Assembly: GCA_003225295.1 (NCBI GenBank)
Contig: QHYZ01000053.1
Coordinates: forward strand, 1-64,000
Direction: 5' to 3'
Source: Acidobacteriota bacterium
Lineage (GTDB): Bacteria > Acidobacteriota > Terriglobia > Acidiferrales > UBA7541
DNA: 64,000 nucleotides
Part shown: positions 1-64,000 of the stretch, piece by piece
Layout: each line of letters begins with the position of its first letter
Position numbering within the stretch: position 1 is the first letter of the stretch
Notes under the pieces: model-generated
Seen by the model: the letters and a program-made list of their open reading frames with translations, nothing else
Databases searched by the model: none
Told to the model about the DNA's origin: nothing
Made by a program: the position numbers and the translations under genes

Positions 1-1
1 C

Positions 2-271
2 GCCAGCTCGAAGACTTGCAGCCAGTGCGGCTACGTAATGGAAGTCCTGCCGCTGAGCGTGCGGGAGTGGACGTGCCCGGCGTGCCAAACCACGCACGAC
101 CGCGACGTGAACGCAGCGATCAACCTGAAACAAAATACCGTGGGCTACACGGGAATCAACGCCTGGGGACAGGAAGGCTCTGGCTTGGCTGGCACAGCAG
201 GTGAAACCGGCCTGGTCGAACCAGGAACTTTGCCGTGGGTGAATACTCATTTTCACTCACAAGAAAGATAG
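2..271 (+). pseudogene. C-terminal tail of an IS200/IS605-type TnpB (OrfB) transposase, cut by the window edge
   Basis: The frame is open from the first bases of the window, so the N-terminal part lies outside. The visible 89 residues hold the C-terminal zinc ribbon of TnpB: a CSQC pair, then a CPAC pair, followed by the HDRDVNAAINL segment that carries the last RuvC aspartate. TnpB is an RNA-guided nuclease that helps IS200/IS605 elements persist. After the ribbon the protein runs on for about 45 poorly conserved residues and stops at 269-271. Whether the upstream part is intact cannot be judged here. No hairpin typical of the right end of such an element is obvious just downstream, although related hairpins occur at 16319 and 48897. 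Confidence 0.8.
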
Positions 272-294
272 CAGCAAGGCTTCCGGCAAAGAAG

Positions 295-933
295 CTAGGG
301 GACGATGATGCGGGAATCTTCGCGTTTGAGTTCGGGAGCTTGCGGGAACTGGCCGCGAAGGAAGGCGATGAAGCGGCGTGAGCGTGGGCGGCCGTTGGTG
401 CGCAGCAAACCCATCCGATAGAGAAAAACCAGCAGATAGAAAAGTTCGGAGTCCTTGATGGCGGCGGAGTTGGCGCGTTCGGCTTGCTGTTTTTTGACTT
501 CGGAAATGAAAGCCACCAATCCCGCATAGAGTTCGCGCGGGAGCGGTGCGTCCGGCGGTTTTTCGTAGATGATGCCGGAGCTCAGTGTCTTGTAGGTCTG
601 GGCGAGGGCCTGGATGGCGGCGAGGACGTCGGCGTCCACGGTGGCGGGCTGAAGGGTGCAGAACTTAGCGATGGAGAAGGCCAGCGCCGCCATGAGTTGC
701 TGCTGGGTGTAGACGATATCGTCGGGAATTTTCTGGTCGAGCAACGGAGTATCCGCCGGTAGTGAGCGGTGGTGCCCTTCGTAGCGGTGTGCGGCCAGCA
801 GATAGGCGCAATCGGAGGGGCAATCGATAGTAACCTCGCGCTCGGTGCCGCAGCAAACCGCGCAGATCGTTTCGCCCTTGGCGGGGCAGAAGCGAGCAGC
901 TTTGCGCTTTTCACAGATCGGACAGGACACCAA
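295..933 (-). CDS. Cysteine-rich hypothetical protein (putative zinc binder)
   Basis: A 212-residue soluble protein of unknown function. The first 45 residues hold a dense cysteine pattern (CPIC near residue 4, FCPAKG, CAVCC, CPSDC), which suggests one or two structural zinc sites. The rest is predicted helical, with no signal peptide or membrane segment seen. It is read in the same direction as the export operon upstream (permease stop at 1008, 74 bases away) and could be its last gene, but the gap also allows its own promoter. I do not recognise a named family. Confidence 0.7.
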   Translation of the reverse strand: MVSCPICEKRKAARFCPAKGETICAVCCGTEREVTIDCPSDCAYLLAAHRYEGHHRSLPADTPLLDQKIPDDIVYTQQQLMAALAFSIAKFCTLQPATVDADVLAAIQALAQTYKTLSSGIIYEKPPDAPLPRELYAGLVAFISEVKKQQAERANSAAIKDSELFYLLVFLYRMGLLRTNGRPRSRRFIAFLRGQFPQAPELKREDSRIIVP

Positions 934-1007
934 GTCTCCTTAGGCGCGAGAATAATTCAGCAGAATACGCTGCGCCGCCGCAAAAGACAAAAAGCGAGCG
1001 CGCAGGC

Positions 1008-2129
1008 TCAGGCCATGATGACTTTGTTCTGGAAGCGGCGGGCAGCGATGATCAGCAGAATGGTGCCGATAGCGAAGAGGGCGAGACCGTCGATCCAGAG
1101 GTGGGCGATGCCCGCCCCGCGAAGAATGATGCCGCGGGTGATGTTGATGTAATAGCTAGCAGGAATGAAATAGCTGATGACGTAGAAGACCGTGGGCATG
1201 GTCTCGCGCGGGAAGATGTAGCCCGAGAAGAAGATGCTGGGGAGAAAGGTTAGGAAGGCGAGTTGGATGGCCTGGGACTGGGTATTGGCTTTGCTGGAGA
1301 CGAGAATGCCGATAGAAAGCGAAACAAAAAGATAGGGAAGAGAGAGGAAGGCGAGAAGTACAACACTGCCGTGAATGGGAACCTGAAAGACAAAGCGCAT
1401 GAAGGAGAGAATCAGAGACAATTCGGAAAAACCGATCGCCAGATAGGGAAGGAGCTTGCCGAGGAGAAGACCCATGGGGCGGACCGGCGTGACGAACAAC
1501 TGTTCGAGCGTGCCCCGCTCTTTTTCTCGGACGATGGAGAAGGCGGTGAGGAAAGTGGTGACGTTAAGCAGGAGAATGGCGGTCAAGCCGGGCAAGAGGA
1601 AATTCGGAGAACGGGAGTCCGGGTTGAAGAGCAGTTTAGGACGGATATCGACGGCCAAGGTGGAACGATCCTCGAGAACGCGACGAAGGGATTCATCAAG
1701 ACCGATGGCCGTGGTCACATTGATGGCCTGGCCGGCGACTGAGGAGTCCGAGCCGTCGATGAGCACGAGGACCTGGGCACTCATGTTGTGGAGGAGGCGG
1801 TCAGAATAATCCACCGGAATCTTGATGCCGACGCGGGCCTTTCCCGCAATGATGGCATCGTTGAGATCCTGATCGTTGCCGACGTAGCGCCAGATGTGAA
1901 AAGTGTCGGAATTTTTCAGGCGGTCGATGAGTTCACGGCTTTCGCGGCGAGCGTCGGCGTTGTAAACGACCGTGTTGACCTGTCGGATGTTGGTGTCAAT
2001 GCCGAAACCAAGCACCACCATTTGCAGCAGGGGAATGACCAGAGAGAAAAAAAGAGTTGCGGGGTCGCGGCGGACGTGCAGGACTTCCTTGTAAAAGACA
2101 GCACCGAAACCGCGAAAGAAGTTACGCAC
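1008..2129 (-). CDS. ABC-2 type transporter permease (YbhS/YbhR/YhhJ-like)
   Basis: Membrane subunit of a drug- or metabolite-export ABC transporter. The chosen GTG start at 2129 gives 373 residues beginning VRNFFRGFGAVFYKEVLHVRR, the usual opening of this family (a KE-h-RD motif before the first membrane helix). It overlaps the ATPase stop codon by 8 bases, a sign of translational coupling. One membrane helix lies at about residues 25-45, then a large periplasmic domain, then five helices from about residue 185 to the end, including the motif EKERGTLEQLFVTP typical of ABC-2 permeases. A longer reading frame back to 2198 exists but would overlap the ATPase by 77 bases and adds a non-conserved tail, so I reject it. 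Confidence 0.9.
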   Translation of the reverse strand: MRNFFRGFGAVFYKEVLHVRRDPATLFFSLVIPLLQMVVLGFGIDTNIRQVNTVVYNADARRESRELIDRLKNSDTFHIWRYVGNDQDLNDAIIAGKARVGIKIPVDYSDRLLHNMSAQVLVLIDGSDSSVAGQAINVTTAIGLDESLRRVLEDRSTLAVDIRPKLLFNPDSRSPNFLLPGLTAILLLNVTTFLTAFSIVREKERGTLEQLFVTPVRPMGLLLGKLLPYLAIGFSELSLILSFMRFVFQVPIHGSVVLLAFLSLPYLFVSLSIGILVSSKANTQSQAIQLAFLTFLPSIFFSGYIFPRETMPTVFYVISYFIPASYYINITRGIILRGAGIAHLWIDGLALFAIGTILLIIAARRFQNKVIMA

Positions 2130-3096
2130 GTGCGGTCTCGAGCATGGCTTGGTGCTTGCAGGTGAGCTCCACGAAGACGTCTTCGAGGCTGGGAGCAAGG
2201 GGACGAATTTCGGTGACGGCGATGCCGTTCTTTAGGAGCTGGTCGCCAAGATCGTCGAGATTGAAATGATCTTCGATGAGTGCATGGATGGATTGGCCGA
2301 AGATGGTGGCACTGCGGATGCCGGGAATCTGGCGCGCCAAACGGAGCGCGCGCGTGACTTCCGGCGTGGTGATTTCAACGCGCAGTGTGCCTTGCGGCTG
2401 AACGTCGGGGAGCTCGCGGAGCGAATTGGGCGTGCCGTCGGCAATCAGCTGGCCGTAATAAATGTAGGCTACGTGGCTGCAGCGCTCGGCTTCGTCCATG
2501 TAGTGAGTGGTGACGAAGAAGGTGATGCCATGACCGGAAAGCTCGAAGAGGAGATCCCAGAGTTGGCGGCGCGCGACCGGGTCGATGCCGGCGGTGGGCT
2601 CGTCGAGGAAAAGAAGGGCCGGCTCGTGCAACATGGCGCAGCCGAGGGCGAGGCGCTGCTTCCAGCCACCGGAAAGCTGCGCGGCCAGACGAGTCAGATA
2701 GGGTGCCAGGCCGTTGAGCTGAACAATTTCTTCGATGCGGCGCTTCAGGCGCGCGGGCTCCAGGCTGTAGATGCGGCCGTAAAACTGCAAGTTTTCCGCC
2801 ACCGTCAGATCGTAGTAGAGGCTGAAGTTTTGCGACATGTAGCCGATGCGCTCGCGGACGGATTCAGAATCTGCGCCGACGTCCACGCCTTCGACAAGGG
2901 CGGAGCCTCCGCTGAGTGGCAGAAGACCTGTGAGCATTTTGATGACGGTGGTTTTTCCGCTGCCGTTGGGGCCGAGGAAACCAAAGATTTCGCCCTTTTC
3001 GACACGAAAGCTGACGTCGTTGACGGCCGTGAAGTTGCCGAAGCGCCTAACCAGATGTTCGGCGGAGATAGCGGCTTCGGCTGGATTTTTCGCCAT
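2122..3096 (-). CDS. ABC transporter ATP-binding protein of a YbhF-like exporter
   Basis: 324-residue ATPase that powers the adjacent ABC-2 permease. Walker A is GPNGSGKTT (residues 42-50), the signature is LSGGWKQR (141-148), Walker B is LLFLDEPTAG (161-170), and a switch histidine follows in VTTHYMDEAERC. The C-terminal 90 residues form the accessory domain seen in drug-export ATPases, ending near LEDVFVELT. The gene starts 4 bases after the hlyD stop and overlaps the permease by 8 bases. Unlike E. coli YbhF, which carries two ATPase domains, this protein has one. The substrate cannot be read from the sequence. Confidence 0.93.
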   Translation of the reverse strand: MAKNPAEAAISAEHLVRRFGNFTAVNDVSFRVEKGEIFGFLGPNGSGKTTVIKMLTGLLPLSGGSALVEGVDVGADSESVRERIGYMSQNFSLYYDLTVAENLQFYGRIYSLEPARLKRRIEEIVQLNGLAPYLTRLAAQLSGGWKQRLALGCAMLHEPALLFLDEPTAGIDPVARRQLWDLLFELSGHGITFFVTTHYMDEAERCSHVAYIYYGQLIADGTPNSLRELPDVQPQGTLRVEITTPEVTRALRLARQIPGIRSATIFGQSIHALIEDHFNLDDLGDQLLKNGIAVTEIRPLAPSLEDVFVELTCKHQAMLETARA

Positions 3097-3100
3097 GGGC

Positions 3101-4198
3101 TCAATTTCCCGCTTTCAGCTTCACGTCGGCAGCCATGCCGGCAAGCACCTGGCCGCCAGGATCATGGATGCGAATCTTTACGCCAAAAACCTGGTGCACG
3201 CGTTCCTCGCGGGTCTGCACGTTGCGTGGCAGGAATTCAGCCTGCTGATTGATCTGTTCGAGGACCCCTTCGAAAACAGTTTTTGGAAAAGAGTCGACTC
3301 TGACTTCGGCCCTCTGGCCGAGCTTGAGGCGGCCATATTGGGTTTCGGGAATGTAGATGCGAACGTAGATTTGATCTTTCTCTAACAGCGTAGCGACGGG
3401 CGTATTCGGTGCGATGAGGTCGCCTGGGCGGACGTCGAGAACCTCGACGATCGCGGCGGACGGGGCGGTGACCCGGCGTTCGCGGAAGCGAGCCTGGTCG
3501 TAGGCGTAAGCCGCTTTGGCCAGGTCCACGTCTTCGCGGCGGTTGCCGCGCTCCAGTTTTTCCAGGTTTGCCAGCGCCTGATGGTAGTGCGCTTCGGCGG
3601 AGGCGATTTCCTCAAGACGGTAGCCGCGCTGAAGTTCGTCGAGCTTATGCCGGGCACTCTGTTGCTGCGCGACGGCGACTTTCCAATTGGCTTCGGCGGT
3701 GTCGCGCTGTTGCTTGGAGACGAGATCTTTTCTTGCGAGTGCGTCATAGCGGTCGAAATCCAGATGAGTACGGATTTCGTCGGCCTTCGCTCGATCGAGA
3801 TCGGCTTGTGCGGCGGCGATGTCTTCCTGGCGATAGCCATTCTTCTTCATCTCGTATTCGGCTTTGGCCTGGGCCGCGAGGGCTCGGGCTTCCGCGATCT
3901 CTTCGGGGCGGTAGCCGCGCCGGGCTTTTTCCGCGTTCGCCCGGGACTGCTCGAGGGAAGCTTGCAATTCTTTGTCGTCAAAGGTGATCAAGACTTGGCC
4001 CGGCTGGACCGAATCGCCCTCGCGGACCAGGACCTGGTCGATGCGGCCGCCGATTTTGGAACCGACGCGAATGTTGCGGGCTTCGACGGTACCGGAACCT
4101 TCGAGGGCCATGTCGCGTCGGAACCAGCCGGCACAGAGCCCAGTAGCGGCCAGCACGGCCGCAGCCACGAGGAGAATTAGGATGCGCTTGCGGTTCAT
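3101..4198 (-). CDS. HlyD-family periplasmic adaptor of the exporter (YbhG/YhiI-like)
   Basis: 365-residue membrane-fusion protein that should link the inner-membrane ABC exporter to the periplasm or an outer-membrane channel. Residues 5-25 are a membrane anchor. A biotinyl-lipoyl-like half (GGRIDQVLVREGDSVQPGQ, about 50-68) precedes a long coiled-coil hairpin and the matching second half near VTAPSAAIVEVLDVRPGD. The hairpin holds four copies of a motif close to GYRxEEIAxA, at about residues 95, 121, 192 and 218. The gene lies between tetR (4-base gap) and the ATPase (4-base gap), so the three are almost certainly one transcript. Confidence 0.92.
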   Translation of the reverse strand: MNRKRILILLVAAAVLAATGLCAGWFRRDMALEGSGTVEARNIRVGSKIGGRIDQVLVREGDSVQPGQVLITFDDKELQASLEQSRANAEKARRGYRPEEIAEARALAAQAKAEYEMKKNGYRQEDIAAAQADLDRAKADEIRTHLDFDRYDALARKDLVSKQQRDTAEANWKVAVAQQQSARHKLDELQRGYRLEEIASAEAHYHQALANLEKLERGNRREDVDLAKAAYAYDQARFRERRVTAPSAAIVEVLDVRPGDLIAPNTPVATLLEKDQIYVRIYIPETQYGRLKLGQRAEVRVDSFPKTVFEGVLEQINQQAEFLPRNVQTREERVHQVFGVKIRIHDPGGQVLAGMAADVKLKAGN

Positions 4199-4202
4199 GA
4201 AC

Positions 4203-4892
4203 CTAGTCTCCTGAGGCGAAGAAAGGGACCGGCAACGGCGCCGTCGAGTTCCCGCGAGGCGCCAAGCCGGACCACAGCAGGTTGAATGCGGTCTCCATCC
4301 GGGAGTGCAGAGTGGCGTCGCCGTAAAGCGACCAGATCAGAAGTGTGCCGAAAATAGTCTGACGAAAAACGTGGGCGATCTCCGCGGCTGGAAGGTCGTT
4401 GCGGATTTCGCCGCGATCCTGACCGAGCTGAATCATCTGGCTATGGAGGGCATGGACGCGTGTTTGCAGGTCCATCATGGCCTCGCGCACCGGAGTCGTT
4501 GAAAGATAGGCCTGCAGAAGCGCACGGATGATGGCGGGATTGCGAGTCGGTTCCTGGGTCATGCGCACACCGAGCGAACGCAAGAAGTCGGGCATGGGCT
4601 CGCCCGTGAGGCCGGCCAATTCGATGGCTGCTTCCAGCTTGCCGAGCTGCATTTCTCCAAACGCCAGCAGGATGTGGTCCTTGCTCGGGAAATAATTGAA
4701 AAAAGTGCCTTTACCGACGTCGGCGGCCTCCGTGATGTCCTCGACAGTCGTTTCGGCGAATCCCTTTTGAGCGAAAAGGTCCAGCGAGGCGCGGAAGAGA
4801 CGCTCGCGAATAGCGGCGCTGCGGCGCCGGCGCCGGTCGGAGCTGGAGGCTGAGAGATCAGTGCGGGGAGCGGGTTTTGATCGGCGGGCCAT
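4203..4892 (-). CDS. TetR-family transcriptional repressor, first gene of the export operon
   Basis: 229-residue regulator. An Arg-rich leader (residues 15-30) is followed by the TetR helix-turn-helix at about 30-75: LFAQKGFAETTVEDIT, then GKGTFFNYFPSKDHIL, a standard TetR recognition helix. The C-terminal 140 residues are the ligand-binding and dimer domain. I chose the ATG at 4892 because AGGA (4902-4905 read in reverse) is well spaced from it; a TTG at 4901 is also open. A near-palindrome at 4911-4925 overlaps the predicted -10 box, so self-repression of the whole operon is likely, by analogy with tetR-hlyD-ABC clusters. The inducer is unknown. Confidence 0.93.
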   Translation of the reverse strand: MARRSKPAPRTDLSASSSDRRRRRSAAIRERLFRASLDLFAQKGFAETTVEDITEAADVGKGTFFNYFPSKDHILLAFGEMQLGKLEAAIELAGLTGEPMPDFLRSLGVRMTQEPTRNPAIIRALLQAYLSTTPVREAMMDLQTRVHALHSQMIQLGQDRGEIRNDLPAAEIAHVFRQTIFGTLLIWSLYGDATLHSRMETAFNLLWSGLAPRGNSTAPLPVPFFASGD

Positions 4893-4910
4893 GATGACCA
4901 ATCCTCATAA

Positions 4911-4925
4911 ATGACTCTAGGTCAT
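4911..4925. promoter_or_regulatory. Candidate TetR operator
   Basis: ATGACTCTAGGTCAT is an almost perfect inverted repeat (arms ATGAC and GTCAT around TCTAG). It lies about 19 bases upstream of the tetR start and covers the predicted -10 box, the usual place for an autorepressor site. The operator role is inferred from position and symmetry. Confidence 0.6.
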
Positions 4926-4942
4926 ATTGTCCCCGGCGTCAA
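4914..4942 (-). promoter_or_regulatory. Sigma-70-like promoter of the tetR-hlyD-ABC operon
   Basis: On the minus strand, TTGACG (4942-4937) is followed after 17 bases by TAGAGT (4919-4914). The expected start of transcription is near 4907, giving a very short leader before the AGGA ribosome site. Confidence 0.55.
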
Positions 4943-5010
4943 GCCTAGACCTCTCCGGAGGCCTGACGGAGTTCGTTGCCAGGAGCGCCAGGTGGGAGCC
5001 ATAGAATTCG

Positions 5011-5036
5011 CACACCCCGGTTGGAGCCGGGGTGTG
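5011..5036. terminator. Strong hairpin, likely terminator of the SYLF gene
   Basis: CACACCCCGG and CCGGGGTGTG form a perfect 10-bp stem around a 6-base loop. It lies 29 bases downstream of the SYLF stop codon (minus strand) and upstream of the tetR promoter. The U-tract is weak on both strands, so termination efficiency is uncertain. Confidence 0.55.
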
Positions 5037-5064
5037 TTTGAGAGCAGCCCTGGTTTTCGAGCTA

Positions 5065-5781
5065 CTACTTGAGGGACTCGGGATCGGAGGTATTCTTCGG
5101 AGACTTCTGGTTTAGATAGGCAATCATTTTTTGGGCGGCGGGGGGAACGGCGACAGTACCCTTAAACACTATGGATTCTGCCTCGACTTTCTTGCCATAG
5201 ATGCGCTCGTTGGCGTCATGGTCCGGGCGAACCGTCGAGCCTTCTAGTGACAGGCCGGCGAAAAGGCCGCGGGCGCGGGAATAGCTCAAGACTTCGGCGC
5301 GCATCGTTACATCGGTGGATGCATTTGCCGTGCGCCCCTTGGGACCAGCGGCTGCCGAGGCGTCAGCGCCAAGCTTTACCTTGCTGCTCAAGATGGCACG
5401 AGCGCCACGCGGATTCATGACCAGCAAGACGAAATCCGTGGCCTGGCCTCCGAGTTGCAAGCCAATGCTGCCGCCTTCCAGTGCCATCATCGTGGGGGCG
5501 CTCCACGGGCCGGTGAAATGCTCACCGGTGCGGCAGGTCATCGCACCGCGACCGTAGCTGCCGCCGATAACAAACGCAGCCTTGAGCACCGACGGAAAGA
5601 CGATGAGACATTCGGCCTTATCGATCAGGTCTTGAGGAATGTCATCGGGGATGTCCATGACTTCTTTGATCACCTCCCCGCAATTCTCCAGACGTTCGGT
5701 TTCCTTCTTATCCCCCGCGGCCAAGAGCGGCAGCGCAACGAGCGCCAACGCCATTAGGGAAGAAATCATGCGCTTAATCAC
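5065..5781 (-). CDS. Exported SYLF (YSC84) domain lipid-binding protein
   Basis: 238 residues with a clear signal peptide (MIKRMISSLMALALVALPLLAA). The rest is the SYLF/YSC84 domain: AECLIVFPSVLKAAFVIGG, then GRGAMTCR, GGSIGLQLGGQATDFVLLVMN, and SYSRARGLFAGLSLEGS. In other organisms this domain binds phosphoinositides or other lipids; in bacteria its role is not settled. The start is GTG at 5781, preceded by GAGG at a good distance. It is monocistronic, divergent from the following dacB-like gene, and followed by a strong hairpin. Confidence 0.9.
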   Translation of the reverse strand: MIKRMISSLMALALVALPLLAAGDKKETERLENCGEVIKEVMDIPDDIPQDLIDKAECLIVFPSVLKAAFVIGGSYGRGAMTCRTGEHFTGPWSAPTMMALEGGSIGLQLGGQATDFVLLVMNPRGARAILSSKVKLGADASAAAGPKGRTANASTDVTMRAEVLSYSRARGLFAGLSLEGSTVRPDHDANERIYGKKVEAESIVFKGTVAVPPAAQKMIAYLNQKSPKNTSDPESLK

Positions 5782-5966
5782 TGTTCACCTCGTCGTAGTC
5801 TTCTGGGCTAGAGCCATCATAGGGTGCCCGCAGGCTGGGCGCAACCTGGGGACTTGGAAACGGGCCTCGAAGTGGGGTTTGTTCCGTGAATTGAGACGCG
5901 CCGGCGACAGATTGCGTTGCCTTTCGACTATACTTTTTGAGAGAACGACTTAGGCGCGAGTGAAAT

Positions 5967-7586
5967 ATGAGCATCGAGAAAATCCTGCAGCGATGTGCGG
6001 CCGTGACAGTGGCCAGCGCCTGGTGGACCCTCGGAACCGGCGTGCCACCGCTGCGTGCACAATCGAAAGCAAAGGCGGCGTCGGCGTGCTGTGGCGCAAA
6101 GAAACAGAGTGTGGCTTCGAGGAAGGCCATGGCCAGATTCGCGGCGCGCGTGGATGCGTTGCTGGGAGCAACGCCCGCCAGCAAGGGTGAGTGGGGACTG
6201 CTCATCGTGGATGCCGAGAGCGGCGAGACGCTGTACGAGCTGAACGCGGATAAGTATTTCGTCCCGGCTTCGAATATGAAGCTGTTCACCACGGCGCTGG
6301 CCCTGGCGAAACTAGGGCCGGAATACCGCTTCCACACCACGGTGGAAACGCGTGGTGCGATTTCGAGCGAGGGAGTGCTGGGTGGGGATCTCACGCTCGT
6401 GGGGCGTGGCGACCCGAATCTATCGAACAGAAAATTCCCCTATGAGCTGAAGGAGGAATTTGATGGTCTGCCGGAGAAGGCGCTCCTGGAGCTTGCCGAC
6501 GCGGTGGCGGCCAAGGGGGTCAAGGAAATTTCCGGAGATGTGATCGGTGACGACACCTATTTCCCGCGGGAGCGCTATCCGAATGGCTGGGAGATCGACG
6601 ACATGGTGTGGGAGTACGGCGCGGCCATTTCCGCAATCGTCGTGGACGACAACACCGTGGCGCTCACGCTCACGCCCGGCGAACAAGCGGGGAATCCCGT
6701 GCAGGCGGCGGTGACTCCCGCGACGCCGGATTTCACGGTCGAGAATGATGTAACCACTTCGGCCGCGGAGATGAAATCGGATTTGACGCTTACGCGCGAG
6801 CCGGGAGCGAATCTGGTCGTTGTGAAAGGCAGTCTGCCAGCGAAGAGCGCGCCTCGGAAACTGGTTCTGGCAATCGAAGAGCCGGCGCAGCATGCCGCGA
6901 CGCTATTGAAGCGGCTGCTGGAGGAGCGAGGAATCAAGGTGGGTGGAGTAGCGAGGGGACGCCACCAGCAGCAAGAAGTGGCCGGGGATCCGCTGGTTCT
7001 CGCGGAGCACGTTTCCGCGCCACTAGGTGACACCGTGAAACTGATCAACAAGATCAGCCAGAACCTGCACACGGAAATGCTGCTCCGGACGGTAGCGCGA
7101 CAAAACGGAGTGTGGACCACGGTGGACGAGCTGATGAGGGTTCCATCGGATTTCTACCTGGTGGCGGGAATCGCGCCGGGCGACGTGATTCAAACGGACG
7201 CCTCCGGATTGTCGCGGCACGATTTGGTGACCCCGCGGGCCATTGTGACCTTGTTGAGCTTTGCGCAGAAGCAACCCTGGTTCGGGCCGTATGCTGCGTC
7301 GCTGCCGGTGGCGGGAGTAGACGGCACGCTGGAAGACCGCATGAAAAATACACCGGCGGCGGGACGGATTCACGCCAAGACGGGCTCGGTGGAACACGTG
7401 AGGACGCTTTCAGGATTTGCAGACACGCCGGGCGGGCGGCGGGTGATCTTTTCATTCTTGAGCAATAATCAGGGCGGGAAGAGTCACGAAGCGGCGGATG
7501 CTTTGACCGGGCTGTGCGTGGCGATGCTTGAGGAGTTCAACGTGACGCCGCCGAAGCGCGGGTGGGAACACCAACACCCGCAGTGA
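5967..7586 (+). CDS. dacB: D-alanyl-D-alanine carboxypeptidase/endopeptidase (PBP4 family, S13)
   Basis: 539-residue exported penicillin-binding protein that trims peptidoglycan peptides or cleaves their cross-links. All three active-site motifs are visible: SNMK (Ser about 102, Lys 105) in PASNMKLFTTAL, SQN in KISQNLHTEM, and KTG in HAKTGSVEH near residue 470. The large insert between motifs 1 and 2 is typical of the S13 family. The N-terminus has a modest signal-like stretch (AAVTVASAWWTLGTGVPPLRAQ). A TATACT -10-like box lies at 5929-5934, without a convincing -35. The next gene begins 15 bases after the stop. Confidence 0.93.
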   Translation: MSIEKILQRCAAVTVASAWWTLGTGVPPLRAQSKAKAASACCGAKKQSVASRKAMARFAARVDALLGATPASKGEWGLLIVDAESGETLYELNADKYFVPASNMKLFTTALALAKLGPEYRFHTTVETRGAISSEGVLGGDLTLVGRGDPNLSNRKFPYELKEEFDGLPEKALLELADAVAAKGVKEISGDVIGDDTYFPRERYPNGWEIDDMVWEYGAAISAIVVDDNTVALTLTPGEQAGNPVQAAVTPATPDFTVENDVTTSAAEMKSDLTLTREPGANLVVVKGSLPAKSAPRKLVLAIEEPAQHAATLLKRLLEERGIKVGGVARGRHQQQEVAGDPLVLAEHVSAPLGDTVKLINKISQNLHTEMLLRTVARQNGVWTTVDELMRVPSDFYLVAGIAPGDVIQTDASGLSRHDLVTPRAIVTLLSFAQKQPWFGPYAASLPVAGVDGTLEDRMKNTPAAGRIHAKTGSVEHVRTLSGFADTPGGRRVIFSFLSNNQGGKSHEAADALTGLCVAMLEEFNVTPPKRGWEHQHPQ

Positions 7587-7601
7587 GACCGAGGATGGCA
7601 A

Positions 7602-8159
7602 ATGGGCGGAGCATTGGTGGTCACGGTGTTTGGCAGTTCGCGTCCGCACGAAGGGGACGCTGATTATGAAGAGGCGCGGATCCTTGGGCGGTCCTTGGCG
7701 AAACACGGTTTCTTTGTTTGCAGCGGCGGTTACGGCGGAGTGATGGAAGCGGTGTCCCGCGGCGCGAAGGAAGCCGGCGGGAAAACATTCGGGGTGACCG
7801 CGGAATTCTTTAAAGCCGCGAAGCTCAATGCTTGGATTGACGTCGAAGTGCGCAGGGAGTCATGGGAGGAGCGACTGTTTGAGCTAATCCGGCGCGCGGA
7901 TGGTTTTGTGGCCTGTAAAGGCGGGACGGGAACGCTGGTGGAGCTTGCCGTGGTGTGGGAGATGCTGAACAAGTCGGTGATGAGCGAGAAACCGTTCGCC
8001 GTGCTCGGAGACTTCTGGCAGCCGGTTTTGGATCGCGTGCGGGAAGTAGAATTGGGACACCCGGCGCCATGGGGCGAGGCCAACGGACGGCTGGTGTATA
8101 GGGCAACGTCACCGGACGACGTGGCAAATCATTTAACCATGAAGTTAAAGCAAGCATAA
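7602..8159 (+). CDS. LOG-family protein (TIGR00725-like putative nucleotide hydrolase)
   Basis: 185 residues with a Rossmann-like fold start (VTVFGSSRP), the SGGYGGVMEAVSRGAKEAGG segment, and the LOG motif near GGTGTLVEL with a downstream WEM. LOG proteins include cytokinin riboside phosphohydrolases and other nucleotide hydrolases. The usual PGGxGTxxE reads KGGTGTLVE here, so the proline is replaced by lysine while the catalytic Glu is kept. It lies 15 bases after dacB and 2 bases before mutS2, so the three genes are probably co-transcribed. The substrate is unknown. Confidence 0.88.
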   Translation: MGGALVVTVFGSSRPHEGDADYEEARILGRSLAKHGFFVCSGGYGGVMEAVSRGAKEAGGKTFGVTAEFFKAAKLNAWIDVEVRRESWEERLFELIRRADGFVACKGGTGTLVELAVVWEMLNKSVMSEKPFAVLGDFWQPVLDRVREVELGHPAPWGEANGRLVYRATSPDDVANHLTMKLKQA

Positions 8160-8161
8160 CG

Positions 8162-10576
8162 ATGTCACGGACGGCACAAGACGTACTGGAGTTCGACGGA
8201 CTCCGCGAATTGCTGCGACTGAGGACGACGTGCGCGTCGGGGCGGCGAGCTGTGAATGCACTCGAGCCAGGGATGGAGCGCGCGGCGCTGGAATCGGCGT
8301 TCGCGCTGATTCGCGAAGCAGCCCAGTGGCTGCGCGCGGGACGCGAGCTAGGATTTGGCGCGCTGGCCGATCCGCAAGGCTGGCTCGAACGGATCGAGGG
8401 GCTGGGCGCGGCGCTGGAGCCGGGCGAATTCCTGGATGTGCTGTCGTTGCTCGAAACGGCGGGATGGCTGCGGCAGCAGTTTCGCGAAGAAGCGATGAAC
8501 TTCCGCTTATTGGCGGCGCGGGCCGCTGCGCTTGGTGATTTTCGAGATGCCCACAGAGCGATCCGGCGTTGCGTGCTGCCGAATGGCGAGATCAGCGACG
8601 CTGCGTCAGCGACGCTCGGGCGAATCCGGGTGAGCATCACGGAGACGCGCGATACCATCCAGAAGAGCCTGAAGCAGATTTTGCGCGCGCGCCATGCGGA
8701 AGCGGGGGAAGACTACGTCACCCTGCGGAACGATCGTTTCGTGATTCCGGTGCGGGCCGAGCATCGGCGGACGATTCCCGGCGTGGTGCACGGAGCGAGC
8801 GCGACAGGGCAGACGATCTTCCTGGAACCGTTTGAGACCGTGGAGGCCAACAATCAGCTCGTGCAGCTGGCCGATGACGAAGCCGCGGAAATCGCGCGGA
8901 TTTTGCGGGAACTCACCGGGCAGCTGCAAATCATCCACCGGCCGCTCCGGGCGGCGGCTGAGACCATTGCGGAACTCGACGGCGTGTTTGCGCGGGCGCG
9001 GTTCGCGCGGGATTTTGACGCCGCGATGCCGGAATTCTCGGCGACAAATGAACTGCGTCTGCAAGGCGCGCGTCATCCGGGTCTGGAGGACAAACTCCGG
9101 AAAGAAAACCGCTCCATTGTGCCCATGACCTTGACGCTGGGGGGAGAAGAACGCGTGCTGGTGATCAGCGGACCAAACACCGGCGGCAAGACAGTGGTGC
9201 TGAAAACGACGGGAATAGCCGCGCTATCGGCGCAGTCCGGAATTCCGGTGGCCGCCGAGCGGGCCGTCCTGCCGCTGTTCGACCGGGTGCTGGTGGACAT
9301 CGGCGACGAGCAATCGATCGCGGCGGATTTGTCCACGTTCTCGGCGCATATGTTGAACTTGAAGACCATGCTCCAAGCCGCGACGCCGAATTCTCTCGTG
9401 CTGGTGGATGAAATGGGCACGGGGACTGCGCCGGAGGAAGGCGCCGCTCTGGCGGTGGCGCTGTTGGACGAATTTCGCGCCAAGAACTGCATCGTGCTGG
9501 CAACCACGCATCACGACCGATTGAAGACATACGCATCGACTACGCCGGGGGCGGTAAACGCTGCGGTGGAATTTGACGAGGTCAATCTGCGGCCGACATT
9601 TCGCTTGATGGTGGGTGTGCCGGGCGGCTCGAGCGGGATCGCCATCGCCAAGCGACTGGGGATCGCCACCGGAATCATCGAGCGCGCACAGTCACTGCTG
9701 ACGCCCGAATCACGCGAAGCCGCCGACCTAGTCGCTTATTTGCATCGCAGCCGCGACGAGCTGGATCGCCTGCAGCGGCAGATGACCTCCGAGCGCCATG
9801 CGCTGGACGAAGAACGCAAGAAGCTGCGAACCGAGTGGGTCGAACGGCAGCACAAGCGCATTAAGGAGCTGGAAGCGCAGTTTGCGGTGATGCACAAGCG
9901 CTTTGACGAGAATGTCGCGCGCGTCGTCGAAGCGGTGAAAGAACGGGAGCTACGCGCGCAAGTGGAGAAAACCACGCGGCGGAAAATGCAGGATATCCGC
10001 AGCGAGGCGCGCGAAGAACTGCACGCCGCGGTCGTCGAGACCATCTCGGAATCGCAAGCGGATCTCGGCATCCAGGCGGCTTCGCCGGATGCTGTCAGCG
10101 CGGACCGGCTGCAGCCCGGAGCGAAGATTCGCGTCCGCGGGTTCAGCAAGCCGGTTTTGTTGCGGCGCATTGACGGATCGTTCGCCGAAATCGAAGCCGG
10201 ACCGCTGCGCATGAAAGTGGCCCTGGATGAAATCTCCGGCGTGGAAGAGGCCGCCCCGGCGTTGAAATCGAGTTCGCCGGCGGCCAAGCTGCAGGGCGTG
10301 ACGGTGACTTCGCCGCGCGGGGAGGTCAGCAGCTATGACGAAATCAACGTGATCGGCATGACCGTGGAGGAAGCCACCGATCGCCTGGACAAATTTCTGG
10401 ACGATGCCGCGTTGGCGCGCAAGGCGCGCATCAGAGTTATTCACGGGCACGGAACAGGAGCACTCCGCAAGGGGATTGGCGAGTTCCTGGCCGCGCATCC
10501 ACTGGTTGAGAAACATTCGTTTGAGACCGAGGAGCACGGAGGAAAGGCCATCACCATTGTGGAGTTGCAACGATAG
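8162..10576 (+). CDS. mutS2: Endonuclease MutS2 (ribosome rescue / anti-recombination ATPase)
   Basis: 804 residues, the normal MutS2 length. The lever/clamp region is followed by the MutS ATPase: Walker A GPNTGGKTVVLKT (about 337-349), DIGDEQSIAADLSTFSAHM, Walker B LVLVDEMGTGT, and the ATTHHDRLK switch. A long coiled coil (about 520-640) and a KOW-like part lead to the C-terminal Smr nuclease domain with VIGMTVEEATDRLDKFLDDA and the IHGHGTGALR motif. MutS2 lacks the mismatch-binding domain of MutS; family members suppress recombination or split collided ribosomes. It starts 2 bases after the LOG gene. Confidence 0.96.
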   Translation: MSRTAQDVLEFDGLRELLRLRTTCASGRRAVNALEPGMERAALESAFALIREAAQWLRAGRELGFGALADPQGWLERIEGLGAALEPGEFLDVLSLLETAGWLRQQFREEAMNFRLLAARAAALGDFRDAHRAIRRCVLPNGEISDAASATLGRIRVSITETRDTIQKSLKQILRARHAEAGEDYVTLRNDRFVIPVRAEHRRTIPGVVHGASATGQTIFLEPFETVEANNQLVQLADDEAAEIARILRELTGQLQIIHRPLRAAAETIAELDGVFARARFARDFDAAMPEFSATNELRLQGARHPGLEDKLRKENRSIVPMTLTLGGEERVLVISGPNTGGKTVVLKTTGIAALSAQSGIPVAAERAVLPLFDRVLVDIGDEQSIAADLSTFSAHMLNLKTMLQAATPNSLVLVDEMGTGTAPEEGAALAVALLDEFRAKNCIVLATTHHDRLKTYASTTPGAVNAAVEFDEVNLRPTFRLMVGVPGGSSGIAIAKRLGIATGIIERAQSLLTPESREAADLVAYLHRSRDELDRLQRQMTSERHALDEERKKLRTEWVERQHKRIKELEAQFAVMHKRFDENVARVVEAVKERELRAQVEKTTRRKMQDIRSEAREELHAAVVETISESQADLGIQAASPDAVSADRLQPGAKIRVRGFSKPVLLRRIDGSFAEIEAGPLRMKVALDEISGVEEAAPALKSSSPAAKLQGVTVTSPRGEVSSYDEINVIGMTVEEATDRLDKFLDDAALARKARIRVIHGHGTGALRKGIGEFLAAHPLVEKHSFETEEHGGKAITIVELQR

Positions 10577-10718
10577 AGGAAGATCATCAGAAAACAGAAA
10601 TCAGCATGTAGAAAATGGAAAATAGACGGTGCTCCGAGCTCCGCCTCTGTGGATGTGCAGGCACCACTGCTTTGCTATACTCGCCGCGTTCCGACAACCA
10701 ATTGAATGAGGTGTTTTG

Positions 10719-12071
10719 ATGGAAGCTTTGAAGGATTCAATTTCGCAAGCCAGAGAGTGGTGTCGAATCAGCCGACCGGGAGTGGTCGCCGCGGTGGTGC
10801 TAGCCACGCTGGCTGGTATGGCGATCACCGCAGGCGCGCAGGCGCCCAAGAGGATGGTGATTCGCGCGGGGCGGGTGCTCAACGTGCGCACCGGAGAGTT
10901 GCGCGCCAACCAGGCCATGGTGATTGAAGGCGACAAAATTACGCAAATTGCTCCGTCCGGTGAAGTACCTGCCGCTCCCGGAGACACCACCATCGATCTT
11001 CCGGACGCCACCTTGCTGCCGGGCTTGATCGACATGCACACACATTTGACGTTTGATCTGAACTCGCTGGGGTACCAAGGGCTGTCGATTTCAACGGCGC
11101 GCGAAGCGCTGCATGGCGCGAGGAACGCACGGCGGACGCTGGAGGCAGGTTTTACAACGGTGCGAAACCTGGGCGCGAAAGATTATGCAGATATCGCGCT
11201 GCGCGATGCCATTAATGATGGTGACGTCATCGGACCGCGCATGGTCGCTTCGGGCCCTGCGCTGGGAATCACCGGCGGCCACTGCGACGAAAACCTGCTT
11301 CCGCCGGCATTTCATTTTCAGGGAGCCGGAGTGGCCGATGGCGTCGAGGGCGTGCAGCACAAGGTTCGCGAAGTCATAAAATATGGCGCGGAGGTGATCA
11401 AGATTTGTGCCACCGGGGGAGTACTTTCAAAAGGAGACGACCCGAATGCCTCGCAGTACACGCTTGAGGAGATGAAAGCGATGGTGGCAGACGCACACCG
11501 GCTGGGCCGACGTGTGGCCGCGCATGCCCACGGGGCAGAAGGGGTGCGCTGGGCTTCGGAGGCCGGTGTCGATTCGGTCGAGCATGGTCATCTGATGGAT
11601 GACGCGGCGATCGTCACGCTGAAGAAAAACGGAACCTATCTGGTGCCCACACTTTTCCTCGGTGAATACATGGAAAAGAACATGGAGCGCAGCGACGTGC
11701 CGGAGTTTTCGAAGCAAAAGATGCGCGATGTCATCGCCGCCATGCGTAAGAATATCGGGAAAGCATTTGCCGCCGGCGTGAAGGTGGCCTTCGGAACGGA
11801 CGCGGCGGTCTATCCGCACGGGCTGAACGCCGGTGAGTTCCATGTTTACGTGAACCTGGGGATGACGCCGCTGGCGGCGATTCAGACAGCAACCAGCAAC
11901 GCTTCCGACTTGCTTGGACCGAAGTATCTGGTCGGTTCGCTGGAGCCAGGTCGGTGGGCTGACGTGATTGCCGTCGATGGCGATCCGACGAAAGACGTCA
12001 CCATTCTGGAACGCGTGAAGTTTGTTATGAAGGGCGGCGCCGTCTACAAAAACGATTATGCCAAGCGGTGA
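10719..12071 (+). CDS. Exported metal-dependent amidohydrolase
   Basis: 450-residue member of the amidohydrolase superfamily, in the imidazolonepropionase / Xaa-Pro-dipeptidase-like branch. The metal motifs are present: DMHTHL near residue 105, KICATGGVLS (the lysine that is often carboxylated), AHAHG, VEHGH, and the final aspartate in FGTDAAVYPHG. The N-terminus has a basic part and a hydrophobic stretch (VVAAVVLATLAGMAITAGAQA), so secretion is likely. The ATG at 10719 is preceded by GAGGTG; a TTG three bases earlier is less likely. It hydrolyses a cyclic amide or peptide-like bond; the substrate is not readable. Confidence 0.9.
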   Translation: MEALKDSISQAREWCRISRPGVVAAVVLATLAGMAITAGAQAPKRMVIRAGRVLNVRTGELRANQAMVIEGDKITQIAPSGEVPAAPGDTTIDLPDATLLPGLIDMHTHLTFDLNSLGYQGLSISTAREALHGARNARRTLEAGFTTVRNLGAKDYADIALRDAINDGDVIGPRMVASGPALGITGGHCDENLLPPAFHFQGAGVADGVEGVQHKVREVIKYGAEVIKICATGGVLSKGDDPNASQYTLEEMKAMVADAHRLGRRVAAHAHGAEGVRWASEAGVDSVEHGHLMDDAAIVTLKKNGTYLVPTLFLGEYMEKNMERSDVPEFSKQKMRDVIAAMRKNIGKAFAAGVKVAFGTDAAVYPHGLNAGEFHVYVNLGMTPLAAIQTATSNASDLLGPKYLVGSLEPGRWADVIAVDGDPTKDVTILERVKFVMKGGAVYKNDYAKR

Positions 12072-12089
12072 CCTTCGTTAGAGAACGGA

Positions 12090-13856
12090 ATGGCGGAAGC
12101 GGGATCATTTGCCGATCGGGTAAAGCAGCAGGCGGACATCGTTCGCGTGGTGGGCGAATACGTCCGCCTGAAAAAGAGCGGGCAGAATTTTACCGGACTG
12201 TGCCCGTTTCACGCAGAAAAGTCGCCGTCGTTTGCGGTGCATCCGACCAAGCAGATTTATCACTGTTTTGGATGTGGCGTGGGCGGAGATGTGTTCAAGT
12301 TTGTAATGGAAATGGAGAAGTGCGCGTTTCCCGAGGCCATTCGAATCGTTGCGGAGAAATGCGGGATCGCCGTCCCGCGACAGAAGGAGCGTTCGCCGGA
12401 GGAGCGGAAAGAGAATCAGCAGCGAGCCCTCCTCGTGGAAATGCACCGCGAGGCACAGACCTTTTTCGTAAAGCAACTCGAAGCCACGCTCGAGGGAAAA
12501 GCGGCGCAGGCGTATTTGGAGGATCGCGGGGTAGATAAGGAGGCCATGACGCGTTTCGGAATCGGGTACGCGCCGAGCGGCGGGGATGCGCTGCTGCGCC
12601 ATCTGAAACCCCAATGCAACGAAACGCTGCTGGTTGAATCCGGGCTGGTTTCGCGTGATCAAAGCGGCGGGCGGCTCTTTGACCGGTTTCGGCGGCGCAT
12701 CACCTTTCCTATTGCGAATGAATCGGGAAAGATCGTGGCCTTCGGAGCTCGTGCGCTGGGCGATGACATGCCGAAATATCTCAACTCGCCCGAGACACCG
12801 ATTTATTCCAAAAGCAACGTGCTCTATCATATGGACCGTGCGAAGGAAGGAATCCGCCGCCAGGATTTCGCAATTCTAGTCGAAGGCTACCTGGATGCCA
12901 TCGCCGTGGCGCGCGCGGGAATCAGCAATGTCGTGGCCAGTTGCGGCACGAGCTTGGCGGAGCCGCAGATCAAGTTGCTCGGGCGCTTCACGCGGCGCGT
13001 CATTGTGAACTACGACCCGGACGCGGCGGGACAGATCGCAACGGAGAGATCACTCTCGTTGCTCCTTGAGCAGGACTTCGAAGTGCGCGTGCTCGCGTTG
13101 CCGCCAACAGGCAATAAAAAGGCCGACCCCGATTTATTTATCCGCGAAAAGGGGGCGGAGGAGTACCTCAAGCTGTTGAAAGAGGCACTACCTTACGTGG
13201 ATTACCTCATTGCGCGAGCCAGACAGATGGACTTGACCAGCGGGGAAGGGAAACGACAAGCCGTGAATTTTCTGTTGCCGTACGTTCAGAAAATTCCCAA
13301 TCGCATCCTGCGCTCCGAATGGGCCACCCGCATCGCCCAACAACTGCGACTGGATGAGCCGGTACTGCGTGCCGCACTTAGCAAAGCGGCGGCGGAGCGC
13401 CGCGGCGAGCTGAAAATTCAGCCGGAACTGGTGGCCCGACCGGCCAAGCCCGTGGAGCGGCGGCTGATTCGCATGCTTGCCGAGGCGCAGGGCTTCCGGC
13501 AGGAACTTGCCAAGCAACTGCAAAATGCCCGGCTGTATCACGGCTTGGAGACGGAGAAGATATTTGAAGCTTTGGTGATTGCCAGCCTGTCTGGCCAGCC
13601 TGTACAGGCCACCGAAGTAGGGGCCGCGCTGGAGGACCGCGACCGGCGGCTGCTTTTTGAGATTTTGTTCGAAGAGGCCAACGAGCCAACCTGGGAAGAG
13701 GCCATGAGTTGCATCGAGGCGCTGCAGCACCGGCGGGCCGAGCGGGAGCTGGCTGACGTGCAACGCAGCATCGAGGCAAACCCGCCCGGACAAGAGTTGC
13801 GAGGTCTCCTGGAAAAAAAACAGGAATTGATGCGGCGGCTGGCCGCGGCACGGTGA
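12090..13856 (+). CDS. dnaG: DNA primase DnaG
   Basis: 588 residues. The N-terminal zinc-binding domain has the CHC2 pattern: Cys38, His41, Cys59 and Cys62. The catalytic core follows, with the TOPRIM motif VEGYLDAIA near residue 264 and NYDPDAAG near 309. The C-terminal part is the helicase-interaction region. DnaG makes RNA primers for DNA replication. It lies 18 bases after the amidohydrolase gene and upstream of rpoD, as in the classical macromolecular-synthesis arrangement, although a 705-base gap separates the two here. Confidence 0.96.
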   Translation: MAEAGSFADRVKQQADIVRVVGEYVRLKKSGQNFTGLCPFHAEKSPSFAVHPTKQIYHCFGCGVGGDVFKFVMEMEKCAFPEAIRIVAEKCGIAVPRQKERSPEERKENQQRALLVEMHREAQTFFVKQLEATLEGKAAQAYLEDRGVDKEAMTRFGIGYAPSGGDALLRHLKPQCNETLLVESGLVSRDQSGGRLFDRFRRRITFPIANESGKIVAFGARALGDDMPKYLNSPETPIYSKSNVLYHMDRAKEGIRRQDFAILVEGYLDAIAVARAGISNVVASCGTSLAEPQIKLLGRFTRRVIVNYDPDAAGQIATERSLSLLLEQDFEVRVLALPPTGNKKADPDLFIREKGAEEYLKLLKEALPYVDYLIARARQMDLTSGEGKRQAVNFLLPYVQKIPNRILRSEWATRIAQQLRLDEPVLRAALSKAAAERRGELKIQPELVARPAKPVERRLIRMLAEAQGFRQELAKQLQNARLYHGLETEKIFEALVIASLSGQPVQATEVGAALEDRDRRLLFEILFEEANEPTWEEAMSCIEALQHRRAERELADVQRSIEANPPGQELRGLLEKKQELMRRLAAAR

Positions 13857-14561
13857 AAACTTCTTCTCGGCAAGCGCCGGTGGGAGAGCCACGTCGTCAA
13901 AAGAAGCAGTCCGAAACGGCTAGCATCCCTGCAGGCGACCCAATCCAGAGGAGCTCACCGTGGAGCATGGCGAGACCGCGATCCGTGCAAAATCGCCCGA
14001 CACCGATCGCTGACACCCGATGGCCAGTGCGAGGAAAAAACAACCGTGCTTGTCGAAGGTTGTCAAACGGGCGACTCCTAGACCGCCGTCCGACCGAAAC
14101 TCGCTCTGGGGGAGGTCTCTGGCCAGTGGAAACATGCTCGACTGTCCCGGGCCGCTAGCGGATGCCTCGGGCACCTCTCCGTTCCAATCGGGAAAGGAGA
14201 TCAAACCCTGACGGCCAGGTCTTCCACAGATTTCCACGAATTAAAACATTGACGGGACCGGACTTAAACGTGTAGCGTAATAGGGTTTCGCGAGTAACGG
14301 TTTTGCCGTTAAATGCATCTATATAGGTGTATTTGGCGGCGGGGGCCGGGCCCTAAAAGTGCGGGAAGCGGGCAACGCACGGGGCGGCAGGCAAGCGGCG
14401 CGGTGCAGAGTCATTCAAACAAAAATAGCGAGCGATCTTCTGGGGAAATTCCCTCATGGTTTGCGCCAGCGCGCCAGCCTGCGCGTGTCTCTGCGAATGA
14501 AGATGGTCACCGATGTGCCCGGGAGTGCTTGGGAATCGCAGGCAAATAGCGGGAGGAATTT
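13857..14561 (+). other. 705-base gene-free stretch between dnaG and rpoD; candidate structured RNA plus promoter
   Basis: No convincing coding frame. Between about 14015 and 14200 several helices can be paired by eye: TGGCCAG (14021-14027) with CTGGCCA (14119-14125), CAACC (14041-14045) with GGTTG (14058-14062), and AGACC (14080-14084) with GGTCT (14114-14118). A further hairpin follows around 14176-14200 (TCTCC...GGAGA). I could not match it to RNase P, 6S, tmRNA or SRP RNA. A candidate rpoD promoter lies at 14249, and the final 280 bases would be a long rpoD leader. Confidence 0.35.
14249..14278 (+). promoter_or_regulatory. Candidate rpoD promoter
   Basis: TTGACG (14249-14254) and TAGCGT (14273-14278), 18 bases apart. 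The -35 matches the window's other promoters, but the -10 is poor. Transcription from here would give a leader of about 280 bases. Confidence 0.35.
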
Positions 14562-16304
14562 GTGGCAGCAGTAGGCCTTGAAGAGAAATATGATGCGGTA
14601 CGCCAACTCATCGCCGTGGGCAAAGAGCGCGGCTACCTGCTCTACGACGAAGTAAACGACTCGCTTCCGGCGGAGGTCCATTCCTCCGAGGAAATCGATG
14701 ATCTCCTCACAACCTTTGAGCGCAACGGCATCGAGATTTATGAGGATCAGGCTTCGGCCAAGGCCGCGCGTGCGGTGGAAGTTTCCGCCGAGGCCGGCGA
14801 GCATGAAGTCGTAGCCAAGGACGATGTTCACTCCGACGAAGGCAGCAGCGACCTCGACTTGACACCGGGTTCGCTGGAAAAGACAAACGATCCCGTCCGC
14901 ATGTACCTGCGCGAGATGGGCACCGTGCCGCTGCTGACGCGCGAAGGTGAAGTCACCATCGCCAAGCGCATCGAGCGCGGGCAACTTGTGGTGATGAAGT
15001 CGATCACACGTTCGCCGATCGTCATCAAAGAGCTGATTGCCGTTGGCGACGATTTGCGCAAGGGTGTGCGCTCCATCAAAGAGATCGTGCAGTTCGACGA
15101 CGAAGAACTGACCGAAGAGAAGATCGCCAACAAAACCAAACAGACCCTGAAATACATCGACAAGATTGCCAAACTGTACGAGACCGCTCTGAAGCAGGCC
15201 GCGAAGCTCGATAAAACACTGAAGTCGAAGAAAAGGTCGTACATCCGCGCGAAGTGGGACGTGGCGCGGACGCGCGTGGAGATTTCCGTCGCTATTCGCG
15301 ACATCGATTTCAATCCGTTTGAGAAGAAGCGACTGATCGACAAAATGCGCGGCACGGTCGAGCGGCTGCAATCGCTGGAACGCGAAGCCGGGCGGCTGGA
15401 GCGCCGCGCAGACGTAGCCAAAGGCGACGTCGCGGCGGAAGCCCGCAAAGAGCTCCGCACGCGGCGCACCGAGCTGAAAGATATCGAGGAAGCCAGCGAG
15501 GTCGGGCTCACCGAACTGAAGCGCACGCTGACGTTCATTCACCGCGGCGAGGCGGAAGCCGAGCAAGCCAAGAAGGAACTGATCGAAGCCAACCTGCGAC
15601 TGGTTGTTTCGATCGCCAAGAAATACACCAACCGCGGATTGCAATTCCTCGACCTGATTCAGGAAGGCAATATCGGCCTGATGAAGGCGGTGGACAAGTT
15701 CGAGTGGCGCCGCGGGTACAAGTTTTCAACCTACGCGACGTGGTGGATTCGGCAAGCCATCACGCGCGCGATCGCCGATCAGGCGCGCACCATCCGCATT
15801 CCGGTGCACATGATCGAGACGATCAACAAACTGGTACGCACCAGCCGCCAGCTCGTGCAGGAACTCGGGCGCGAGCCGACCAGCGAAGAGATCGCCAAGC
15901 GCATGGACATTCCGGTGTCCAAGGTACGCAAGATTCTGAAGATCGCGCAGGAGCCCATTTCGCTCGAAACGCCGATCGGTGAAGAGGAAGATTCGCATCT
16001 TGGCGACTTCATCGAGGACAAGGCGGTAGTCTCGCCATCCGATGCGGTCATCAATTTGAATTTGAAGGAACAAACGTCTTCGGTGCTGAAGACGTTGACG
16101 CCCCGCGAAGAAAAAGTCATCAAGATGCGCTTTGGTCTGGATGACGGCAGCGAGCACACGCTCGAAGAAGTCGGCCAGTCGTTCGCCGTCACTCGCGAAC
16201 GGATCCGCCAGATCGAAGCCAAGGCACTGCGCAAGCTGCGCCACCCGTCGCGTTCGCGGAAGCTGCGCGCGTTCCTGGAAGGCCCCTCGCGCGATTACCT
16301 CTAG
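14562..16304 (+). CDS. rpoD: Primary sigma factor RpoD (sigma-70)
   Basis: 580 residues, with a GTG start preceded by GGGAGG. Region 1.1-like sequence ([17 protein letters not shown]) is followed by region 1.2 ([22 protein letters not shown]), a charged non-conserved domain, region 2 ([36 protein letters not shown], split over 15595-15700, then the [18 protein letters not shown] core), region 3 and region 4.2 ([12 protein letters not shown] and the [19 protein letters not shown] recognition helix). This is the housekeeping sigma factor that directs RNA polymerase to -35/-10 promoters such as those annotated here. Confidence 0.97.
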
Positions 16305-16318
16305 AAGAAGTCGAACTT

Positions 16319-16355
16319 GACATCCTCCCGCTCGTGAACGAGGGGGATTCCCTAC
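16319..16355 (+). repeat. IS200/IS605-like terminal hairpin scar after rpoD
   Basis: The 37-base stretch begins GACATCCTCCC and ends GGGGGATTCCCTAC around a CTCG-TGAA-CGAG hairpin. A second stretch with the same ends and a different hairpin tip lies at 48897-48932. This layout resembles the right-end hairpins of IS200/IS605 (TnpB) elements. No transposase remains beside it. It may also act as the rpoD terminator. Confidence 0.5.
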
Positions 16356-16429
16356 GCACACCGTGCCGCCTGTTCCAGGGGTTCCGATGTGCCCAGGAGC
16401 AGCGCAGTGCCACGGCGCGCCGAAGCCCG

Positions 16430-16948
16430 CTAGGAATTGTTCCGCGGCGGAACCCGGACGAACCGCAGCAGCATCCGGATGGTCCAAACCAGCGTAAACA
16501 AGACAAAGCCGGCGAGGATGTACCACATGCGGGAAATATCGGGCCGGTTATCCGGATGCAGGTTGGATTGGATGGCATAGTCGAATGTAAGAATCATGAT
16601 GAGGAAAACGGCGCAGCCGAACCACGCGAAATAGGAGTTCAGGAACGCGTGCGTTTCCGCAAGATGTTCGGGCGCGAGCCAGTATTGCTTCTTTGGAAGG
16701 TTGATCAATTCTGGCGGCATCAAGGAGATAATGCGCGGGATGCCAAAGCCGACGAGCACTGCCAGAACACTGACTCCCACGAACACCGCAAAGAAAGCAG
16801 ACTTGGTTTGCCAGCCGTTCGGGACACCCTGCGCGTTGAAATGCGAAGCCACCACCGCCGGCAATTCCGCGTAGTAAGACGAAAAATAAATTGCCGCGCC
16901 CGCGGCGAGGACAGCAAATAATGTTCTGGGCAGCCTGGCATCTTGCAT
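16430..16948 (-). CDS. DUF1648-domain membrane protein
   Basis: 172 residues with four predicted membrane helices (about 8-24, 50-72, 105-125 and 143-163). The segment LPAVVASHFNAQGVPNGW after the first helix is the DUF1648 motif, found in SdpI-like and related membrane proteins. SdpI confers immunity to a toxin in Bacillus, but DUF1648 alone does not prove this role. It faces rpoD tail-to-tail. Confidence 0.8.
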   Translation of the reverse strand: MQDARLPRTLFAVLAAGAAIYFSSYYAELPAVVASHFNAQGVPNGWQTKSAFFAVFVGVSVLAVLVGFGIPRIISLMPPELINLPKKQYWLAPEHLAETHAFLNSYFAWFGCAVFLIMILTFDYAIQSNLHPDNRPDISRMWYILAGFVLFTLVWTIRMLLRFVRVPPRNNS

Positions 16949-17146
16949 TTGCGTTCCTTACCACCTGACTGGATAAAACTACCACCGGAAACAATAGCGA
17001 CAGCACTCAGGCAGCGACGGGAGTCAACACCCACGCCAAGCAGACTCGCGCCTGGCGCTTCGACAAGGACTCCCACAGCGAATTTCTTCTCGGTTACACG
17101 CTTCGAATTGATGCATATTAGAACCGTGGAGACTCGCTAGAGGCCA

Positions 17147-18949
17147 ATGAAGTCGAGGCAAGAAATCATCGCCATTATTGTGGTGCTGCTCCTCGGCGCC
17201 ACGATGTACGGATGGTATCGCACGGGGCCGCCGGCAAACGCGCCCGTGACGCCCGACAGGACGAAATATGGAGGCGCCGGGCAGGCGCCGATGGTCGATC
17301 AGACACCCCTCTTGACGGCGCAACGGTTCGCGAAGATGGCCCTCAGCGCGGAAGAACTGCCGTTTGCCCAGGAAGCCTTGCGGCTCGGGGATCAAGAGAT
17401 GGACCTGGCGTTTGCGGCGGCGGTGCGAGAGGCAGAGGGGCATCCGCCGGTGTTGAGCGCCGAAGCCAAGGGGATCCAGGCGCGGCTGCAGCAGGCAGAG
17501 AGGGCCCTCGAAGCGGATGAAGGGCAGGTCAAACAATTGACGGCCCAGGAGGAAAAGGCCACCGGAGAGAAAAGAGACACGCTGGATGATCAACTTGATG
17601 TGGCCAAGGCGCAACTCGAGTTGGATCAGGATGAAGTGGATGACGCGAAGCAAGATCTAATCCGTGCGGGGGGCGATCCGCAGGGCCGTATTCAGACGAT
17701 GGTCGAGGAGCACGAAGCGGCTTCGCACGCCGCGGACAGCCTGAAGGTGACGGTGACCGCGCTGGTGGAAGAGCGCGGGCTGATTCACCGGTTTCAGCAG
17801 TGGTCGGTACTCCATCAGAAACAATTGGATTTGTGGCGCGCCAAGCAGGACGCTGAGTCGCTGGCCGCATCGTTTTCCGCGAAGCACAATGCGATGGAAG
17901 CGCAGATCGCTGCGGCCCGGAGGGAATCGAGCGAGGTGGCCCGTGCCGGAGAGCACGCTAGCGTCGGCCGCGAAGAATCAACCGCACTGCTGAAAGCGAC
18001 CAAGCGGCGTTCGGCCGATGAGAAAGCGCTGGCCGGCTTTGACAAGCGCGTCAATGATGAGAAGCAGCTGGCGGAAGTATACGGCAATTGGATCGAGGTG
18101 ATTGCCGCCAAGCAGCGTTCCGTCGTGCACGGCGTACTGACCGGGCTAGCCGTCATATTGGGAATCTTGCTGATCGGACTGTTCTTCGATAACTGGCTTG
18201 AGCGCTTGCTGGGAAGGACCTCGCTGGATCGTCGGCAGGTCGAAACGCTGCGCACGGTGACGAGCGTGGCAGTGCAGTTCTTTGCGGTGCTTTTCATCCT
18301 GCTCGTGATTTTCGGGCCGCCCAGCCAGCTGGGAACGTTCCTTGGGCTTGCCGGCGCGGGTCTCACTGTTGCGCTAAAGGATTTCATTGTGGCCTTCATT
18401 GGCTGGCTGGTGCTGATGGGGAAAAATGGGATCCGCCTGGGCGATTGGGTGGAGATCAACGGCGTCACCGGAGAGGTGGTCGAGCTCAACATGTTTCACA
18501 CCGTGCTGCTCGAAACCGGGAATTGGACTGATTCCGGCCATCCCACGGGGCGCCGCGTCACGTTCACGAATAGCTTTTCCATCGAAGGCCACTACTTCAA
18601 TTTTTCAACTTCCGGCCAGTGGCTCTGGGATGAACTGCAAGTTGTGCTGCCGGCGGGACAGGATCCCTATCCCATCGTCGATGCGATACAGAAAAAAGTT
18701 GCCGAAGCTACCGCTGAAAGTGCAAAGCAAGCCGAGCAGGAGTGGCAACATGCGGCGCGTTCCCGCGACATGCGTTCACTCTCTGCGGCGCCGGCAATCA
18801 ATGTCAAGCCGGTGATCGGTGGGATCGAAATCGCCGTGCGCTACGTCACTCGTGCCAACGAACGGTACCAGTTGCGCGCCAAGCTCAATCAAGCGGCCGT
18901 GGACCTGCTCGGACAGAGGGGCGCGCCGCCAGTGACGAAACAAGCTTGA
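17147..18949 (+). CDS. Large MscS-family mechanosensitive ion channel
   Basis: 600 residues. A membrane helix near residues 7-24 is followed by a long periplasmic, Glu/Lys/Gln-rich coiled-coil region (about 60-320). Three membrane helices (about 325-347, 370-392 and 397-425) and the MscS pore/beta domain follow: GLAGAGLTVALKDFIVAFIGW, then GIRLGDWVEINGVTGEVVELN, and RRVTFTNSFSIEG. The C-terminal domain contains another coiled-coil piece. MscS channels release solutes upon osmotic downshock. The ATG at 17147 has AGAGG upstream. The extended N-terminal domain is like that of MscK/YbiO-type channels. Confidence 0.92.
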   Translation: MKSRQEIIAIIVVLLLGATMYGWYRTGPPANAPVTPDRTKYGGAGQAPMVDQTPLLTAQRFAKMALSAEELPFAQEALRLGDQEMDLAFAAAVREAEGHPPVLSAEAKGIQARLQQAERALEADEGQVKQLTAQEEKATGEKRDTLDDQLDVAKAQLELDQDEVDDAKQDLIRAGGDPQGRIQTMVEEHEAASHAADSLKVTVTALVEERGLIHRFQQWSVLHQKQLDLWRAKQDAESLAASFSAKHNAMEAQIAAARRESSEVARAGEHASVGREESTALLKATKRRSADEKALAGFDKRVNDEKQLAEVYGNWIEVIAAKQRSVVHGVLTGLAVILGILLIGLFFDNWLERLLGRTSLDRRQVETLRTVTSVAVQFFAVLFILLVIFGPPSQLGTFLGLAGAGLTVALKDFIVAFIGWLVLMGKNGIRLGDWVEINGVTGEVVELNMFHTVLLETGNWTDSGHPTGRRVTFTNSFSIEGHYFNFSTSGQWLWDELQVVLPAGQDPYPIVDAIQKKVAEATAESAKQAEQEWQHAARSRDMRSLSAAPAINVKPVIGGIEIAVRYVTRANERYQLRAKLNQAAVDLLGQRGAPPVTKQA

Positions 18950-18976
18950 GTTCTCTAGATTGTTCCGGTTATCTCG

Positions 18977-19684
18977 CTAAGAGCCGGCTGACATTTTCTT
19001 CAACTCGGCAAGCATCTCCTGAAAAACTTTGGCATTCGCTTCCTGCAACCTCAGGCCTTGTTCGAGGATTTGCGCGTTGCGCTCCGCGATTTGTCCATTC
19101 CGCTCGGAGATTTGCAGAGTGCGTTCGCTGCGCTGATTGATGACCTTCAGTTTGCGGTTGTACCGCGCCAGGCTGAACAGCAGGACGAACAAGATCAGCA
19201 CAAAGATGCCGAGTGATGCGAAGCCCATCAGCACTGGCCAGACGGCGAGGCCTGGAATGCGGGCGCGTACCTGCTGAAAGTATTTCTCCGAGGTCAGCCA
19301 CTCCCGAGTCCGCGGATTCCAGTACAAAGTGTTTGTGGTGTTCCACTGGGTGTAGCTGCGGGCATAGGTCCAGTAGAAGTTGTCCGTGAGGCCTTGTAAC
19401 TCCACTTCGACGGTTCCCATCGAGATGCCATCTTGATTGACGGCGGAGAAATCCTCGACGACTCCATTGCGAACGAGGAGGTCTCCATCAAAGGGAAAAC
19501 GCTTCGTGGCGAAGTGATACTGGTGATCCTTCACTCTTTCAAATTTGAGTGTGTTGGGATCCGCTTTTTGCGCCTGTTCCCAAGCAACAAGCAGGCCCTC
19601 CTCCGATTTCTGAGCACTTGCGGACGGAATCCGTGGAGCGAAGAGCAGCAACACGATGGCCAATGCAGCTACGGTGGTTCGCAT
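18977..19684 (-). CDS. Exported/membrane protein with C-terminal coiled coil, unknown function
   Basis: 235 residues from the ATG at 19684, which has CGGAG six bases upstream; a longer frame to 19756 lacks this signal. A signal peptide (TTVAALAIVLLLFAPRIPSASA) is followed by a soluble domain of about 120 residues (WEQAQKADPNTLKFERV, then GTVEVELQGLTDNFYW), a membrane helix (AVWPVLMGFASLGIFVLILF) and a cytoplasmic coiled coil with repeated ISERNGQIAERNAQILEQG-type heptads. I recognise no family. It is convergent with the MscS gene, 27 bases away. Confidence 0.75.
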   Translation of the reverse strand: MRTTVAALAIVLLLFAPRIPSASAQKSEEGLLVAWEQAQKADPNTLKFERVKDHQYHFATKRFPFDGDLLVRNGVVEDFSAVNQDGISMGTVEVELQGLTDNFYWTYARSYTQWNTTNTLYWNPRTREWLTSEKYFQQVRARIPGLAVWPVLMGFASLGIFVLILFVLLFSLARYNRKLKVINQRSERTLQISERNGQIAERNAQILEQGLRLQEANAKVFQEMLAELKKMSAGS

Positions 19685-19774
19685 GTTTTGCTCCGAAGAA
19701 TTTAGAGTACTCAGGATATAAGCTTGCCGCGTTTGGCGGCTGCTTGCGGAGCCCATGGTGTGATTGAATGCTTA

Positions 19775-19909
19775 CTACAATCCTGATCTACAAACAGAGG
19801 CTGCGAGCTCTTGCCCGGATGTCAATCCGTACACGGGTGGCGTCGGCACGCCGAGCATTCCAAGGTAAAGATGGATCTGTCCGCGGTGATGGATTTCGTG
19901 CTCCACCAT
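19775..19909 (-). pseudogene. Remnant of a DinB-family protein (C-terminal piece)
   Basis: A 44-residue frame reading MVEHEIHHRGQIHLYLGMLG, then VPTPPVYGLTSGQEL. This is the characteristic C-terminal end of DinB/YfiT-like four-helix metalloproteins, including the second metal-ligand stretch HEIHHRGQ. A TGA lies directly upstream in frame, and the upstream DNA belongs to the MFS gene, so the N-terminal two thirds are missing. Confidence 0.6.
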
Positions 19910-19943
19910 TCAGCGCGGCCATTGCCATCTGGCGACTTCCGCC

Positions 19944-21254
19944 CTAGCGCATCAGCTGACGCGCGCGAATGGCAGAAACCGTTGCACCGGTGTAGAGCAA
20001 CGCGAGAAGCGCGTACCCGGCAATCAGGCCGGCACCCTCGGCCACCCATCCCAACGCAATGCTCATCGAAAGCTGTACCACCGTCGTTAGAATGGCCATT
20101 GCCGACTGCGTTCTCCCCATGAAGTGACGCGGCACGATAGTCATCAGCGAAGACTGCGCCACAACTCCACCGAGCGCGCGGCAGAAGCCAAACAGAATCT
20201 GCATCATCACCGCTCCCACAAGAAAGGCGACGAACGGAGTTGCCATGTGTCCCGCCGCGAGTCCGGCGCACGCCGCAACATACAGCGGCATGCGCAAAGC
20301 TGACCGCAATTGGCTGGCGATTAAACCGCCAATAATCGCGCCGGTCGCCCAGCCTGCTTCCAAGAAACCCAGCCCCCGGGGACCGGAATGCAGAATATCG
20401 TTGGCCAGCGCTACCAGCACGACGTTGGCGCTTACCACGCCTGCCATCATTACGGAGTGCGTAATCCCCAGTGCGCGCACCAGCGGCTGCTGCCGCAGAT
20501 ACGCGAAGCCTTCCTTCATGTCGGCGTAAACGGCTAGCGACAGGCCCGCTTCCGCGACTTCCGGATTTTCTCCGGTCTCTAGCGCCTCGGCCGTCGCTTC
20601 GGTGGCTTCGTTATACTCCCGCGGATATTTCTGACTCTCCCGCGGCGAGACGTATCCTCGGCGCACCTGATAGAGACAGTACGCCGACACGAAATAAGTT
20701 GCACCATCGATCACCAGAATTCCCGCGATTCCCACCGTGTTGTAAAGGAAGCCGACGAAAGCGCCCGCAATAAGCATCCCGCTCTGTACACCGACCAGCA
20801 CTGCCGCATTTGCTCCTGTGAATTGGCTCGCGGGAATCACCTCCTGGACCAGTGCGTTTACCGTGGCCCAGTACATCGCGGAGCCAACGCCGGTGACGAG
20901 GGTCATGGCGTAAAGGTGCCACAGCTGCAGATGGCCCCGCCACGCGACGTACGCCGTGGCCAGGACGAAAAAGGCGCGCACGAAATCGAGCAAGACTCCC
21001 AGGTAGCGCCGGTCGATTCGATCGATCAGCACGCCGCCGAGGAACGGCACGAAAAGTCCCGGCAGAGTCATGACGATGACTTGCCCGCTGACCTTCATGG
21101 TCGAGTGCGTTGCCGCCAGGATGTACCAGCTCACGCCCGCGAAGTTCATCCCGCTGCCGAAGAGCGACACGAACATTGCGAGAAAAAAATAGCGGAAGCC
21201 GCGCTGCGCCCAGATCAGCTTCCAGTCCACGCGGTGTGTCGGGGTGGTGGCCAT
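19944..21254 (-). CDS. MFS transporter (EntS / MFS_3-like exporter)
   Basis: 436 residues with about twelve membrane helices. Loop motifs typical of the major facilitator superfamily are visible: FLGGVLIDRIDRRYLGVLLD (loop 2-3) and RHFMGRTQSAMA in the second half. The fold and length match MFS_3/EntS-type exporters of small molecules such as siderophores, but the substrate is not evident. Between the two halves lies a cytoplasmic, acidic loop (NEATEATAEALETGENPEVAEAG). The DinB remnant follows 35 bases downstream. Confidence 0.88.
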   Translation of the reverse strand: MATTPTHRVDWKLIWAQRGFRYFFLAMFVSLFGSGMNFAGVSWYILAATHSTMKVSGQVIVMTLPGLFVPFLGGVLIDRIDRRYLGVLLDFVRAFFVLATAYVAWRGHLQLWHLYAMTLVTGVGSAMYWATVNALVQEVIPASQFTGANAAVLVGVQSGMLIAGAFVGFLYNTVGIAGILVIDGATYFVSAYCLYQVRRGYVSPRESQKYPREYNEATEATAEALETGENPEVAEAGLSLAVYADMKEGFAYLRQQPLVRALGITHSVMMAGVVSANVVLVALANDILHSGPRGLGFLEAGWATGAIIGGLIASQLRSALRMPLYVAACAGLAAGHMATPFVAFLVGAVMMQILFGFCRALGGVVAQSSLMTIVPRHFMGRTQSAMAILTTVVQLSMSIALGWVAEGAGLIAGYALLALLYTGATVSAIRARQLMR

Positions 21255-21382
21255 CGAATCTATTAGCTTACTATCGTATCCTGGAGCGCCTTGATCTCAG
21301 AAGGAACGGAGGACGAGGCTCATAGAAAACAAAGTCCATGACGAAAAAAATCGGAGAGCAGCCAGAGTTGGAGAATTAATTC

Positions 21383-21991
21383 GTGGGAAACGAAGCGCGT
21401 TGCAGCGTGCGGTTCGGCAAGCAGCAGTCAGAGGGCAAAGCATTGCTCGAAACGAGCGAGATTCTCTTCCGTGGCGATTTCCGGCTGACGATTCCCTTTT
21501 CCACAATCAAATCGGCGAAAGCCGTGGATGGAGAACTCCGCTTGCAAACCGCGGAAGGGCTCGCGGTTTTCTGTCTCGGCGCGACGGCCGAGAAGTGGTG
21601 CGAGAAAATTCTTCACCCCAAATCGCGCCTGGAAAAACTTGGCGTGAAGCCCGGAGCGAGAGTTTCCTTGCTCGGTGATCTCGATACCGGATTTCTCGCG
21701 GAAATAGGCAATCTCACCAAGGTCGTAAGCAAGAACAAAGTTGCGGCCGACTCGGAATGGATCTTTCTCGCTGTCGATTCGAAGGGAGATCTCGGCGCCC
21801 TATCTAAAATCTCGAAACCCATGGAAGGCGCGGTCGCGCTTTGGACCGTCTATCCCAAGGGACAAAAGCACATCACCGAAAATGATGTGCTCGGCGCGGG
21901 CCGGAAGTGCGGCTTAAAGGATGTGAAAGTCGTCGCCTTTTCCCCCACGCACACCGCGCTTAAATTCGTCATTCCAAGGTCTGCTCGCTAA
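21383..21991 (+). CDS. DUF3052-like protein
   Basis: 202 residues from a GTG start. The central and C-terminal parts resemble DUF3052: LEKLGVKPGARVSLLGDLD, then SEWIFLAVDSKGDL, VALWTVYPKGQKHITENDV and GLKDVKVVAFSPTHTALKFV. An extra N-terminal domain of about 75 residues precedes it (FRGDFRLTIPFSTIKSA). No signal peptide or catalytic motif is seen. Function unknown. Confidence 0.75.
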   Translation: MGNEARCSVRFGKQQSEGKALLETSEILFRGDFRLTIPFSTIKSAKAVDGELRLQTAEGLAVFCLGATAEKWCEKILHPKSRLEKLGVKPGARVSLLGDLDTGFLAEIGNLTKVVSKNKVAADSEWIFLAVDSKGDLGALSKISKPMEGAVALWTVYPKGQKHITENDVLGAGRKCGLKDVKVVAFSPTHTALKFVIPRSAR

Positions 21992-22573
21992 TCGATTTTT
22001 CAATTCGGCGACAGCCCTCTCGGGCTTCTCCAGTGGGTAGCAAGGGGCACCGTTGCATTCACACGCCGCCTGCGCGAGTCATCCGTACCTGTGCCTGCGA
22101 ACAATTGTCCCCATGCGTCCTCGAAGCGATAACGACCTGCTTTGTTTCCTTTTCTCCTGCCGTCACTGCGCACCTCGACTAACGTCTGATGCGGCACTGC
22201 GCCACCACATGATCAGCGTCCTTTAGAAGCCTCCTATCGCGGCGCACCATCCGGAACATCACCCAACGGGCTGCCATCATGATCGAGGGAAGAATAAAAT
22301 CAAAGACCACGCGCCGAACGGCGATGAAGCAGCGCCTAGTAAACGAGGATGGCGTCTTTCTCCGACGAAAAAAATCATGAGCACGGTGGTGAGAGGGAAG
22401 ACAGACAATTCCATCGAGCGGCTTGATCTGGACGCGCCTTGGTCTCGGCGCCCGCCAAATAGGAGCGCGTAGCTAGCGGACCGTTGTTGCTCTAGGCTTT
22501 CTATCTTCAAAAAGCTATAACTGCCTTGCGATTGTTTATCGACAGAAAGTTCCACGATTTTGCATTCGTGCGT
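21992..22573. other. Gene-free stretch of about 580 bases
   Basis: Only short, unsupported frames on either strand. Base composition is less GC-rich than the neighbours, and I find no terminator, repeat or RNA motif. It directly precedes the decayed ABC ATPase gene and may be eroded coding DNA. Confidence 0.4.
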
Positions 22574-23574
22574 ATGATCAACGTGATGACCTCCCTGTTG
22601 GAAGTGAGCGGATTGACCGTGGAACTGCCCACCGTAGCCGGATGGGTGCGGCCGGTAAACGAGGTGTCGCTGCGCATCGACGCGGGCGAATCGCTGGGCC
22701 TGGTCGGGGAATCCGGCAGCGGGAAGACCATGTTGTCGCTGGCCGTGATGGGATTACTCCCGCCCGGGGCACGTGTGAGCGGCGAAGCAACGTTGACGGC
22801 CGAATCGTCCGCGAAAAATTTGACCACGCTTACCGAACGCCAATGGCGCGACGTTCGCGGCAGTGAGGTTTCCATGGTCTTTCAGGAGCCCATGACCTCG
22901 CTGAACCCGGTTATGCGCGCCGGCGCACAGATTGAAGAAGCGATACGCGCGCATCAGCCGCAACTGCGTGCCAACGAAGCGAAACGCAGGACTATCGAAG
23001 CCTTGCGGCGCGCCGCAGTCCCTGAACCCGAAATCCGTGCAGAACAATTTCCGGGGCCTTCGGCAACGGGTCATGATTGCCATGGCGCTGGCCGCGGGGC
23101 CGTGGCTGCTGATCGCCGACGAGCCGACAACCGCGCTCGACGTGACGGTGCAAAACAAATCCTGGATCTGCTGGACCGCCTCCGACGTGAACTGCGACTC
23201 GGTCTGCTTTTCATCACCCACGATCTGGGCGTCGTTGCGCAAGTGGCCGAGCGCGTTGCCGTGATGTACGCGGGCCGCATCATCGAACAAGGGCCCGCCA
23301 GTGAAGTCCTGCCGATGAACCGGTCTCGGCTCTGGATGTCTCCGTCGGCGCGCAAGTTCTTCTCCTGTTGCAGGACCTCCAGCGCGAATTCGCGCTCACC
23401 TACATTTTCATCTCCCACAGCTTACCGGTAGTGGCGCAGGTCGCCACGCGCATCGCCGTCATGCGCGCCGGCCAATTCGTCGAAACCGGCCCCGTTGATA
23501 AAGTTCTCCACCAGCCGCAGCACGACTACACCCGCGAACTGCTTTCCGCCGTCCCGGAGTTACCGCGAGCGTGA
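22574..23574 (+). pseudogene. Decayed double-ATPase gene of a peptide/nickel-type ABC importer (GsiA/DppD-DppF-like)
   Basis: The first domain begins MTSLLEVSGLTVELP, with Walker A GESGSGKTM and the Q-loop [10 protein letters not shown]. At about 23050 the frame breaks: the signature [12 protein letters not shown] and Walker [14 protein letters not shown] are read in a different frame. Near 23150 the first frame returns with [20 protein letters not shown] and [20 protein letters not shown]. At about 23320 a third frame starts abruptly inside Walker B of a second domain ([20 protein letters not shown]) and runs to ...[17 protein letters not shown]. Hence two compensating frameshifts plus an internal deletion of roughly 300 codons that removed most of domain 2. 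No permease or binding-protein genes remain nearby. Sequencing error could explain the small shifts but not the deletion. Confidence 0.82.
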
Positions 23575-23636
23575 CTTTTCCCGAGAGCTAGACCAATCCT
23601 CAGCCATTCATTTTCCTTAGAACGGGTTACTGAAAA

Positions 23637-23666
23637 CTGACAACATTTTCCTTATTGCGCTACAAT
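23637..23666 (+). promoter_or_regulatory. Strong sigma-70-like promoter of the Yip1 gene
   Basis: CTGACA (23637-23642) and TACAAT (23661-23666), each one base from consensus, are 18 bases apart, about 90 bases before the start codon. Confidence 0.6.
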
Positions 23667-23755
23667 CCCACCCACCTGAAATGTTCCCGGGTGCTCGTGC
23701 GTAGTCCTTACTTGAGAAGGCAGACTTAGGAAACCTTGTGGTGGAGGAGTCCTCG

Positions 23756-24505
23756 ATGGCTACAACCCCCGTTCCCGCTTCGGAGGCGCAAGCTCGTTCT
23801 ATTAGTTCGTTCGGCCGAATCATCGGCGTTTTCTTCTCGCCGCAAAACACCTTTGAAGACATCGTCAGGAAACCCACTTGGGTGCTGCCGATTGTTCTTC
23901 TGACGGTTCTCAGCCTTGCGGTCAGCTTCTGCATCAATCAGCGGATCAATTGGCGCGAATTTATGAGTCAGCAAATCGAGAAGAGTCCGCGCTCGGCGCA
24001 GATGTCGGCCGAGCAGAAGCAGCAGCAGATCGAAGGCGGCGCCAAATTCTCTCCCGTCTTCACCTACTGCGTCGGCCTGCTGGGCCCCATTCTGGGCGCG
24101 TTAATCGTTGGTTTGGTAATGTGGGGAGCCTACAGTCTCCTGGGCGGGGCAAGCACTAATTTCGGCATTGCATTCAGCATTACCTCGCATGCGTTTCTTA
24201 CCGGGCTAGTCAGCAGTCCTCTTTTCATCCTGATCCTGTATTTGAAGCCGTACGGCACGATCGATCTTGAAAACCCAGTGGCTACAAATGTGGCAGCAAT
24301 CTTGCCCGACGACTCCGCGAAGTGGCTGGTGGCACTCTCGAAGTCATTCGATGTTTTCACATTTTGGACGGTAATTTTGCTGGCGATTGGGTTTGCCGCC
24401 GTGAGCCCGAAAAAACTGAAGGGGTCCAAGACCTACACAATTGCCTTTGGCGTTTGGGCGGCCTTTGTGGTGCTCCGCGTATGCTGGGCGTTTATCTTCT
24501 CCTGA
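23756..24505 (+). CDS. Yip1-domain membrane protein
   Basis: 249 residues from the ATG at 23756, which follows GGAGG at a suitable distance; an upstream GTG at 23738 would include the ribosome site itself. The protein has five predicted membrane helices and the Yip1 layout: RIIGVFFSPQNTFEDIVRKPTW at the start, then helices at about 40-60, 95-120, 135-160, 195-215 and 225-245. Bacterial Yip1 proteins are of unknown function. Monocistronic, with its own promoter. Confidence 0.85.
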   Translation: MATTPVPASEAQARSISSFGRIIGVFFSPQNTFEDIVRKPTWVLPIVLLTVLSLAVSFCINQRINWREFMSQQIEKSPRSAQMSAEQKQQQIEGGAKFSPVFTYCVGLLGPILGALIVGLVMWGAYSLLGGASTNFGIAFSITSHAFLTGLVSSPLFILILYLKPYGTIDLENPVATNVAAILPDDSAKWLVALSKSFDVFTFWTVILLAIGFAAVSPKKLKGSKTYTIAFGVWAAFVVLRVCWAFIFS

Positions 24506-24562
24506 TACACTGAAGTAGGACGGGCATTTTTGCCTGTCCTACTCTCGGGTATTCAGTCGAAG

Positions 24563-25699
24563 ATGAATTTTTCGTTTGAAGCAGCGAAGACCGACCCGTC
24601 AGGCGCGCGTTGCGGGCGCTGGATGACGCCGCATGGCGCGATCGAGACGCCGGCGTTCATGCCTGTGGGCACCCAGGCGACCGTCAAGGGGCTCACCCAA
24701 GAAGCGCTCGAAGAGCTCGGCGCAGGAATCATTCTTGCAAATACCTATCATCTCTATCTTCGTCCCGGGCACGAATTGGTGCGCAGGCTTGGCGGGCTCC
24801 ATCGATTCATGTCCTGGCCGCGCGCCATCCTCACGGATTCCGGCGGCTACCAGGTCTTCAGCCTTTCCAAATTGCGAAAAATAACCGATGAGGGCGTGCG
24901 CTTCCGCTCCCATCTCGATGGCTCCGAACATCTCCTTACGCCGGAAAAAGCCGCGGAGATCCAGCTGGCCCTGGGGTCCGACATTGCCATGGTCCTCGAT
25001 GAATGTATCGGAACACCCGCGCCCCGCGAGAAAGCCGAAGCCGCGCTGAAGCGCACCACCGAATGGGCACGCCGCGCGCGACTGTATTTCGAGGAATGCA
25101 CGCGACGTAACGGAAATCTCAGCCAATGGCAATTCGGCATCGTGCAAGGCGCCACGTTTGCCGATTTGCGCCGCGAAAGTGCGCGGCAGCTTCTCGATCT
25201 CGATTTTCCCGGCTACGCGGTCGGCGGCCTTGCTGTCGGCGAGCCCCAGGAAATGACCTGTGAAATGACCGCCGAAGTAACCGCGCTGCTGCCCAAGGGC
25301 CGCCCGCGGTATCTCATGGGCGTGGGCCGCCCCGAACAGCTCGCGGACTATGTCGCGCTGGGCATCGACATGATGGACTGCGTCCTGCCGACACGCGCCG
25401 CGCGTCATGCCTGCCTGTACACCTCCGCCGGCCGCGTGCTCATCAAGAACGCGCGCTACGCCCAGGATCAGCTGCCCATTGATCCCAACTGCTCTTGCCG
25501 CGTCTGCCGTCGCTACTCGCGTGCCTATCTTCGCCATCTTTTCACCGCCGGAGAACTTACCGGGGCGGTTCTCGCCACCCACCACAATGTCCACTTTTAC
25601 CTTGACATAATGCGCCAAATCCGCAAAGCTATCGAGTTTGGGAACCTAGCGAATTTCTCATCTGACATGCACGCGCGCTATACGGCGGGTCCGGCCTAA
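24563..25699 (+). CDS. tgt: tRNA-guanine transglycosylase
   Basis: 378 residues from the ATG MNFSFEAAKTD; a longer frame to 24530 adds a non-conserved tail. Tgt exchanges guanine 34 for preQ1 in Asp, Asn, His and Tyr tRNAs on the way to queuosine. Visible motifs: HGAIETPAFMPVGTQATVK, the catalytic DSGGYQVFSL, FGIVQGA, the VGGLAVGE loop, the nucleophile region IDMMDCVLPTR, and the zinc site CSCRVC with the following histidine in YLRHL. A strong terminator follows at 25761. Confidence 0.97.
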   Translation: MNFSFEAAKTDPSGARCGRWMTPHGAIETPAFMPVGTQATVKGLTQEALEELGAGIILANTYHLYLRPGHELVRRLGGLHRFMSWPRAILTDSGGYQVFSLSKLRKITDEGVRFRSHLDGSEHLLTPEKAAEIQLALGSDIAMVLDECIGTPAPREKAEAALKRTTEWARRARLYFEECTRRNGNLSQWQFGIVQGATFADLRRESARQLLDLDFPGYAVGGLAVGEPQEMTCEMTAEVTALLPKGRPRYLMGVGRPEQLADYVALGIDMMDCVLPTRAARHACLYTSAGRVLIKNARYAQDQLPIDPNCSCRVCRRYSRAYLRHLFTAGELTGAVLATHHNVHFYLDIMRQIRKAIEFGNLANFSSDMHARYTAGPA

Positions 25700-25760
25700 G
25701 GGTAGAACTTCTTGCAGTGCGTGGGCCGTCCGCGGGGCACCAAGAGCAGTGAAAGTCGTA

Positions 25761-25807
25761 GCCATACCGGGGTCCGCAGCTCGCCCCCGGTACGGCGTTT
25801 TTATTTT
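25761..25807 (+). terminator. Intrinsic terminator of tgt
   Basis: GCCATACCGGGG pairs with CCCCGGTACGGC (one A-C mismatch) and is followed by GTTTTTATTTT. It lies 62 bases after the tgt stop and separates tgt from yajC. Confidence 0.85.
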
Positions 25808-25908
25808 CCCAGAGTGCAGTAGAGGCGTCGGGTTCATCAGGGTTGCCGGTAAAGAAAAGCATTTTCTTGAAACTAAGAACTGACAACTGCTAGCGGCTTT
25901 TCAGGACG

Positions 25909-26223
25909 ATGATGACAGCGATGATTTTTCAGGCTTCTGGCGGTGGGGGCTTTGGCGGCTTCCTGATCCCGCTCGGTCTTATGTTTGCCATCATGTATTT
26001 CATGGTGATCATGCCGCAGCAGCGCCAGCGCAAGAAAGTGCAGGCCATGCTCGCGGAGCTCAAGTCCGGCGACAAAGTGATCACCAGCGGCGGCATGTAT
26101 GGCACTGTTAATGGTATCGATGGCGATTCGGTCATTCTGAAAATCTCTGCCGAACCGCAGGTTAAAATTCGTGTCTCGCGTGCGGCGATTGCTCAGGTGG
26201 AGGCGTCGGAAGATGCAAAATAA
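25909..26223 (+). CDS. yajC: Sec translocon accessory protein YajC
   Basis: 104 residues: one N-terminal membrane helix (FLIPLGLMFAIMYFMVIMPQQ) followed by the YajC cytoplasmic domain with RKKVQAMLAELKSGDKVITSGGMYG. The MPQQRQRKK sequence after the helix is diagnostic. YajC binds SecDF and supports protein export. It lies 39 bases before secD, as in most bacteria. Confidence 0.95.
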   Translation: MMTAMIFQASGGGGFGGFLIPLGLMFAIMYFMVIMPQQRQRKKVQAMLAELKSGDKVITSGGMYGTVNGIDGDSVILKISAEPQVKIRVSRAAIAQVEASEDAK

Positions 26224-26262
26224 TCCCACCCTTCGCTGGACGACAGGCCTTACTTTCTGACC

Positions 26263-27897
26263 ATGAACCCTAATCTGAAGTGGAAAGCGCTGTTCATCTT
26301 TGCCGTCATTCTGTTCTGCATCTATTTCCTTTTCGGCTACCCGGTGTTTCCCACCTCGGTCGCGCAAGTGAAGGATAACTTCTCCAAACAGATCAAGCTC
26401 GGTCTGGACCTCCAGGGCGGCACTCACCTGCTCCTTCAGGTGCAGATCCAGGAAGCCATCGGGCAGGAGACGGATACGACCGTAGACCGTTTGACTACCC
26501 TGCTGCGCGCGAAAAATATTCACTACGACGAAGTGCGCCGTGTCGACGACACGCACATTCTTGTTCGCAACCTCGATCCCGCCCAGCTCTCGCAATTCCG
26601 CGACATTTATAACGCTCAATTTGTCACCGACTGGGATATGTCAGCGGCCGCTGGCAATCTCAACGGCTACACTTGGACGCTTAAAACCAGCGCTATCGCG
26701 CGCATTCAAGAGTCGACCATGACCCAATCGCTGGAGACCATCGATCGCCGTATCAACGCCCTGGGCTTGACCGAACCTACCATCCAGCTTCACGGCCGCA
26801 AAGACAATGAAATCCTTGTGCAGCTTCCCGGCGAAGGCGATCCCAGTCGCGCCATGTCCGTCATTCAGGCCGGTGGACAATTGGAGTTAAGACTGGTCGA
26901 AGATCCGGTTCCCTATGCTTCGCAAGCGGAAGCTCTCAGCCGGCATGGAGGCGTTCTGCCGGCGGGTACGGAGATCGTCCCCGGCCGCTCGGAAACGCGT
27001 AATCCCTCCGGTGGAGTCGAGAGCGCCGAAAGCTGGTACGTCTTGACCCGTTTGGTTGTTGTTTCCGGCCGCGACCTGCGCAGCGCCGTCGAGAATCGCA
27101 ACGCGAATAACCCCGGCATGTGGCAGGTGAATTTCACTCTTTCACCGGAAGCCGCTCGACGCTTCGGACCCTTTACGGAGCAAAACAAGGGTCGACAAAT
27201 GGCTATTGTTCTGGACCACCGCGTCTATTCCGCTCCGGTGATCAATGGCCGCATCGATGATTCCGGTTTGATCGAAGGAAACTTCAGCCAGGAAAGCGCC
27301 CATGATCTCGCGCTGGTCCTCCGCGCCGGCGCCCTTCCTGCGTCCATCAAGTATCTTGAAGAGCGCACCGTCGGCCCATCGCTCGGAGCCGATTCCATCC
27401 GCCACGGCGTGCAGGCTTCCATCCTTAGCCTCGTGGTGGTGATGCTTTTCATGCTCGTCTATTACCGCCTCTCCGGTGGCAACGCGGTGCTGGCCCTGAT
27501 CCTGAACCTAGTCATTCTTCTCGCCGTGCTAGGCCTCTTTGGCGCCGTACTGACGCTACCCGGGATCGCTGGTGTTATCCTGACTATCGGCATGGGTGTG
27601 GATTCGAACGTTCTGGTGTTCGAACGCATCCGCGAGGAACTGCGTAACGGCAAGTCTGCGTCGGCCGCCGTGGACGCCGGTTTTGACAAGGCCTTCCTGA
27701 CGATTATCGACACCCACGTGACGACCGTTGTCTCGGCTTTTTTCCTCTTCCTCTTTGGAACCGGCCCAATCCGCGGCTTTGCCATCACTTTGACGATTGG
27801 TTTGATTGCCAACGTGTTCACCGCGATCTACGTTTCGAAAACGATTTTCCAGTATCACCTGACGAAAATGGACCGTCAGGCCGAATTGAGCATCTAG
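26263..27897 (+). CDS. secD: Protein translocase subunit SecD
   Basis: 544 residues with six membrane helices. The N-terminal helix is followed by the D1 motif LGLDLQGGTHLLLQV, a large periplasmic P1 domain, and the D4/D5 region with GMGVDSNVLVFERIREELR and the FGTGPIRGFAITLTIGL helix. SecD uses the proton gradient with SecF to pull exported proteins across the membrane. The P1 region has the expected length. It is preceded by yajC and followed by secF after 154 bases. Confidence 0.96.
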   Translation: MNPNLKWKALFIFAVILFCIYFLFGYPVFPTSVAQVKDNFSKQIKLGLDLQGGTHLLLQVQIQEAIGQETDTTVDRLTTLLRAKNIHYDEVRRVDDTHILVRNLDPAQLSQFRDIYNAQFVTDWDMSAAAGNLNGYTWTLKTSAIARIQESTMTQSLETIDRRINALGLTEPTIQLHGRKDNEILVQLPGEGDPSRAMSVIQAGGQLELRLVEDPVPYASQAEALSRHGGVLPAGTEIVPGRSETRNPSGGVESAESWYVLTRLVVVSGRDLRSAVENRNANNPGMWQVNFTLSPEAARRFGPFTEQNKGRQMAIVLDHRVYSAPVINGRIDDSGLIEGNFSQESAHDLALVLRAGALPASIKYLEERTVGPSLGADSIRHGVQASILSLVVVMLFMLVYYRLSGGNAVLALILNLVILLAVLGLFGAVLTLPGIAGVILTIGMGVDSNVLVFERIREELRNGKSASAAVDAGFDKAFLTIIDTHVTTVVSAFFLFLFGTGPIRGFAITLTIGLIANVFTAIYVSKTIFQYHLTKMDRQAELSI

Positions 27898-28051
27898 TGC
27901 GTACTAGAACTGCCGGGGCGGGTGTCCCATTCGAATCCAAACGAGTGGGGAGTGGGTTTCCTTCGCAGAATTCCGCTACCTTTGGTAGCCGGTTTCGCGC
28001 CGGGAACTTTCCCTAACCCCCTGGAGTCTAAGGAAGGGAAGCAATAGCGGA

Positions 28052-29305
28052 ATGATCGAACTCTTCAAGCAGCCCAACATCGACTGGATGGGCAAAGCTA
28101 AGTATTTCTTTGTCTTGAGTGGCATTCTTCTTCTCGCCGGGTGGACTTCGATTTTCTTCAAAGGCGGTTTGCGTTACGGGATCGACTTCAAAGGCGGCAC
28201 CAACGTGGATGTGCGCTTCGCCCAGGCTCCCGATATTGACAGGCTGCGCAGCGGTCTCGCCGCTCAGGGGCTCGGCAACACCGAAATCCAGAGCGCCAGA
28301 GATATCGCCAATCCCAATTCCAACGAGGTGCTGATCTTCGTGGAAGGCAGAGGCCAGGACGAACAAACCCTCCAAGCCAGCAGGGAGAAAGTGTTGAGCG
28401 CGCTCAACGCCACCTACGGACTTTCCGGCTCGAACAAGGCCGATTTTAATTCCGCGACGCTTTCCTCGCTTGCCGCCGTCCTTACGGAGAAGGATCCTCT
28501 GGTTCTTTCCGTCAACGCCGCTGATCGTTACCAGCAGCTCTCGAGAAAACTTCTCGACTACCGCGACAAGAACGCCAACGGCGTGCTCACCAATTTCGAT
28601 GACCTAGCGAAAGGTGATGGCGTGACCCCCGCGGTCCTCGCCGCCGTGAAAAACAGCTATGCACTCGGACCCTTCGCCATTCGCAACGTCGAAGTCGTGG
28701 GTCCCAAGGTTGGCGCCGAGCTTCGCAGGCAGGCGATTTTCGTTACCCTCTATGCTTTGGGCGGCATGCTGGTATATATTGCCTTCCGATTCGAGTGGGT
28801 TTACGGAGCCGCCGCCGTTCTGGCCGTCTTTCATGACGTGCTGATCACCTTGGGGTTTTTCTCGTTGTTGCACTTCGAGATTTCGCTGACGGTCATCGCG
28901 GCTTTGCTCACGCTCGTCGGTTATTCCATGAACGACACGATTGTCATCTTCGATCGCATCCGTGAGAACAACCGCTTGCTGCGCAAGGAATCGTTTGCTG
29001 ACGTGGTCAACAAGTCCATCAACCAGACTCTTTCGCGAACGATCTTGACCAGCGGTCTGACTTTCCTTACCGTGCTCGTCCTGTTCCTGATGGGCGGCCA
29101 GGTGCTTCGTGCTTTCTCCTTTGCCCTGGTGGTAGGGATTGTGGTAGGAACGTATTCCAGTTTTGGTATCGCTGCCCCGCTCGTGGTCGCCTGGAATCGC
29201 TGGCGCGGCCAGGGCGCGGCGGCAGGCCCCGGACCTGCAGCCGGCAACAAAGCCCGCGGCAGTGAAAACGTCGCCGGACGTCTCGCTCCCGCCGGGAGAA
29301 GGTAG
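28052..29305 (+). CDS. secF: Protein translocase subunit SecF with an enlarged periplasmic domain
   Basis: 417 residues, longer than the usual 300-320. Helix 1 (about 14-30) is followed by YGIDFKGGTNVDVRF. The C-terminal helices carry VGYSMNDTIVIFDRIREN, with the conserved functional residues of SecF, and ILTSGLTFLTVLVLFLMGG. The extra length lies in the periplasmic domain at about residues 120-205. That insert contains DKNANGVLTNFD (172-183), which fits a canonical EF-hand calcium loop. The C-terminus has an Ala/Gly/Pro-rich tail. It is followed five bases later by the TonB-like gene. Confidence 0.95.
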   Translation: MIELFKQPNIDWMGKAKYFFVLSGILLLAGWTSIFFKGGLRYGIDFKGGTNVDVRFAQAPDIDRLRSGLAAQGLGNTEIQSARDIANPNSNEVLIFVEGRGQDEQTLQASREKVLSALNATYGLSGSNKADFNSATLSSLAAVLTEKDPLVLSVNAADRYQQLSRKLLDYRDKNANGVLTNFDDLAKGDGVTPAVLAAVKNSYALGPFAIRNVEVVGPKVGAELRRQAIFVTLYALGGMLVYIAFRFEWVYGAAAVLAVFHDVLITLGFFSLLHFEISLTVIAALLTLVGYSMNDTIVIFDRIRENNRLLRKESFADVVNKSINQTLSRTILTSGLTFLTVLVLFLMGGQVLRAFSFALVVGIVVGTYSSFGIAAPLVVAWNRWRGQGAAAGPGPAAGNKARGSENVAGRLAPAGRR

Positions 29306-29310
29306 GACCC

Positions 29311-30048
29311 ATGTTTGAAGAAATGGTGATTTCCAGTCCGAATCCGAAGAAGACCAGCAAGCCTTGGACGGTCTTCCTATCGATGGTATTTGAGGTCGCC
29401 TTTTTGGGAATACTCATTCTCATTCCTTTGATCTACACCGAGGCGCTTCCGAAGACTATGATGGCGACTATGCTCACCGCGCCGCCGCCACCACCGCCGC
29501 CTCCGCCGCCTCCCGCGATGGCTCAGGTGGTACACGTCAAGCCGCAGGCCCATTTGATGGATGCAGGCAAACTGATGCAACCGAAGGTCATCCCTAAGGA
29601 TGTCAAGATCATTAAGGAAGACGCCGAGCCGGAAATGAGTACCGGCATGAGCGGTGGCGTCCCCGGCGGCGTTGCTGGTGGCTCCATGGGCGGCGTGCTG
29701 GGTGGCGTCATCGGTGGCATGGGCGGAGCGCCGCCCCCGCCGAAGCCGAAACAGACTGGTCCGCTCCGCGTCGGCGGCAACGTCCAGGCAGCCCGCATCA
29801 TCAACCGGGTGCAGCCGGTTTATCCGCCGCTGGCGCGCCAGACGCGCATCTCCGGCACCGTGCGTCTGCACGCCATCATCGGCAAGGATGGCATGATTCA
29901 GCAGCTTGAAGTCATGAACGGCCATCCGTTGCTGCAGCAGTCCGCGCTGGATGCCGTGCGTCAGTGGCGCTATCAGCCGACGCTGCTCAATGGCGAGCCG
30001 GTGGAAGTCGACACGACGATTGACGTGATTTTTTCTCTCAACCAGTAG
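29311..30048 (+). CDS. TonB-family energy-transducing protein
   Basis: 245 residues. One N-terminal membrane helix (about 22-45) is followed by a stretch of eleven prolines (APPPPPPPPPPPA), a Gly/Met/Val-rich flexible segment (about 110-140) and the TonB C-terminal domain: VQPVYPPLARQTRISGTVRL, then ALDAVRQWRYQPTLLNGEPV and the final beta strand. TonB passes proton-motive force from ExbBD to outer-membrane receptors. It begins 5 bases after secF and precedes exbB, so it joins the Sec and Ton blocks. Confidence 0.93.
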   Translation: MFEEMVISSPNPKKTSKPWTVFLSMVFEVAFLGILILIPLIYTEALPKTMMATMLTAPPPPPPPPPPPAMAQVVHVKPQAHLMDAGKLMQPKVIPKDVKIIKEDAEPEMSTGMSGGVPGGVAGGSMGGVLGGVIGGMGGAPPPPKPKQTGPLRVGGNVQAARIINRVQPVYPPLARQTRISGTVRLHAIIGKDGMIQQLEVMNGHPLLQQSALDAVRQWRYQPTLLNGEPVEVDTTIDVIFSLNQ

Positions 30049-30156
30049 TACGGTCCGGCGTGCCAGTCGTGGGACAGGCACGTCACTCCGAGTAGCAGCA
30101 AACACTCTCGCTGGCGCCCGCTGGATCGGCGTCACTTGAAACTAAGGAGCAAACGA

Positions 30157-30876
30157 ATGGTAGCCACCTTGAACGTAATCGCAGTATTTTTGCTGCAAGA
30201 GGCCCCCACATTTGATCTCCGCAGCATGTGGGGGTCGATGACTCTCTTGGTAAAAGTTGTCGTCTTCATCTTGTTCATTCTTTCTGTCTATTCCTTCGGC
30301 GTGATGATTGACCGCGCCCTGATGTACAGCGCGGCGCGCAAGCAGTCCCGTGTCTTCGTGCAACAGGTTGCCGGCGCCCTCAAGGAAGGAAAGCTCGACG
30401 AAGCCATCGCCATTGCCGAACGCAATAAGAAGAGTCACATCGCCAAGGTTGTCGCCACTGGCCTCTCCGAGTTCCAGTCCGCCTCACAGCAAGTTTCGGA
30501 CTCCGACGTCATCGACGCCGCCAAGCGCGGTCTGGAGCGCTCCGTCGCCATCGTCCACGCCGAAATGAAGCGTGGCCTGTCGGCCCTCGCCACGATCGGT
30601 TCGACCGCCCCGTTCGTCGGTCTCTTCGGCACCGTGGTCGGCATTTTGAACGCGTTTAAGGGCATCGCCGCCAACAAAGCCACCGGTCTGTCGGCTGTCG
30701 CCGGTGGTATCTCGGAAGCTCTCGTCACCACCGCCTTCGGCTTGCTCGTGGCCGTCCCCGCCGTCTGGGCTTACAACTACTTCACCAACAAAGTGGAGGC
30801 CTTCGACGTCGAGATGGACAACTCCTCGATGGAACTCATCAACTACTTCATCCTGCGCCGCGGCGCCAAGAAGTAA
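30157..30876 (+). CDS. exbB: ExbB/TolQ/MotA-family proton channel subunit
   Basis: 239 residues from the ATG that follows AAGGAG; an earlier start at 30136 precedes the ribosome site. Three membrane helices: one near residues 25-45, then the pair in ATIGSTAPFVGLFGTVVGIL and GISEALVTTAFGLLVAVPAVW, both with the signature residues of the MotA/TolQ/ExbB family. It forms the inner-membrane motor with ExbD. The exbD start lies 6 bases after its stop. Confidence 0.95.
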   Translation: MVATLNVIAVFLLQEAPTFDLRSMWGSMTLLVKVVVFILFILSVYSFGVMIDRALMYSAARKQSRVFVQQVAGALKEGKLDEAIAIAERNKKSHIAKVVATGLSEFQSASQQVSDSDVIDAAKRGLERSVAIVHAEMKRGLSALATIGSTAPFVGLFGTVVGILNAFKGIAANKATGLSAVAGGISEALVTTAFGLLVAVPAVWAYNYFTNKVEAFDVEMDNSSMELINYFILRRGAKK

Positions 30877-30882
30877 CCGGCC

Positions 30883-31332
30883 ATGGCCTACAAGCCACAA
30901 GTCGGCCCCCAGATGTCGGCCCCCAACGTTATTCCGATGGCCGACATCATGCTCGTCCTGCTGATTATTTTCATGGTGGTCACGCCCATGTTGCAGAAGA
31001 CTCATCAGGTGGACTTGGCTCCCACGGAAAACGCCCACGAGATGAAGGACGCCGACAAGGACGATGCCATCGTGGTGGCCGTCACTCGCGATGGCAGCAT
31101 TTTTCTCGGCAACACTAAGGTGAGCAAGGAAGATATCACCGGACAGATCAAGGATCGCATCTCTACCCGTCTTGACAAGACCGTTTACGTTAAGAGCGAT
31201 GCTCGCGCCAAGTACGGCGACGTGGTCGCCGTTGTCGATGAAATTCGCTCTGCCGGTGTCGATCAGCTCGGTCTGCTCACCGAGAAAAATCAGAAGGAGA
31301 GACCGGCTGCTCCTCCGCCACCCGCGGATTGA
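30883..31332 (+). CDS. exbD: ExbD/TolR-family protein, copy 1
   Basis: 149 residues: a short cytoplasmic tail, one membrane helix (VIPMADIMLVLLIIFMVVTPM) containing the Asp required for proton transfer, and a periplasmic TolR-like domain (VYVKSDARAKYGDVVAVVDE). The helix is preceded by the typical SAPNVIPMADI sequence. It works with the upstream ExbB. The C-terminus is proline-rich. Confidence 0.94.
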   Translation: MAYKPQVGPQMSAPNVIPMADIMLVLLIIFMVVTPMLQKTHQVDLAPTENAHEMKDADKDDAIVVAVTRDGSIFLGNTKVSKEDITGQIKDRISTRLDKTVYVKSDARAKYGDVVAVVDEIRSAGVDQLGLLTEKNQKERPAAPPPPAD

Positions 31333-31459
31333 GCGCCGGGCGGTCCGTTTGCACCGTTCACCGTTCGTTTGCTGATTCTTTAGGGTCGCGCCGGATCTCA
31401 CCCGGCGCGGTTTCATGGCCTGCGGAGACGCTCTACGTCAGGCCCACAGGAGACTGGCT

Positions 31460-31888
31460 ATGGGGATGGATGTAGGAGGAGGAGCTGGCGGATCGATGGC
31501 CACGCCAAACGTGGTCCCGCTGATCGACATTCTGCTCGTGCTGATCATTATTTTCATGGTCATCTCGCCGCTTATTCCCAAGGGCTTGGATACGCTCGTT
31601 CCTCAGCCCTCGCCGAACCAGCAGCAGAACGTCGAGCTTGAGAACAAGACCGTGGTCGTCCAGGTGAACCTGACCGGCAAACTTAAGATCAACAATGAAG
31701 ACACCACCTGGGATGGTCTTGGCCCGCGCATGGAGCAGATCTTCAAGGAGCGCGCCGAGAAAATTGCTTTTGTCAAAGGCGACAACGATGTAATGTTCAT
31801 GGACGTTGCCCGGGCCATCGATATCATGCGCGGCGCCGGCATTGACAAGATTGGTTTGATCACCGCCAAGCTCGAAGCGGGCCAGTAA
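31460..31888 (+). CDS. exbD: ExbD/TolR-family protein, copy 2
   Basis: 142 residues from the ATG at 31460, which follows AGGAG; the frame is open upstream to 31415 but without a ribosome site. The helix PNVVPLIDILLVLIIIFMVI carries the key Asp, and the periplasmic domain ends AIDIMRGAGIDKIGLITAKL. It differs from copy 1 throughout the periplasmic part, so the two are not a recent duplication. Two ExbD paralogues next to one ExbB suggest a mixed or alternative motor. Confidence 0.92.
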   Translation: MGMDVGGGAGGSMATPNVVPLIDILLVLIIIFMVISPLIPKGLDTLVPQPSPNQQQNVELENKTVVVQVNLTGKLKINNEDTTWDGLGPRMEQIFKERAEKIAFVKGDNDVMFMDVARAIDIMRGAGIDKIGLITAKLEAGQ

Positions 31889-31979
31889 GTTTTCTTCGGT
31901 TTGTAGAGGGGTTCGCCCCCCGTTTTCGCTGCATGTGAGCGTCCTCCTCGTGGGGCATTTGCAGGATGCGAGGTGGATT

Positions 31980-32408
31980 ATGAGAGTGTTGGTCGGCGGT
32001 AAGCGCGGTATCGTCTCGGAAAGGAACGTCGTTCCGTTGATCGATATCCTGCTGGTGCTGCTGGTGATCTTTATGATCATTCCGAGGCACTCCGAGGGGT
32101 GGAGGCACTGATTCCCCGGCAATCGACGGGAACCGCCCGATAAGATTATTCGCGACGACGTGGTTGTGATTCAGGTGCTGGCGGACGGCACGCTGCGGAT
32201 CAATCAAGAGCCGGTCAGTTGGGAGCGGCTGGGCAACCGGATTGAGGAGGTTTTCAAGCTGCGCGCGACGCGCGTCGCGCTTATCCGTGGCGATGGACCG
32301 GTCGAATTTGGTGTGGTGGCGAGCGTGATCGATGTCATGTACACCTCGGGAATTGCGTCAGTCGGCCTGCTGACGCCGGATCTGGAAAAGGGCCTCGGAC
32401 AGTTTTAA
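31980..32408 (+). pseudogene. ExbD/TolR-family protein, copy 3, interrupted by a stop
   Basis: The frame starts MRVLVGGKRGIVSERNVVP and continues into LIDILLVLLVIFMIIPRHSEG, an ExbD helix with its Asp. It then reaches TGA at 32109-32111. After the stop the same frame resumes with EPPDKIIRDDVVVIQVLADG and continues to GIASVGLLTPDLEKGLGQF. In the gap, another frame reads VEALIPRQSTG, the expected ExbD sequence. Two opposite one-base shifts around 32098 and 32140 therefore explain the break. It may be a pseudogene or a sequencing fault; the rest of the gene looks well preserved. Confidence 0.8.
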
Positions 32409-32480
32409 AATGCCCCTCGCAGGGCGGACGTGAATATCCGGGCGCTGGCCCCGGCAATTTTGGGGTCACGCACAGCAGGG

Positions 32481-33392
32481 ATGGATGCTTCGATGACTCA
32501 TGCATCATCTGTGACAAGTGCCAGTTCCACTTGGCGGGGATCAAGGCTCCCGACTTGGACGGGTCCAATTTCTTTTGCTCGCCAGGCTTTGGCCATCGCG
32601 GCGGTCGCGATTCTGGCTGCGGGCGTCTCCGGCTGCAACAAATTGAGAGCTCGCGACCTCCTCAATAAAGGTGTCGCGGCCTATAAGAACGCCCAGTACG
32701 ACACGGCTATCGAGGATTTCAAGCAGGCCAAGGACCTCGATCCCGGTTTGATGAACGCCCGCCTGTATTTGGCCACTGCTTATGCCAGTCAGTACATTCC
32801 CGGCGCGCCCTCAGAGCAGAACGTGCGTCTGGGCACTCAGGCCGTCAATGAATTCAAGGAAGTTCTGGAGATCGATTCCAACAATCTGAGCGCCATCGAT
32901 GGCATCGGTTCCATCCTCTTCCAGATTGCCGGCACTCCTTATGATCCCAAGAGATTTGAAGAGTCCAAGTCCTATCATCAGAAGCACATCGATCTACGGC
33001 CGAATGACCCCGAGCCGTATTACTGGATCGGGGTCATCGATTGGACCCTCGCCTATCGCGCCAATAACGAGTTGCGCGCCGCTTACAACCGGGATCACAT
33101 CAATAAACAAGTGAAGGAAGACGATCCCCTTCCCCCCGCGGTTCGCGCGGAGTACGCCGCAAAGTATGGCACCCTCGTGGAAGAAGGCGTCACCGACCTG
33201 CAGAAATCCATTCAGATCAAGCCCGATTATGATGACGCCATGGCCTACCTGAACCTCCTCTATCGCCGCAAGGCCGATATGGTGGAGTCCGCCAATGAGC
33301 GTGCTAGCCTGAAGAAACAAGCCGACGACCTGGTCGACAAGGTCAAGGAGATCAAGCAAAAGCGCGCCGAGCAGCCCCAGCAGGCCAGCTGA
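32481..33392 (+). CDS. TPR-repeat lipoprotein linked to the ExbBD cluster
   Basis: About 303 residues. A long N-terminal part ends in a hydrophobic stretch with the lipobox AAGVSGC (Cys codon 32634-32636), so this is probably a lipoprotein. Tetratricopeptide repeats follow (LLNKGVAAYKNAQYDTAIED, then FKQAKDLDPGLMNARLYLAT and more to about residue 270), and the protein ends in a Lys-rich tail. The start is uncertain: ATG 32481, ATG 32493 or GTG 32430. Its place after exbBDD suggests a role with the Ton/Tol motor, as a scaffold for partner proteins. Confidence 0.82.
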   Translation: MDASMTHASSVTSASSTWRGSRLPTWTGPISFARQALAIAAVAILAAGVSGCNKLRARDLLNKGVAAYKNAQYDTAIEDFKQAKDLDPGLMNARLYLATAYASQYIPGAPSEQNVRLGTQAVNEFKEVLEIDSNNLSAIDGIGSILFQIAGTPYDPKRFEESKSYHQKHIDLRPNDPEPYYWIGVIDWTLAYRANNELRAAYNRDHINKQVKEDDPLPPAVRAEYAAKYGTLVEEGVTDLQKSIQIKPDYDDAMAYLNLLYRRKADMVESANERASLKKQADDLVDKVKEIKQKRAEQPQQAS

Positions 33393-33708
33393 ACATGGTT
33401 TGCAGGTTACTTTTAGTGAATTGATTTATCTTCTGGGCGTCCCCACGTATCCGCTGAAGGTTTTTCCCTCGGTGAGTTCATCCGCCTTGTGGAAATCGCC
33501 GATCACGAATTTTACTCTTGAAGAATTCTCAAATTGCGAAATCAAATGGTTGTGGAAGCGGCGGCTCAAGCGTTGCATGTGGGCACGGTAAATTCGCCCA
33601 CGGCATCCGCCGAAGGAAACACCCGCCCGCCTTCCATCAAGTTTCTCGAGCGCGCTTTCCTGGCAATGCGATACCGTATCTCCAGAACTGTTTTTTTTTA
33701 GTGCTGTC
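33393..33708. other. Gene-free stretch of 316 bases
   Basis: AT-richer than its surroundings, with short unsupported frames only. It probably holds the end of the exb transcript and the promoter of the serine hydrolase; a run of nine T precedes the next gene, but I see no clear hairpin. Confidence 0.4.
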
Positions 33709-34836
33709 ATGAAGACTTCGCGTTTGATTCCGGCGGTGTGGTTGTTTGTTGCGCTCGCCGCCGCTGCGGTTGGGCAGACTACTCAGGCCGAACAGGTCTC
33801 CGGCAAGGTGGACGCATTCGTTACCTCGGAGTTGCGCGTGCAACATGTGCCCGGCGTGGCGCTGGGAGTGATGCGCGAAGGAAAACTCGTAAAGGCCGCT
33901 GGCTATGGAATGGCGAACGTGGAGCTCGGCGTGGCCGCGAAGCCGGAGTCGATTTTCCAAACGGGTTCGGTGGGCAAGCAGTTCACGGCCACGGCGGTGA
34001 TGATGCTGGTCGAAGAGGGAAGCGTCGGCCTAGACGACCAGATCAACAAATATTTTGCGAAGGCACCCGCTGCGTGGAAAGACATCACTGTCCGCCATCT
34101 GCTCACGCACACTTCAGGCATTCCCGATTACACATCCGAAAAAACGGGCGGCGCCATCAGTCTGCATACCGATTACACCGAAGAGGAACTGGTCAGGAAA
34201 ATCGCCGGGTTGCCTCTCGATTTTCAGCCCGGAGAAAACTGGAGCTACAGCAACTCGGGATACTTGCTTCTGGGTGTCTTGATTCGCGACGTGACGGGAG
34301 AGTTTTATGGAGACTTTCTCCAGCAGCGCATTTTCCGGCCACTGCAGATGACTTCGACGCGCATCATCAGCGAGGCAGACATCGTCCCGAATCGTTCCGC
34401 GGGATACCGTCTAGTGAACGGCGAGCTGAAGAATCAGGAATGGGTTGCACCCTCACTGAATACCACTGCCGACGGAGCCCTGTATACCAACGTGCTCGAT
34501 CTGGCGAAATGGGACGCCGCGTTGTACACCGAAAAGCTGCTGAAAACCTCCAGCTTCGGTCAGATGTGGGCGCCGGTCAGGCTGAACAGCGGCAAGACTT
34601 ACCCCTACGGGTTTGGTTGGTCCATCGCGGAGGTAAACGGACACCGCTTGCTCGAGCATGGCGGGTCGTGGCAGGGGTTTACCATGCACATTTCACGCTA
34701 TGTGGATGACCAGTTGACCGTCGTAGTGATGACCAATCTCGATTCCCAGCACTCCGACCCAGGAAAAATCGCCCAGGGCGTGGCGGCCATCTACGTTCCC
34801 ACGCTAAAAAAACCGGAACCGGCAGTTTCCAAGTAG
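33709..34836 (+). CDS. Exported serine hydrolase (beta-lactamase class C / PBP-like)
   Basis: 375 residues. The signal peptide is LIPAVWLFVALAAAAVGQ. The class C active-site motifs are present: SVGK (Ser-x-x-Lys, in QTGSVGKQFTATAVMML), YSNSGY, and the HGGS triad equivalent near residue 320. Such proteins act as D-aminopeptidases, esterases or peptidases more often than as true beta-lactamases. No neighbour clarifies the substrate. Confidence 0.9.
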   Translation: MKTSRLIPAVWLFVALAAAAVGQTTQAEQVSGKVDAFVTSELRVQHVPGVALGVMREGKLVKAAGYGMANVELGVAAKPESIFQTGSVGKQFTATAVMMLVEEGSVGLDDQINKYFAKAPAAWKDITVRHLLTHTSGIPDYTSEKTGGAISLHTDYTEEELVRKIAGLPLDFQPGENWSYSNSGYLLLGVLIRDVTGEFYGDFLQQRIFRPLQMTSTRIISEADIVPNRSAGYRLVNGELKNQEWVAPSLNTTADGALYTNVLDLAKWDAALYTEKLLKTSSFGQMWAPVRLNSGKTYPYGFGWSIAEVNGHRLLEHGGSWQGFTMHISRYVDDQLTVVVMTNLDSQHSDPGKIAQGVAAIYVPTLKKPEPAVSK

Positions 34837-35162
34837 CAGCAGTACGAACAGGATGCTTCCGTGTCCTGCGCACCATGTGCGCTCTCCACGCGCTCCCTTA
34901 ACTCCTTTAGAATATGCAGCCGAAGGAAGATTCCGACCCGTCGGAAAGGACTGTTCTCCGGCGACCCTTTCTTGGCTCGCTCTTTGCACTCTTTACAACA
35001 AGAGCGCTTCACAACTCGTTACCATGCAGAGGGACCCTCACTCTTTCGAAAAACGGCGGGGTGCAAGCGATCTCTTCCCACTCTGGGGCTCGCCACTCGT
35101 CACCTCTTCCCCATCACCACTCGCTCTCCCCGGAGACGCCCATTCGGGCGTAAACTTAGGAT
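34837..35162. other. Gene-free stretch of 326 bases upstream of relA
   Basis: No supported gene. A weak promoter-like pair (TTGGCT, 16 bases, TACAAC) lies near 34973-35000. The leader before relA would then be about 160 bases long and is pyrimidine-rich. Confidence 0.35.
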
Positions 35163-37385
35163 ATGCCCTCGCCGAGCAATCTACCGCTCAGCTTCAACCG
35201 CGACCGCGCGGCTCGCCAGCTCGACGCGCGCCTTGAAGAACTGCTCGAAAAACTTCGAAAGAACCGCCCCTCCGAAGATCCCTGGATGGTCCGGCGCGCC
35301 TACGAGATTGCCACCGAGCGCCACCACGACCAATTTCGCAGCTCCGGCGAGCCTTACTTGTCCCACCTGCTCGAAGTCGCCCACATTCTCGCGGACATGC
35401 GCCTGGATGCCACTACGCTGACCGCCGCCATTCTCCACGACGCCATTGAGGACACCGAGTATCCCGTTTCCCGCATCGAAGAGCGCTTCGGCGCCGATGT
35501 CGCCCATCTCGTCGAAGGCGTAACAAAAATCGGCCGCCTCAAGATGATGGCCCCGGAAGCGCGTCAGGCCGAAAACGTCCGCAAGATGTTGCTGGCCATG
35601 GTGAACGACGTCCGCGTGGTGCTTGTCAAGCTAGCCGACCGGCTGCACAACATGCGCACGCTCGAGTATCTCGAACCCGTCAAACAGCAGCGCATCTCGC
35701 GCGAAACGCTGGATATCTACTCGCCCATCGCGCTCCGCTTGGGCATGAGCGTGGTTCGCGGTGAGCTCGAGGACCTGGCGTTCCGCTATTTGGAGCCGGA
35801 AGCCTTCTTCGCCTTGCAAAAAGAAATCAGCGAAAAGGCGCCCTCGCACAAAAAATTTCTCGAGGAAGTCCAGGCCACCATTCAGACCAAGCTCGTCGAG
35901 GCCAGTATTCCCGCCGAGCTCGAATCTCGCGTAAAAGGTCTGTATTCGGTGCACCGCAAAATCGTGCGCCAGGAGACCGGCCTCGCACAGGTCTACGACC
36001 TGCTGGCTGTGCGCGTCATTACCGATTCGGAGCGCAACTGCTACGCCGCGCTCGGCGTAGTCCACCACATCTGGCGCCCCGTCCCCGGACGTTTTAAGGA
36101 TTACATCGCCATTGCCCGGCCGAATCTTTATCAGTCGCTGCATACCACCGTCTTGCACGGCGGCCAGCCGTTCGAGGTGCAAATCCGCACGCAGGATATG
36201 CACCGCATCGCAGAGGAAGGCGTTGCCGCGCACTGGAAATACAAGTCCGGAAGGCCGGCCTCGGAAGATGACGACCAGCGCATCGCCTGGATGCGGCAGC
36301 TCATCGAGTGGTCGCAGGAACTTCAGGAGCCCGGAGAATTTCTCTCCACGCTAAAAGTGGACCTCGCGCCGGTGGAGGTTTACGCGTTTACCCCTAAGGG
36401 CCGTGTGCTGGAACTCCCGCGCGGGGCTACCCCTGTCGATTTTGCCTACATGGTCCACACCGAAGTGGGGCACCAGTGCGTCGGCGCAAAGGTGAATGGC
36501 CAGATGGTGTCGCTTCGCCATGAAATCACTAGCGGCGACGTGGTTGAGATTCTCACGCAAAAGGGCCACCACCCCAGTCGCGATTGGCTCAGTTTTGTTA
36601 GGTCGTCCTCGGCGAAGAGCAAGATCCGCCATTGGATCAACGAACAGGAACGTGAAGAAGCCACGGAAATGGGCAAGCGGCTGCTCGAAAACGAAGCCCG
36701 TCATTTCGGCCGCAGCCTCAAGAAAATACCCGAAGCCGATCTCCTCAAATTCGTTTCCGACTGCGGTCTTTCCAAAGTTGAGGATCTCTTTGCCGCCGTC
36801 GGTTTCGGAAAATATTCCGCCCGCCAAGTCCTCACCCGCGTTCTCGGAGAACCGGAAAAATCTGCCGAGACCGAGACCATCGATGCCAAACCCACTCTCG
36901 TCAAGACCGTCAAACGCATGCTCGGTTTTGGCGAGGCGCCACTCGTGGTTAAGGGCCACGACGACTTGCTCGTTTACCGCGCCAAGTGTTGCAATCCCAT
37001 TCCGGGCGACGAAATTGTCGGCTACATCACCCGCGGTCGCGGTGTCGCCGTGCACACACGAACGTGTCCCAACGTTCAGAACCTCATGTACCAGACCGAA
37101 CGCCGCATCGCCGTCGAGTGGGGCGGCGGATCCGAAGCCAAGTTTCCTGTCCAGCTCACCATCCGCGCGCGGGACCGCGCCGGTCTTCTTGCGGAAATCA
37201 CCGCGGTCATCAGCGGCGCCGGTTCTAACATTCACAACCTCGAAAGCCGGCCCGATCGTACCAACGCGCGCATCGACGCCAACCTCGAAATTGCTGACAA
37301 GCGCCAACTTGAAACCATCCTCGTCAATATCCGTAAAATTGCCGGCGTTTTCGGGGTCGAACGCGTCTACCAACCAGGCCAATGA
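35163..37385 (+). CDS. relA: Bifunctional (p)ppGpp synthetase/hydrolase RelA/SpoT
   Basis: 740 residues, the usual Rsh length. HD hydrolase domain: HLLEVAHILADMRLDATTLT, with HDAIEDTEY, so hydrolase activity is likely. Synthetase domain: VYDLLAVRVITDSERNCYAA, GRFKDYIA, NLYQSLHTTV and QIRTQDMHRIAEEGVAAHW. TGS domain at about 395-455 (VEVYAFTPKGRVLELPRGAT), a helical and conserved-cysteine region (AKCCNPIPGDEIVGYITRG), and the C-terminal ACT domain. It makes and degrades the stringent-response alarmone. Confidence 0.96.
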   Translation: MPSPSNLPLSFNRDRAARQLDARLEELLEKLRKNRPSEDPWMVRRAYEIATERHHDQFRSSGEPYLSHLLEVAHILADMRLDATTLTAAILHDAIEDTEYPVSRIEERFGADVAHLVEGVTKIGRLKMMAPEARQAENVRKMLLAMVNDVRVVLVKLADRLHNMRTLEYLEPVKQQRISRETLDIYSPIALRLGMSVVRGELEDLAFRYLEPEAFFALQKEISEKAPSHKKFLEEVQATIQTKLVEASIPAELESRVKGLYSVHRKIVRQETGLAQVYDLLAVRVITDSERNCYAALGVVHHIWRPVPGRFKDYIAIARPNLYQSLHTTVLHGGQPFEVQIRTQDMHRIAEEGVAAHWKYKSGRPASEDDDQRIAWMRQLIEWSQELQEPGEFLSTLKVDLAPVEVYAFTPKGRVLELPRGATPVDFAYMVHTEVGHQCVGAKVNGQMVSLRHEITSGDVVEILTQKGHHPSRDWLSFVRSSSAKSKIRHWINEQEREEATEMGKRLLENEARHFGRSLKKIPEADLLKFVSDCGLSKVEDLFAAVGFGKYSARQVLTRVLGEPEKSAETETIDAKPTLVKTVKRMLGFGEAPLVVKGHDDLLVYRAKCCNPIPGDEIVGYITRGRGVAVHTRTCPNVQNLMYQTERRIAVEWGGGSEAKFPVQLTIRARDRAGLLAEITAVISGAGSNIHNLESRPDRTNARIDANLEIADKRQLETILVNIRKIAGVFGVERVYQPGQ

Positions 37386-37550
37386 TAGTGCCCCCTGGCG
37401 GCAATTCGCGCCGCACCAAAATCAGCCACGGCCTAAGAATTCCTTCTTCCCGTTGGCCATTCGCCCAGTCTTAGCACCCTGTACTTTCGCAGGGGTATCT
37501 CGGACAACACATCTCGCCTCCGCGCCGCCTGGCCCCGATAAGATAGTGTC

Positions 37551-38162
37551 ATGCGGTACAAGCTCATGCTTCTCGGCGTGTTCATGCTCTTGCGGATGAG
37601 TGGATGCCACCAGCATCCGCTCACGGATTATCGGCCCCTCGATCAAGTGGGCATGTGGTCCAGCAACGTCGAGCAACTCAAAACCTTGAACACCTCGGAT
37701 ATGGAGGTCGCGCAACTCGTAAAGTTGAAGCAAGCCGGGATCCGTGACGACGCTTGCGTAACTCTGATTACCCAAGCACACCTGCGCCAGCATCTGTTTA
37801 CGAGCGCCGATTCGGCGGTCAACCTTGCGCGCGCGGGTTACCCCGAGTTAGTGATTCTGGAAATCGCGAAAACGGATCAGCTGGATATCATCAGCGGTGA
37901 TGCCGTCATGCTGCGGCTGATCGGGCTTTCCGATTCCGCCGTCGACTTGATTTTGCATAGGAGATTGAAGGGTCAAGCTACCATGAGCAGCGCGGAAATC
38001 GGCCGCTTGAAGAATACTGGACTTAGCGAGAAGCAAATTCTCGAGCGCATCAATCAAGGCATGACCGACCCGCAGGCCGACAAGGAATCGTCACTGCGCG
38101 AGGCCGCGCGCAATCACGCGAACACGGGATTCGTTCGAACACGCGGGCGCAAGTCGCGCTGA
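37551..38162 (+). CDS. Putative lipoprotein of unknown function
   Basis: 203 residues. The N-terminus MRYKLMLLGVFMLLRMSGC ends in a lipobox-like MSGC (Cys19). The rest is helical with repeated short units of the form LKxAGIxDDA, LARAGY, IGLSD and NTGLSEKQI, which resemble helix-hairpin-helix-like repeats also seen in other acidobacterial surface lipoproteins. No enzyme motif. It is preceded by relA and followed by another lipoprotein 28 bases later, possibly co-transcribed. Confidence 0.75.
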   Translation: MRYKLMLLGVFMLLRMSGCHQHPLTDYRPLDQVGMWSSNVEQLKTLNTSDMEVAQLVKLKQAGIRDDACVTLITQAHLRQHLFTSADSAVNLARAGYPELVILEIAKTDQLDIISGDAVMLRLIGLSDSAVDLILHRRLKGQATMSSAEIGRLKNTGLSEKQILERINQGMTDPQADKESSLREAARNHANTGFVRTRGRKSR

Positions 38163-38190
38163 TTTTGAACTGCACGTTTCTTAGGAAAAG

Positions 38191-39753
38191 TTGAAAGCGG
38201 CAAACCTGCGGTCGCCGGCAAACTTTCACTTGCTCCTTTTGCTCCCCAGTTTTCCCCGATACAATCAAATCGTTTTGATTCTGCGACTTCATTTGCGTTT
38301 GTTTTTGGCGCTGGCGCTGGGAGTGGCTGTGTTGGAGGCGGCGGGGTGCGTTGCGCCGCTGGGCCCCGGCTACACCATCGTGCACCAGCAGATCCGAGTG
38401 CAGTTCGTTCCGGCCCCGGAACCGCGCACTCGAATTGAGGCGGAATACTTGCTGAAGAATACTGGCAACCAACCGCTCAGCGAACTCGAGTTGCGTCTGC
38501 CGGGTCGTCGGCGTTTTCATTTTGATGAGCCTCGCGTAACCTGGGATGCAACCGCAGTCACAACAGGAATCTCGGCCGACAATCCAAGAAATGCATTGAT
38601 CCCTCTTCCTCAGCCGTGGACCAAGTCGGCGCGCCACACGTTGCATCTCTCCGTGGAGTATTCGCCGGGGGCCACGGGCGAAACGGCTTTGAGTTTTTCC
38701 TCCGATGCATTTTTTCTGCCGGCCGAGGGATGGAACCCCGAATTGCTGCCGTCGCGAGGCCTTCTCCCCACCGGCGGGGTGCCGCCGAAAAAATGGGAAA
38801 TGAGCGTAAGCGTGCCAGAAGGATTTTTGGTTCACTCCAGCGGTCAACAAGCGAGAACTTCGCGCAGGGGCGGAGAGTTGATCGTCCGTGCCCTACAGGG
38901 AACGGACGATCACTATCCCTTCGTGATTGCGGGGCGTTACACGTCCGCGCAAATCGGCCGCGGCAAAGATAAGGTTTTTCTGTGGACACGCAAAGCACAG
39001 GGCGCAGCGGACACGCGCGGAGTAAGCGAAGCGCTCGTTCGAACGACAGAGGCCTATGACCAGTTCTTTGGAGCGCGCACGAGGAAATCTTCTTCCACGT
39101 GGATGGTGGAATGCCCGGTGGCCGCGGGATGCTTCACGCGCTCGACTCGAGCAAGAACGTTGGTGCGGGACGACGAGCAAGCGGAACCCAACACAGCAGA
39201 GATGGTTTCCATGGATACCATGATGGTGGACCTCGGAAGTGGAACGCCGAAACTAGCGGCGGCAGCCGCTCCTTCGCTCGCGTCGAGCTGGCTGGGCTAT
39301 GCGCAGAACCCCGGGTTTTACGAGCAGGAACCGCCGCTTTCCGCTCTTCCAGCGTTTGCAGCGTCGATCGGGCAGGAAGCCGCGGAGGGAGCGGACTCGC
39401 GTGCGGAAACGATTCGCCGCGCGCTGCGCTTGATCCCGGATCGAGCGGCAACTCACCGGCAGGAAGATCCAACGGCTGTGCGAGCGAAGAGTTTTCTATT
39501 CTTTTATGCGTTGCAGGATAACTATGGACAGGAAGTGTTTCGAAAGGCGATCAGCCACATGTTGTATGCTCGCAGGGAGCGCGGATTCGCACTCAACGAC
39601 CTGATTGCGGCCTTCGAGCAGGAAACGCACCAGAACGTCGCGGAGTTCGTGCGGTTGTGGATGAAGCGTCCGGGAGTGCCCGAGGAATTTCGCGCGCGGT
39701 ACAGAGATTCCGCCGCGGCAGCGACGCAAGTTGAAAAGGAGACCGCACCATGA
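38191..39753 (+). CDS. M1-peptidase-like lipoprotein lacking the zinc motif
   Basis: Up to 520 residues; the start is uncertain (TTG 38191, or TTG 38275 after a TACAAT box at 38261). A hydrophobic signal ends AVLEAAGC, a likely lipobox. The N-terminal half resembles the beta-rich domain of M1 aminopeptidases ([39 protein letters not shown]). In the catalytic region, where HExxH is expected, the sequence reads [17 protein letters not shown], so zinc-dependent activity is unlikely. The C-terminal helical part is kept ([20 protein letters not shown]). Its stop overlaps the ridA start by 4 bases (ATGA). Confidence 0.72.
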
Positions 39754-40127
39754 GAGACGTCATTCTGACCGAGCGGGGGCCAAAACCAATCGGACCTTAT
39801 TCGCAGGCCGTGCGGACGAATGGATTTCTGTACGTCTCAGGGCAGGTGGCGCTGGATCCAAAAACGGGCGAGATGACCGGGGCGGACATTCGCCAGCAGA
39901 CGCAGCGGGTGCTCGAAAACCTGAAGGGTATTCTGGAGGCGGCCGGTTCGAACCTCCATCACGTTGTGAAGACTACCGTATTTCTGAAGGACATGAACGA
40001 GTTTGCGGCCATGAACGAAGTGTACGGCAACTATTTCACGTCGGCCCCACCGGCGCGCTCAACTGTGCAAGTGTCGCGTCTTCCCAAGGATGCGCTTGTC
40101 GAGATCGAAGTGATTGCCGGGTTGTAG
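39750..40127 (+). CDS. ridA: RidA-family reactive intermediate deaminase
   Basis: 125 residues. Motifs: [33 protein letters not shown], and [20 protein letters not shown] with the active-site Arg. RidA hydrolyses reactive enamines and imines made by PLP enzymes, protecting other enzymes from damage. The start overlaps the previous stop (ATGA), so translation is coupled to the M1-like lipoprotein, an unexpected partnership. Confidence 0.95.
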
Positions 40128-40316
40128 CCGGGAGTGCCAGAGGAAGAAAAGAACAAAGCAAAGTATTGCCCGCGCTTCAAAAACTAACCCCGAAGCGTGG
40201 GGCACCTTTTCGTTGATTGCTCTTACCGAAGTAATAAGAATCGCATGCCAACCGCGTGCCTGGCCAGGAGAAAAGAATTCGAACGAGTGAGCGATCCGCC
40301 AGGTGAGAACAGCGCT

Positions 40317-41975
40317 CTAGGGTAACAGTGAGAAATTCACCATGATCGTGGTGTCGACCTCGATGGGCTCTCCGTTCAGCAGCGTCGGGCGATAACGCCA
40401 TTGGCTGACCGATTCGACGGCGGCGCGGGCAAGCTCAGGATCAGCTTGGCTGTTCATGACGCGGAGGGACAACGGTTTGCCGTCCATCCCAATGACCGCG
40501 TGAAGAATTACGCTGCCTTCGATCGCGGCTGCCTTGGCAGCGGCGGGATAGACTGGCGTGACCTTGTTGAGAAGTTTTGTGGCCTGTACTTCGCCACCGA
40601 GACGCAGCCGCGACGGTTTTCCCCTGGTTTCCGATCCTGGCAGAGCCTTGGCGGTCCCTTCTGGCACGACGTCCACTTCCTCCATGACTGCGGCGACTTC
40701 CAACGTGACCCTCTGGGACGATTCGCGGCCGGGCTCCAGCCCGACCTGTGGCGCTCGATATACTTCAAATCCGCGCTTCACTACCTTCATCTCATACTCA
40801 CCGGCAGGCAAAGACGTGAATCTGAAACTGCCGTCTCCGTCTGACGCGGTCATGACGATGGTGTTCGATTTGTGGTTGGTCATGATCACTGTCGCATTCC
40901 TTACGCCCGTACCGCTGGGATCGTGAATCGTTCCTCCGAAATTGCCCGCAAGGCTCTGGGCGGGGAGCCTCAGAGCCGCCAGCGGAAGCAAGAAGGACAA
41001 GGCGACAAGCATGACGAACACTCGAGCTTTTCGCGATATTGGACTGCGATCGATCGACGGATTCAGCATAGCAATGAATCTCCTTTCAAGAGTGGATGGC
41101 CGCGCGATGGCCAACCCCGCAGAACAGGCACGGTCCGAGTTTTCAAGGGTCCGGGCGAGATCGAGCAGCTGGTTGGCGTATTGTGACGGTGCCATGCCGG
41201 AATTCAGCACGCAGTCGTCGCTGGCGCGTTCACTCTCCTGTCGCAGCCTTCGCGCTGCCATCCACACCAGTGGATGGAACCAGTAGAAGCTTCGCGCTAG
41301 CTGGGCACAAATCTGCAAGAACCAGTCGTGACGGGCGATGTGCGCGAACTCGTGGATAAGCACGATGCGCCGCTGGTTCCCGGACCATGCGGACGCGCCT
41401 GCCGGGAGGATGACCAGCGGCCGGAAAATTCCCCAAGTAAGCGGCATCGCCAGGGGATTGGCGGATTGCAGCACTCTTACGGTACGAGCAATCTTCAGCG
41501 ACCGGGAGAGTTCGGCAACCCCGACGAGCCACTCCTTGCGGAGCAGCGGTCTTGCGTGCCCGGACGCCCACGCAAGCCCGGCAAGACCGACGGTGAGCCT
41601 CAGCGCAAGAACCAAGAAGCCGATTAGCCAGACCAGAAGAACAATGCCAGGTAGCGTGCCGAACAGCGGCAAAGCGGCGCCGGCATTGACAATCATCGCC
41701 GGCAAACTCCCCGAACCGGCTTCGGCTCCGGTGGTATTGGTCGGGTGCCAGAGAGCAGCGGCACCCCCTAGCGCGACGGAATGCCAGGCGGGAAGCAGCA
41801 GCGTGAAAGCCGGAAGGGCGAGCGAACTGAGAATTCCCGCCGCCCACGCGTGGTGCCGGAGGGCCGCGGAGTGATCGCGCAGGGCGGTCACGATGAGCCA
41901 CGCCAAGAGGAAAAGAACGGTAACCTTGGCAATAAGAAATGCGAGCCCGGGTTCGTGGCCGCCTAGCCGGTGCAT
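40317..41975 (-). CDS. M56 (BlaR1-like) sensor peptidase with carboxypeptidase-regulatory and TonB C-terminal domains
   Basis: 552 residues. Three N-terminal helices (about 11-32, 45-65 and 108-132) lead to the cytoplasmic M56 zinc peptidase with HEFAH (His208, Glu209, His212), followed by a helix near 312-332. The rest is periplasmic: a CarboxypepD-reg-like beta domain (GGTIHDPSGTGVRNATVIM, then SDGDGSFRFTSLPAGEYEMK) and a TonB C-terminal domain (VTPVYPAAAKAAAIEGSVIL, then SQWRYRPTLLNGEPIEVDTT). BlaR1-type proteins cleave a BlaI repressor after sensing a signal. Here the usual penicillin-binding sensor is replaced by the two beta domains. It starts 2 bases after blaI ends. Confidence 0.92.
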   Translation of the reverse strand: MHRLGGHEPGLAFLIAKVTVLFLLAWLIVTALRDHSAALRHHAWAAGILSSLALPAFTLLLPAWHSVALGGAAALWHPTNTTGAEAGSGSLPAMIVNAGAALPLFGTLPGIVLLVWLIGFLVLALRLTVGLAGLAWASGHARPLLRKEWLVGVAELSRSLKIARTVRVLQSANPLAMPLTWGIFRPLVILPAGASAWSGNQRRIVLIHEFAHIARHDWFLQICAQLARSFYWFHPLVWMAARRLRQESERASDDCVLNSGMAPSQYANQLLDLARTLENSDRACSAGLAIARPSTLERRFIAMLNPSIDRSPISRKARVFVMLVALSFLLPLAALRLPAQSLAGNFGGTIHDPSGTGVRNATVIMTNHKSNTIVMTASDGDGSFRFTSLPAGEYEMKVVKRGFEVYRAPQVGLEPGRESSQRVTLEVAAVMEEVDVVPEGTAKALPGSETRGKPSRLRLGGEVQATKLLNKVTPVYPAAAKAAAIEGSVILHAVIGMDGKPLSLRVMNSQADPELARAAVESVSQWRYRPTLLNGEPIEVDTTIMVNFSLLP

Positions 41976-41977
41976 GG

Positions 41978-42364
41978 TCAGCTCTCCTTTCCCCCTTTGG
42001 TGATCAAGCGAGCCAGGCGATCCAGCTCTTTCCGAGAGATTCGTGTCACTTCGCCGCCGAGCAACGCGGCAACTACATTTTCCACAGAGCCGTCAAAAAA
42101 TGTTTCGACCAGGTGACGGAGCGCGGAACGCCGCGCGACATCACGGGGAACTGCCGGGAAATAAATATATCTTAGGCCGTGCTCTTCATGGCGGACATGC
42201 CCTTTCTCCTCGAGCACGCGAAGTTGGGCGCGAACGGTCGAGTAGTTCGGGCGGTCCGGAAGTGTGGCTAGCACTTGCCCGACACTGGCCCGCTCGAGCT
42301 TGTAGAGAACATCCATGATCTGGCGTTCGCGGCGAGCCAGGGCTTGCGGTTTCGATTTTCTCAT
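41978..42364 (-). CDS. blaI: BlaI/MecI/CopY-family repressor
   Basis: 128 residues with the winged helix-turn-helix typical of the family: LARRERQIMDVLYKLERASV, LPDRPNYSTVRAQLRVLEEK, then GHVRHEEHGLRYIYFPA. The C-terminal part forms the dimer and holds the cleavage region. It is the first gene of a two-gene operon with the M56 peptidase, which should inactivate it by proteolysis. Two inverted repeats just upstream (42372 and 42390) are the likely operators, one of them covering the -10 box. Confidence 0.95.
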   Translation of the reverse strand: MRKSKPQALARRERQIMDVLYKLERASVGQVLATLPDRPNYSTVRAQLRVLEEKGHVRHEEHGLRYIYFPAVPRDVARRSALRHLVETFFDGSVENVVAALLGGEVTRISRKELDRLARLITKGGKES

Positions 42365-42371
42365 TACCGTG

Positions 42372-42387
42372 TGCTAGTTATCTAGCA
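42372..42387. promoter_or_regulatory. Operator-like inverted repeat 1 upstream of blaI
   Basis: TGCTAG-TTAT-CTAGCA, perfect 6-bp arms, located 8 bases before the blaI start codon. Together with the second repeat it forms a tandem BlaI-type operator. Confidence 0.65.
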
Positions 42388-42389
42388 TG

Positions 42390-42409
42390 AGTGCTAAAGA
42401 AATAGCACT
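42390..42409. promoter_or_regulatory. Operator-like inverted repeat 2 upstream of blaI
   Basis: AGTGCTA-AAGAAA-TAGCACT, perfect 7-bp arms with a 6-base spacer. It covers the predicted -10 box (TATTTC on the minus strand, 42404-42399). Binding here would block RNA polymerase. Confidence 0.65.
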
Positions 42410-42427
42410 TAGTGTTGCGTGCGTCAA
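42399..42427 (-). promoter_or_regulatory. Promoter of the blaI-M56 operon
   Basis: On the minus strand TTGACG (42427-42422) and TATTTC (42404-42399) are 17 bases apart. The -35 is the same hexamer as in the tetR promoter of this window. Confidence 0.55.
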
Positions 42428-42691
42428 GCCAATTCTGCTGCAATGTCACACGGGAAATGTCCCGTCGCTGGGGAGGTAAGGATGCCGCGCGGTAGGCGCC
42501 ACGTGGCTGGCGCTACGCGCGGGCAGATAACATGCAACGAGCGCCACAACGAAGAGGACCAGGGGATGCTGGCTCTAATCCGTGCACTCCCCAACCTTCA
42601 CTCGACCTCATTACTCACAATGGAAAATCCCGGAACGGCGCCGCCTTCTGTTAAAAGTTCTCGATGGGCAGCAAACGCAGTGAAGCAAGAC
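42428..42691. other. Intergenic stretch between the FecR-like gene and the blaI promoter
   Basis: No gene. Two hairpins are visible: ACGGGA-aatg-TCCCGT (42450-42465) and a GC-rich one around 42491-42516 (GTAGGCGCC...GGCGCTAC). Either may end transcription of the FecR-like gene, which reads towards this region, but neither has a U-tract. Confidence 0.4.
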
Positions 42692-43405
42692 TTAGGGGCG
42701 GTCGGGGCTTTCCAGGGATTCGGTGACTGCGAAATAAGTCACCACCGCCGTGACGGCGACGGCGTACCAGATGAAGCGGTTCTTTGCGGCTTTGACCGGT
42801 GCGCCGCCATAACCCTTGGTGCCTGCGCCACGCGGTCCCTGCGGTATCGGAGCGTTGGGATCGAGGACCACGCGATAGGCGGCGCCTTCCGGAATTTCGC
42901 GTACATCATCTTCGACGGCGATACTCAGCGACCCGCGAGTGCTCTTGACGAACAATTCCTTCGCATTCAGGACTGTAACTTGTCCGATGGTGGGCTGGTT
43001 GGTGTTCGGGCGGATCACCGCAGAAGCCACGTGCAAGGCAAAGGCTTTCGAGTTGGCAGTCGAAAAAGTAGCGGAGCCGATAGTAAGCGTTGCGGCCGGG
43101 CTGACGTCCTCCTGGGCGAACGTGGCACTGCTTGCACTGGAGAGGAGCACCCGGGCGGCTCCGGCGCGAACCTGGACGCTCCCGGTCTGTTCGGTGCTGA
43201 GTCTGTCGCCGCTAAAAACGGTCGCGCCAACGGACGCTTGGGCGGCGCCAACATGGGCGCGATCGGCGTACACGACTGTGCCGAGCGAAGAGGAAGGAGC
43301 GGCCCAGACAGGCCGGGTCAGGAGCGCAAAAGAGACGAGCAGGGCGAGGATGTTTTTTGTAATCGATGAGCAGTCATTGTGACTTGTGACTGCTAAGAAG
43401 CTCAT
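42692..43405 (-). CDS. Exported FecR-like domain protein
   Basis: 237 residues from the ATG at 43405; the frame stays open much further upstream (to 43828) but overlaps the next gene and lacks conservation signals there. The signal sequence is ILALLVSFALLTRPVWAA. The body resembles a FecR/LysM-like beta domain: VGATVFSGDRLSTEQTGSVQ, then ARVLLSSASSATF, and TRGSLSIAVEDDVREIPEGA. A C-terminal membrane helix (WYAVAVTAVVTYFAV) follows. Such proteins bind carbohydrate or act in surface signalling; the role here is unknown. Confidence 0.72.
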   Translation of the reverse strand: MSFLAVTSHNDCSSITKNILALLVSFALLTRPVWAAPSSSLGTVVYADRAHVGAAQASVGATVFSGDRLSTEQTGSVQVRAGAARVLLSSASSATFAQEDVSPAATLTIGSATFSTANSKAFALHVASAVIRPNTNQPTIGQVTVLNAKELFVKSTRGSLSIAVEDDVREIPEGAAYRVVLDPNAPIPQGPRGAGTKGYGGAPVKAAKNRFIWYAVAVTAVVTYFAVTESLESPDRP

Positions 43406-43573
43406 TCTGCTGGTGACCGTAGAACGGTCAGCGCGCAGGCGCGTCATCAAACGCCTCCAGAGGGCCACCGGAAGAATACTGAGTAAACTTCGTGCCGTCA
43501 ATCGGGAAACACTTCTTGAACAGAAAGGGTCTCGCCCTCCGAGCGCGAAAGCTCGAAAGGAGTTTGCTGGCCG

Positions 43574-44698
43574 ATGAGGCGTTCCGCTGTTACAATGCAA
43601 GCAAAGATGACCGACTGGAAACAGATTACCGCCCGCATCCGCCGCGCGCGTACCAGCAAGGATCCCGCGGGACAACTTTCGAATCTTTACCAGAAGACGC
43701 GAGACGCCATGGTAGCGTTCGAACTGGCTAAGTTCTTCGAAACTTCTGGGCAGAATGCCGATGCCGCGAAATGGTATTCCGCGGCGGCGGAAAGATTTCG
43801 CCGCTCGGATTGGAAGGTCAAGGCGCAAGAAGCTGCCGTCCGTCTTGGCGGCGCGCCGGGGGAGATTCCGCTGGAAGCAGGAGCCCCGCCGAACGTGGAG
43901 TTTGCTTTGACACCCCCTCCGGTTCCGACTCTGGAGCCGGATTTGCCATTCGAACAGAATCCCGAAGCCCTGGAATCGTCCGTGGCGGTCACCAGCGAGA
44001 TCCAGCAGGCCGCGGAAGGTTCACTAGACACGCCGCCCTCTTCCGGGCCTGAGAGAAAGAGTCGTCGGCGGGGGCGCCGCGGGGGCCGGAACCGGCGCAA
44101 GAGCAGCAGCGCGAAGGAAGCAGTGGTTGCTTCCAGTCAGCACGCCACGGAAGCGCCTGCCCCGCGTCGCGGTTTGCCTCCCGCCGTCTTCGATCAAGAA
44201 TCGGCCGAGCCGACTCCTCCTCGAGTGACTCACAGCCATGCGATCCCCAGCCTGCCCATTGAGCCGATTGGGGAGCCGGGCGCAGCCAGCGTGAAGGGAC
44301 GCTATGGCGATCCCGGACTCTCTTCCCGCATTTCTCTGCTGGAGATGCAATTTCGCAGACTGATGACCTGCCCGCCCGCCAAACTAGAAGATGCGGATCG
44401 TGCCCCGGCAGGACCGGGTGTATTTGTCCTCACCGATTCGGACCTCACGAGCTATTACTACGTGGAAGCTTGCCAGACGCTGCGCATTGCCATCGGCAAC
44501 CTATTGCGAGGTGGCTCAAGCCGGCGCGGGGTGGATTCGATCAAGCCGCAGCTCGGGCAGTACCTGGGGATTCCGGAAACGCGCGTGGCGAAGTATCTGG
44601 CCGAACACTGCGTGGTGCGTTGGCTGCAGCTGGATGAAGGCGCGTCGAATTTTGCGCATTTTGTCATCGCCGTCCTCCGGCCAGCCCTCAACGAGTAG
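43574..44698 (+). CDS. Unknown protein with a basic central patch
   Basis: 374 residues; the start could also be ATG 43595 or 43607. Domain 1 (about 12-90) is helical and TPR-like (AFELAKFFETSGQNADAAKW, YSAAAERFRR). A proline-rich acidic linker is followed by a very basic patch (RKSRRRGRRGGRNRRKSSS, about 160-178), which suggests nucleic-acid binding. The C-terminal domain (about 245-374) includes GVFVLTDSDLTSYYYVEA and may be distantly related to the GIY-YIG fold, but the key Arg/Glu residues are not clear. No neighbour explains its function. Confidence 0.7.
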   Translation: MRRSAVTMQAKMTDWKQITARIRRARTSKDPAGQLSNLYQKTRDAMVAFELAKFFETSGQNADAAKWYSAAAERFRRSDWKVKAQEAAVRLGGAPGEIPLEAGAPPNVEFALTPPPVPTLEPDLPFEQNPEALESSVAVTSEIQQAAEGSLDTPPSSGPERKSRRRGRRGGRNRRKSSSAKEAVVASSQHATEAPAPRRGLPPAVFDQESAEPTPPRVTHSHAIPSLPIEPIGEPGAASVKGRYGDPGLSSRISLLEMQFRRLMTCPPAKLEDADRAPAGPGVFVLTDSDLTSYYYVEACQTLRIAIGNLLRGGSSRRGVDSIKPQLGQYLGIPETRVAKYLAEHCVVRWLQLDEGASNFAHFVIAVLRPALNE

Positions 44699-45058
44699 GA
44701 AGCTCCGCCAAGCAAGGCAGAGGAATCTTCCCTAGCACTGGAAAGTTCCTGCCCAGGGGCGCCGCTAACCCCCTTTTGGGGCTGGAGTAGAAGCCGTTAA
44801 CTGGCCCGATTTGCCGTTCAACCCTCCATAACGACCGTTCGGCGCAACCCGCTGGCGTCCACACCAGAGAACCGTCAAACTATAGGAGTCCAAAGACTTA
44901 TTGGACGTACCTGGTGTTCATGGTACGGTTTTAAGGCACACAACGGTGAGCCCGGGGGCAGTCGTTGGGGTGGGCTCCGACGATTGATTGGGCTCCATTA
45001 AACTCAAGGGCCAAGCAGCAGGCATTTTTGCATTTTTGAAAGTGGAGGATAGAGGTTT
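44699..45058 (+). other. Intergenic leader of the radical SAM gene (360 bases)
   Basis: Gene-free. It contains a short CCCC-TTTT-GGGG hairpin (44770-44781) after the preceding gene, a candidate promoter at 44901, and a leader of about 120 bases that ends in GTGGAGGATAGAGG before the ATG. Confidence 0.5.
44901..44929 (+). promoter_or_regulatory. Candidate promoter of the radical SAM gene
   Basis: TTGGAC (44901-44906) and TACGGT (44924-44929) with a 17-base spacer. The hexamers are only moderate matches. Confidence 0.4.
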
Positions 45059-47254
45059 ATGCCGAATACTGTAGGCACGCAATTCGCGAGGACGTTCGAT
45101 TGGATTGTTTGCAAAACGGCCGGAATCACCTTTAATACCATCCAGTACTTCAACAAGCGTAATCCCAATCCTTCGGTCACGCCGAAATGGTCGGATAAGC
45201 CGCTGCTGAAATCATGGGAAAAGACCAAGCCGACACTGGGCTTCCCGCGGCAGACCGACTCGCTTTGTCCCGCGTGCGTGAAGGAAGCGCGCGAAGCGAT
45301 CATCGCAGGCAAGAAGGATTGGCGCGACCTGATGCATGAGAAGGTCGGAGAGATCAAAGCGCAGATCATCGAGCGCGACGGGCAGGTGTGGATGGTGAAG
45401 GATTGCGCGCTGCACGGCCACTACGAGGACATGATGGCTGTCGATTCCAAGTGGCTGAGCTGGATCGAACGCCAGTACCCAGGCCGCGACATTCCCGCAC
45501 ACAACGATGAGGACCTTCACAAGCACGGCTCCTCGACGGTGCGATATGGCCGCGGCTCGGTGCTCACCGTCGACCTGACGAACCGCTGCAACATGATGTG
45601 CGATCCTTGCTTTATGGACGCGAACCAGGTCGGCTACGTGCATGAGCTTGGCTGGGAAGAGATAAAGGAAATCCTGGATAACGCGCTGAAGATTAAGCCG
45701 CGCCGCCAGATGTCCGTGCAGTTCAGCGGCGGCGAGCCGACGATGAGCCCCTATTTCTTTGATGCGGTCGCCTACGCACGCAAGATCGGCTATAACAGCG
45801 TGCAGGCCGCGACGAACGGGATCGAGTTTGCCAAGAGTAAGGAGTTCTGCAAGAAGGCGTTCGAAGCGGGCATGCGCTATGCGTACCTGCAGTTTGACGG
45901 CATCGGCAACGACGCCAACAGCCACCGGCAGATCGGTAACCTGTTCGATGTGAAGCTGCGCGCCATCGAGAACATGCACGAGGCGGGGATCGAAATCGTG
46001 CTCGTCGTGACCATCGTCAATAACGTGAACAACGATCAGGTCGGCACCGTCGTGAAGTTTGCCATGGAGAACCCCAAGAAGATCGCGTTTGTCAGTTTCC
46101 AGCCGGTTTCCTTTACCGGTCGCGACGAGGACATTACTCCGGAACGCCGCTTGCGCCAGCGCTATACGCTTTCGCACCTGGCGAAAGACGTCAGCACCCA
46201 GGTGGGCAAAGTCGAACCGACCCGCGACTGGTTCCCGATTTCCTTCGTCAGCACGTTTGCAGGATTCTCGGACATGGTGAAGGGGCCAGAGTCGCAATGG
46301 GGTTCGCTTTCCTGCGGTTGCCATCCCAACTGTGGGGTGGGTACGGCGCTGATGATCAACAAGGAGACCAAGGAATGGGCTCCCGTTCCGCGCTTCCTCG
46401 ATGCCGTACAGCTTACGAAAGACGTCACCGACATTACCGATGCGGCCCGCGGTAAGAATTTCTCGAACTTCATGATGGCCATGGCCCTCTTGAAGAACTA
46501 CAAGCCCTTCCAAGGCCCCAAGGGACTGAAGTTGTATGACCTCTTCAAGAAATTTGACAAGACCTGGGCGCTGACCAAGGACTCGGAGAAGAAATACGGT
46601 CGGACTTCACCGGACCGCACCTACGAAGACGCCATGCGGCGCCGGCAGACCGATCCGTGGAACTTCCTGTTCATCGCGGGGATGTGGTTCCAGGATCTGT
46701 TCAACTACGATTTCCGCCGCACCGAGATGTGCATCATTCCGTACGCGACGCAGCAGGGTGAGATCAGCTTCTGCGCGTACAACACCGGTGTGGGCTGGAG
46801 ACAGATCATCGAGAACATGCATAAGAACGCGACCGTGGCCGAGTGGTACAAGAACCACGGCAAACATGAAATCTACGCGAAAGGCAAGAACGTCAACTTG
46901 CAGAGCTTTGAGCATTCCTTGAAGATTGACGCTGAAGACGCGGCTCGCGTGCGGCACCTGGAGCACGATATTCCGGTGACTGCCGCCGAAGAGGACCGCG
47001 CTCGCCGCAAGAAGGCTTACGAAGAACAGGCCAAGGTCCGAGCGATTTATGAAGAGCTGGTACTGAAGAAGCCTCAGCCGGCGGTCGTGCAGATCGGCAC
47101 CGTCAGCGACATCGCCAAAGCCGTGCCTGCTAATTTCGCTAATGCAGGCAAGTCGGTCACCATCGCTGCTGCTAATGGCAATGGCCACTCCAACGGTAAC
47201 GGCGCCGCAACCAAGACGGATGAGAAGGCGGCCGAAGCGGTCGCCGGCGACTAA
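45059..47254 (+). CDS. Radical SAM protein of the Tes/MJ0619 family (putative membrane-spanning lipid synthase)
   Basis: 731 residues. The radical SAM cluster motif is Cys177-x3-Cys181-x2-Cys184 (TNRCNMMCDPCF), followed by the SAM-binding SGGEPTMSP. Before it lies the hallmark of the archaeal Tes/MJ0619 family: a Cys pair (Cys70, Cys73), then VWMVKDCALHGHYEDMMAVD with Cys116 and His119. A C-terminal Cys group (LSCGCHPNCGVG, and CIIPYATQQG) may hold further Fe-S clusters. Archaeal Tes joins lipid tails to make tetraethers; bacterial relatives have been linked to membrane-spanning lipids such as the iso-diabolic acid of Acidobacteriota. The tail after about residue 690 is Gly/Asn/Ala-rich and disordered. 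The substrate assignment is an inference. Confidence 0.85.
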   Translation: MPNTVGTQFARTFDWIVCKTAGITFNTIQYFNKRNPNPSVTPKWSDKPLLKSWEKTKPTLGFPRQTDSLCPACVKEAREAIIAGKKDWRDLMHEKVGEIKAQIIERDGQVWMVKDCALHGHYEDMMAVDSKWLSWIERQYPGRDIPAHNDEDLHKHGSSTVRYGRGSVLTVDLTNRCNMMCDPCFMDANQVGYVHELGWEEIKEILDNALKIKPRRQMSVQFSGGEPTMSPYFFDAVAYARKIGYNSVQAATNGIEFAKSKEFCKKAFEAGMRYAYLQFDGIGNDANSHRQIGNLFDVKLRAIENMHEAGIEIVLVVTIVNNVNNDQVGTVVKFAMENPKKIAFVSFQPVSFTGRDEDITPERRLRQRYTLSHLAKDVSTQVGKVEPTRDWFPISFVSTFAGFSDMVKGPESQWGSLSCGCHPNCGVGTALMINKETKEWAPVPRFLDAVQLTKDVTDITDAARGKNFSNFMMAMALLKNYKPFQGPKGLKLYDLFKKFDKTWALTKDSEKKYGRTSPDRTYEDAMRRRQTDPWNFLFIAGMWFQDLFNYDFRRTEMCIIPYATQQGEISFCAYNTGVGWRQIIENMHKNATVAEWYKNHGKHEIYAKGKNVNLQSFEHSLKIDAEDAARVRHLEHDIPVTAAEEDRARRKKAYEEQAKVRAIYEELVLKKPQPAVVQIGTVSDIAKAVPANFANAGKSVTIAAANGNGHSNGNGAATKTDEKAAEAVAGD

Positions 47255-47283
47255 GCACACTTCAAGCTAACGACCATGCTACT

Positions 47284-47655
47284 TTGGGCGCCTCCAGGAC
47301 TCCTGGAGGAGCTTCCTCATTAGCAGACCTTTCCCGTGAAGTTCAACTGGAGCTCTTCATTGGCTTGAACTTAATCCTGGCCTTTTGCGGATACTTGCTT
47401 CCGGCCCATGTGTTGGCTTGGCGCGAATGGTCAGAGCGAAGAGGGATTCCTCCGGCTAAGGTCTGGCGTCGCACCGTGCTTCAAATTGGGCTCTTATCGC
47501 TATCCTTCGGCGTGGGTCTCTGGGTTTATGCAATAGTTCATGAAGCGTCGAAGCATTCTTGCGAATCTTTCTGCGGAGTCGCCTTAGGCTTAGGCGACTT
47601 GGCAACCGAGCCCGACGCCGTGAGACAACCCGGCAATCAGGTCAGCGTGTCTTGA
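47284..47655 (+). CDS. Possible small membrane protein
   Basis: A 123-residue frame starting with TTG. Two hydrophobic segments (LFIGLNLILAFCGYLLPAHV and VLQIGLLSLSFGVGLWVYAI) with a basic stretch between them suggest a two-helix membrane protein. The start is weak, and the C-terminus has a Cys pair (CESFC). It follows the radical SAM gene by 29 bases, across a perfect palindrome. I recognise no family, and it may not be real. Confidence 0.4.
   Translation: MGASRTPGGASSLADLSREVQLELFIGLNLILAFCGYLLPAHVLAWREWSERRGIPPAKVWRRTVLQIGLLSLSFGVGLWVYAIVHEASKHSCESFCGVALGLGDLATEPDAVRQPGNQVSVS
47291..47309. repeat. Perfect palindrome after the radical SAM gene
   Basis: CCTCCAGGA-C-TCCTGGAGG, 9-bp arms. 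It can fold as a hairpin just after the radical SAM stop codon and may slow or end transcription, but no U-tract follows. Confidence 0.4.
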
Positions 47656-47670
47656 ACACACGCTCCTTGT

Positions 47671-47676
47671 TATAAT
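47671..47676 (+). promoter_or_regulatory. Consensus -10 box before the FmdB gene
   Basis: A perfect TATAAT lies 27 bases before the FmdB start codon. A -35 is not clear (TTGAAC at 47652 is only 13 bases away). Confidence 0.45.
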
Positions 47677-47703
47677 CGGAAGCGGAGAAAGAGACAAGAA
47701 CTC

Positions 47704-47934
47704 ATGCCAATTTACGAATACATTTGCGAGGATTGCCTGACGCGCTTTGAGAAGATTGTGCTGAACAAAACCCAGGAGATTGCCTGCCCGACGTGCGCGG
47801 GGAAGAAGAACGCGATTCAGCTTTCGGTCTTCAGCGCCGCGAATGGCTCGAGTAACGGCGCTTCGGCCAAATCATCCGGAGGGTCCTCCGGAGGCGGAGG
47901 CAGTTGCTGCGGCGGCGGATGCGGTTGCCACTGA
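47704..47934 (+). CDS. FmdB-family zinc ribbon protein
   Basis: 76 residues. The N-terminal zinc ribbon MPIYEYICEDCLTRFEKIV has Cys8-x2-Cys11, then Cys28-x2-Cys31 (CPTC), the FmdB pattern. The C-terminal half is Ser/Gly-rich and ends in a Cys cluster (SCCGGGCGCH). FmdB proteins are putative regulators; the function is not known. It precedes a LysE-type exporter by 21 bases. Confidence 0.9.
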   Translation: MPIYEYICEDCLTRFEKIVLNKTQEIACPTCAGKKNAIQLSVFSAANGSSNGASAKSSGGSSGGGGSCCGGGCGCH

Positions 47935-47955
47935 GGTGTTAAGGAGTCCCCCGCC

Positions 47956-48594
47956 ATGCTGATCAGCTACTCTTCCTTGCTGCTGTTCGTGACCGGAGCC
48001 GCAATCCTTCTAGTGATTCCAGGGCCCGCGGTGTTTTACATTGTTAGTCGGAGCGTGGGCCACGGTCGCGCCGCCGGTCTGGTGTCGGCCATGGGCATTG
48101 CCGCGGGTACGCTGTTTCATCTGGCGGCGGCAACGCTTGGACTCTCCGCGCTGCTGGCGTCGTCCGCGCTGGTGTTTCAGTTCGTGAAGTACCTCGGAGC
48201 AGCCTACCTGGTTTATCTCGGTATTCGTGTGTTGCGAAGCGACGTGACCCTGGTGCTCGAAGCGGCGAATGGTGAGCGCCAGCTCGCCCATATTTTTGGC
48301 CATGGTGTGCTGGTGAATCTCCTAAATCCCAAGACAGCATTGTTTTTTCTGGCGTTTCTGCCGCAGTTCGTAGCGCCTGCCCGCGGCCACGCGACGCTTC
48401 AGATTCTTCAGCTCGGCGTGCTGTTTGCTCTGATGGGTTGGTGCAGTGATTCAATGTGGGCGCTGCTCGCCGGAACTGTTGCCGAGCGCATTCGCGGCAG
48501 CGTCCGCCTGCGCCGCACCCAGCGCAACCTCTCCGGCGGAGCACTCATTGAGCTCGGTCTCGCTACTGCTTTTTCTGGAGTGCGATCGAAATGA
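47956..48594 (+). CDS. LysE/RhtB-family amino-acid exporter
   Basis: 212 residues with about six membrane helices. The LysE family motif is visible: AAILLVIPGPAVFYIVSRSV, then GRAAGLVSAMGIAAGTLFH, and VNLLNPKTALFFLAFLPQFV. These proteins export amino acids such as lysine, threonine or homoserine lactone. The substrate is unknown. It is likely co-transcribed with the FmdB gene. Confidence 0.92.
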   Translation: MLISYSSLLLFVTGAAILLVIPGPAVFYIVSRSVGHGRAAGLVSAMGIAAGTLFHLAAATLGLSALLASSALVFQFVKYLGAAYLVYLGIRVLRSDVTLVLEAANGERQLAHIFGHGVLVNLLNPKTALFFLAFLPQFVAPARGHATLQILQLGVLFALMGWCSDSMWALLAGTVAERIRGSVRLRRTQRNLSGGALIELGLATAFSGVRSK

Positions 48595-48627
48595 GGGCTA
48601 ACTGCGTCCTGGCTTGTGGGAAGCGCC

Positions 48628-49111
48628 ATGTCCATTAATAGTCGCGAACAATTTGAGAAGCTGCGGGCGTGCGGAATGATCGTGGGGAAAGAGTTGCGCG
48701 CCATGGCCGCGCAAGTGCGCGCGGGAGTGACGACTGCGGAGCTTTGCAAGATTGGCTCGCGAGTGCTTGCCGAGCACGGGGCACGGTCTTCGCCGCCGAT
48801 GGTTTACGGGTTTCTGGGTGATGTGTGCGTCAGCGTGAATGACGAGGTGGTGCACGGGATTCCCGGGGATCGCAAGATTCAGACGGGCGATCTGTTGACC
48901 TCCTCCCCTTCCTGAAGGAAGGGGATTCCTACTGGCTCCGACGCCACTCGACGGCCACGGCATCGGACGCACGATTCACGAACCGCCGTCGGTGCCCAAT
49001 TAGGCGGACTGCTCCGCGCAGCACAAAACTGCGGATGGGAGTCTCTCGGCGCATTACGAACACACCATTGTTATAACGCGGGGCGAGCCAGTCCTGCTTA
49101 CGGCTGCTTGA
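48628..49111 (+). pseudogene. map: Decayed methionine aminopeptidase gene (map)
   Basis: The N-terminal third is normal: MSINSREQFEKLRACGMIVG, then VYGFLGDVCVSVNDEVVHGI and PGDRKIQTGDLL. At 48897 it runs into an IS605-like hairpin and stops. After the hairpin, in another frame, come two C-terminal pieces: GHGIGRTIHEPPSVPN (the metal-ligand His region), a TAG, and ADGSLSAHYEHTIVITRG (the Glu-ligand region), ending at 49111. The middle part with two metal-binding Asp residues is missing, as is the stretch between the two C-terminal pieces. The enzyme cannot be functional. A working map is expected elsewhere, usually among ribosomal genes. Confidence 0.9.
48897..48932 (+). repeat. IS200/IS605-like hairpin inside the broken map gene
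   Basis: It begins GACCTCCTCCCC and ends GGGGATTCCTAC around the perfect hairpin CCCCTTCC-TGAA-GGAAGGGG. It shares both ends with the copy at 16319-16355. It sits exactly where map sequence is lost, so it is either an insertion/excision scar or the end of an eroded element. Confidence 0.6.
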
Positions 49112-49148
49112 TTGCGACACTATGAATCTGCACAGGCTGAAGCCTGTG

Positions 49149-49943
49149 CTAGTTTCTGCGCTTCTGCGCGGCGAGCCAGGAGACCAAGTCTGGTTCGACG
49201 AAAACCCGCTCCCAGACATCGTGGCCAGCGTTATGGTATTCGGAGTAGCGCGGCCGCACGCCTGACTTATTCAAATCCTTCACCATTTGCCGCACCAGGT
49301 TTGCCGGGACGACCATGTCCGCATCGCCCTGGAACACCCACAGCGGGACGCGCGCCATGGCTTTTGGATTCGTGAAATTGTCGAAGGCACAGAGCACCAG
49401 CGCCGCAGCCCAGCGATCCGGCTGCGATTGCAGCAGCGCCCAAACCCCAAGGCCGCCCATGGATTGCCCGGCGAGGTAAATTCGATCCGCATCGATGGAG
49501 AATTCCTTTTGCACGGAAGCGAGAATGTCCAGGGCCATGTGGAGGTGCGGTGAAATCTCATTTGTCTCCGGGTCCGACCAGAAGCGCTCCTCCGGGCATT
49601 GCGGCGCGAGAACAAGAGCGCGCAGTTGCGCCTGATTCGCCGGTGTTGTCCAGACGTGCGTACCGTTCTCATTTCCGCCGGAGATTTGCTTGAGGTTATC
49701 CGAGCCGCGGCCGCTCCCACCATGCAGCCAGAAAATCAGTGCGTATTTTTGACTGGGGTCGTAGTTCGCAGGCACGAAGAGGCGGTACGGCATCTTGTTG
49801 CCCTGCTTGTCGGTGTACGTCTGTTTGCGGAAAGCGAGATCGTCTTTTTTCAAGACCTGCGCTGAGGTTTGTTTGGAGGTGCCGGCGCACACCCAGATCG
49901 CCAGCAACATCGAGAACCAAATGGACGCACGAGAAATGAACAT
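49149..49943 (-). CDS. Exported alpha/beta hydrolase (esterase / PHB-depolymerase-like)
   Basis: 264 residues from the ATG at 49943; GTG 49946 is also open. Signal peptide SIWFSMLLAIWVCAGTSKQTSA. Catalytic motifs: oxyanion LHGGSGRGSDN, nucleophile GQSMGGLGVW (GxSxG), acid FQGDADMVVP, and histidine YHNAGHDVW. The fold matches predicted peptidase/esterase proteins of the LpqC/PHB depolymerase group. The substrate is unknown. Confidence 0.9.
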   Translation of the reverse strand: MFISRASIWFSMLLAIWVCAGTSKQTSAQVLKKDDLAFRKQTYTDKQGNKMPYRLFVPANYDPSQKYALIFWLHGGSGRGSDNLKQISGGNENGTHVWTTPANQAQLRALVLAPQCPEERFWSDPETNEISPHLHMALDILASVQKEFSIDADRIYLAGQSMGGLGVWALLQSQPDRWAAALVLCAFDNFTNPKAMARVPLWVFQGDADMVVPANLVRQMVKDLNKSGVRPRYSEYHNAGHDVWERVFVEPDLVSWLAAQKRRN

Positions 49944-50016
49944 CACACTTCACCCCCTGGGACCGGCAAGTCCTCGTTCTCGGACCGTGTGGCGTGGGAA
50001 ATTATTGCGTCACCGG

Positions 50017-50673
50017 CTACTGTGGCCGCGAATAATGCAGAATGTTGGCCGGCACAGGAATCTCGGGATTTCCGCGTGGATCAGGAACTGGTGCCTGGGC
50101 GGTCCACTTCATGGGAAGCACACCGGTCCACGCTGATGAAGCGTAGGCTTCGCCGTCGTCCACGGCGAAGCCGGTGCGCAGTTTGGCGGAAGCTTCCACC
50201 AGCGGCACGGCAAGGACCATGGTGCCCTTCAACTCCGGCTCGCTCGGCGGACGCACGGTGGCCCAGCGGCCGCGGCTGACGTATTCGACGAAATCGCGCA
50301 TGGCCGCAAGCTTTGCCGCTGCGCCCTCGATCGGCTCGGCCTTGCCCATGACCACGACGGAGCGGTAATTGACCGAATGCCCGACGGCCGTGGGAGCGAA
50401 GACGATACCGTCGAGCAGCGTGACGCTGAGGCAGAAAGACGCACCGCTCGCGAGCGTTTTCATTAGGCGGCTGGCGATCGAGCCGTGCAGGAAGAGTTTG
50501 TCGCCGACGCGCACGTAGTTTGTGGGCACCACGAAGGGTTGGCCGTCCACGACAAAGCCCAGGTGGCAAACGAATGCTTCATCCAGAATGCGGTAGATTA
50601 ATTCACGGTCGTAGCTGCCCCGGTCGGGCTTGCGGCGGATTTTGGTTCTTTCGGTGGGAGTAAAGTTGGTCAT
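50017..50673 (-). CDS. Pyridoxamine 5'-phosphate oxidase-like flavoprotein (NimA-like)
   Basis: 218 residues. The N-terminal KIRRKPDRGSYDRELIYRIL and VCHLGFVVDGQPFVVPTNYV, with FLHGSIASRLMKTL, match the split-barrel FMN-binding family of NimA and related proteins (PNPOx-like 2). These bind flavin and act as reductases; NimA reduces nitroimidazoles. No signal peptide. Function here is not specified further. Confidence 0.88.
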   Translation of the reverse strand: MTNFTPTERTKIRRKPDRGSYDRELIYRILDEAFVCHLGFVVDGQPFVVPTNYVRVGDKLFLHGSIASRLMKTLASGASFCLSVTLLDGIVFAPTAVGHSVNYRSVVVMGKAEPIEGAAAKLAAMRDFVEYVSRGRWATVRPPSEPELKGTMVLAVPLVEASAKLRTGFAVDDGEAYASSAWTGVLPMKWTAQAPVPDPRGNPEIPVPANILHYSRPQ

Positions 50674-50911
50674 GCAGGTAGACTAGCTGGCCCCCGTCGT
50701 TCGCGGCAAGTGCCAATCTGGCAGTGGGGCGGACGGCCACGCGGCAGCCGCCCTCCTCACGGGGCGGCATGTTCATCCTCGATTCGAGAAATCCGCGCTG
50801 CTATGATCCCCGTTGCACGAGCGAGCCAGCATCGTCCAATTGACCTCCGTTTGGAATCGTGTACCCTGAGGGGCGCCGCGCGTTAGAGTGGTCGCCAGAA
50901 CCGAGGTTCTC

Positions 50912-51601
50912 ATGGCTTCTAGAAGACCTGTATTCACACGCGAAACCTTTCAGTTTTTCAAAGATCTTGGCCGTCAGAACCGCAAGGAATGGATGGATGC
51001 CAACCGTGACCGCTATCAGGCCGCCATCGTTCAGCCCTTCCGGCGTTTGTTGGAGGAACTCGCGCCCAGGGCCCTGGAACTCGATTCGCGGTTCGACACC
51101 TCCGGACGTACGGGCCCGAATTTTTCGCGGATCAACCGGGATATTCGTTTCGCAAAAGACAAGACGCTGTACAAGACGCACATGTACCTGAAGTTTTCCG
51201 TTCCAGCGCCGGGTAAGCGGGAAACCGGTCAGCTCTATGTCGGCCTGTCGGCAGATGCGGTCACCGTGGGGTTCCGCATCTATTCGGGCGGGAAACGCAA
51301 AGAGTCCACGCTTGCACTGATTGCCGAACCACGCGTTAACGCAGATTCCCGCTGGGTTGCAAAACAAAAGAAGCGCCTCGGCCGGCGCTACGAAAGCTAC
51401 TGGTACGCGACGGTGAAGGGGGAATGGACAAAGCACCCCGGTTGGCCCATTGTCCCGGAGAATTGGAAAAAGATATTGGCGTGGATCGTCCGTCGCAAAT
51501 CCGGACCCTCGGTGGCTACACGCGCTTCCTTTCCGCGCGAGGCGGCCAAGGTCTTTCGCGATCTTTATCCGCTGCTGCGCTTCACTTCGTTGCCGGAGTA
51601 G
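50912..51601 (+). CDS. DUF2461 family protein (TIGR02453)
   Basis: 229 residues from the ATG preceded by GAGG; a GTG at 50888 is also open. Family motifs: FKDLGRQNRKEWMDANRDRY, then FSRINRDIRFAKDKTLYKTH and YVGLSADAVTVGFRIYSGG. The function is unknown in bacteria. It stops 8 bases before the FMN dehydrogenase gene, so the two are probably co-transcribed. Confidence 0.9.
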   Translation: MASRRPVFTRETFQFFKDLGRQNRKEWMDANRDRYQAAIVQPFRRLLEELAPRALELDSRFDTSGRTGPNFSRINRDIRFAKDKTLYKTHMYLKFSVPAPGKRETGQLYVGLSADAVTVGFRIYSGGKRKESTLALIAEPRVNADSRWVAKQKKRLGRRYESYWYATVKGEWTKHPGWPIVPENWKKILAWIVRRKSGPSVATRASFPREAAKVFRDLYPLLRFTSLPE

Positions 51602-51609
51602 GAGAGATC

Positions 51610-52932
51610 ATGAATCGCGCCACCGATCGGATCAAGACTCGGAGAAAATTCCTTCAGATGCTTGGGTCAAGTCCGCTGCTGGCGAGTCCAGGCTTTCTTG
51701 CGCGTTCTTTCCGCAATGTTCTAGCTGCGGGCGAAGTTACCGAGAGGAAGTTTCTTGGCTGGCTCGATTCCTTTCAGCAAAGCGAGGAAGCGATTTCCTC
51801 TCCGGACCAGGCCTTCGGTGTGATGGATTTCGAGTCCGCCGCGCGCAAGACGCTGCCGCCGGCGCATTTTGGCTATCTCGCCACGGGAGTGGACGACGAC
51901 GGAACGGTGCGGGCGAATCGCGAAGGCTATGCGCGTCTCCAAATTCGGGCACGCAGGCTCGTTGATGTCGAAAACATCGACATGTCGGTGAGCTTGTGTG
52001 GCACGAAGTGCCACACGCCGATTGTGCTCTCGCCAGTAAGCGCTCAGAAAGCCTTCCATCCCGAAGGCGAAGTCGCTGTTGCCCGGGCAGCGCGCGCCGA
52101 GGGTCACCTTGTGATGCTCTCCACCGTCGCCACTGCGTCGATCGAGGACGTAACTGCCGCACGAGGCAGTCCGGTGTGGCAGCAACTGTATGCCACGAAC
52201 GTCTGGGAGGTTGGCCGGGCGCTTGTTAAGCGCGCCGAAGCTGCCGGCTCGCCCGCGATCGTCCTCACCGTGGACCTGCAGGAAGGCAGCAACCGCGAGA
52301 CTCTGTTCCGCGCTGAACGTGTGGATAACAGGGAGTGTTCCGCTTGCCATCAGAGCGCCTACACGGGCTTTGCCCGCGGAAGGATTCGAGGAGGCTCCGG
52401 TGGTTTTGCCCAATACGCAGCCCGGAAGCCGATGTTCGATGGCCTCGATCTCTCCAAGGTCACAGCCGTTCACCCCCCGAACCTGAATTGGGATTTCGTG
52501 AAACGACTGCGCGATACCGTGACCGTCAAGCTGCTCCTCAAAGGCATCGTGACGCGCGAAGATGCGCAACTCGCGGTTAAGCACGGTGTGGATGGTCTGA
52601 TGGTCTCGAATCACGGCGGGCGCTCCGAAGAGACCCTTCGCCCCACGATCGAAAGTCTGACCGAAGTGATCGAGGGTGTCGCCGGCAGGATTCCTGTCAT
52701 CGTGGACGGCGGCATCCGGCGCGGCACGGACATTTTCAAAGCCCTCGCGCTCGGCGCGTCAGCGGTCGGCATAGGGCGGCCTTACGCCTGGGGGCTGGCC
52801 GCGTTTGGCCAGTCAGGTGTCGAAGCCGTCCTCGAAATCTTGCGCCGCGAATTTCGCACCATCATGCGGCAGGCCGGCACCATCTCGGTTGACAAGATCA
52901 CCCGTGACTACATTGTTGGCCGTTCGTCTTGA
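51610..52932 (+). CDS. Tat-exported FMN-dependent alpha-hydroxy-acid dehydrogenase with a CxxCH motif
   Basis: 440 residues. The N-terminus has a twin-arginine signal (KTRRKFLQMLG, Arg11-Arg12), so the folded flavoprotein should reach the periplasm. The (S)-2-hydroxy-acid dehydrogenase core is complete: YLATGVDDDGTVRAN, QQLYATN, LTVD, Lys311 (LLLKGI), the catalytic His335 in SNHGGR, and the FMN phosphate site DGGIRRGTDIFKALALGA. In the loop after the fourth strand, where related oxidases have a mobile lid, it carries ECSACHQS: Cys243, Cys246 and His247, a heme c attachment motif. L-lactate or a similar acid is the probable substrate. Covalent heme is inferred from the motif and location only. 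Confidence 0.93.
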   Translation: MNRATDRIKTRRKFLQMLGSSPLLASPGFLARSFRNVLAAGEVTERKFLGWLDSFQQSEEAISSPDQAFGVMDFESAARKTLPPAHFGYLATGVDDDGTVRANREGYARLQIRARRLVDVENIDMSVSLCGTKCHTPIVLSPVSAQKAFHPEGEVAVARAARAEGHLVMLSTVATASIEDVTAARGSPVWQQLYATNVWEVGRALVKRAEAAGSPAIVLTVDLQEGSNRETLFRAERVDNRECSACHQSAYTGFARGRIRGGSGGFAQYAARKPMFDGLDLSKVTAVHPPNLNWDFVKRLRDTVTVKLLLKGIVTREDAQLAVKHGVDGLMVSNHGGRSEETLRPTIESLTEVIEGVAGRIPVIVDGGIRRGTDIFKALALGASAVGIGRPYAWGLAAFGQSGVEAVLEILRREFRTIMRQAGTISVDKITRDYIVGRSS

Positions 52933-52947
52933 TTGCGGGCAGACGTC

Positions 52948-54852
52948 TCACCGCGCCCACAATCGCAGCGCGAGGAGATGCCACGACAAGAGAAAGCCGG
53001 TGAGCACGCAGCAGGCAGAGGAGACCAGGAGAGAGTGAATTCTTACACCGCGGTGGATTTCCTCTTTCGGCACGCGGAGGACCACGACCAACCCGAGGAT
53101 CGACAACAAGGGGAAAAATAATGTTCCGAGGAAGATGCCAGCAGTCCAGGGATTGCAGGAGCCGATTTGCGCGCCGCTGAGTCTCATTAGGCAGAATGGC
53201 ACGATCAATAGCGACAGCGTCGCAAGCAACGGCACGACGCGGACTGACAGGTGACGCACATCCTTCATGGCGCCGACGAGCTTCAAGAAAAGCCAAATAA
53301 GCGCGTAAGGCAATGAAGACACCATGAAAAACAGGCAAAGAGAGAGCAGGGCGATGCGAATCAAGGGCCAGGCGAGGCTGCTCCGCTCGCTGTAAGAAAT
53401 ACTGTCAAGTCCGTTGCTTACGACCGCCATATCACCTAGGTCGGTGACGAAAAAAACCGTCGTGCCCTCGGGTTCCTTCTCCCCGCGGAACAGGGTTTTG
53501 CCGACGTAGAGAAGCGGCTCGGGCCGGCCAAATAGTCCGGACCGGGTAAGCTTGCCGTTGGCCACGCGTATGCGCGTCCCGCCGGTCAGGTCATCCACAA
53601 AAGCAAACAGCTGGCTGCGCGGCGCGCGCGGCGCGTAATACCCCGCGAACATCTCCAGCGCTTTCGCGGGAAGAGTAGTCGCGGGCTGCTGAGGTTTCAG
53701 GGAATCCTTCGAAAGAAAATCAATAGCCAAGCGATTTAAGCTTTCGAGCGCTTGCTGAGTACTATCGTTGTTCAGCAGAATGACGTAACCCCAGTTCTGC
53801 TCCGGCATGTAGCGATACGAAGAAATGAAGCCGTCGATCCCGCCGTCGTGGCCGTGCGTCACCACGCCGCCTTCCACGCTCGAATAATTGCAGAGGCCGT
53901 AGCCAAGCCGCAGGCCGCTTTTAGCTGCCAATGTTGTTTCCGGCGTTTCCATTCGCAAGATCGATTCCGGTTTCACCAGTTGCGCGTCTCCCGCCTTGCC
54001 GCGCCTCAGAAGAAATTGCACGAGCTTGGCCACCTCTCCCGGCGACGCTTTCAGGTCCCCAGCCGGCCGCAGGTAAATGAAGGGAAAGCCAGAGGCCTTC
54101 GGCGGATTGCCCTCGTAGGCAGTCGCAAGCAGGGCTTTGTTTGCCTCGGTGAAGGGATAGTCAGCGTGTTCCATGCCCATCGGCCGCAGAAACATTTCGC
54201 GGATGTACTGGTCGAAAGGCTCTCCCGTGGTTTTCTCGATCAAATACCCTGCAATTGCATTTCCCGGATTCGCGTAGGACATGCGCGTTCCTGGCGGCCA
54301 GCGCACCGTCTGCGGCTCCTGAAAACGCCTGAAAACCTCGATAAGTGAAAAATCGTACCGATCACGTACGTTGTAGACTTCGCTTGGCTCCATGTCGTCG
54401 AAGCCGGCAGTGTGCTCGAGGAGGTTGACGATGCGGACGGGATGAGCTGCCTCCCAGCGATTCTTGAACGGGATTTCCGGTGCGACATCCTGCAACCGGG
54501 CGTAAAGGTTGACCTTTCCTTCTTCTTGCAACTTCAGCAGTGCCAGCGCGACAAATGTCTTGCTGATCGAGCCCACGCGGAATTCCGTGTCGCAACTGAC
54601 GGCACGATTCGCGGCAATATCCGCCTGGCCGATTCCACCGCACCACAGGACCTTGCCATTTGCGATCAGCGCTATTCCTGCCCCCGGTACGTGCTCTTTG
54701 TCGAGAACGTCCTTCATTGTTTTCTTCAATTCCTCGACCGATTTCGGGTGTGCCAGCTCCTCTTTCGGCTGGGCTGTACCCGGGGGAGAGAAGCACGCCA
54801 ACGCTCCCGAAAGGAGAAGTAAAGTGGCGGCGGACCAACCAGCACGGCGCAT
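52948..54852 (-). CDS. Exported serine hydrolase with C-terminal membrane helices
   Basis: 634 residues. Signal peptide AATLLLLSGALACFSPPGTA. The beta-lactamase-like domain (about 40-400) has SISK (Ser-x-x-Lys), YANPGNA and HGHDGG motifs. A beta domain (about 405-490) is followed by four membrane helices (about 515-630). This architecture occurs in penicillin-binding-protein-like enzymes of unknown substrate. It is convergent with the dehydrogenase gene and divergent from the S10 peptidase. Confidence 0.9.
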   Translation of the reverse strand: MRRAGWSAATLLLLSGALACFSPPGTAQPKEELAHPKSVEELKKTMKDVLDKEHVPGAGIALIANGKVLWCGGIGQADIAANRAVSCDTEFRVGSISKTFVALALLKLQEEGKVNLYARLQDVAPEIPFKNRWEAAHPVRIVNLLEHTAGFDDMEPSEVYNVRDRYDFSLIEVFRRFQEPQTVRWPPGTRMSYANPGNAIAGYLIEKTTGEPFDQYIREMFLRPMGMEHADYPFTEANKALLATAYEGNPPKASGFPFIYLRPAGDLKASPGEVAKLVQFLLRRGKAGDAQLVKPESILRMETPETTLAAKSGLRLGYGLCNYSSVEGGVVTHGHDGGIDGFISSYRYMPEQNWGYVILLNNDSTQQALESLNRLAIDFLSKDSLKPQQPATTLPAKALEMFAGYYAPRAPRSQLFAFVDDLTGGTRIRVANGKLTRSGLFGRPEPLLYVGKTLFRGEKEPEGTTVFFVTDLGDMAVVSNGLDSISYSERSSLAWPLIRIALLSLCLFFMVSSLPYALIWLFLKLVGAMKDVRHLSVRVVPLLATLSLLIVPFCLMRLSGAQIGSCNPWTAGIFLGTLFFPLLSILGLVVVLRVPKEEIHRGVRIHSLLVSSACCVLTGFLLSWHLLALRLWAR

Positions 54853-55042
54853 GCGGCGCTCCTAGAGACAAGAGTTACCTTCCTGGGCCGCATTCTAACC
54901 GCGATTTCAAGCCGCGCAATAGGAATCGCCGGGGTGTGTCTCCGGACATTCTGAAGCGATTGACGCTGCGCGCACTCTCGCATACGATGCGGCACGTCGC
55001 TAGTTTGTGTTTTTTTGCCTGCGTGAAGGAGATCTGCTGCCC

Positions 55043-56602
55043 ATGAAGTGTTCCCTTCGCTTTCTATGTTCCGTCGCTTGGCTTCTGCTTGGAGCAAACC
55101 TCTGCTTTGCTCAGCAGCAACAGCCGCCTCAGCCGGAAAAACCAGCGGAGAAGCCGAAAGAAGAAAAGAAGCCGCCCGTTCCGGAGGAAAAAATCGTTCA
55201 GACCAAGCATTCCGTGAAGGTCGGCGGGCAGGAGATCAAATACACGGCCACCGCCGGGACGATCCTCCTGAAGCTCGAAGACGGCACGCCCAAGGCCAGC
55301 ATCTTCTACGTCGCGTATACCAAGGATGACGTTGGCGACGCGAGCCAGCGCCCGCTCACCTTCAGCTTCAATGGCGGCCCGGGTTCCTCGTCGGTGTGGT
55401 TGCATCTTGGCTTATTCGGTCCGCGGCGCGTGCAGATGGGTGATGCCGGCGCGCTTCTTCCGCCGCCCTACAAACTGGTCGACAACGACGTGTCGCTCCT
55501 GGACATCAGCGACCTCGTCTTCATCGACCCCGTTTCGACGGGATACAGCCGTGCCGTTCCGGGCGAAGCGCCCAAGCAATTTCATGGCGTCGAGGAAGAC
55601 GTGCAGTCCGTGGCGGATTTCATCCGCCTGTATACAACTCGCAACAAGCGTTGGTCGTCGCCGAAATTTCTTAGCGGGGAAAGCTACGGCACGACCCGAG
55701 CCGCGGGACTTTCCGGCTATCTCCAGCAGCGCTACGGGATGTATCTCAACGGCATTGTTCTGATTTCTGCGATCCTGAATTTCGAGACGGCGGAATTCGA
55801 CACCGGCAATGACCTACCGTACATTCTTTTTCTACCCACTTACACGGCGATCGCCTGGTATCACAAGAAACTCCCTGCAGACTTGCAAGGTGATTTGCAA
55901 AAAGCCATCGAGGAATCGCGCAAGTTTGCCGTTGGCGAGTACACGGACGCGCTTATGGTTGGCGACGCTCTACCAGCCACCAGGCGTAGCGAGATCACGC
56001 AGAAGCTCGCGCGGCTGACCGGCCTCTCGCCGGATTACATCGACCGCACGAAATTGCGCATCGAGATCATGCGCTTCACGAAGGAACTGCTACGCAACGA
56101 GCGCCGCACGATCGGCCGAATCGACGCGCGCTTCACGGGCATCGATCGCGATGCCGCCGGAGAAGAGCCGGAGTTCGATCCCAGCATCGCGGCCATCATG
56201 GGGCCGTATTCGGGTATGCTGAACGACTACGCGCGCAATGATCTTAAATTCGACAGCGATTTGCCGTACGAAGTGCTGACCGGGCGCGTGCGGCCGTGGA
56301 ATTACGCGCCGTATGAAAACCGCTACGTCAACGTGGCGGAGACCCTACGCAAGGCCATGACGCAAAATCCGTTCCTGCATGTTTTCGTCGCGAAGGGTTA
56401 CTACGACTTGGCCACGCCGTTTTTTGCCGCGGACTACACCTTCGATCATCTCGGCCTGGACCCAACGCTACGAGGTCATCTCAGCGGTGCTTATTACGAA
56501 GCCGGCCATATGATGTACGTCCACTCAGCGTCGCTGGCCAAACTCAAAGCTGATATCGCGCAGTTTATCAAATCGAGTACGGCGGCGAATCCGGCAAAAT
56601 GA
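55043..56602 (+). CDS. Exported serine carboxypeptidase (S10 family)
   Basis: 519 residues from the ATG preceded by AAGGAGAT. The signal peptide ends near ANLCFAQQQQ and is followed by a Pro/Lys/Glu-rich linker. Family motifs are complete: FSFNGGPGSSSVWLHLGLFG, the nucleophile SGESYGTTRAAGL, the Asp in KGYYDLATPF, and the His in YEAGHMMYVH. S10 enzymes cut single residues from peptide C-termini at acidic pH. The stop codon overlaps the cstA start (ATGA), so peptide digestion and uptake are likely coupled. Confidence 0.94.
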   Translation: MKCSLRFLCSVAWLLLGANLCFAQQQQPPQPEKPAEKPKEEKKPPVPEEKIVQTKHSVKVGGQEIKYTATAGTILLKLEDGTPKASIFYVAYTKDDVGDASQRPLTFSFNGGPGSSSVWLHLGLFGPRRVQMGDAGALLPPPYKLVDNDVSLLDISDLVFIDPVSTGYSRAVPGEAPKQFHGVEEDVQSVADFIRLYTTRNKRWSSPKFLSGESYGTTRAAGLSGYLQQRYGMYLNGIVLISAILNFETAEFDTGNDLPYILFLPTYTAIAWYHKKLPADLQGDLQKAIEESRKFAVGEYTDALMVGDALPATRRSEITQKLARLTGLSPDYIDRTKLRIEIMRFTKELLRNERRTIGRIDARFTGIDRDAAGEEPEFDPSIAAIMGPYSGMLNDYARNDLKFDSDLPYEVLTGRVRPWNYAPYENRYVNVAETLRKAMTQNPFLHVFVAKGYYDLATPFFAADYTFDHLGLDPTLRGHLSGAYYEAGHMMYVHSASLAKLKADIAQFIKSSTAANPAK

Positions 56603-58686
56603 AGCGCATCTCCAGCATCGCCGTCTGGATAGCCATTGCGGCGCTGGGCGCCGGCGCGCTAGGCTCCATCGCACTGCATCGCGGTGAGCAGCTGAATGCC
56701 ACTTGGTTTGTGATCGCGGCGGTGTCCTGCTATCTTGCCGCTTTCCGGCTCTACTCCGCTTTTGTCGCCGCCAAGGTTCTTGCGCTCGATGACACACGCG
56801 CCACTCCCTGTGAACGCCACGACGACGGCCGCGACTTCGTGCCCACCAACAAATGGGTTCTCTTCGGCCACCATTTCGCCGCTATCGCGGGACCCGGCCC
56901 GCTCGTCGGACCGACGCTCGCCGCGCAGTTCGGCTATTTGCCCGGTACGCTCTGGTTGATTGCCGGCGCTGCGTTGGCTGGTTGTGTGCAGGATTTTGTC
57001 ATTCTCTTTTGCTCGATTCGCCGCGATGGAAAATCGCTCGGCCAGATGGCGCGCGAAGAGGTCAGCGAACGCGGCGGCTTCATCGCGCAACTCGCGGTGC
57101 TGGCGATCATGACCATTCTTCTCGCCGTGATTGGGCTCGTCGTGGTGAATGCCCTCAAGTCCTCTCCATGGGCCACCTTCACGTTGGCGATGACCATTCC
57201 CATCGCCTTGCTTCTGGGTCTGTATCTGCGCTTCCTCCGACCCGGCCGCGTCCTGGAAGCTTCGGTCATGGGAGTGGCGCTGGTTCTTTTGGTGGTGGTG
57301 GCGGGGCAGTGGGTGGCCGATTCTCCTTCCTGGTCTCGGGTATTTACTCTGAGCGGCATAGCGCTTGCCGTTGCCATCATTGTGTATGGCTTCGCGGCAT
57401 CCGCCTTGCCGGTCTGGTTGCTGCTCGCTCCGCGCGACTATCTCAGTGCTTTCATCAAGGCAGGCGCCATTTTTTCTCTTGCCACCGGCATCCTTTTTGT
57501 TCGGCCCCAAGTCTTAATGCCGCCGCTTACGCGCTTCATCGACGGCAGCGGCCCGGTCTTTGCCGGAAAGATTTTCCCATTTTGCTTCATTACCATTGCG
57601 TGTGGCGCGATCAGCGGATTCCACTCGTTGATCTCCTCCGGCACCACGCCGAAGATGATCCTTCGCGAAAGCCACGCTCGTTTCATTGGCTACGGCGCCA
57701 TGCTGCTCGAGTCGTTTGTCGGCGTGATGGCCATGGTCGCCGCGTGCGCCATGCCGCCGGGCGTGTATTTCGCGATCAACAGCCCCTCCAGTATTGTCGG
57801 CGGAACTGGAGACGCCGCTGCCGCAACCATCAGCGGCTGGGGCTATCCGCTGCAAGCGCAAACCATGATCGACCTGGCCCACAGGGTCGGCGAGATCACG
57901 CTTTGGAATCGCGCCGGCGGCGCGCCTTCGCTGGCTGTGGGCATGGCGCAAATTTTCTCCAGCACCATCGGCGGCGAACGGCTCCTCAGCATCTGGTACC
58001 ACTTCGCGATCATGTTCGAAGCGCTTTTTATTCTTACGGTGCTCGACGCGGGCACGCGCGTGGGGCGCTTTATGGTTCAAGATCTCGGCGGCCGCGCCTG
58101 GAAGCCCTTCGGCCGCACTGGCTGGATGCCTGGCATCTTGCTGTCCAGCGCCATCATCGTCGCCTTGTGGGGCTACTTTCTTTATCAAGGCGTTGTCGAC
58201 CCGCTGGGCGGAATCAATTCGCTCTGGCCGCTCTTCGGCATCTCGAATCAATTGCTTGCGGCCGTGGCGCTCGTGGTTGCCACCACCATCCTGATGAAAA
58301 TGGGCCGGCTCCGCTGGATCTGGGTGACGCTGCTACCCATGGTCTGGCTCGTCATTATTACCATGACCGCGAGCTACCAGAAAATCTTCGATGCAAATCC
58401 CCGCATCGGGTTTCTTGCCAACGCCAATGTCCTGGCGGCCGAAATTGCAGCCGGAAGAATTCCCGCCGCGAAAATTGCCGAAACGCAGCGCCTTATTTTT
58501 AACCAGCGCCTCGATGCCGCGGTAACCGGTGTTCTTGCCGCTATGATCCTCGTTCTGATTGTCGAAGCGCTTGCGCAGTGGTACTCGATTCTCAGTCGCG
58601 GCACAAAACCTGTGCTTCATGAATCACCCTACGTTGCCACGCGGTGGGCCGCAGACTACTCCGGCGCCGCCCACGGAGACGACTGA
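56599..58686 (+). CDS. cstA: Carbon starvation protein CstA (peptide/pyruvate transporter)
   Basis: 695 residues with about 16 membrane helices. Family motifs: KWVLFGHHFAAIAGPGPLVG, PTLAAQFGYLPGTLWL, then SGFHSLISSGTTPKMI and the GAMLLESFVGVMAMVAACA helix. CstA proteins take up peptides or pyruvate during carbon starvation. It overlaps the S10 peptidase gene by 4 bases upstream and the ybdD-like gene by 1 base downstream, forming a tight three-gene unit. Confidence 0.96.
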   Translation: MKRISSIAVWIAIAALGAGALGSIALHRGEQLNATWFVIAAVSCYLAAFRLYSAFVAAKVLALDDTRATPCERHDDGRDFVPTNKWVLFGHHFAAIAGPGPLVGPTLAAQFGYLPGTLWLIAGAALAGCVQDFVILFCSIRRDGKSLGQMAREEVSERGGFIAQLAVLAIMTILLAVIGLVVVNALKSSPWATFTLAMTIPIALLLGLYLRFLRPGRVLEASVMGVALVLLVVVAGQWVADSPSWSRVFTLSGIALAVAIIVYGFAASALPVWLLLAPRDYLSAFIKAGAIFSLATGILFVRPQVLMPPLTRFIDGSGPVFAGKIFPFCFITIACGAISGFHSLISSGTTPKMILRESHARFIGYGAMLLESFVGVMAMVAACAMPPGVYFAINSPSSIVGGTGDAAAATISGWGYPLQAQTMIDLAHRVGEITLWNRAGGAPSLAVGMAQIFSSTIGGERLLSIWYHFAIMFEALFILTVLDAGTRVGRFMVQDLGGRAWKPFGRTGWMPGILLSSAIIVALWGYFLYQGVVDPLGGINSLWPLFGISNQLLAAVALVVATTILMKMGRLRWIWVTLLPMVWLVIITMTASYQKIFDANPRIGFLANANVLAAEIAAGRIPAAKIAETQRLIFNQRLDAAVTGVLAAMILVLIVEALAQWYSILSRGTKPVLHESPYVATRWAADYSGAAHGDD

Positions 58687-58886
58687 TGAAACATGCCGCA
58701 AGACCTACATCGCGTTTCTTGCGACGCTTCTGGCGCGGCCTTCGCGAATGGTGCGGAGATGCGGCCTACGAAAGCTATCTTCGTTCGAAAGCCAGGCAGT
58801 CTGCTTCGTGTCGCACCCTCACGCCGGCCGAGTTCTACATCGAGCAGCTGGACCGCCGTTATTCCCGCCCTAACCGCTGCTGCTGA
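58686..58886 (+). CDS. ybdD: YbdD/YjiX-like small protein (DUF466), CstA partner
   Basis: 66 residues starting at ATG 58686, whose A is the last base of the cstA stop (TGATG). The sequence contains WCGDAAYESYLRSKA and LTPAEFYIEQLDRRYS, and ends NRCC, as E. coli YbdD and YjiX do (they end in a conserved Cys pair). These proteins are found next to cstA/btsT genes in many bacteria and are needed for transporter function in some. The frame can be extended upstream, but only inside cstA. Confidence 0.9.
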   Translation: MKHAARPTSRFLRRFWRGLREWCGDAAYESYLRSKARQSASCRTLTPAEFYIEQLDRRYSRPNRCC

Positions 58887-59070
58887 AAACTGCTGAAACT
58901 CTTTTCTTGCCGATGCCGTCCGCCAGTCATACAATCGGTCCAACCCAGTCTTATCTTTACTAATGCTAACGGTAGGGACGGTAGGGGTCTTGATTCCCTT
59001 GGGTCTGGAGGAATAGACTTGCAGTAATCCCGGTTGGGCCACTTTCCCGAACGTTTCGAATGGAGGAACC

Positions 59071-59808
59071 ATGCGACGCATGCCTCGTCTGCTCTTGCTT
59101 CTTCTCCTTGCGCTTTCTGCCATCCTCATCTACTTGACATCGCCTGCGCAGGAGAAATCTTCAAAACCAGATTTTGACATGACCGCCAGCTACATCGAAG
59201 CCTGCAGCTGCGACATGTTCTGTCCCTGCTACTTCAACACTCATTCCACAAATCATATGGGTGAGCATCACATGGATGAACATTTTTGCCGGGCTAACTT
59301 GGTCCTCAAAGTGGACAAGGGCTTTTACAAAGACACCAAGCTGGATGGCGCCAAGGTCTGGATCGTCACCGACCTGGGCAGCGATTGGAGCACCGGCAAG
59401 GACTCCTGGTTGGTGGTGAACTTCGATCCCAGCGTCAGCAAGGAGCAGCAGGACGCACTTGGCGACATCCTCGGCCAGCTTTATCCGATTCCCTGGCAGA
59501 AAAAGGCCGTGGACACCGCTGCGTTCTCATGGAATGTGGACACGAAGGATGGCGTGGCTCACGCCAAGATGAACAATGGCAAGGGCGAGGTCATTCTGGA
59601 GCGCGTCAATGGCAATGATGCCCATCACGAAGTCGTCATGCACAACTTGAAATACTGGGGGGCGCAGTCCAATGACGGCTTCCGCATGTGGAAGAACAAG
59701 CACGAAGCCTTCGAGGGCGACGGCCACAAGTTTTCCTACGACGGGACCAATGGGTTCCTGATCACCATCCACTTTTCTGGAAATGCAAAGCCCGCCTCGG
59801 CGGACTGA
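59071..59808 (+). CDS. Exported DUF1326 protein
   Basis: 245 residues. The start follows GGAGG. A signal peptide (LLLLLLLALSAILIYLTSPAQ) is followed by the DUF1326 domain: ASYIEACSCDMFCPCYFNTH, then FCRANLVLKVDKGFY, and VNFDPSVSKEQQDALGDILG. The Cys-x-Cys and Cys-Pro-Cys clusters and a His-rich stretch (MGEHHMDEHFC) look like a metal site. Function unknown. Cys-rich exported proteins like this may be oxidised or metallated outside the cytoplasm. Confidence 0.9.
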   Translation: MRRMPRLLLLLLLALSAILIYLTSPAQEKSSKPDFDMTASYIEACSCDMFCPCYFNTHSTNHMGEHHMDEHFCRANLVLKVDKGFYKDTKLDGAKVWIVTDLGSDWSTGKDSWLVVNFDPSVSKEQQDALGDILGQLYPIPWQKKAVDTAAFSWNVDTKDGVAHAKMNNGKGEVILERVNGNDAHHEVVMHNLKYWGAQSNDGFRMWKNKHEAFEGDGHKFSYDGTNGFLITIHFSGNAKPASAD

Positions 59809-59828
59809 TCTTCGGCCCGAATCATTCT

Positions 59829-59868
59829 AAGCAGCCGCGCTTGGACTTCTGACAAAGCGGGGCTGCTT
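59829..59868. terminator. Bidirectional terminator between DUF1326 and saccharopine-dehydrogenase-like genes
   Basis: AAGCAGCC pairs with GGCTGCTT, and the inner CGCTT with AAGCG, around a 12-base loop. It lies between two convergent genes (stops at 59808 and 59871). Confidence 0.7.
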
Positions 59869-59870
59869 GG

Positions 59871-61052
59871 CTAGAATTCTTCGTCGTCTTCACTGTTGTG
59901 TCTTAGTACGGTGGTCTTGTGTTTGACACGGATGTTGTGGTTGCGGATTCCGGCGAGGATGGCCCGGCGGGTTTCGGCAGGCAGCATCTCCGGCGCAAAG
60001 ACCCCCGCGAGATCCCGGGGGAGATATTTGATGAAAAGTGCCGCGATGTGCGCCGTCGCGAAGGCTACCGGCGTCGTATACCGTCCTTGCTGCCGAATCT
60101 GATAGAGCGTGGGAAACGTGCAATCGCTGCGCATCAGCAGCTGCTGGTCTTCTTTCTTGCCGCGCTTCATTCCCTTTACCAGCGTGGCCGCAGCAAAACG
60201 AGCGTTCTGTAGAATCCCCTGGCGAATCAGCTTGGCAATCATGCGAGGAGAAGAAGTCTCAGGAAAATGATGTCGGGCCATCCCGCGTGAGCGGGAAAGT
60301 CTTCCCTGCTTGTGCCAGCGCCGCAGCCGGTCAATCTCATTCCCGCCGATTTTTACGTCCAGATCCATCATCGGTATGAAACGGGGCAGTGTGGCTACTT
60401 CATCTTGGGCCGCAAGCACGACACGCGCGCTCCCGATGGGATCAGCAAATCGAAATTTCTCAATCTCCGAAAAGCGCTTGCCCAGTTGAAACTTTCCGCT
60501 TCGGTAGATCTGCGGGTGGGAGACGGCCTCGTCGAAGGAAACTTCCGGTGACCATTGGGATATCGGGTCGTCGCTCTCGGTGCTCTCGTACAGACGGATG
60601 TGCACTGCCGCGACTTCGTCGAGGAGGTCGGCAGCGCGTTTCACGAGCAAATTCGTCAAGCCTGGGGCCGCACCGGTGTTGATCAGTGCCGTGCGATTCT
60701 TCTCCTCGAATTTCTTTACATAGCGGAACTGCTCGGCTCGAAAGGGATGGCGGGTAAGGTGGGAACTCAGGTCCACATAATGCGCGCGCAGCCGCAGCGC
60801 CGCGCGCAAGACAATCTCATTGAAGACTGAAGCCGAAGCATTGACGATGAGCTGGCAGCCCTTCGCGGCCTTCACGATTCCGCGCAGATTTCGCGCGTTC
60901 ACCTCGGTTACCGCGATGGTGCTTTTCTTGCCCAGGAAGCGCCGCGCGCGCTGCGGATCGCGGTCGCCGCACCAGACCGTATGTCCTTGCCGCTCCAGCA
61001 ACTGTGCGAGAAGGGAGCCGGTCGCTCCGGCCCCCAAAACGAAGATCCGCAT
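59871..61052 (-). CDS. Saccharopine dehydrogenase-like oxidoreductase
   Basis: 393 residues. The N-terminus has the nucleotide-binding motif GAGATGSLLAQLLERQGHTV. The sequence QLIVNASASVFNEIVLRAAL, then AHYVDLSS and NTGAAPGLTNLLVKRAA, match the saccharopine dehydrogenase / trans-enoyl reductase group (PF03435). The substrate is unknown; relatives act on amino acids, polyamines or lipids. It is divergent from the moaA promoter. Confidence 0.88.
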   Translation of the reverse strand: MRIFVLGAGATGSLLAQLLERQGHTVWCGDRDPQRARRFLGKKSTIAVTEVNARNLRGIVKAAKGCQLIVNASASVFNEIVLRAALRLRAHYVDLSSHLTRHPFRAEQFRYVKKFEEKNRTALINTGAAPGLTNLLVKRAADLLDEVAAVHIRLYESTESDDPISQWSPEVSFDEAVSHPQIYRSGKFQLGKRFSEIEKFRFADPIGSARVVLAAQDEVATLPRFIPMMDLDVKIGGNEIDRLRRWHKQGRLSRSRGMARHHFPETSSPRMIAKLIRQGILQNARFAAATLVKGMKRGKKEDQQLLMRSDCTFPTLYQIRQQGRYTTPVAFATAHIAALFIKYLPRDLAGVFAPEMLPAETRRAILAGIRNHNIRVKHKTTVLRHNSEDDEEF

Positions 61053-61117
61053 GGCGTGGCCAAAACTCTATCACAATCCGAGAGGCCTCTTCGGCTGGCG
61101 TTTGGTGTTAGCCCCAA

Positions 61118-61146
61118 TTGCACCCCTCGGGCCTGAAGCGTACACT
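61118..61146 (+). promoter_or_regulatory. Candidate promoter of the moaA leader
   Basis: TTGCAC (61118-61123) and TACACT (61141-61146) with a 17-base spacer. Transcription would begin near 61153, exactly where the riboswitch homology starts. Confidence 0.5.
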
Positions 61147-61152
61147 ATGGCT

Positions 61153-61285
61153 GTAACTCCGACCCCTGAAGCCTACTGGAGAGATAACCCACGGCTGCAG
61201 GGGCGATGACCCCAGACAATGATGGGGCCAAGGGTTTGGGCGGAAACGCCCGGGCCTCCCGTGCTTGGAAAGGAGCGATGACACC
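61153..61285 (+). ncRNA. Molybdenum cofactor (Moco) riboswitch in the moaA leader
   Basis: The 3' part reads CCTCCCGTGCTTGGAAAGGAGC, almost the same as the E. coli moaA leader I recall (CCTCCCGTATCTGGAAAGG...). The 5' part has the ACTCCGACCCCTG segment, a helix CCCCTG/CAGGGG (61163-61168 with 61198-61203), a GACCCCAGACAATGATGGGG hairpin, and a GGGCGGAAACGCCC hairpin, the same order of helices as the Moco RNA motif. It lies just before moaA and after the promoter at 61118. Moco riboswitches turn off molybdenum-cofactor synthesis genes when the cofactor is plentiful. The match is by eye only; no covariance search was run. Confidence 0.85.
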
Positions 61286-61307
61286 GAAAAGGCGTGTTTT
61301 TTCGGTG
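61282..61307 (+). promoter_or_regulatory. Hairpin between riboswitch and terminator
   Basis: CACCGAAAA and TTTTCGGTG form a perfect 9-bp stem with an 8-base loop, overlapping the last bases of the riboswitch. It may be part of the expression platform, for example an alternative to a riboswitch stem. Confidence 0.5.
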
Positions 61308-61309
61308 AG

Positions 61310-61348
61310 CGCCCGATTCCCTGCACTGGATCGGGCGGTTTTGTTTTA
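61310..61348 (+). terminator. Riboswitch-controlled intrinsic terminator before moaA
   Basis: CGCCCGAT pairs with ATCGGGCG around a 12-base loop and is followed by GTTTTGTTTT. It lies 55 bases before the moaA start codon, in the position of a riboswitch expression platform. Confidence 0.8.
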
Positions 61349-61402
61349 TCGCTCAATGGCGTCAAGGTAGCGGGGAGCAACATCTAACAAGCACAGCGGA
61401 CC

Positions 61403-62386
61403 ATGACCCTTTACGACAAATTCGGCCGCCAGATCACCGACCTTCGCATCTCCATCACAGACCGTTGCAATTTCCGCTGCGTCTACTGCCGCTCCGCCGA
61501 TCCCGAAAACTATCGCGATCACGACGAAATTCTCTCCTGGCCCGAGCTCGATCGCCTCGCCAGGATCTTCCTAGGCCTGGGCATCCGCAAAATCCGCATC
61601 ACCGGCGGCGAGCCGCTCGTCCGCGAAGGCGTCGAGGATTATATCGCCCGTCTGCAGGCCCTCGGCGTCGAGGACCTCTCCATGACCACCAACGGTCACC
61701 TGCTGGCGCAACGGTGCCACCGGCTGCTTGCCGCCGGTCTCCGCCGCATCAACATCAGCCTCGATTCGCTCGACCCCGAGAGATTCGAACGCATCACCAG
61801 AACCAGTTCTTTTTCGACCGTGATGCACAGCATCGATGTCGCTCAGAAATCACGCCTGGCGCCAGCCAAAGTGAATGCCGTCCTGGTCCGGGGCCTCAAC
61901 GACGACGAAGTCGAGGCCTTCGCTTTGTTCGCCCGCGAAACCGGCGTCATCATGCGCTTTATCGAATTCATGCCGCTCGATGCGGACCGCCACTGGACAC
62001 GCGACCTCGTGGTGCCGGCGGCCGAAGTCCACCAGCGCATCCACCTCCGCTGGCCACTCGTGCAGATTCCGCATGAGCGCAGCGAGACCGCGCGCAAATA
62101 CCGCTTCGCCGACGGCGCGCCCGGCGAAATCGGCCTTATCGCCCCGGTGACCCAGCCTTTCTGTGGCCATTGCTCCCGCATCCGGCTGACTGCCGACGGC
62201 AAGCTCCGCACCTGCCTGTTCAGCAAGGACGATCATGACCTGCGTGCGCTGCTTCGCGAAGGAGCATCCGACGAGGATTTGGTCACCTATATCGGTTCCA
62301 TTGTCATGGAAAAAGAGGAGGGCCATCGCATCAACGAGCCCGGCTTCGTACAACCCTCTCGTACCATGGTATTTATCGGCGGGTAG
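61403..62386 (+). CDS. moaA: GTP 3',8-cyclase MoaA
   Basis: 327 residues. Radical SAM cluster Cys22-x3-Cys26-x2-Cys29 (RCNFRCVYC), ITGGEPLVREG, and the second Fe-S cluster with CGHCSRIRLTADGKLRTCLF. The protein ends in the conserved double glycine (FIGG). MoaA makes the first intermediate of molybdenum-cofactor biosynthesis from GTP, together with MoaC. It is preceded by a Moco riboswitch and terminator, so feedback control is expected. No other moa gene lies in the window. Confidence 0.97.
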   Translation: MTLYDKFGRQITDLRISITDRCNFRCVYCRSADPENYRDHDEILSWPELDRLARIFLGLGIRKIRITGGEPLVREGVEDYIARLQALGVEDLSMTTNGHLLAQRCHRLLAAGLRRINISLDSLDPERFERITRTSSFSTVMHSIDVAQKSRLAPAKVNAVLVRGLNDDEVEAFALFARETGVIMRFIEFMPLDADRHWTRDLVVPAAEVHQRIHLRWPLVQIPHERSETARKYRFADGAPGEIGLIAPVTQPFCGHCSRIRLTADGKLRTCLFSKDDHDLRALLREGASDEDLVTYIGSIVMEKEEGHRINEPGFVQPSRTMVFIGG

Positions 62387-62441
62387 TGGAAAAATGGCCG
62401 AAATATGAGAAAATGAAGTTTCCAGGCAGGGATCAGGGACC

Positions 62442-62462
62442 GCTTAGCAATAGCCTCTAAGC
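62442..62462. repeat. Inverted repeat in the nadA leader
   Basis: GCTTAG-caatagcct-CTAAGC, perfect 6-bp arms with a 9-base spacer, 16 bases before the nadA start. It could be a regulator site or chance; no NAD regulator gene is visible. Confidence 0.35.
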
Positions 62463-62478
62463 AGACAAAACACAATCC

Positions 62479-63648
62479 ATGGGCAACCTAGTATCCATTT
62501 CGGATAGCAGCACCCTCATCGGCGCAGACCAGCCGGCCACCATCCGTGCGCCGGAGATTGAAGCCGGGGTAGGCTGCGACTTCGACTCATACCTGCTTGT
62601 GCCGGACAATGCCCTTGATGACCGCATCGCTGCCGCCAAGGCCCAGCTAGGTCGGGACGTCGTGATTCTGGGCCACCACTACCAGCGCGACGAAGTGGTT
62701 AAGTTCGCCGATTTCCGAGGTGACTCGCTCAAACTCTCCTTTCAAGCCGCTCAAGCCGAAGGCCGCTACATCATTTTCTGCGGTGTCCATTTCATGGCCG
62801 AAAGCGCTGATATTCTTCGCCGTGAGCACCAGATCGTTGTCCTGCCCGATCTGAACGCCGGCTGCTCGATGGCCGATATGGCCGACATCGGCCAGGTGGA
62901 ATCCTGCTGGAGCGAACTCTCTTCTTTCATCGATTCGGCGAAGATCATCCCCGTCACGTACATGAACTCGACCGCGGCCATCAAAGCCTTTACTGGCGAG
63001 CATGGCGGTTCGGTCTGCACCAGCTCCAACGCCGCCGCGGTCATGAAGTGGGCCTTCGAGAGCGGCGAAAAAGTTCTCTTCCTTCCCGACGAGCACCTCG
63101 GCCGCAACACCGGCTATCGCATGGGCATCCCGGTCGAGCAAATGATTGTTTGGGATCCCTACCAGGAATTTGGCGGAAACACACTGGAAACGATTCAGAG
63201 CGCGCGCATCATCCTCTGGAAGGGTTATTGTTCCGTGCACCAGCGCTTCACGCCGCAGCAAGTCGAGCGCGTCCGCCGCGAGCATCCCGGAATTCGCGTC
63301 ATCGCGCATCCCGAATGCCGCTTCGAGGTCGCCCAAGCCGCCGATCAAATCGGCTCGACCGAGGGTATCATCAAAGCCATCCAGGCCTCTCCTGTCGGCA
63401 CGGAGTGGGCCGTGGGCACAGAAATTCACCTGGTCAATCGCCTCGGCAAGGAATTGAAGGACCACAAAGTCATCTCGCTCGATCCCAGCGTCTGCGTTTG
63501 CACCACGATGTTCCGTATCACTCCGCAGCATCTTCTCTGGGCGCTCGAGAATCTGGGTGAGGGCAACGTCGTTAACCGTATCTCCGTTGACGAGCACACT
63601 CGCCGCCATGCGCGGGTTGCTCTCGACCGCATGCTGAGTTTGCGCTAG
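62479..63648 (+). CDS. nadA: Quinolinate synthase NadA
   Basis: 389 residues. Motifs: VVILGHHYQRDEVVKFADFR, GDSLKLSFQAAQ, IIFCGVHFMAESADILR, LPDLNAGCSMADMADI, HPEC and CVCTTMF, which include the three cysteines for the [4Fe-4S] cluster. NadA condenses iminoaspartate with dihydroxyacetone phosphate to quinolinate in NAD synthesis. nadB and nadC are not in the window. It is 92 bases after moaA. Confidence 0.97.
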   Translation: MGNLVSISDSSTLIGADQPATIRAPEIEAGVGCDFDSYLLVPDNALDDRIAAAKAQLGRDVVILGHHYQRDEVVKFADFRGDSLKLSFQAAQAEGRYIIFCGVHFMAESADILRREHQIVVLPDLNAGCSMADMADIGQVESCWSELSSFIDSAKIIPVTYMNSTAAIKAFTGEHGGSVCTSSNAAAVMKWAFESGEKVLFLPDEHLGRNTGYRMGIPVEQMIVWDPYQEFGGNTLETIQSARIILWKGYCSVHQRFTPQQVERVRREHPGIRVIAHPECRFEVAQAADQIGSTEGIIKAIQASPVGTEWAVGTEIHLVNRLGKELKDHKVISLDPSVCVCTTMFRITPQHLLWALENLGEGNVVNRISVDEHTRRHARVALDRMLSLR

Positions 63649-63733
63649 CATCCAGTAGGAAAGGCTTTTGGCTCTGAGGTTTGCGAACGGTAGCATGTCC
63701 TGTACTGGCCGCTGTCCCCTGAACGGAAACTCT

Positions 63734-64000
63734 ATGGCAGACGAAGACGACGATCAGGATCAGGAAGAAACTCCGGAACCACCGCAGCGTCTCTTTACGC
63801 TGAACGAGGCGGAGCATACGCGCCAAGAACTCGAACCCTTTCTCGTCGAGGCCATGGATTCTCGCAAGAAGCTCTCTGGTCTGGAAAATGAGCTGTCCGC
63901 GGTCTCCGCGCGCATCATGATGATGGGCGGAGTGCTCGTGCCCTACGAAAAACTGGCCGCCGTCCGCATGCAGCACCAGCAGCTTGCCGAAACGCTCAAG
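63734..64000 (+). CDS. DUF2203 family protein, cut by the window end
   Basis: 89 residues are visible. An acidic start (ADEDDDQDQEETPEPPQ) is followed by RLFTLNEAEHTRQELEPFLV and LENELSAVSARIMMMGG, the start of DUF2203. Short helical protein of unknown function. The 3' end lies beyond the window. Confidence 0.8.
   Translation, partial: MADEDDDQDQEETPEPPQRLFTLNEAEHTRQELEPFLVEAMDSRKKLSGLENELSAVSARIMMMGGVLVPYEKLAAVRMQHQQLAETLK

Follow-up and report, generated by a model that had tools for sequence, protein, structure and literature searches.

The window, by which we mean the whole 64,000-nucleotide stretch of acidobacterial DNA analyzed here, carries at positions 45059–47254 of the forward strand a Tes-like radical SAM gene. 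Its product is a relative of the archaeal tetraether synthase Tes/MJ0619 (GDGT-MAS) and not a canonical Tes, and it represents a subfamily, referred to below as the window type, which is nearly universal in its class. On the basis of profiles, PDB comparison, clade, fold, and distribution, we propose that this protein is an iso-diabolic acid synthase, which probably couples the iso-C15 acyl tails of ester phospholipids to iso-diabolic acid by a Tes-like mechanism. Iso-diabolic acid is a fatty acid that spans the membrane and is widespread in these soil bacteria. Branched tetraethers and the iso-diabolic unit from which they are built are the basis of soil-temperature proxies in wide use; in the accessible parts of the literature on these lipids, we found no demonstration of the acidobacterial tail-joining enzyme. 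Acidobacterial Tes homologs were proposed as makers of bacterial membrane-spanning lipids by Zeng et al. in 2022 (PMC8941075). Mss of Thermotoga, reported to have the Tes catalytic architecture, also makes membrane-spanning lipids, and acidobacterial homologs of Mss are implied (PMC13274423).

The open reading frame encodes 731 amino acids from an ATG start, with GGAGG about 11 nt upstream, and it is real rather than a chance frame, since it is kept at 75–96% identity in the listed rows of the same genus and family. No promoter or terminator signals above chance were found at the gene. The resemblance to Tes/MJ0619, originally noticed by eye, was confirmed by profiles and by a solved structure. 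Among NCBIfam models, Tes (NF045702) is the best family, with 315.3 bits (6.5e-94, residues 65–589; 313.8 bits in the genome-wide search), below the curated cut-off of 450 bits, while acidobacterial matches above that cut-off reach 472–619 bits. PF23545, the “HMPTM N-terminal zinc ribbon”, scores 48.8 bits (cut-off 27), and PF04055, at 69.1 bits (cut-off 29.5), places the protein in the radical SAM superfamily. The best solved relative by sequence is GDGT-MAS (PDB 7tol, 2.9e-57), and the best fold match is the same enzyme (7tom, 1.7e-24, TM 0.77 by target length; next match 1.9e-6). Unrelated radical SAM families, the placement named in the original prediction as its refutation, were therefore not where the protein fell. 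The second-best family, the radical SAM (seleno)protein TrsS (NF045646), gives 213 bits with its best stretch at residues 98–384, against a cut-off of 490 bits; a canonical acidobacterial Tes reaches 336 bits there. In the tree, the window type forms a clade apart from canonical Tes (support 100/100), and the window protein is 30.7% identical to MJ0619, compared with 38–47% for the canonical acidobacterial group. This clade was met in acidobacterial genomes only, in a survey centered on Acidobacteriota, and the wider contig scan took the best 80 of 583 relatives. Because the protein lies under the equivalog cut-off and is missing the ligands of the N-terminal auxiliary cluster, we call it Tes-like and not Tes.

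Metal sites were compared in an alignment of 60 window-type rows with 30 canonical acidobacterial Tes rows. The rubredoxin-type site (45266–45415, forward strand), supported by the alignment and PF23545, comprises C70, C73, C116, and H119, corresponding to C9, C12, C33, and H36 of MJ0619; its cysteines are present in 60/60 window-type rows and its histidine in 59/60. The loop separating the two pairs is longer than in MJ0619. The N-terminal cysteine pair and the CALHGH segment of the original prediction are thus C70/C73 and residues 116–121, and the radical SAM motif is likewise present as CX3CX2C at C177, C181, and C184 (45587–45610, forward strand). The N-terminal auxiliary [4Fe-4S] cluster, bound in MJ0619 by C73, C77, C80, and a histidine, has lost its cysteines in all 60 window-type rows, and all 30 canonical ones keep them. 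At the columns of C73/C77/C80 of MJ0619, the window protein has a gap (D in another alignment), H156, and S159, so that H154-x-H156-G-x-S159 (45518–45535, forward strand) stands in their place; both histidines of this HxH are invariant (60/60).

The further C-terminal cysteines predicted originally are C419, C421, C425, C558, and C572. In SCGCHPNCG (46310–46336, forward strand), C425 falls in the column of MJ0619 C338 and is taken as a putative ligand of the C-terminal cluster (C-cluster); C419 is an extra invariant cysteine (60/60, compared with 3/30 in canonical Tes), and C421 is nearly so (59/60 vs. 24/30). The other candidate ligands, M542, C558, and C572 (46682–46774, forward strand), are each kept in 60/60 rows by alignment. 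M542 corresponds to Met439, the labile ligand of the GDGT-MAS C-terminal cluster (PMC9433317), and the assignment of C338, C455, and C470 of MJ0619 as C-cluster cysteines is our probable reading of the conserved cysteines. Equivalents of MJ0619 F106, Q268, S271, and R275 are kept in all 60 window-type rows. R210, which contacts 5'-deoxyadenosine, is arginine in 30/30 canonical rows and in 4/60 window-type rows, most of which have Q, H, K, L, A, or G (Q in the window protein). With one cluster's cysteines lost relative to MJ0619, the ligand residues predict two [4Fe-4S] clusters and one rubredoxin-like site rather than three Fe-S clusters. The three Fe-S sites originally suggested therefore stand only in part: the radical SAM, C-terminal, and rubredoxin-type residues are kept, and the N-terminal [4Fe-4S] cysteines are lost.

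An AlphaFold2 (AF2) model of the protein, built from an input alignment holding only rows 68–95% identical to it, reached pLDDT 65 and pTM 0.73. As pLDDT falls below 50 at residues 142–196 and 544–594, leaving the metal sites poorly modeled, the predicted metal geometry was set aside. The same threshold delimits the C-terminal tail (residues 671–731; 47069–47251, forward strand), which is probably disordered, as originally described. An amphipathic N-terminal membrane helix was considered for the modeled helix 4–32 and rejected, its hydrophobic moment being matched by 10% of shuffles.

The distribution of the gene was surveyed in a class draw of 200 genomes (162 of them good) and a phylum draw of 297. 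A match at 1e-60 occurs in 193/200 class genomes (158/162 good ones), and by a cut of our own choosing (stronger than 1e-110), 188/200 carry the window type; seven genomes (4/162 good) fall short of 1e-60 altogether, and in another five all matches are weaker than 1e-110. In the phylum draw, again by our own cut, the window type is present in 143/297 genomes, with canonical Tes above its cut-off in 34/297, while the class genomes within that draw have the two in 33/33 and 3/33, respectively. Iso-diabolic acid reportedly makes up 12–30% of fatty acids in Edaphobacter (PMC11354219), 27–49% in the Occallatibacter group (PMC12935467), and 30–31% in Acidisarcina (PMC6252331), all isolates of Terriglobia, taken here as the class of the window. 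Iso-diabolic acid is a primary fatty acid of Chloracidobacterium validum, whose genome contains three window-protein matches, at best 68% identical; neither a match above the Tes cut-off nor DUF2229 was found in it. The distribution of the window type thus fits the iso-diabolic-acid lineages, in a comparison that covers makers only, and the hypothesis that the enzyme joins fatty-acid tails has gained support from this distribution and from C. validum.

Lloyd et al. (2022, PMC9433317) tied C-C coupling to the radical SAM cluster, the C-cluster, and its labile methionine; the residues of these parts are kept in 60/60 rows, which we count in favor of coupling. In the mechanism that we propose, a 5'-deoxyadenosyl radical formed at the radical SAM cluster would abstract hydrogen from the terminus of a fatty-acyl tail. 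The resulting carbon radical would be trapped on a cluster sulfur at the C-terminal [4Fe-4S] site (C425, C558, C572, and labile M542), where a second activated tail would then couple with it tail-to-tail. The enzyme probably acts on an ester-linked iso-C15 phospholipid, and its product is likely to be iso-diabolic acid in ester-bound form. On the other side of our reckoning stand the sub-cut-off Tes score, the low identity to MJ0619, the loss of R210, and the lack of a conserved lipid neighbor.

The neighborhood of the gene agrees with the original description of it as standing alone. Four flanking open reading frames scanned against Pfam comprised two without a match, a LysE transporter, and a hydrolase, and no conserved lipid partner emerged over 107 neighborhoods, in which the anchor was recovered in 96 and any partner in at most 23; an operon reading was rejected on this ground. 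That clustering used a crude longest-ORF tiling, by which genes at GC-rich loci may be misread, and counted some contigs twice. In four loci, including L065 (8381–9454), a 357-aa radical SAM gene lies directly upstream; it scores under every NCBIfam cut-off and matches only radical SAM and Fer4_12 in Pfam. A viral origin was dismissed, with one weak match in viral contigs (28% identical across the radical SAM core), as was a viperin-like defence role, for which the generic core alone matches (46.6 bits).

A different account holds that a coupling enzyme of Mss or Tes type, as already proposed for branched tetraethers (brGDGTs), takes both ester and ether lipids, with no division of labor. In its favor, Zeng et al. 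(PMC8941075) made this proposal for homologs from Acidobacteria, among them one of 32% in the brGDGT maker E. aggregans, and Mss reportedly does not discriminate ester from ether (PMC13274423). In three class genomes, Tes and the window-type gene share a strand at distances of 0.2, 3.4, and 5.7 kb, and three genomes with the window type only (G005, G245, and G257) have a DUF2229 frame of Ger length; both points also favor this account. In other genomes with both genes (G037, G069, and G250), the positions listed for the two fall on separate contigs. Against the undivided account, window-type proteins branch separately and have invariant changes of their own, and DUF2229, the PlsA/Ger domain used here as a marker of the ester-to-ether reductase, is tied to canonical Tes and not to the window type. 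It occurs in 23/34 Tes genomes of the phylum draw vs. 45/263 others, and among window-type genomes in 11/12 with Tes vs. 17/131 without; for the window type itself there is no association (28/143 with it vs. 40/154 without). The association is phylum-structured, as seven of the 12 genomes that carry both Tes and the window type belong to one genus; Tes and Ger-like genes adjoin in 1/13 Tes neighborhoods, and DUF2229 is not Ger-specific, as Lactococcus lactis matches too. Taken together, we regard the undivided account as unlikely, though it deserves serious weight.

It seems more doubtful that the protein acts on another hydrophobic substrate, such as quinone, hopanoid, or lipopeptide tails, with an unrelated enzyme making iso-diabolic acid. 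The window genome does have 27 other radical SAM matches, bacterial GDGT-MAS homologs are reported in organisms not known for biphytanyl chains (PMC9433317), no conserved lipid neighbor was found, and one adenosine contact (R210) is not kept; however, the C-cluster ligands, labile methionine, rubredoxin site, and lipid-coupling fold are all retained, and the distribution matches the iso-diabolic lineages. That the protein is itself a canonical tetraether synthase, making archaeal-type or branched GDGTs directly, is scarcely credible: Tes is its best family, but the score, the separate clade, and the lost N-cluster ligands all oppose this, and no DUF2229 was found in the window genome, while the Thermotoga maritima control matches.

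We thus return to the iso-diabolic acid synthase, whose substrate and product, like its division of labor with Tes, are our suggestion. Canonical Tes, found in a minority of genomes, would tend to pair with Ger to yield ether lipids (brGDGTs). A strict division between ester and ether lipids need not follow, as Ca. Koribacter, with a 42% Tes homolog (PMC8941075), makes iso-diabolic tetraesters (PMC13274423). A third paralog in the genus and family of the window (seven copies) has lost the C-cluster cysteines as well; being without the catalytic-cluster cysteines, it should catalyze some other radical chemistry, perhaps with a lipid tail as substrate. The combined picture, in which the branch with three metal sites is an ester-phospholipid iso-diabolic acid synthase apart from a Tes and Ger route to brGDGTs and the cluster-poor paralog performs another reaction, is tentative, and we give it somewhat less than an even chance. 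Having lost one cluster naturally, and in the paralog two, this branch offers a route to the role of each cluster in C-C coupling; the roles of the remaining GDGT-MAS cofactors are described as unclear by Lloyd et al. (PMC9433317).

Compared with known systems, the window protein shares with archaeal Tes/GDGT-MAS (MJ0619, MA_1486, and Saci_0703) the fold, the Cys3His site, the radical SAM motif, the C-cluster residues, and the labile methionine. The archaeal enzymes differ in having the [4Fe-4S]N cysteines and R210 and in lacking the invariant Cys419, and the window protein has additional N-terminal and C-terminal extensions. The 32% homolog of Edaphobacter aggregans is, judging from its identity and from the distribution survey, probably of the window type, while those of Koribacter and Solibacter, at 40–42%, resemble the canonical group by identity; the accessible part of that report (PMC8941075) draws no distinction in cluster content between the two groups. 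The presence or absence of N-cluster cysteines, which splits the two kinds, is a countable gene marker. Bacterial Mss (Thermotoga maritima and Thermoanaerobacter), whose homologs were defined by >30% identity and E <= 1e-30 to the Mss query (PMC13274423), has, as described, a proposed reaction like that suggested here. In the T. maritima genome, neither the Tes model at 1e-40 nor TrsS at 1e-25 finds a match. This suggests a greater distance from Tes for Mss than for the window protein, and TrsS was dropped as a proxy for Mss; with the threshold for the Tes model relaxed to 1e-10, all 14 controls match. Gms and GrsA/B are radical SAM enzymes of membrane-spanning lipids, as is proposed for the window protein; unlike it, Gms reportedly carries two auxiliary clusters in a SPASM domain, and GrsA/B are thought to carry the radical SAM cluster alone (PMC11186832).

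At 45059-47254 on the forward strand, the window carries a Tes-like radical SAM gene (731 aa), with an ATG start and a GGAGG motif about 11 nt upstream of it. The kinship with tetraether synthase (Tes) and its archaeal representative MJ0619, originally recognized by eye, is borne out: Tes is the best NCBIfam family, and GDGT-MAS (MJ0619) is the best PDB match in both sequence and fold. The NCBIfam scan gave 52 families at E-values up to 1, and Tes was the top match among the best 25 listed (6.5e-94, residues 65-589), its 315 bits lying under the curated cut-off of 450. Pfam matches above cut-off were PF23545, the MJ0619-type N-terminal zinc ribbon, and PF04055. GDGT-MAS led the PDB sequence search at 2.9e-57 (runner-up 2.5e-07). 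With 52 sequences as input, AlphaFold2 gave a model of no more than moderate quality (pLDDT 65, pTM 0.73) that is poor at the metal sites; Foldseek nevertheless ranked 7tom (1.7e-24) and 7tol (8.0e-24) at the top, with the third match at 1.9e-6. The residues named in the original prediction were likewise found in place, namely C177/C181/C184, the Cys pair C70/C73, and CALHGH at residues 116-121.

MJ0619 is described as binding metal at four places (PMC9433317). C9/C12/C33/H36 form a rubredoxin-type site, and C73/C77/C80 with a His hold an N-terminal [4Fe-4S] cluster (N-cluster); the remaining two are the radical SAM cluster and the C-cluster, a C-terminal [4Fe-4S] cluster with a labile Met439. 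From 107 hits, we removed duplicates and short fragments and aligned the remaining 91 acidobacterial proteins, each 430 aa or longer, with MJ0619. They comprised 60 proteins of the clade of the window protein (window type), 30 above the Tes cut-off (canonical Tes), and one divergent second copy from the window's genome. In the window type, CX3CX2C and the equivalents of Cys338, Cys455, Cys470, and Met439 are present in 60/60 rows, and the rubredoxin-type site keeps its Cys in 60/60 and its His in 59/60. The three N-cluster Cys are all absent from 60/60 window-type rows and all present in 30/30 canonical ones; at this spot the window type has an invariant H154-x-H156. C419 occurs in 60/60 window-type rows versus 3/30 canonical rows. 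Among the adenosine contacts compared, F106, Q268, S271, and R275 are kept in all 60, whereas R210 is Arg in 30/30 canonical rows and in 4/60 window-type rows, being Gln in the window protein. Because the ligands are kept or lost in this pattern, the window type is predicted to carry three metal sites (the radical SAM cluster, the C-cluster, and a rubredoxin-type iron) and to lack the N-cluster.

The maximum-likelihood tree of 50 rows sets the window type (31 rows, including the divergent second copy) apart from canonical Tes and MJ0619 with support of 100/100, under a long-branch warning. The window protein shares 30.7% identity with MJ0619, compared with 30-35% across the window type and 38-47% across canonical acidobacterial Tes. 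A draw of 297 genomes across the phylum gave 173 with a match to the window protein at 1e-20; 143 of them count as window type, called where the best E-value is stronger than 1e-110, and 30 are weaker. Tes exceeds its cut-off in 34/297. All 33 genomes of the window's class within this draw have the window type, and 3/33 have canonical Tes. In a separate draw of 200 class genomes, 193 match at 1e-60 (158/162 among good genomes), of which 188 pass the 1e-110 cut and five are weaker (G338, G399, G414, G428, G456). The window type is nearly universal in its class. In three class genomes with both genes (L085, L086, L087), these lie on one strand, separated by 245 bp, 3.4 kb, and 5.7 kb, which may reflect one event, since two of the three genomes share a genus; in three genomes of other classes (G037, G069, G250), the matches are listed on separate contigs.

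The window's genome is a draft of 8.13 Mb in 385 contigs. Among the best 80 of 583 relatives, the closest contig records come from acidobacterial MAGs, whose best segments reach 96% identity. They include gp2 MAGs as well as Ca. Acidiferrum typicum (86-90%) and several records titled Terriglobia; from these titles the window's class is taken to be Terriglobia. A copy 89% identical lies in a record titled 'Betaproteobacteria bacterium' (L108), which is probably an acidobacterial MAG with a wrong label. Downstream of the window gene, a small CxxC zinc-ribbon ORF (47704-47934, forward strand) appears FmdB-like by eye, and such an ORF recurs close to this gene in 7/107 neighbourhoods. The window's second radical SAM ORF (61403-62386, forward strand, 327 aa), MoaA-like by eye, is the genome's strongest PF04055 match. 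In L065, a 357-aa radical SAM gene of no specific family (8381-9454, forward strand; a cluster of four loci) immediately precedes the window-type gene.

The window's genome holds a second Tes-like copy at a contig edge (L222, G000:C290:9-1319). With six orthologs (L223-L228; 62-77% identity, five from the same genus and one from the same family), it forms a third kind, in which the Cys338 position is R, Q, or H and Cys455 is Ser in 7/7, Cys470 is retained in 7/7, and Met439 in 5/7. Five of the seven copies can be judged at the radical SAM and rubredoxin sites, and all five retain those Cys; L224 has a stop codon within the match. Twelve further matches from other families (47-51%) have the C-cluster residues in 12/12. 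Judged from these residues, the third kind should be incapable of Tes-like retention of a carbon radical.

Lloyd et al. tied coupling to radical generation and to the C-cluster, whose sulfur retains the first carbon radical and which has a labile Met, and called the role of the surface N-cluster unclear (PMC9433317). As the window type keeps the coupling parts and has lost the surface cluster, tail-to-tail coupling by the same chemistry is expected. The radical SAM cluster would start the reaction as in archaeal Tes, the first carbon radical would be held via sulfur of the C-cluster with its labile Met, and the two tails would be joined with the N-cluster dispensed with. Isolates are rich in the presumed product: iso-diabolic acid is reported as 12-30% of fatty acids in Edaphobacter (PMC11354219), 27-49% in the Occallatibacter group (PMC12935467), and 30-31% in Acidisarcina (PMC6252331). 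It is also among the primary fatty acids in the genus description covering Chloracidobacterium validum BV2-C (PMC12816986), whose genome has three window-protein matches (the best, 68% identical, was fetched and aligned) and gave neither Tes over cut-off nor DUF2229 in profile searches.

DUF2229, a domain of PlsA and of the ester-to-ether reductase Ger, bears on the substrate. The domain also extends beyond lipid enzymes, with matches in Lactococcus lactis as well as in Thermotoga maritima. It occurs in 68/297 phylum-draw genomes: 23/34 with Tes versus 45/263 without, 28/143 with the window type versus 40/154 without, and 28/132 with neither. Within window-type genomes it is found in 11/12 with Tes versus 17/131 without, in comparisons that ignore relatedness (7 of these 12 genomes belong to one genus). 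The window's genome was searched for DUF2229 and gave no match. Both DUF2229 proteins scanned have two BadF/BcrA activase stretches plus DUF2229, the Ger layout (PMC13274423). Frames of 1010-1070 aa, taken as Ger type, occur in 15/34 Tes genomes versus 4/263 others (G005, G035, G245, G257). In one of 13 Tes neighbourhoods fetched (G203; L206, 7181-12183, reverse strand), a Ger-length gene of this layout lies 248 bp downstream of canonical Tes on the same strand, a candidate brGDGT operon.

Since 114/131 window-type genomes without Tes lack DUF2229 and isolates are rich in iso-diabolic acid, an ester-linked iso-C15 phospholipid is the likeliest putative substrate. We lean towards a window-type enzyme that couples ester iso-C15 tails into iso-diabolic acid in the Tes manner, with canonical Tes and Ger serving ether brGDGTs. 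A stronger reading, held tentatively and as somewhat less likely than not, makes the clade a distinct acidobacterial iso-diabolic acid synthase branch acting on ester phospholipids, apart from canonical Tes and Ger, with the C-cluster-less paralog performing another radical reaction. Confidence in both was lowered because R210 is mostly lost, because Tes and Ger adjoin in only 1 of 13 neighbourhoods, and because a Ger-length frame occurs in three window-type genomes without Tes. These three, all from the four exceptions named, also speak against a strict ester/ether split, as do Koribacter, which has a Tes-type homolog yet makes tetraesters (PMC13274423), and E. aggregans, a brGDGT producer with one Tes homolog at 32% identity (PMC8941075). 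In the Edaphobacter study, glycerol ethers of iso-diabolic acid were absent under its conditions, contrary to an earlier study cited there (PMC11354219). Zeng et al. give 40-42% for the Solibacter and Koribacter homologs (PMC8941075); these identity levels suggest that they are canonical and that the E. aggregans homolog is of the window type.

The proposal that acidobacterial Tes homologs yield membrane-spanning lipids has been published (PMC8941075), and was restated for Solibacter with two Tes homologs and PlsAR (PMC10087280); their role was termed unconfirmed in 2025 (PMC11868695). The bacterial enzymes cited as backed by expression are Mss, the membrane-spanning lipid synthase, and Ger (PMC13274423, PMC11604127), and co-expression in the latter work is described as forming ether lipids and not membrane-spanning ones. 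In the main texts of open-access papers, the literature search found no account of a missing N-cluster or of a division into these two groups. The window protein is a real variant of the tetraether-synthase kind, well placed and with a predicted job. Compared with MJ0619, the window type has lost the N-cluster Cys and shares the rubredoxin-type, radical SAM, and C-cluster residues.
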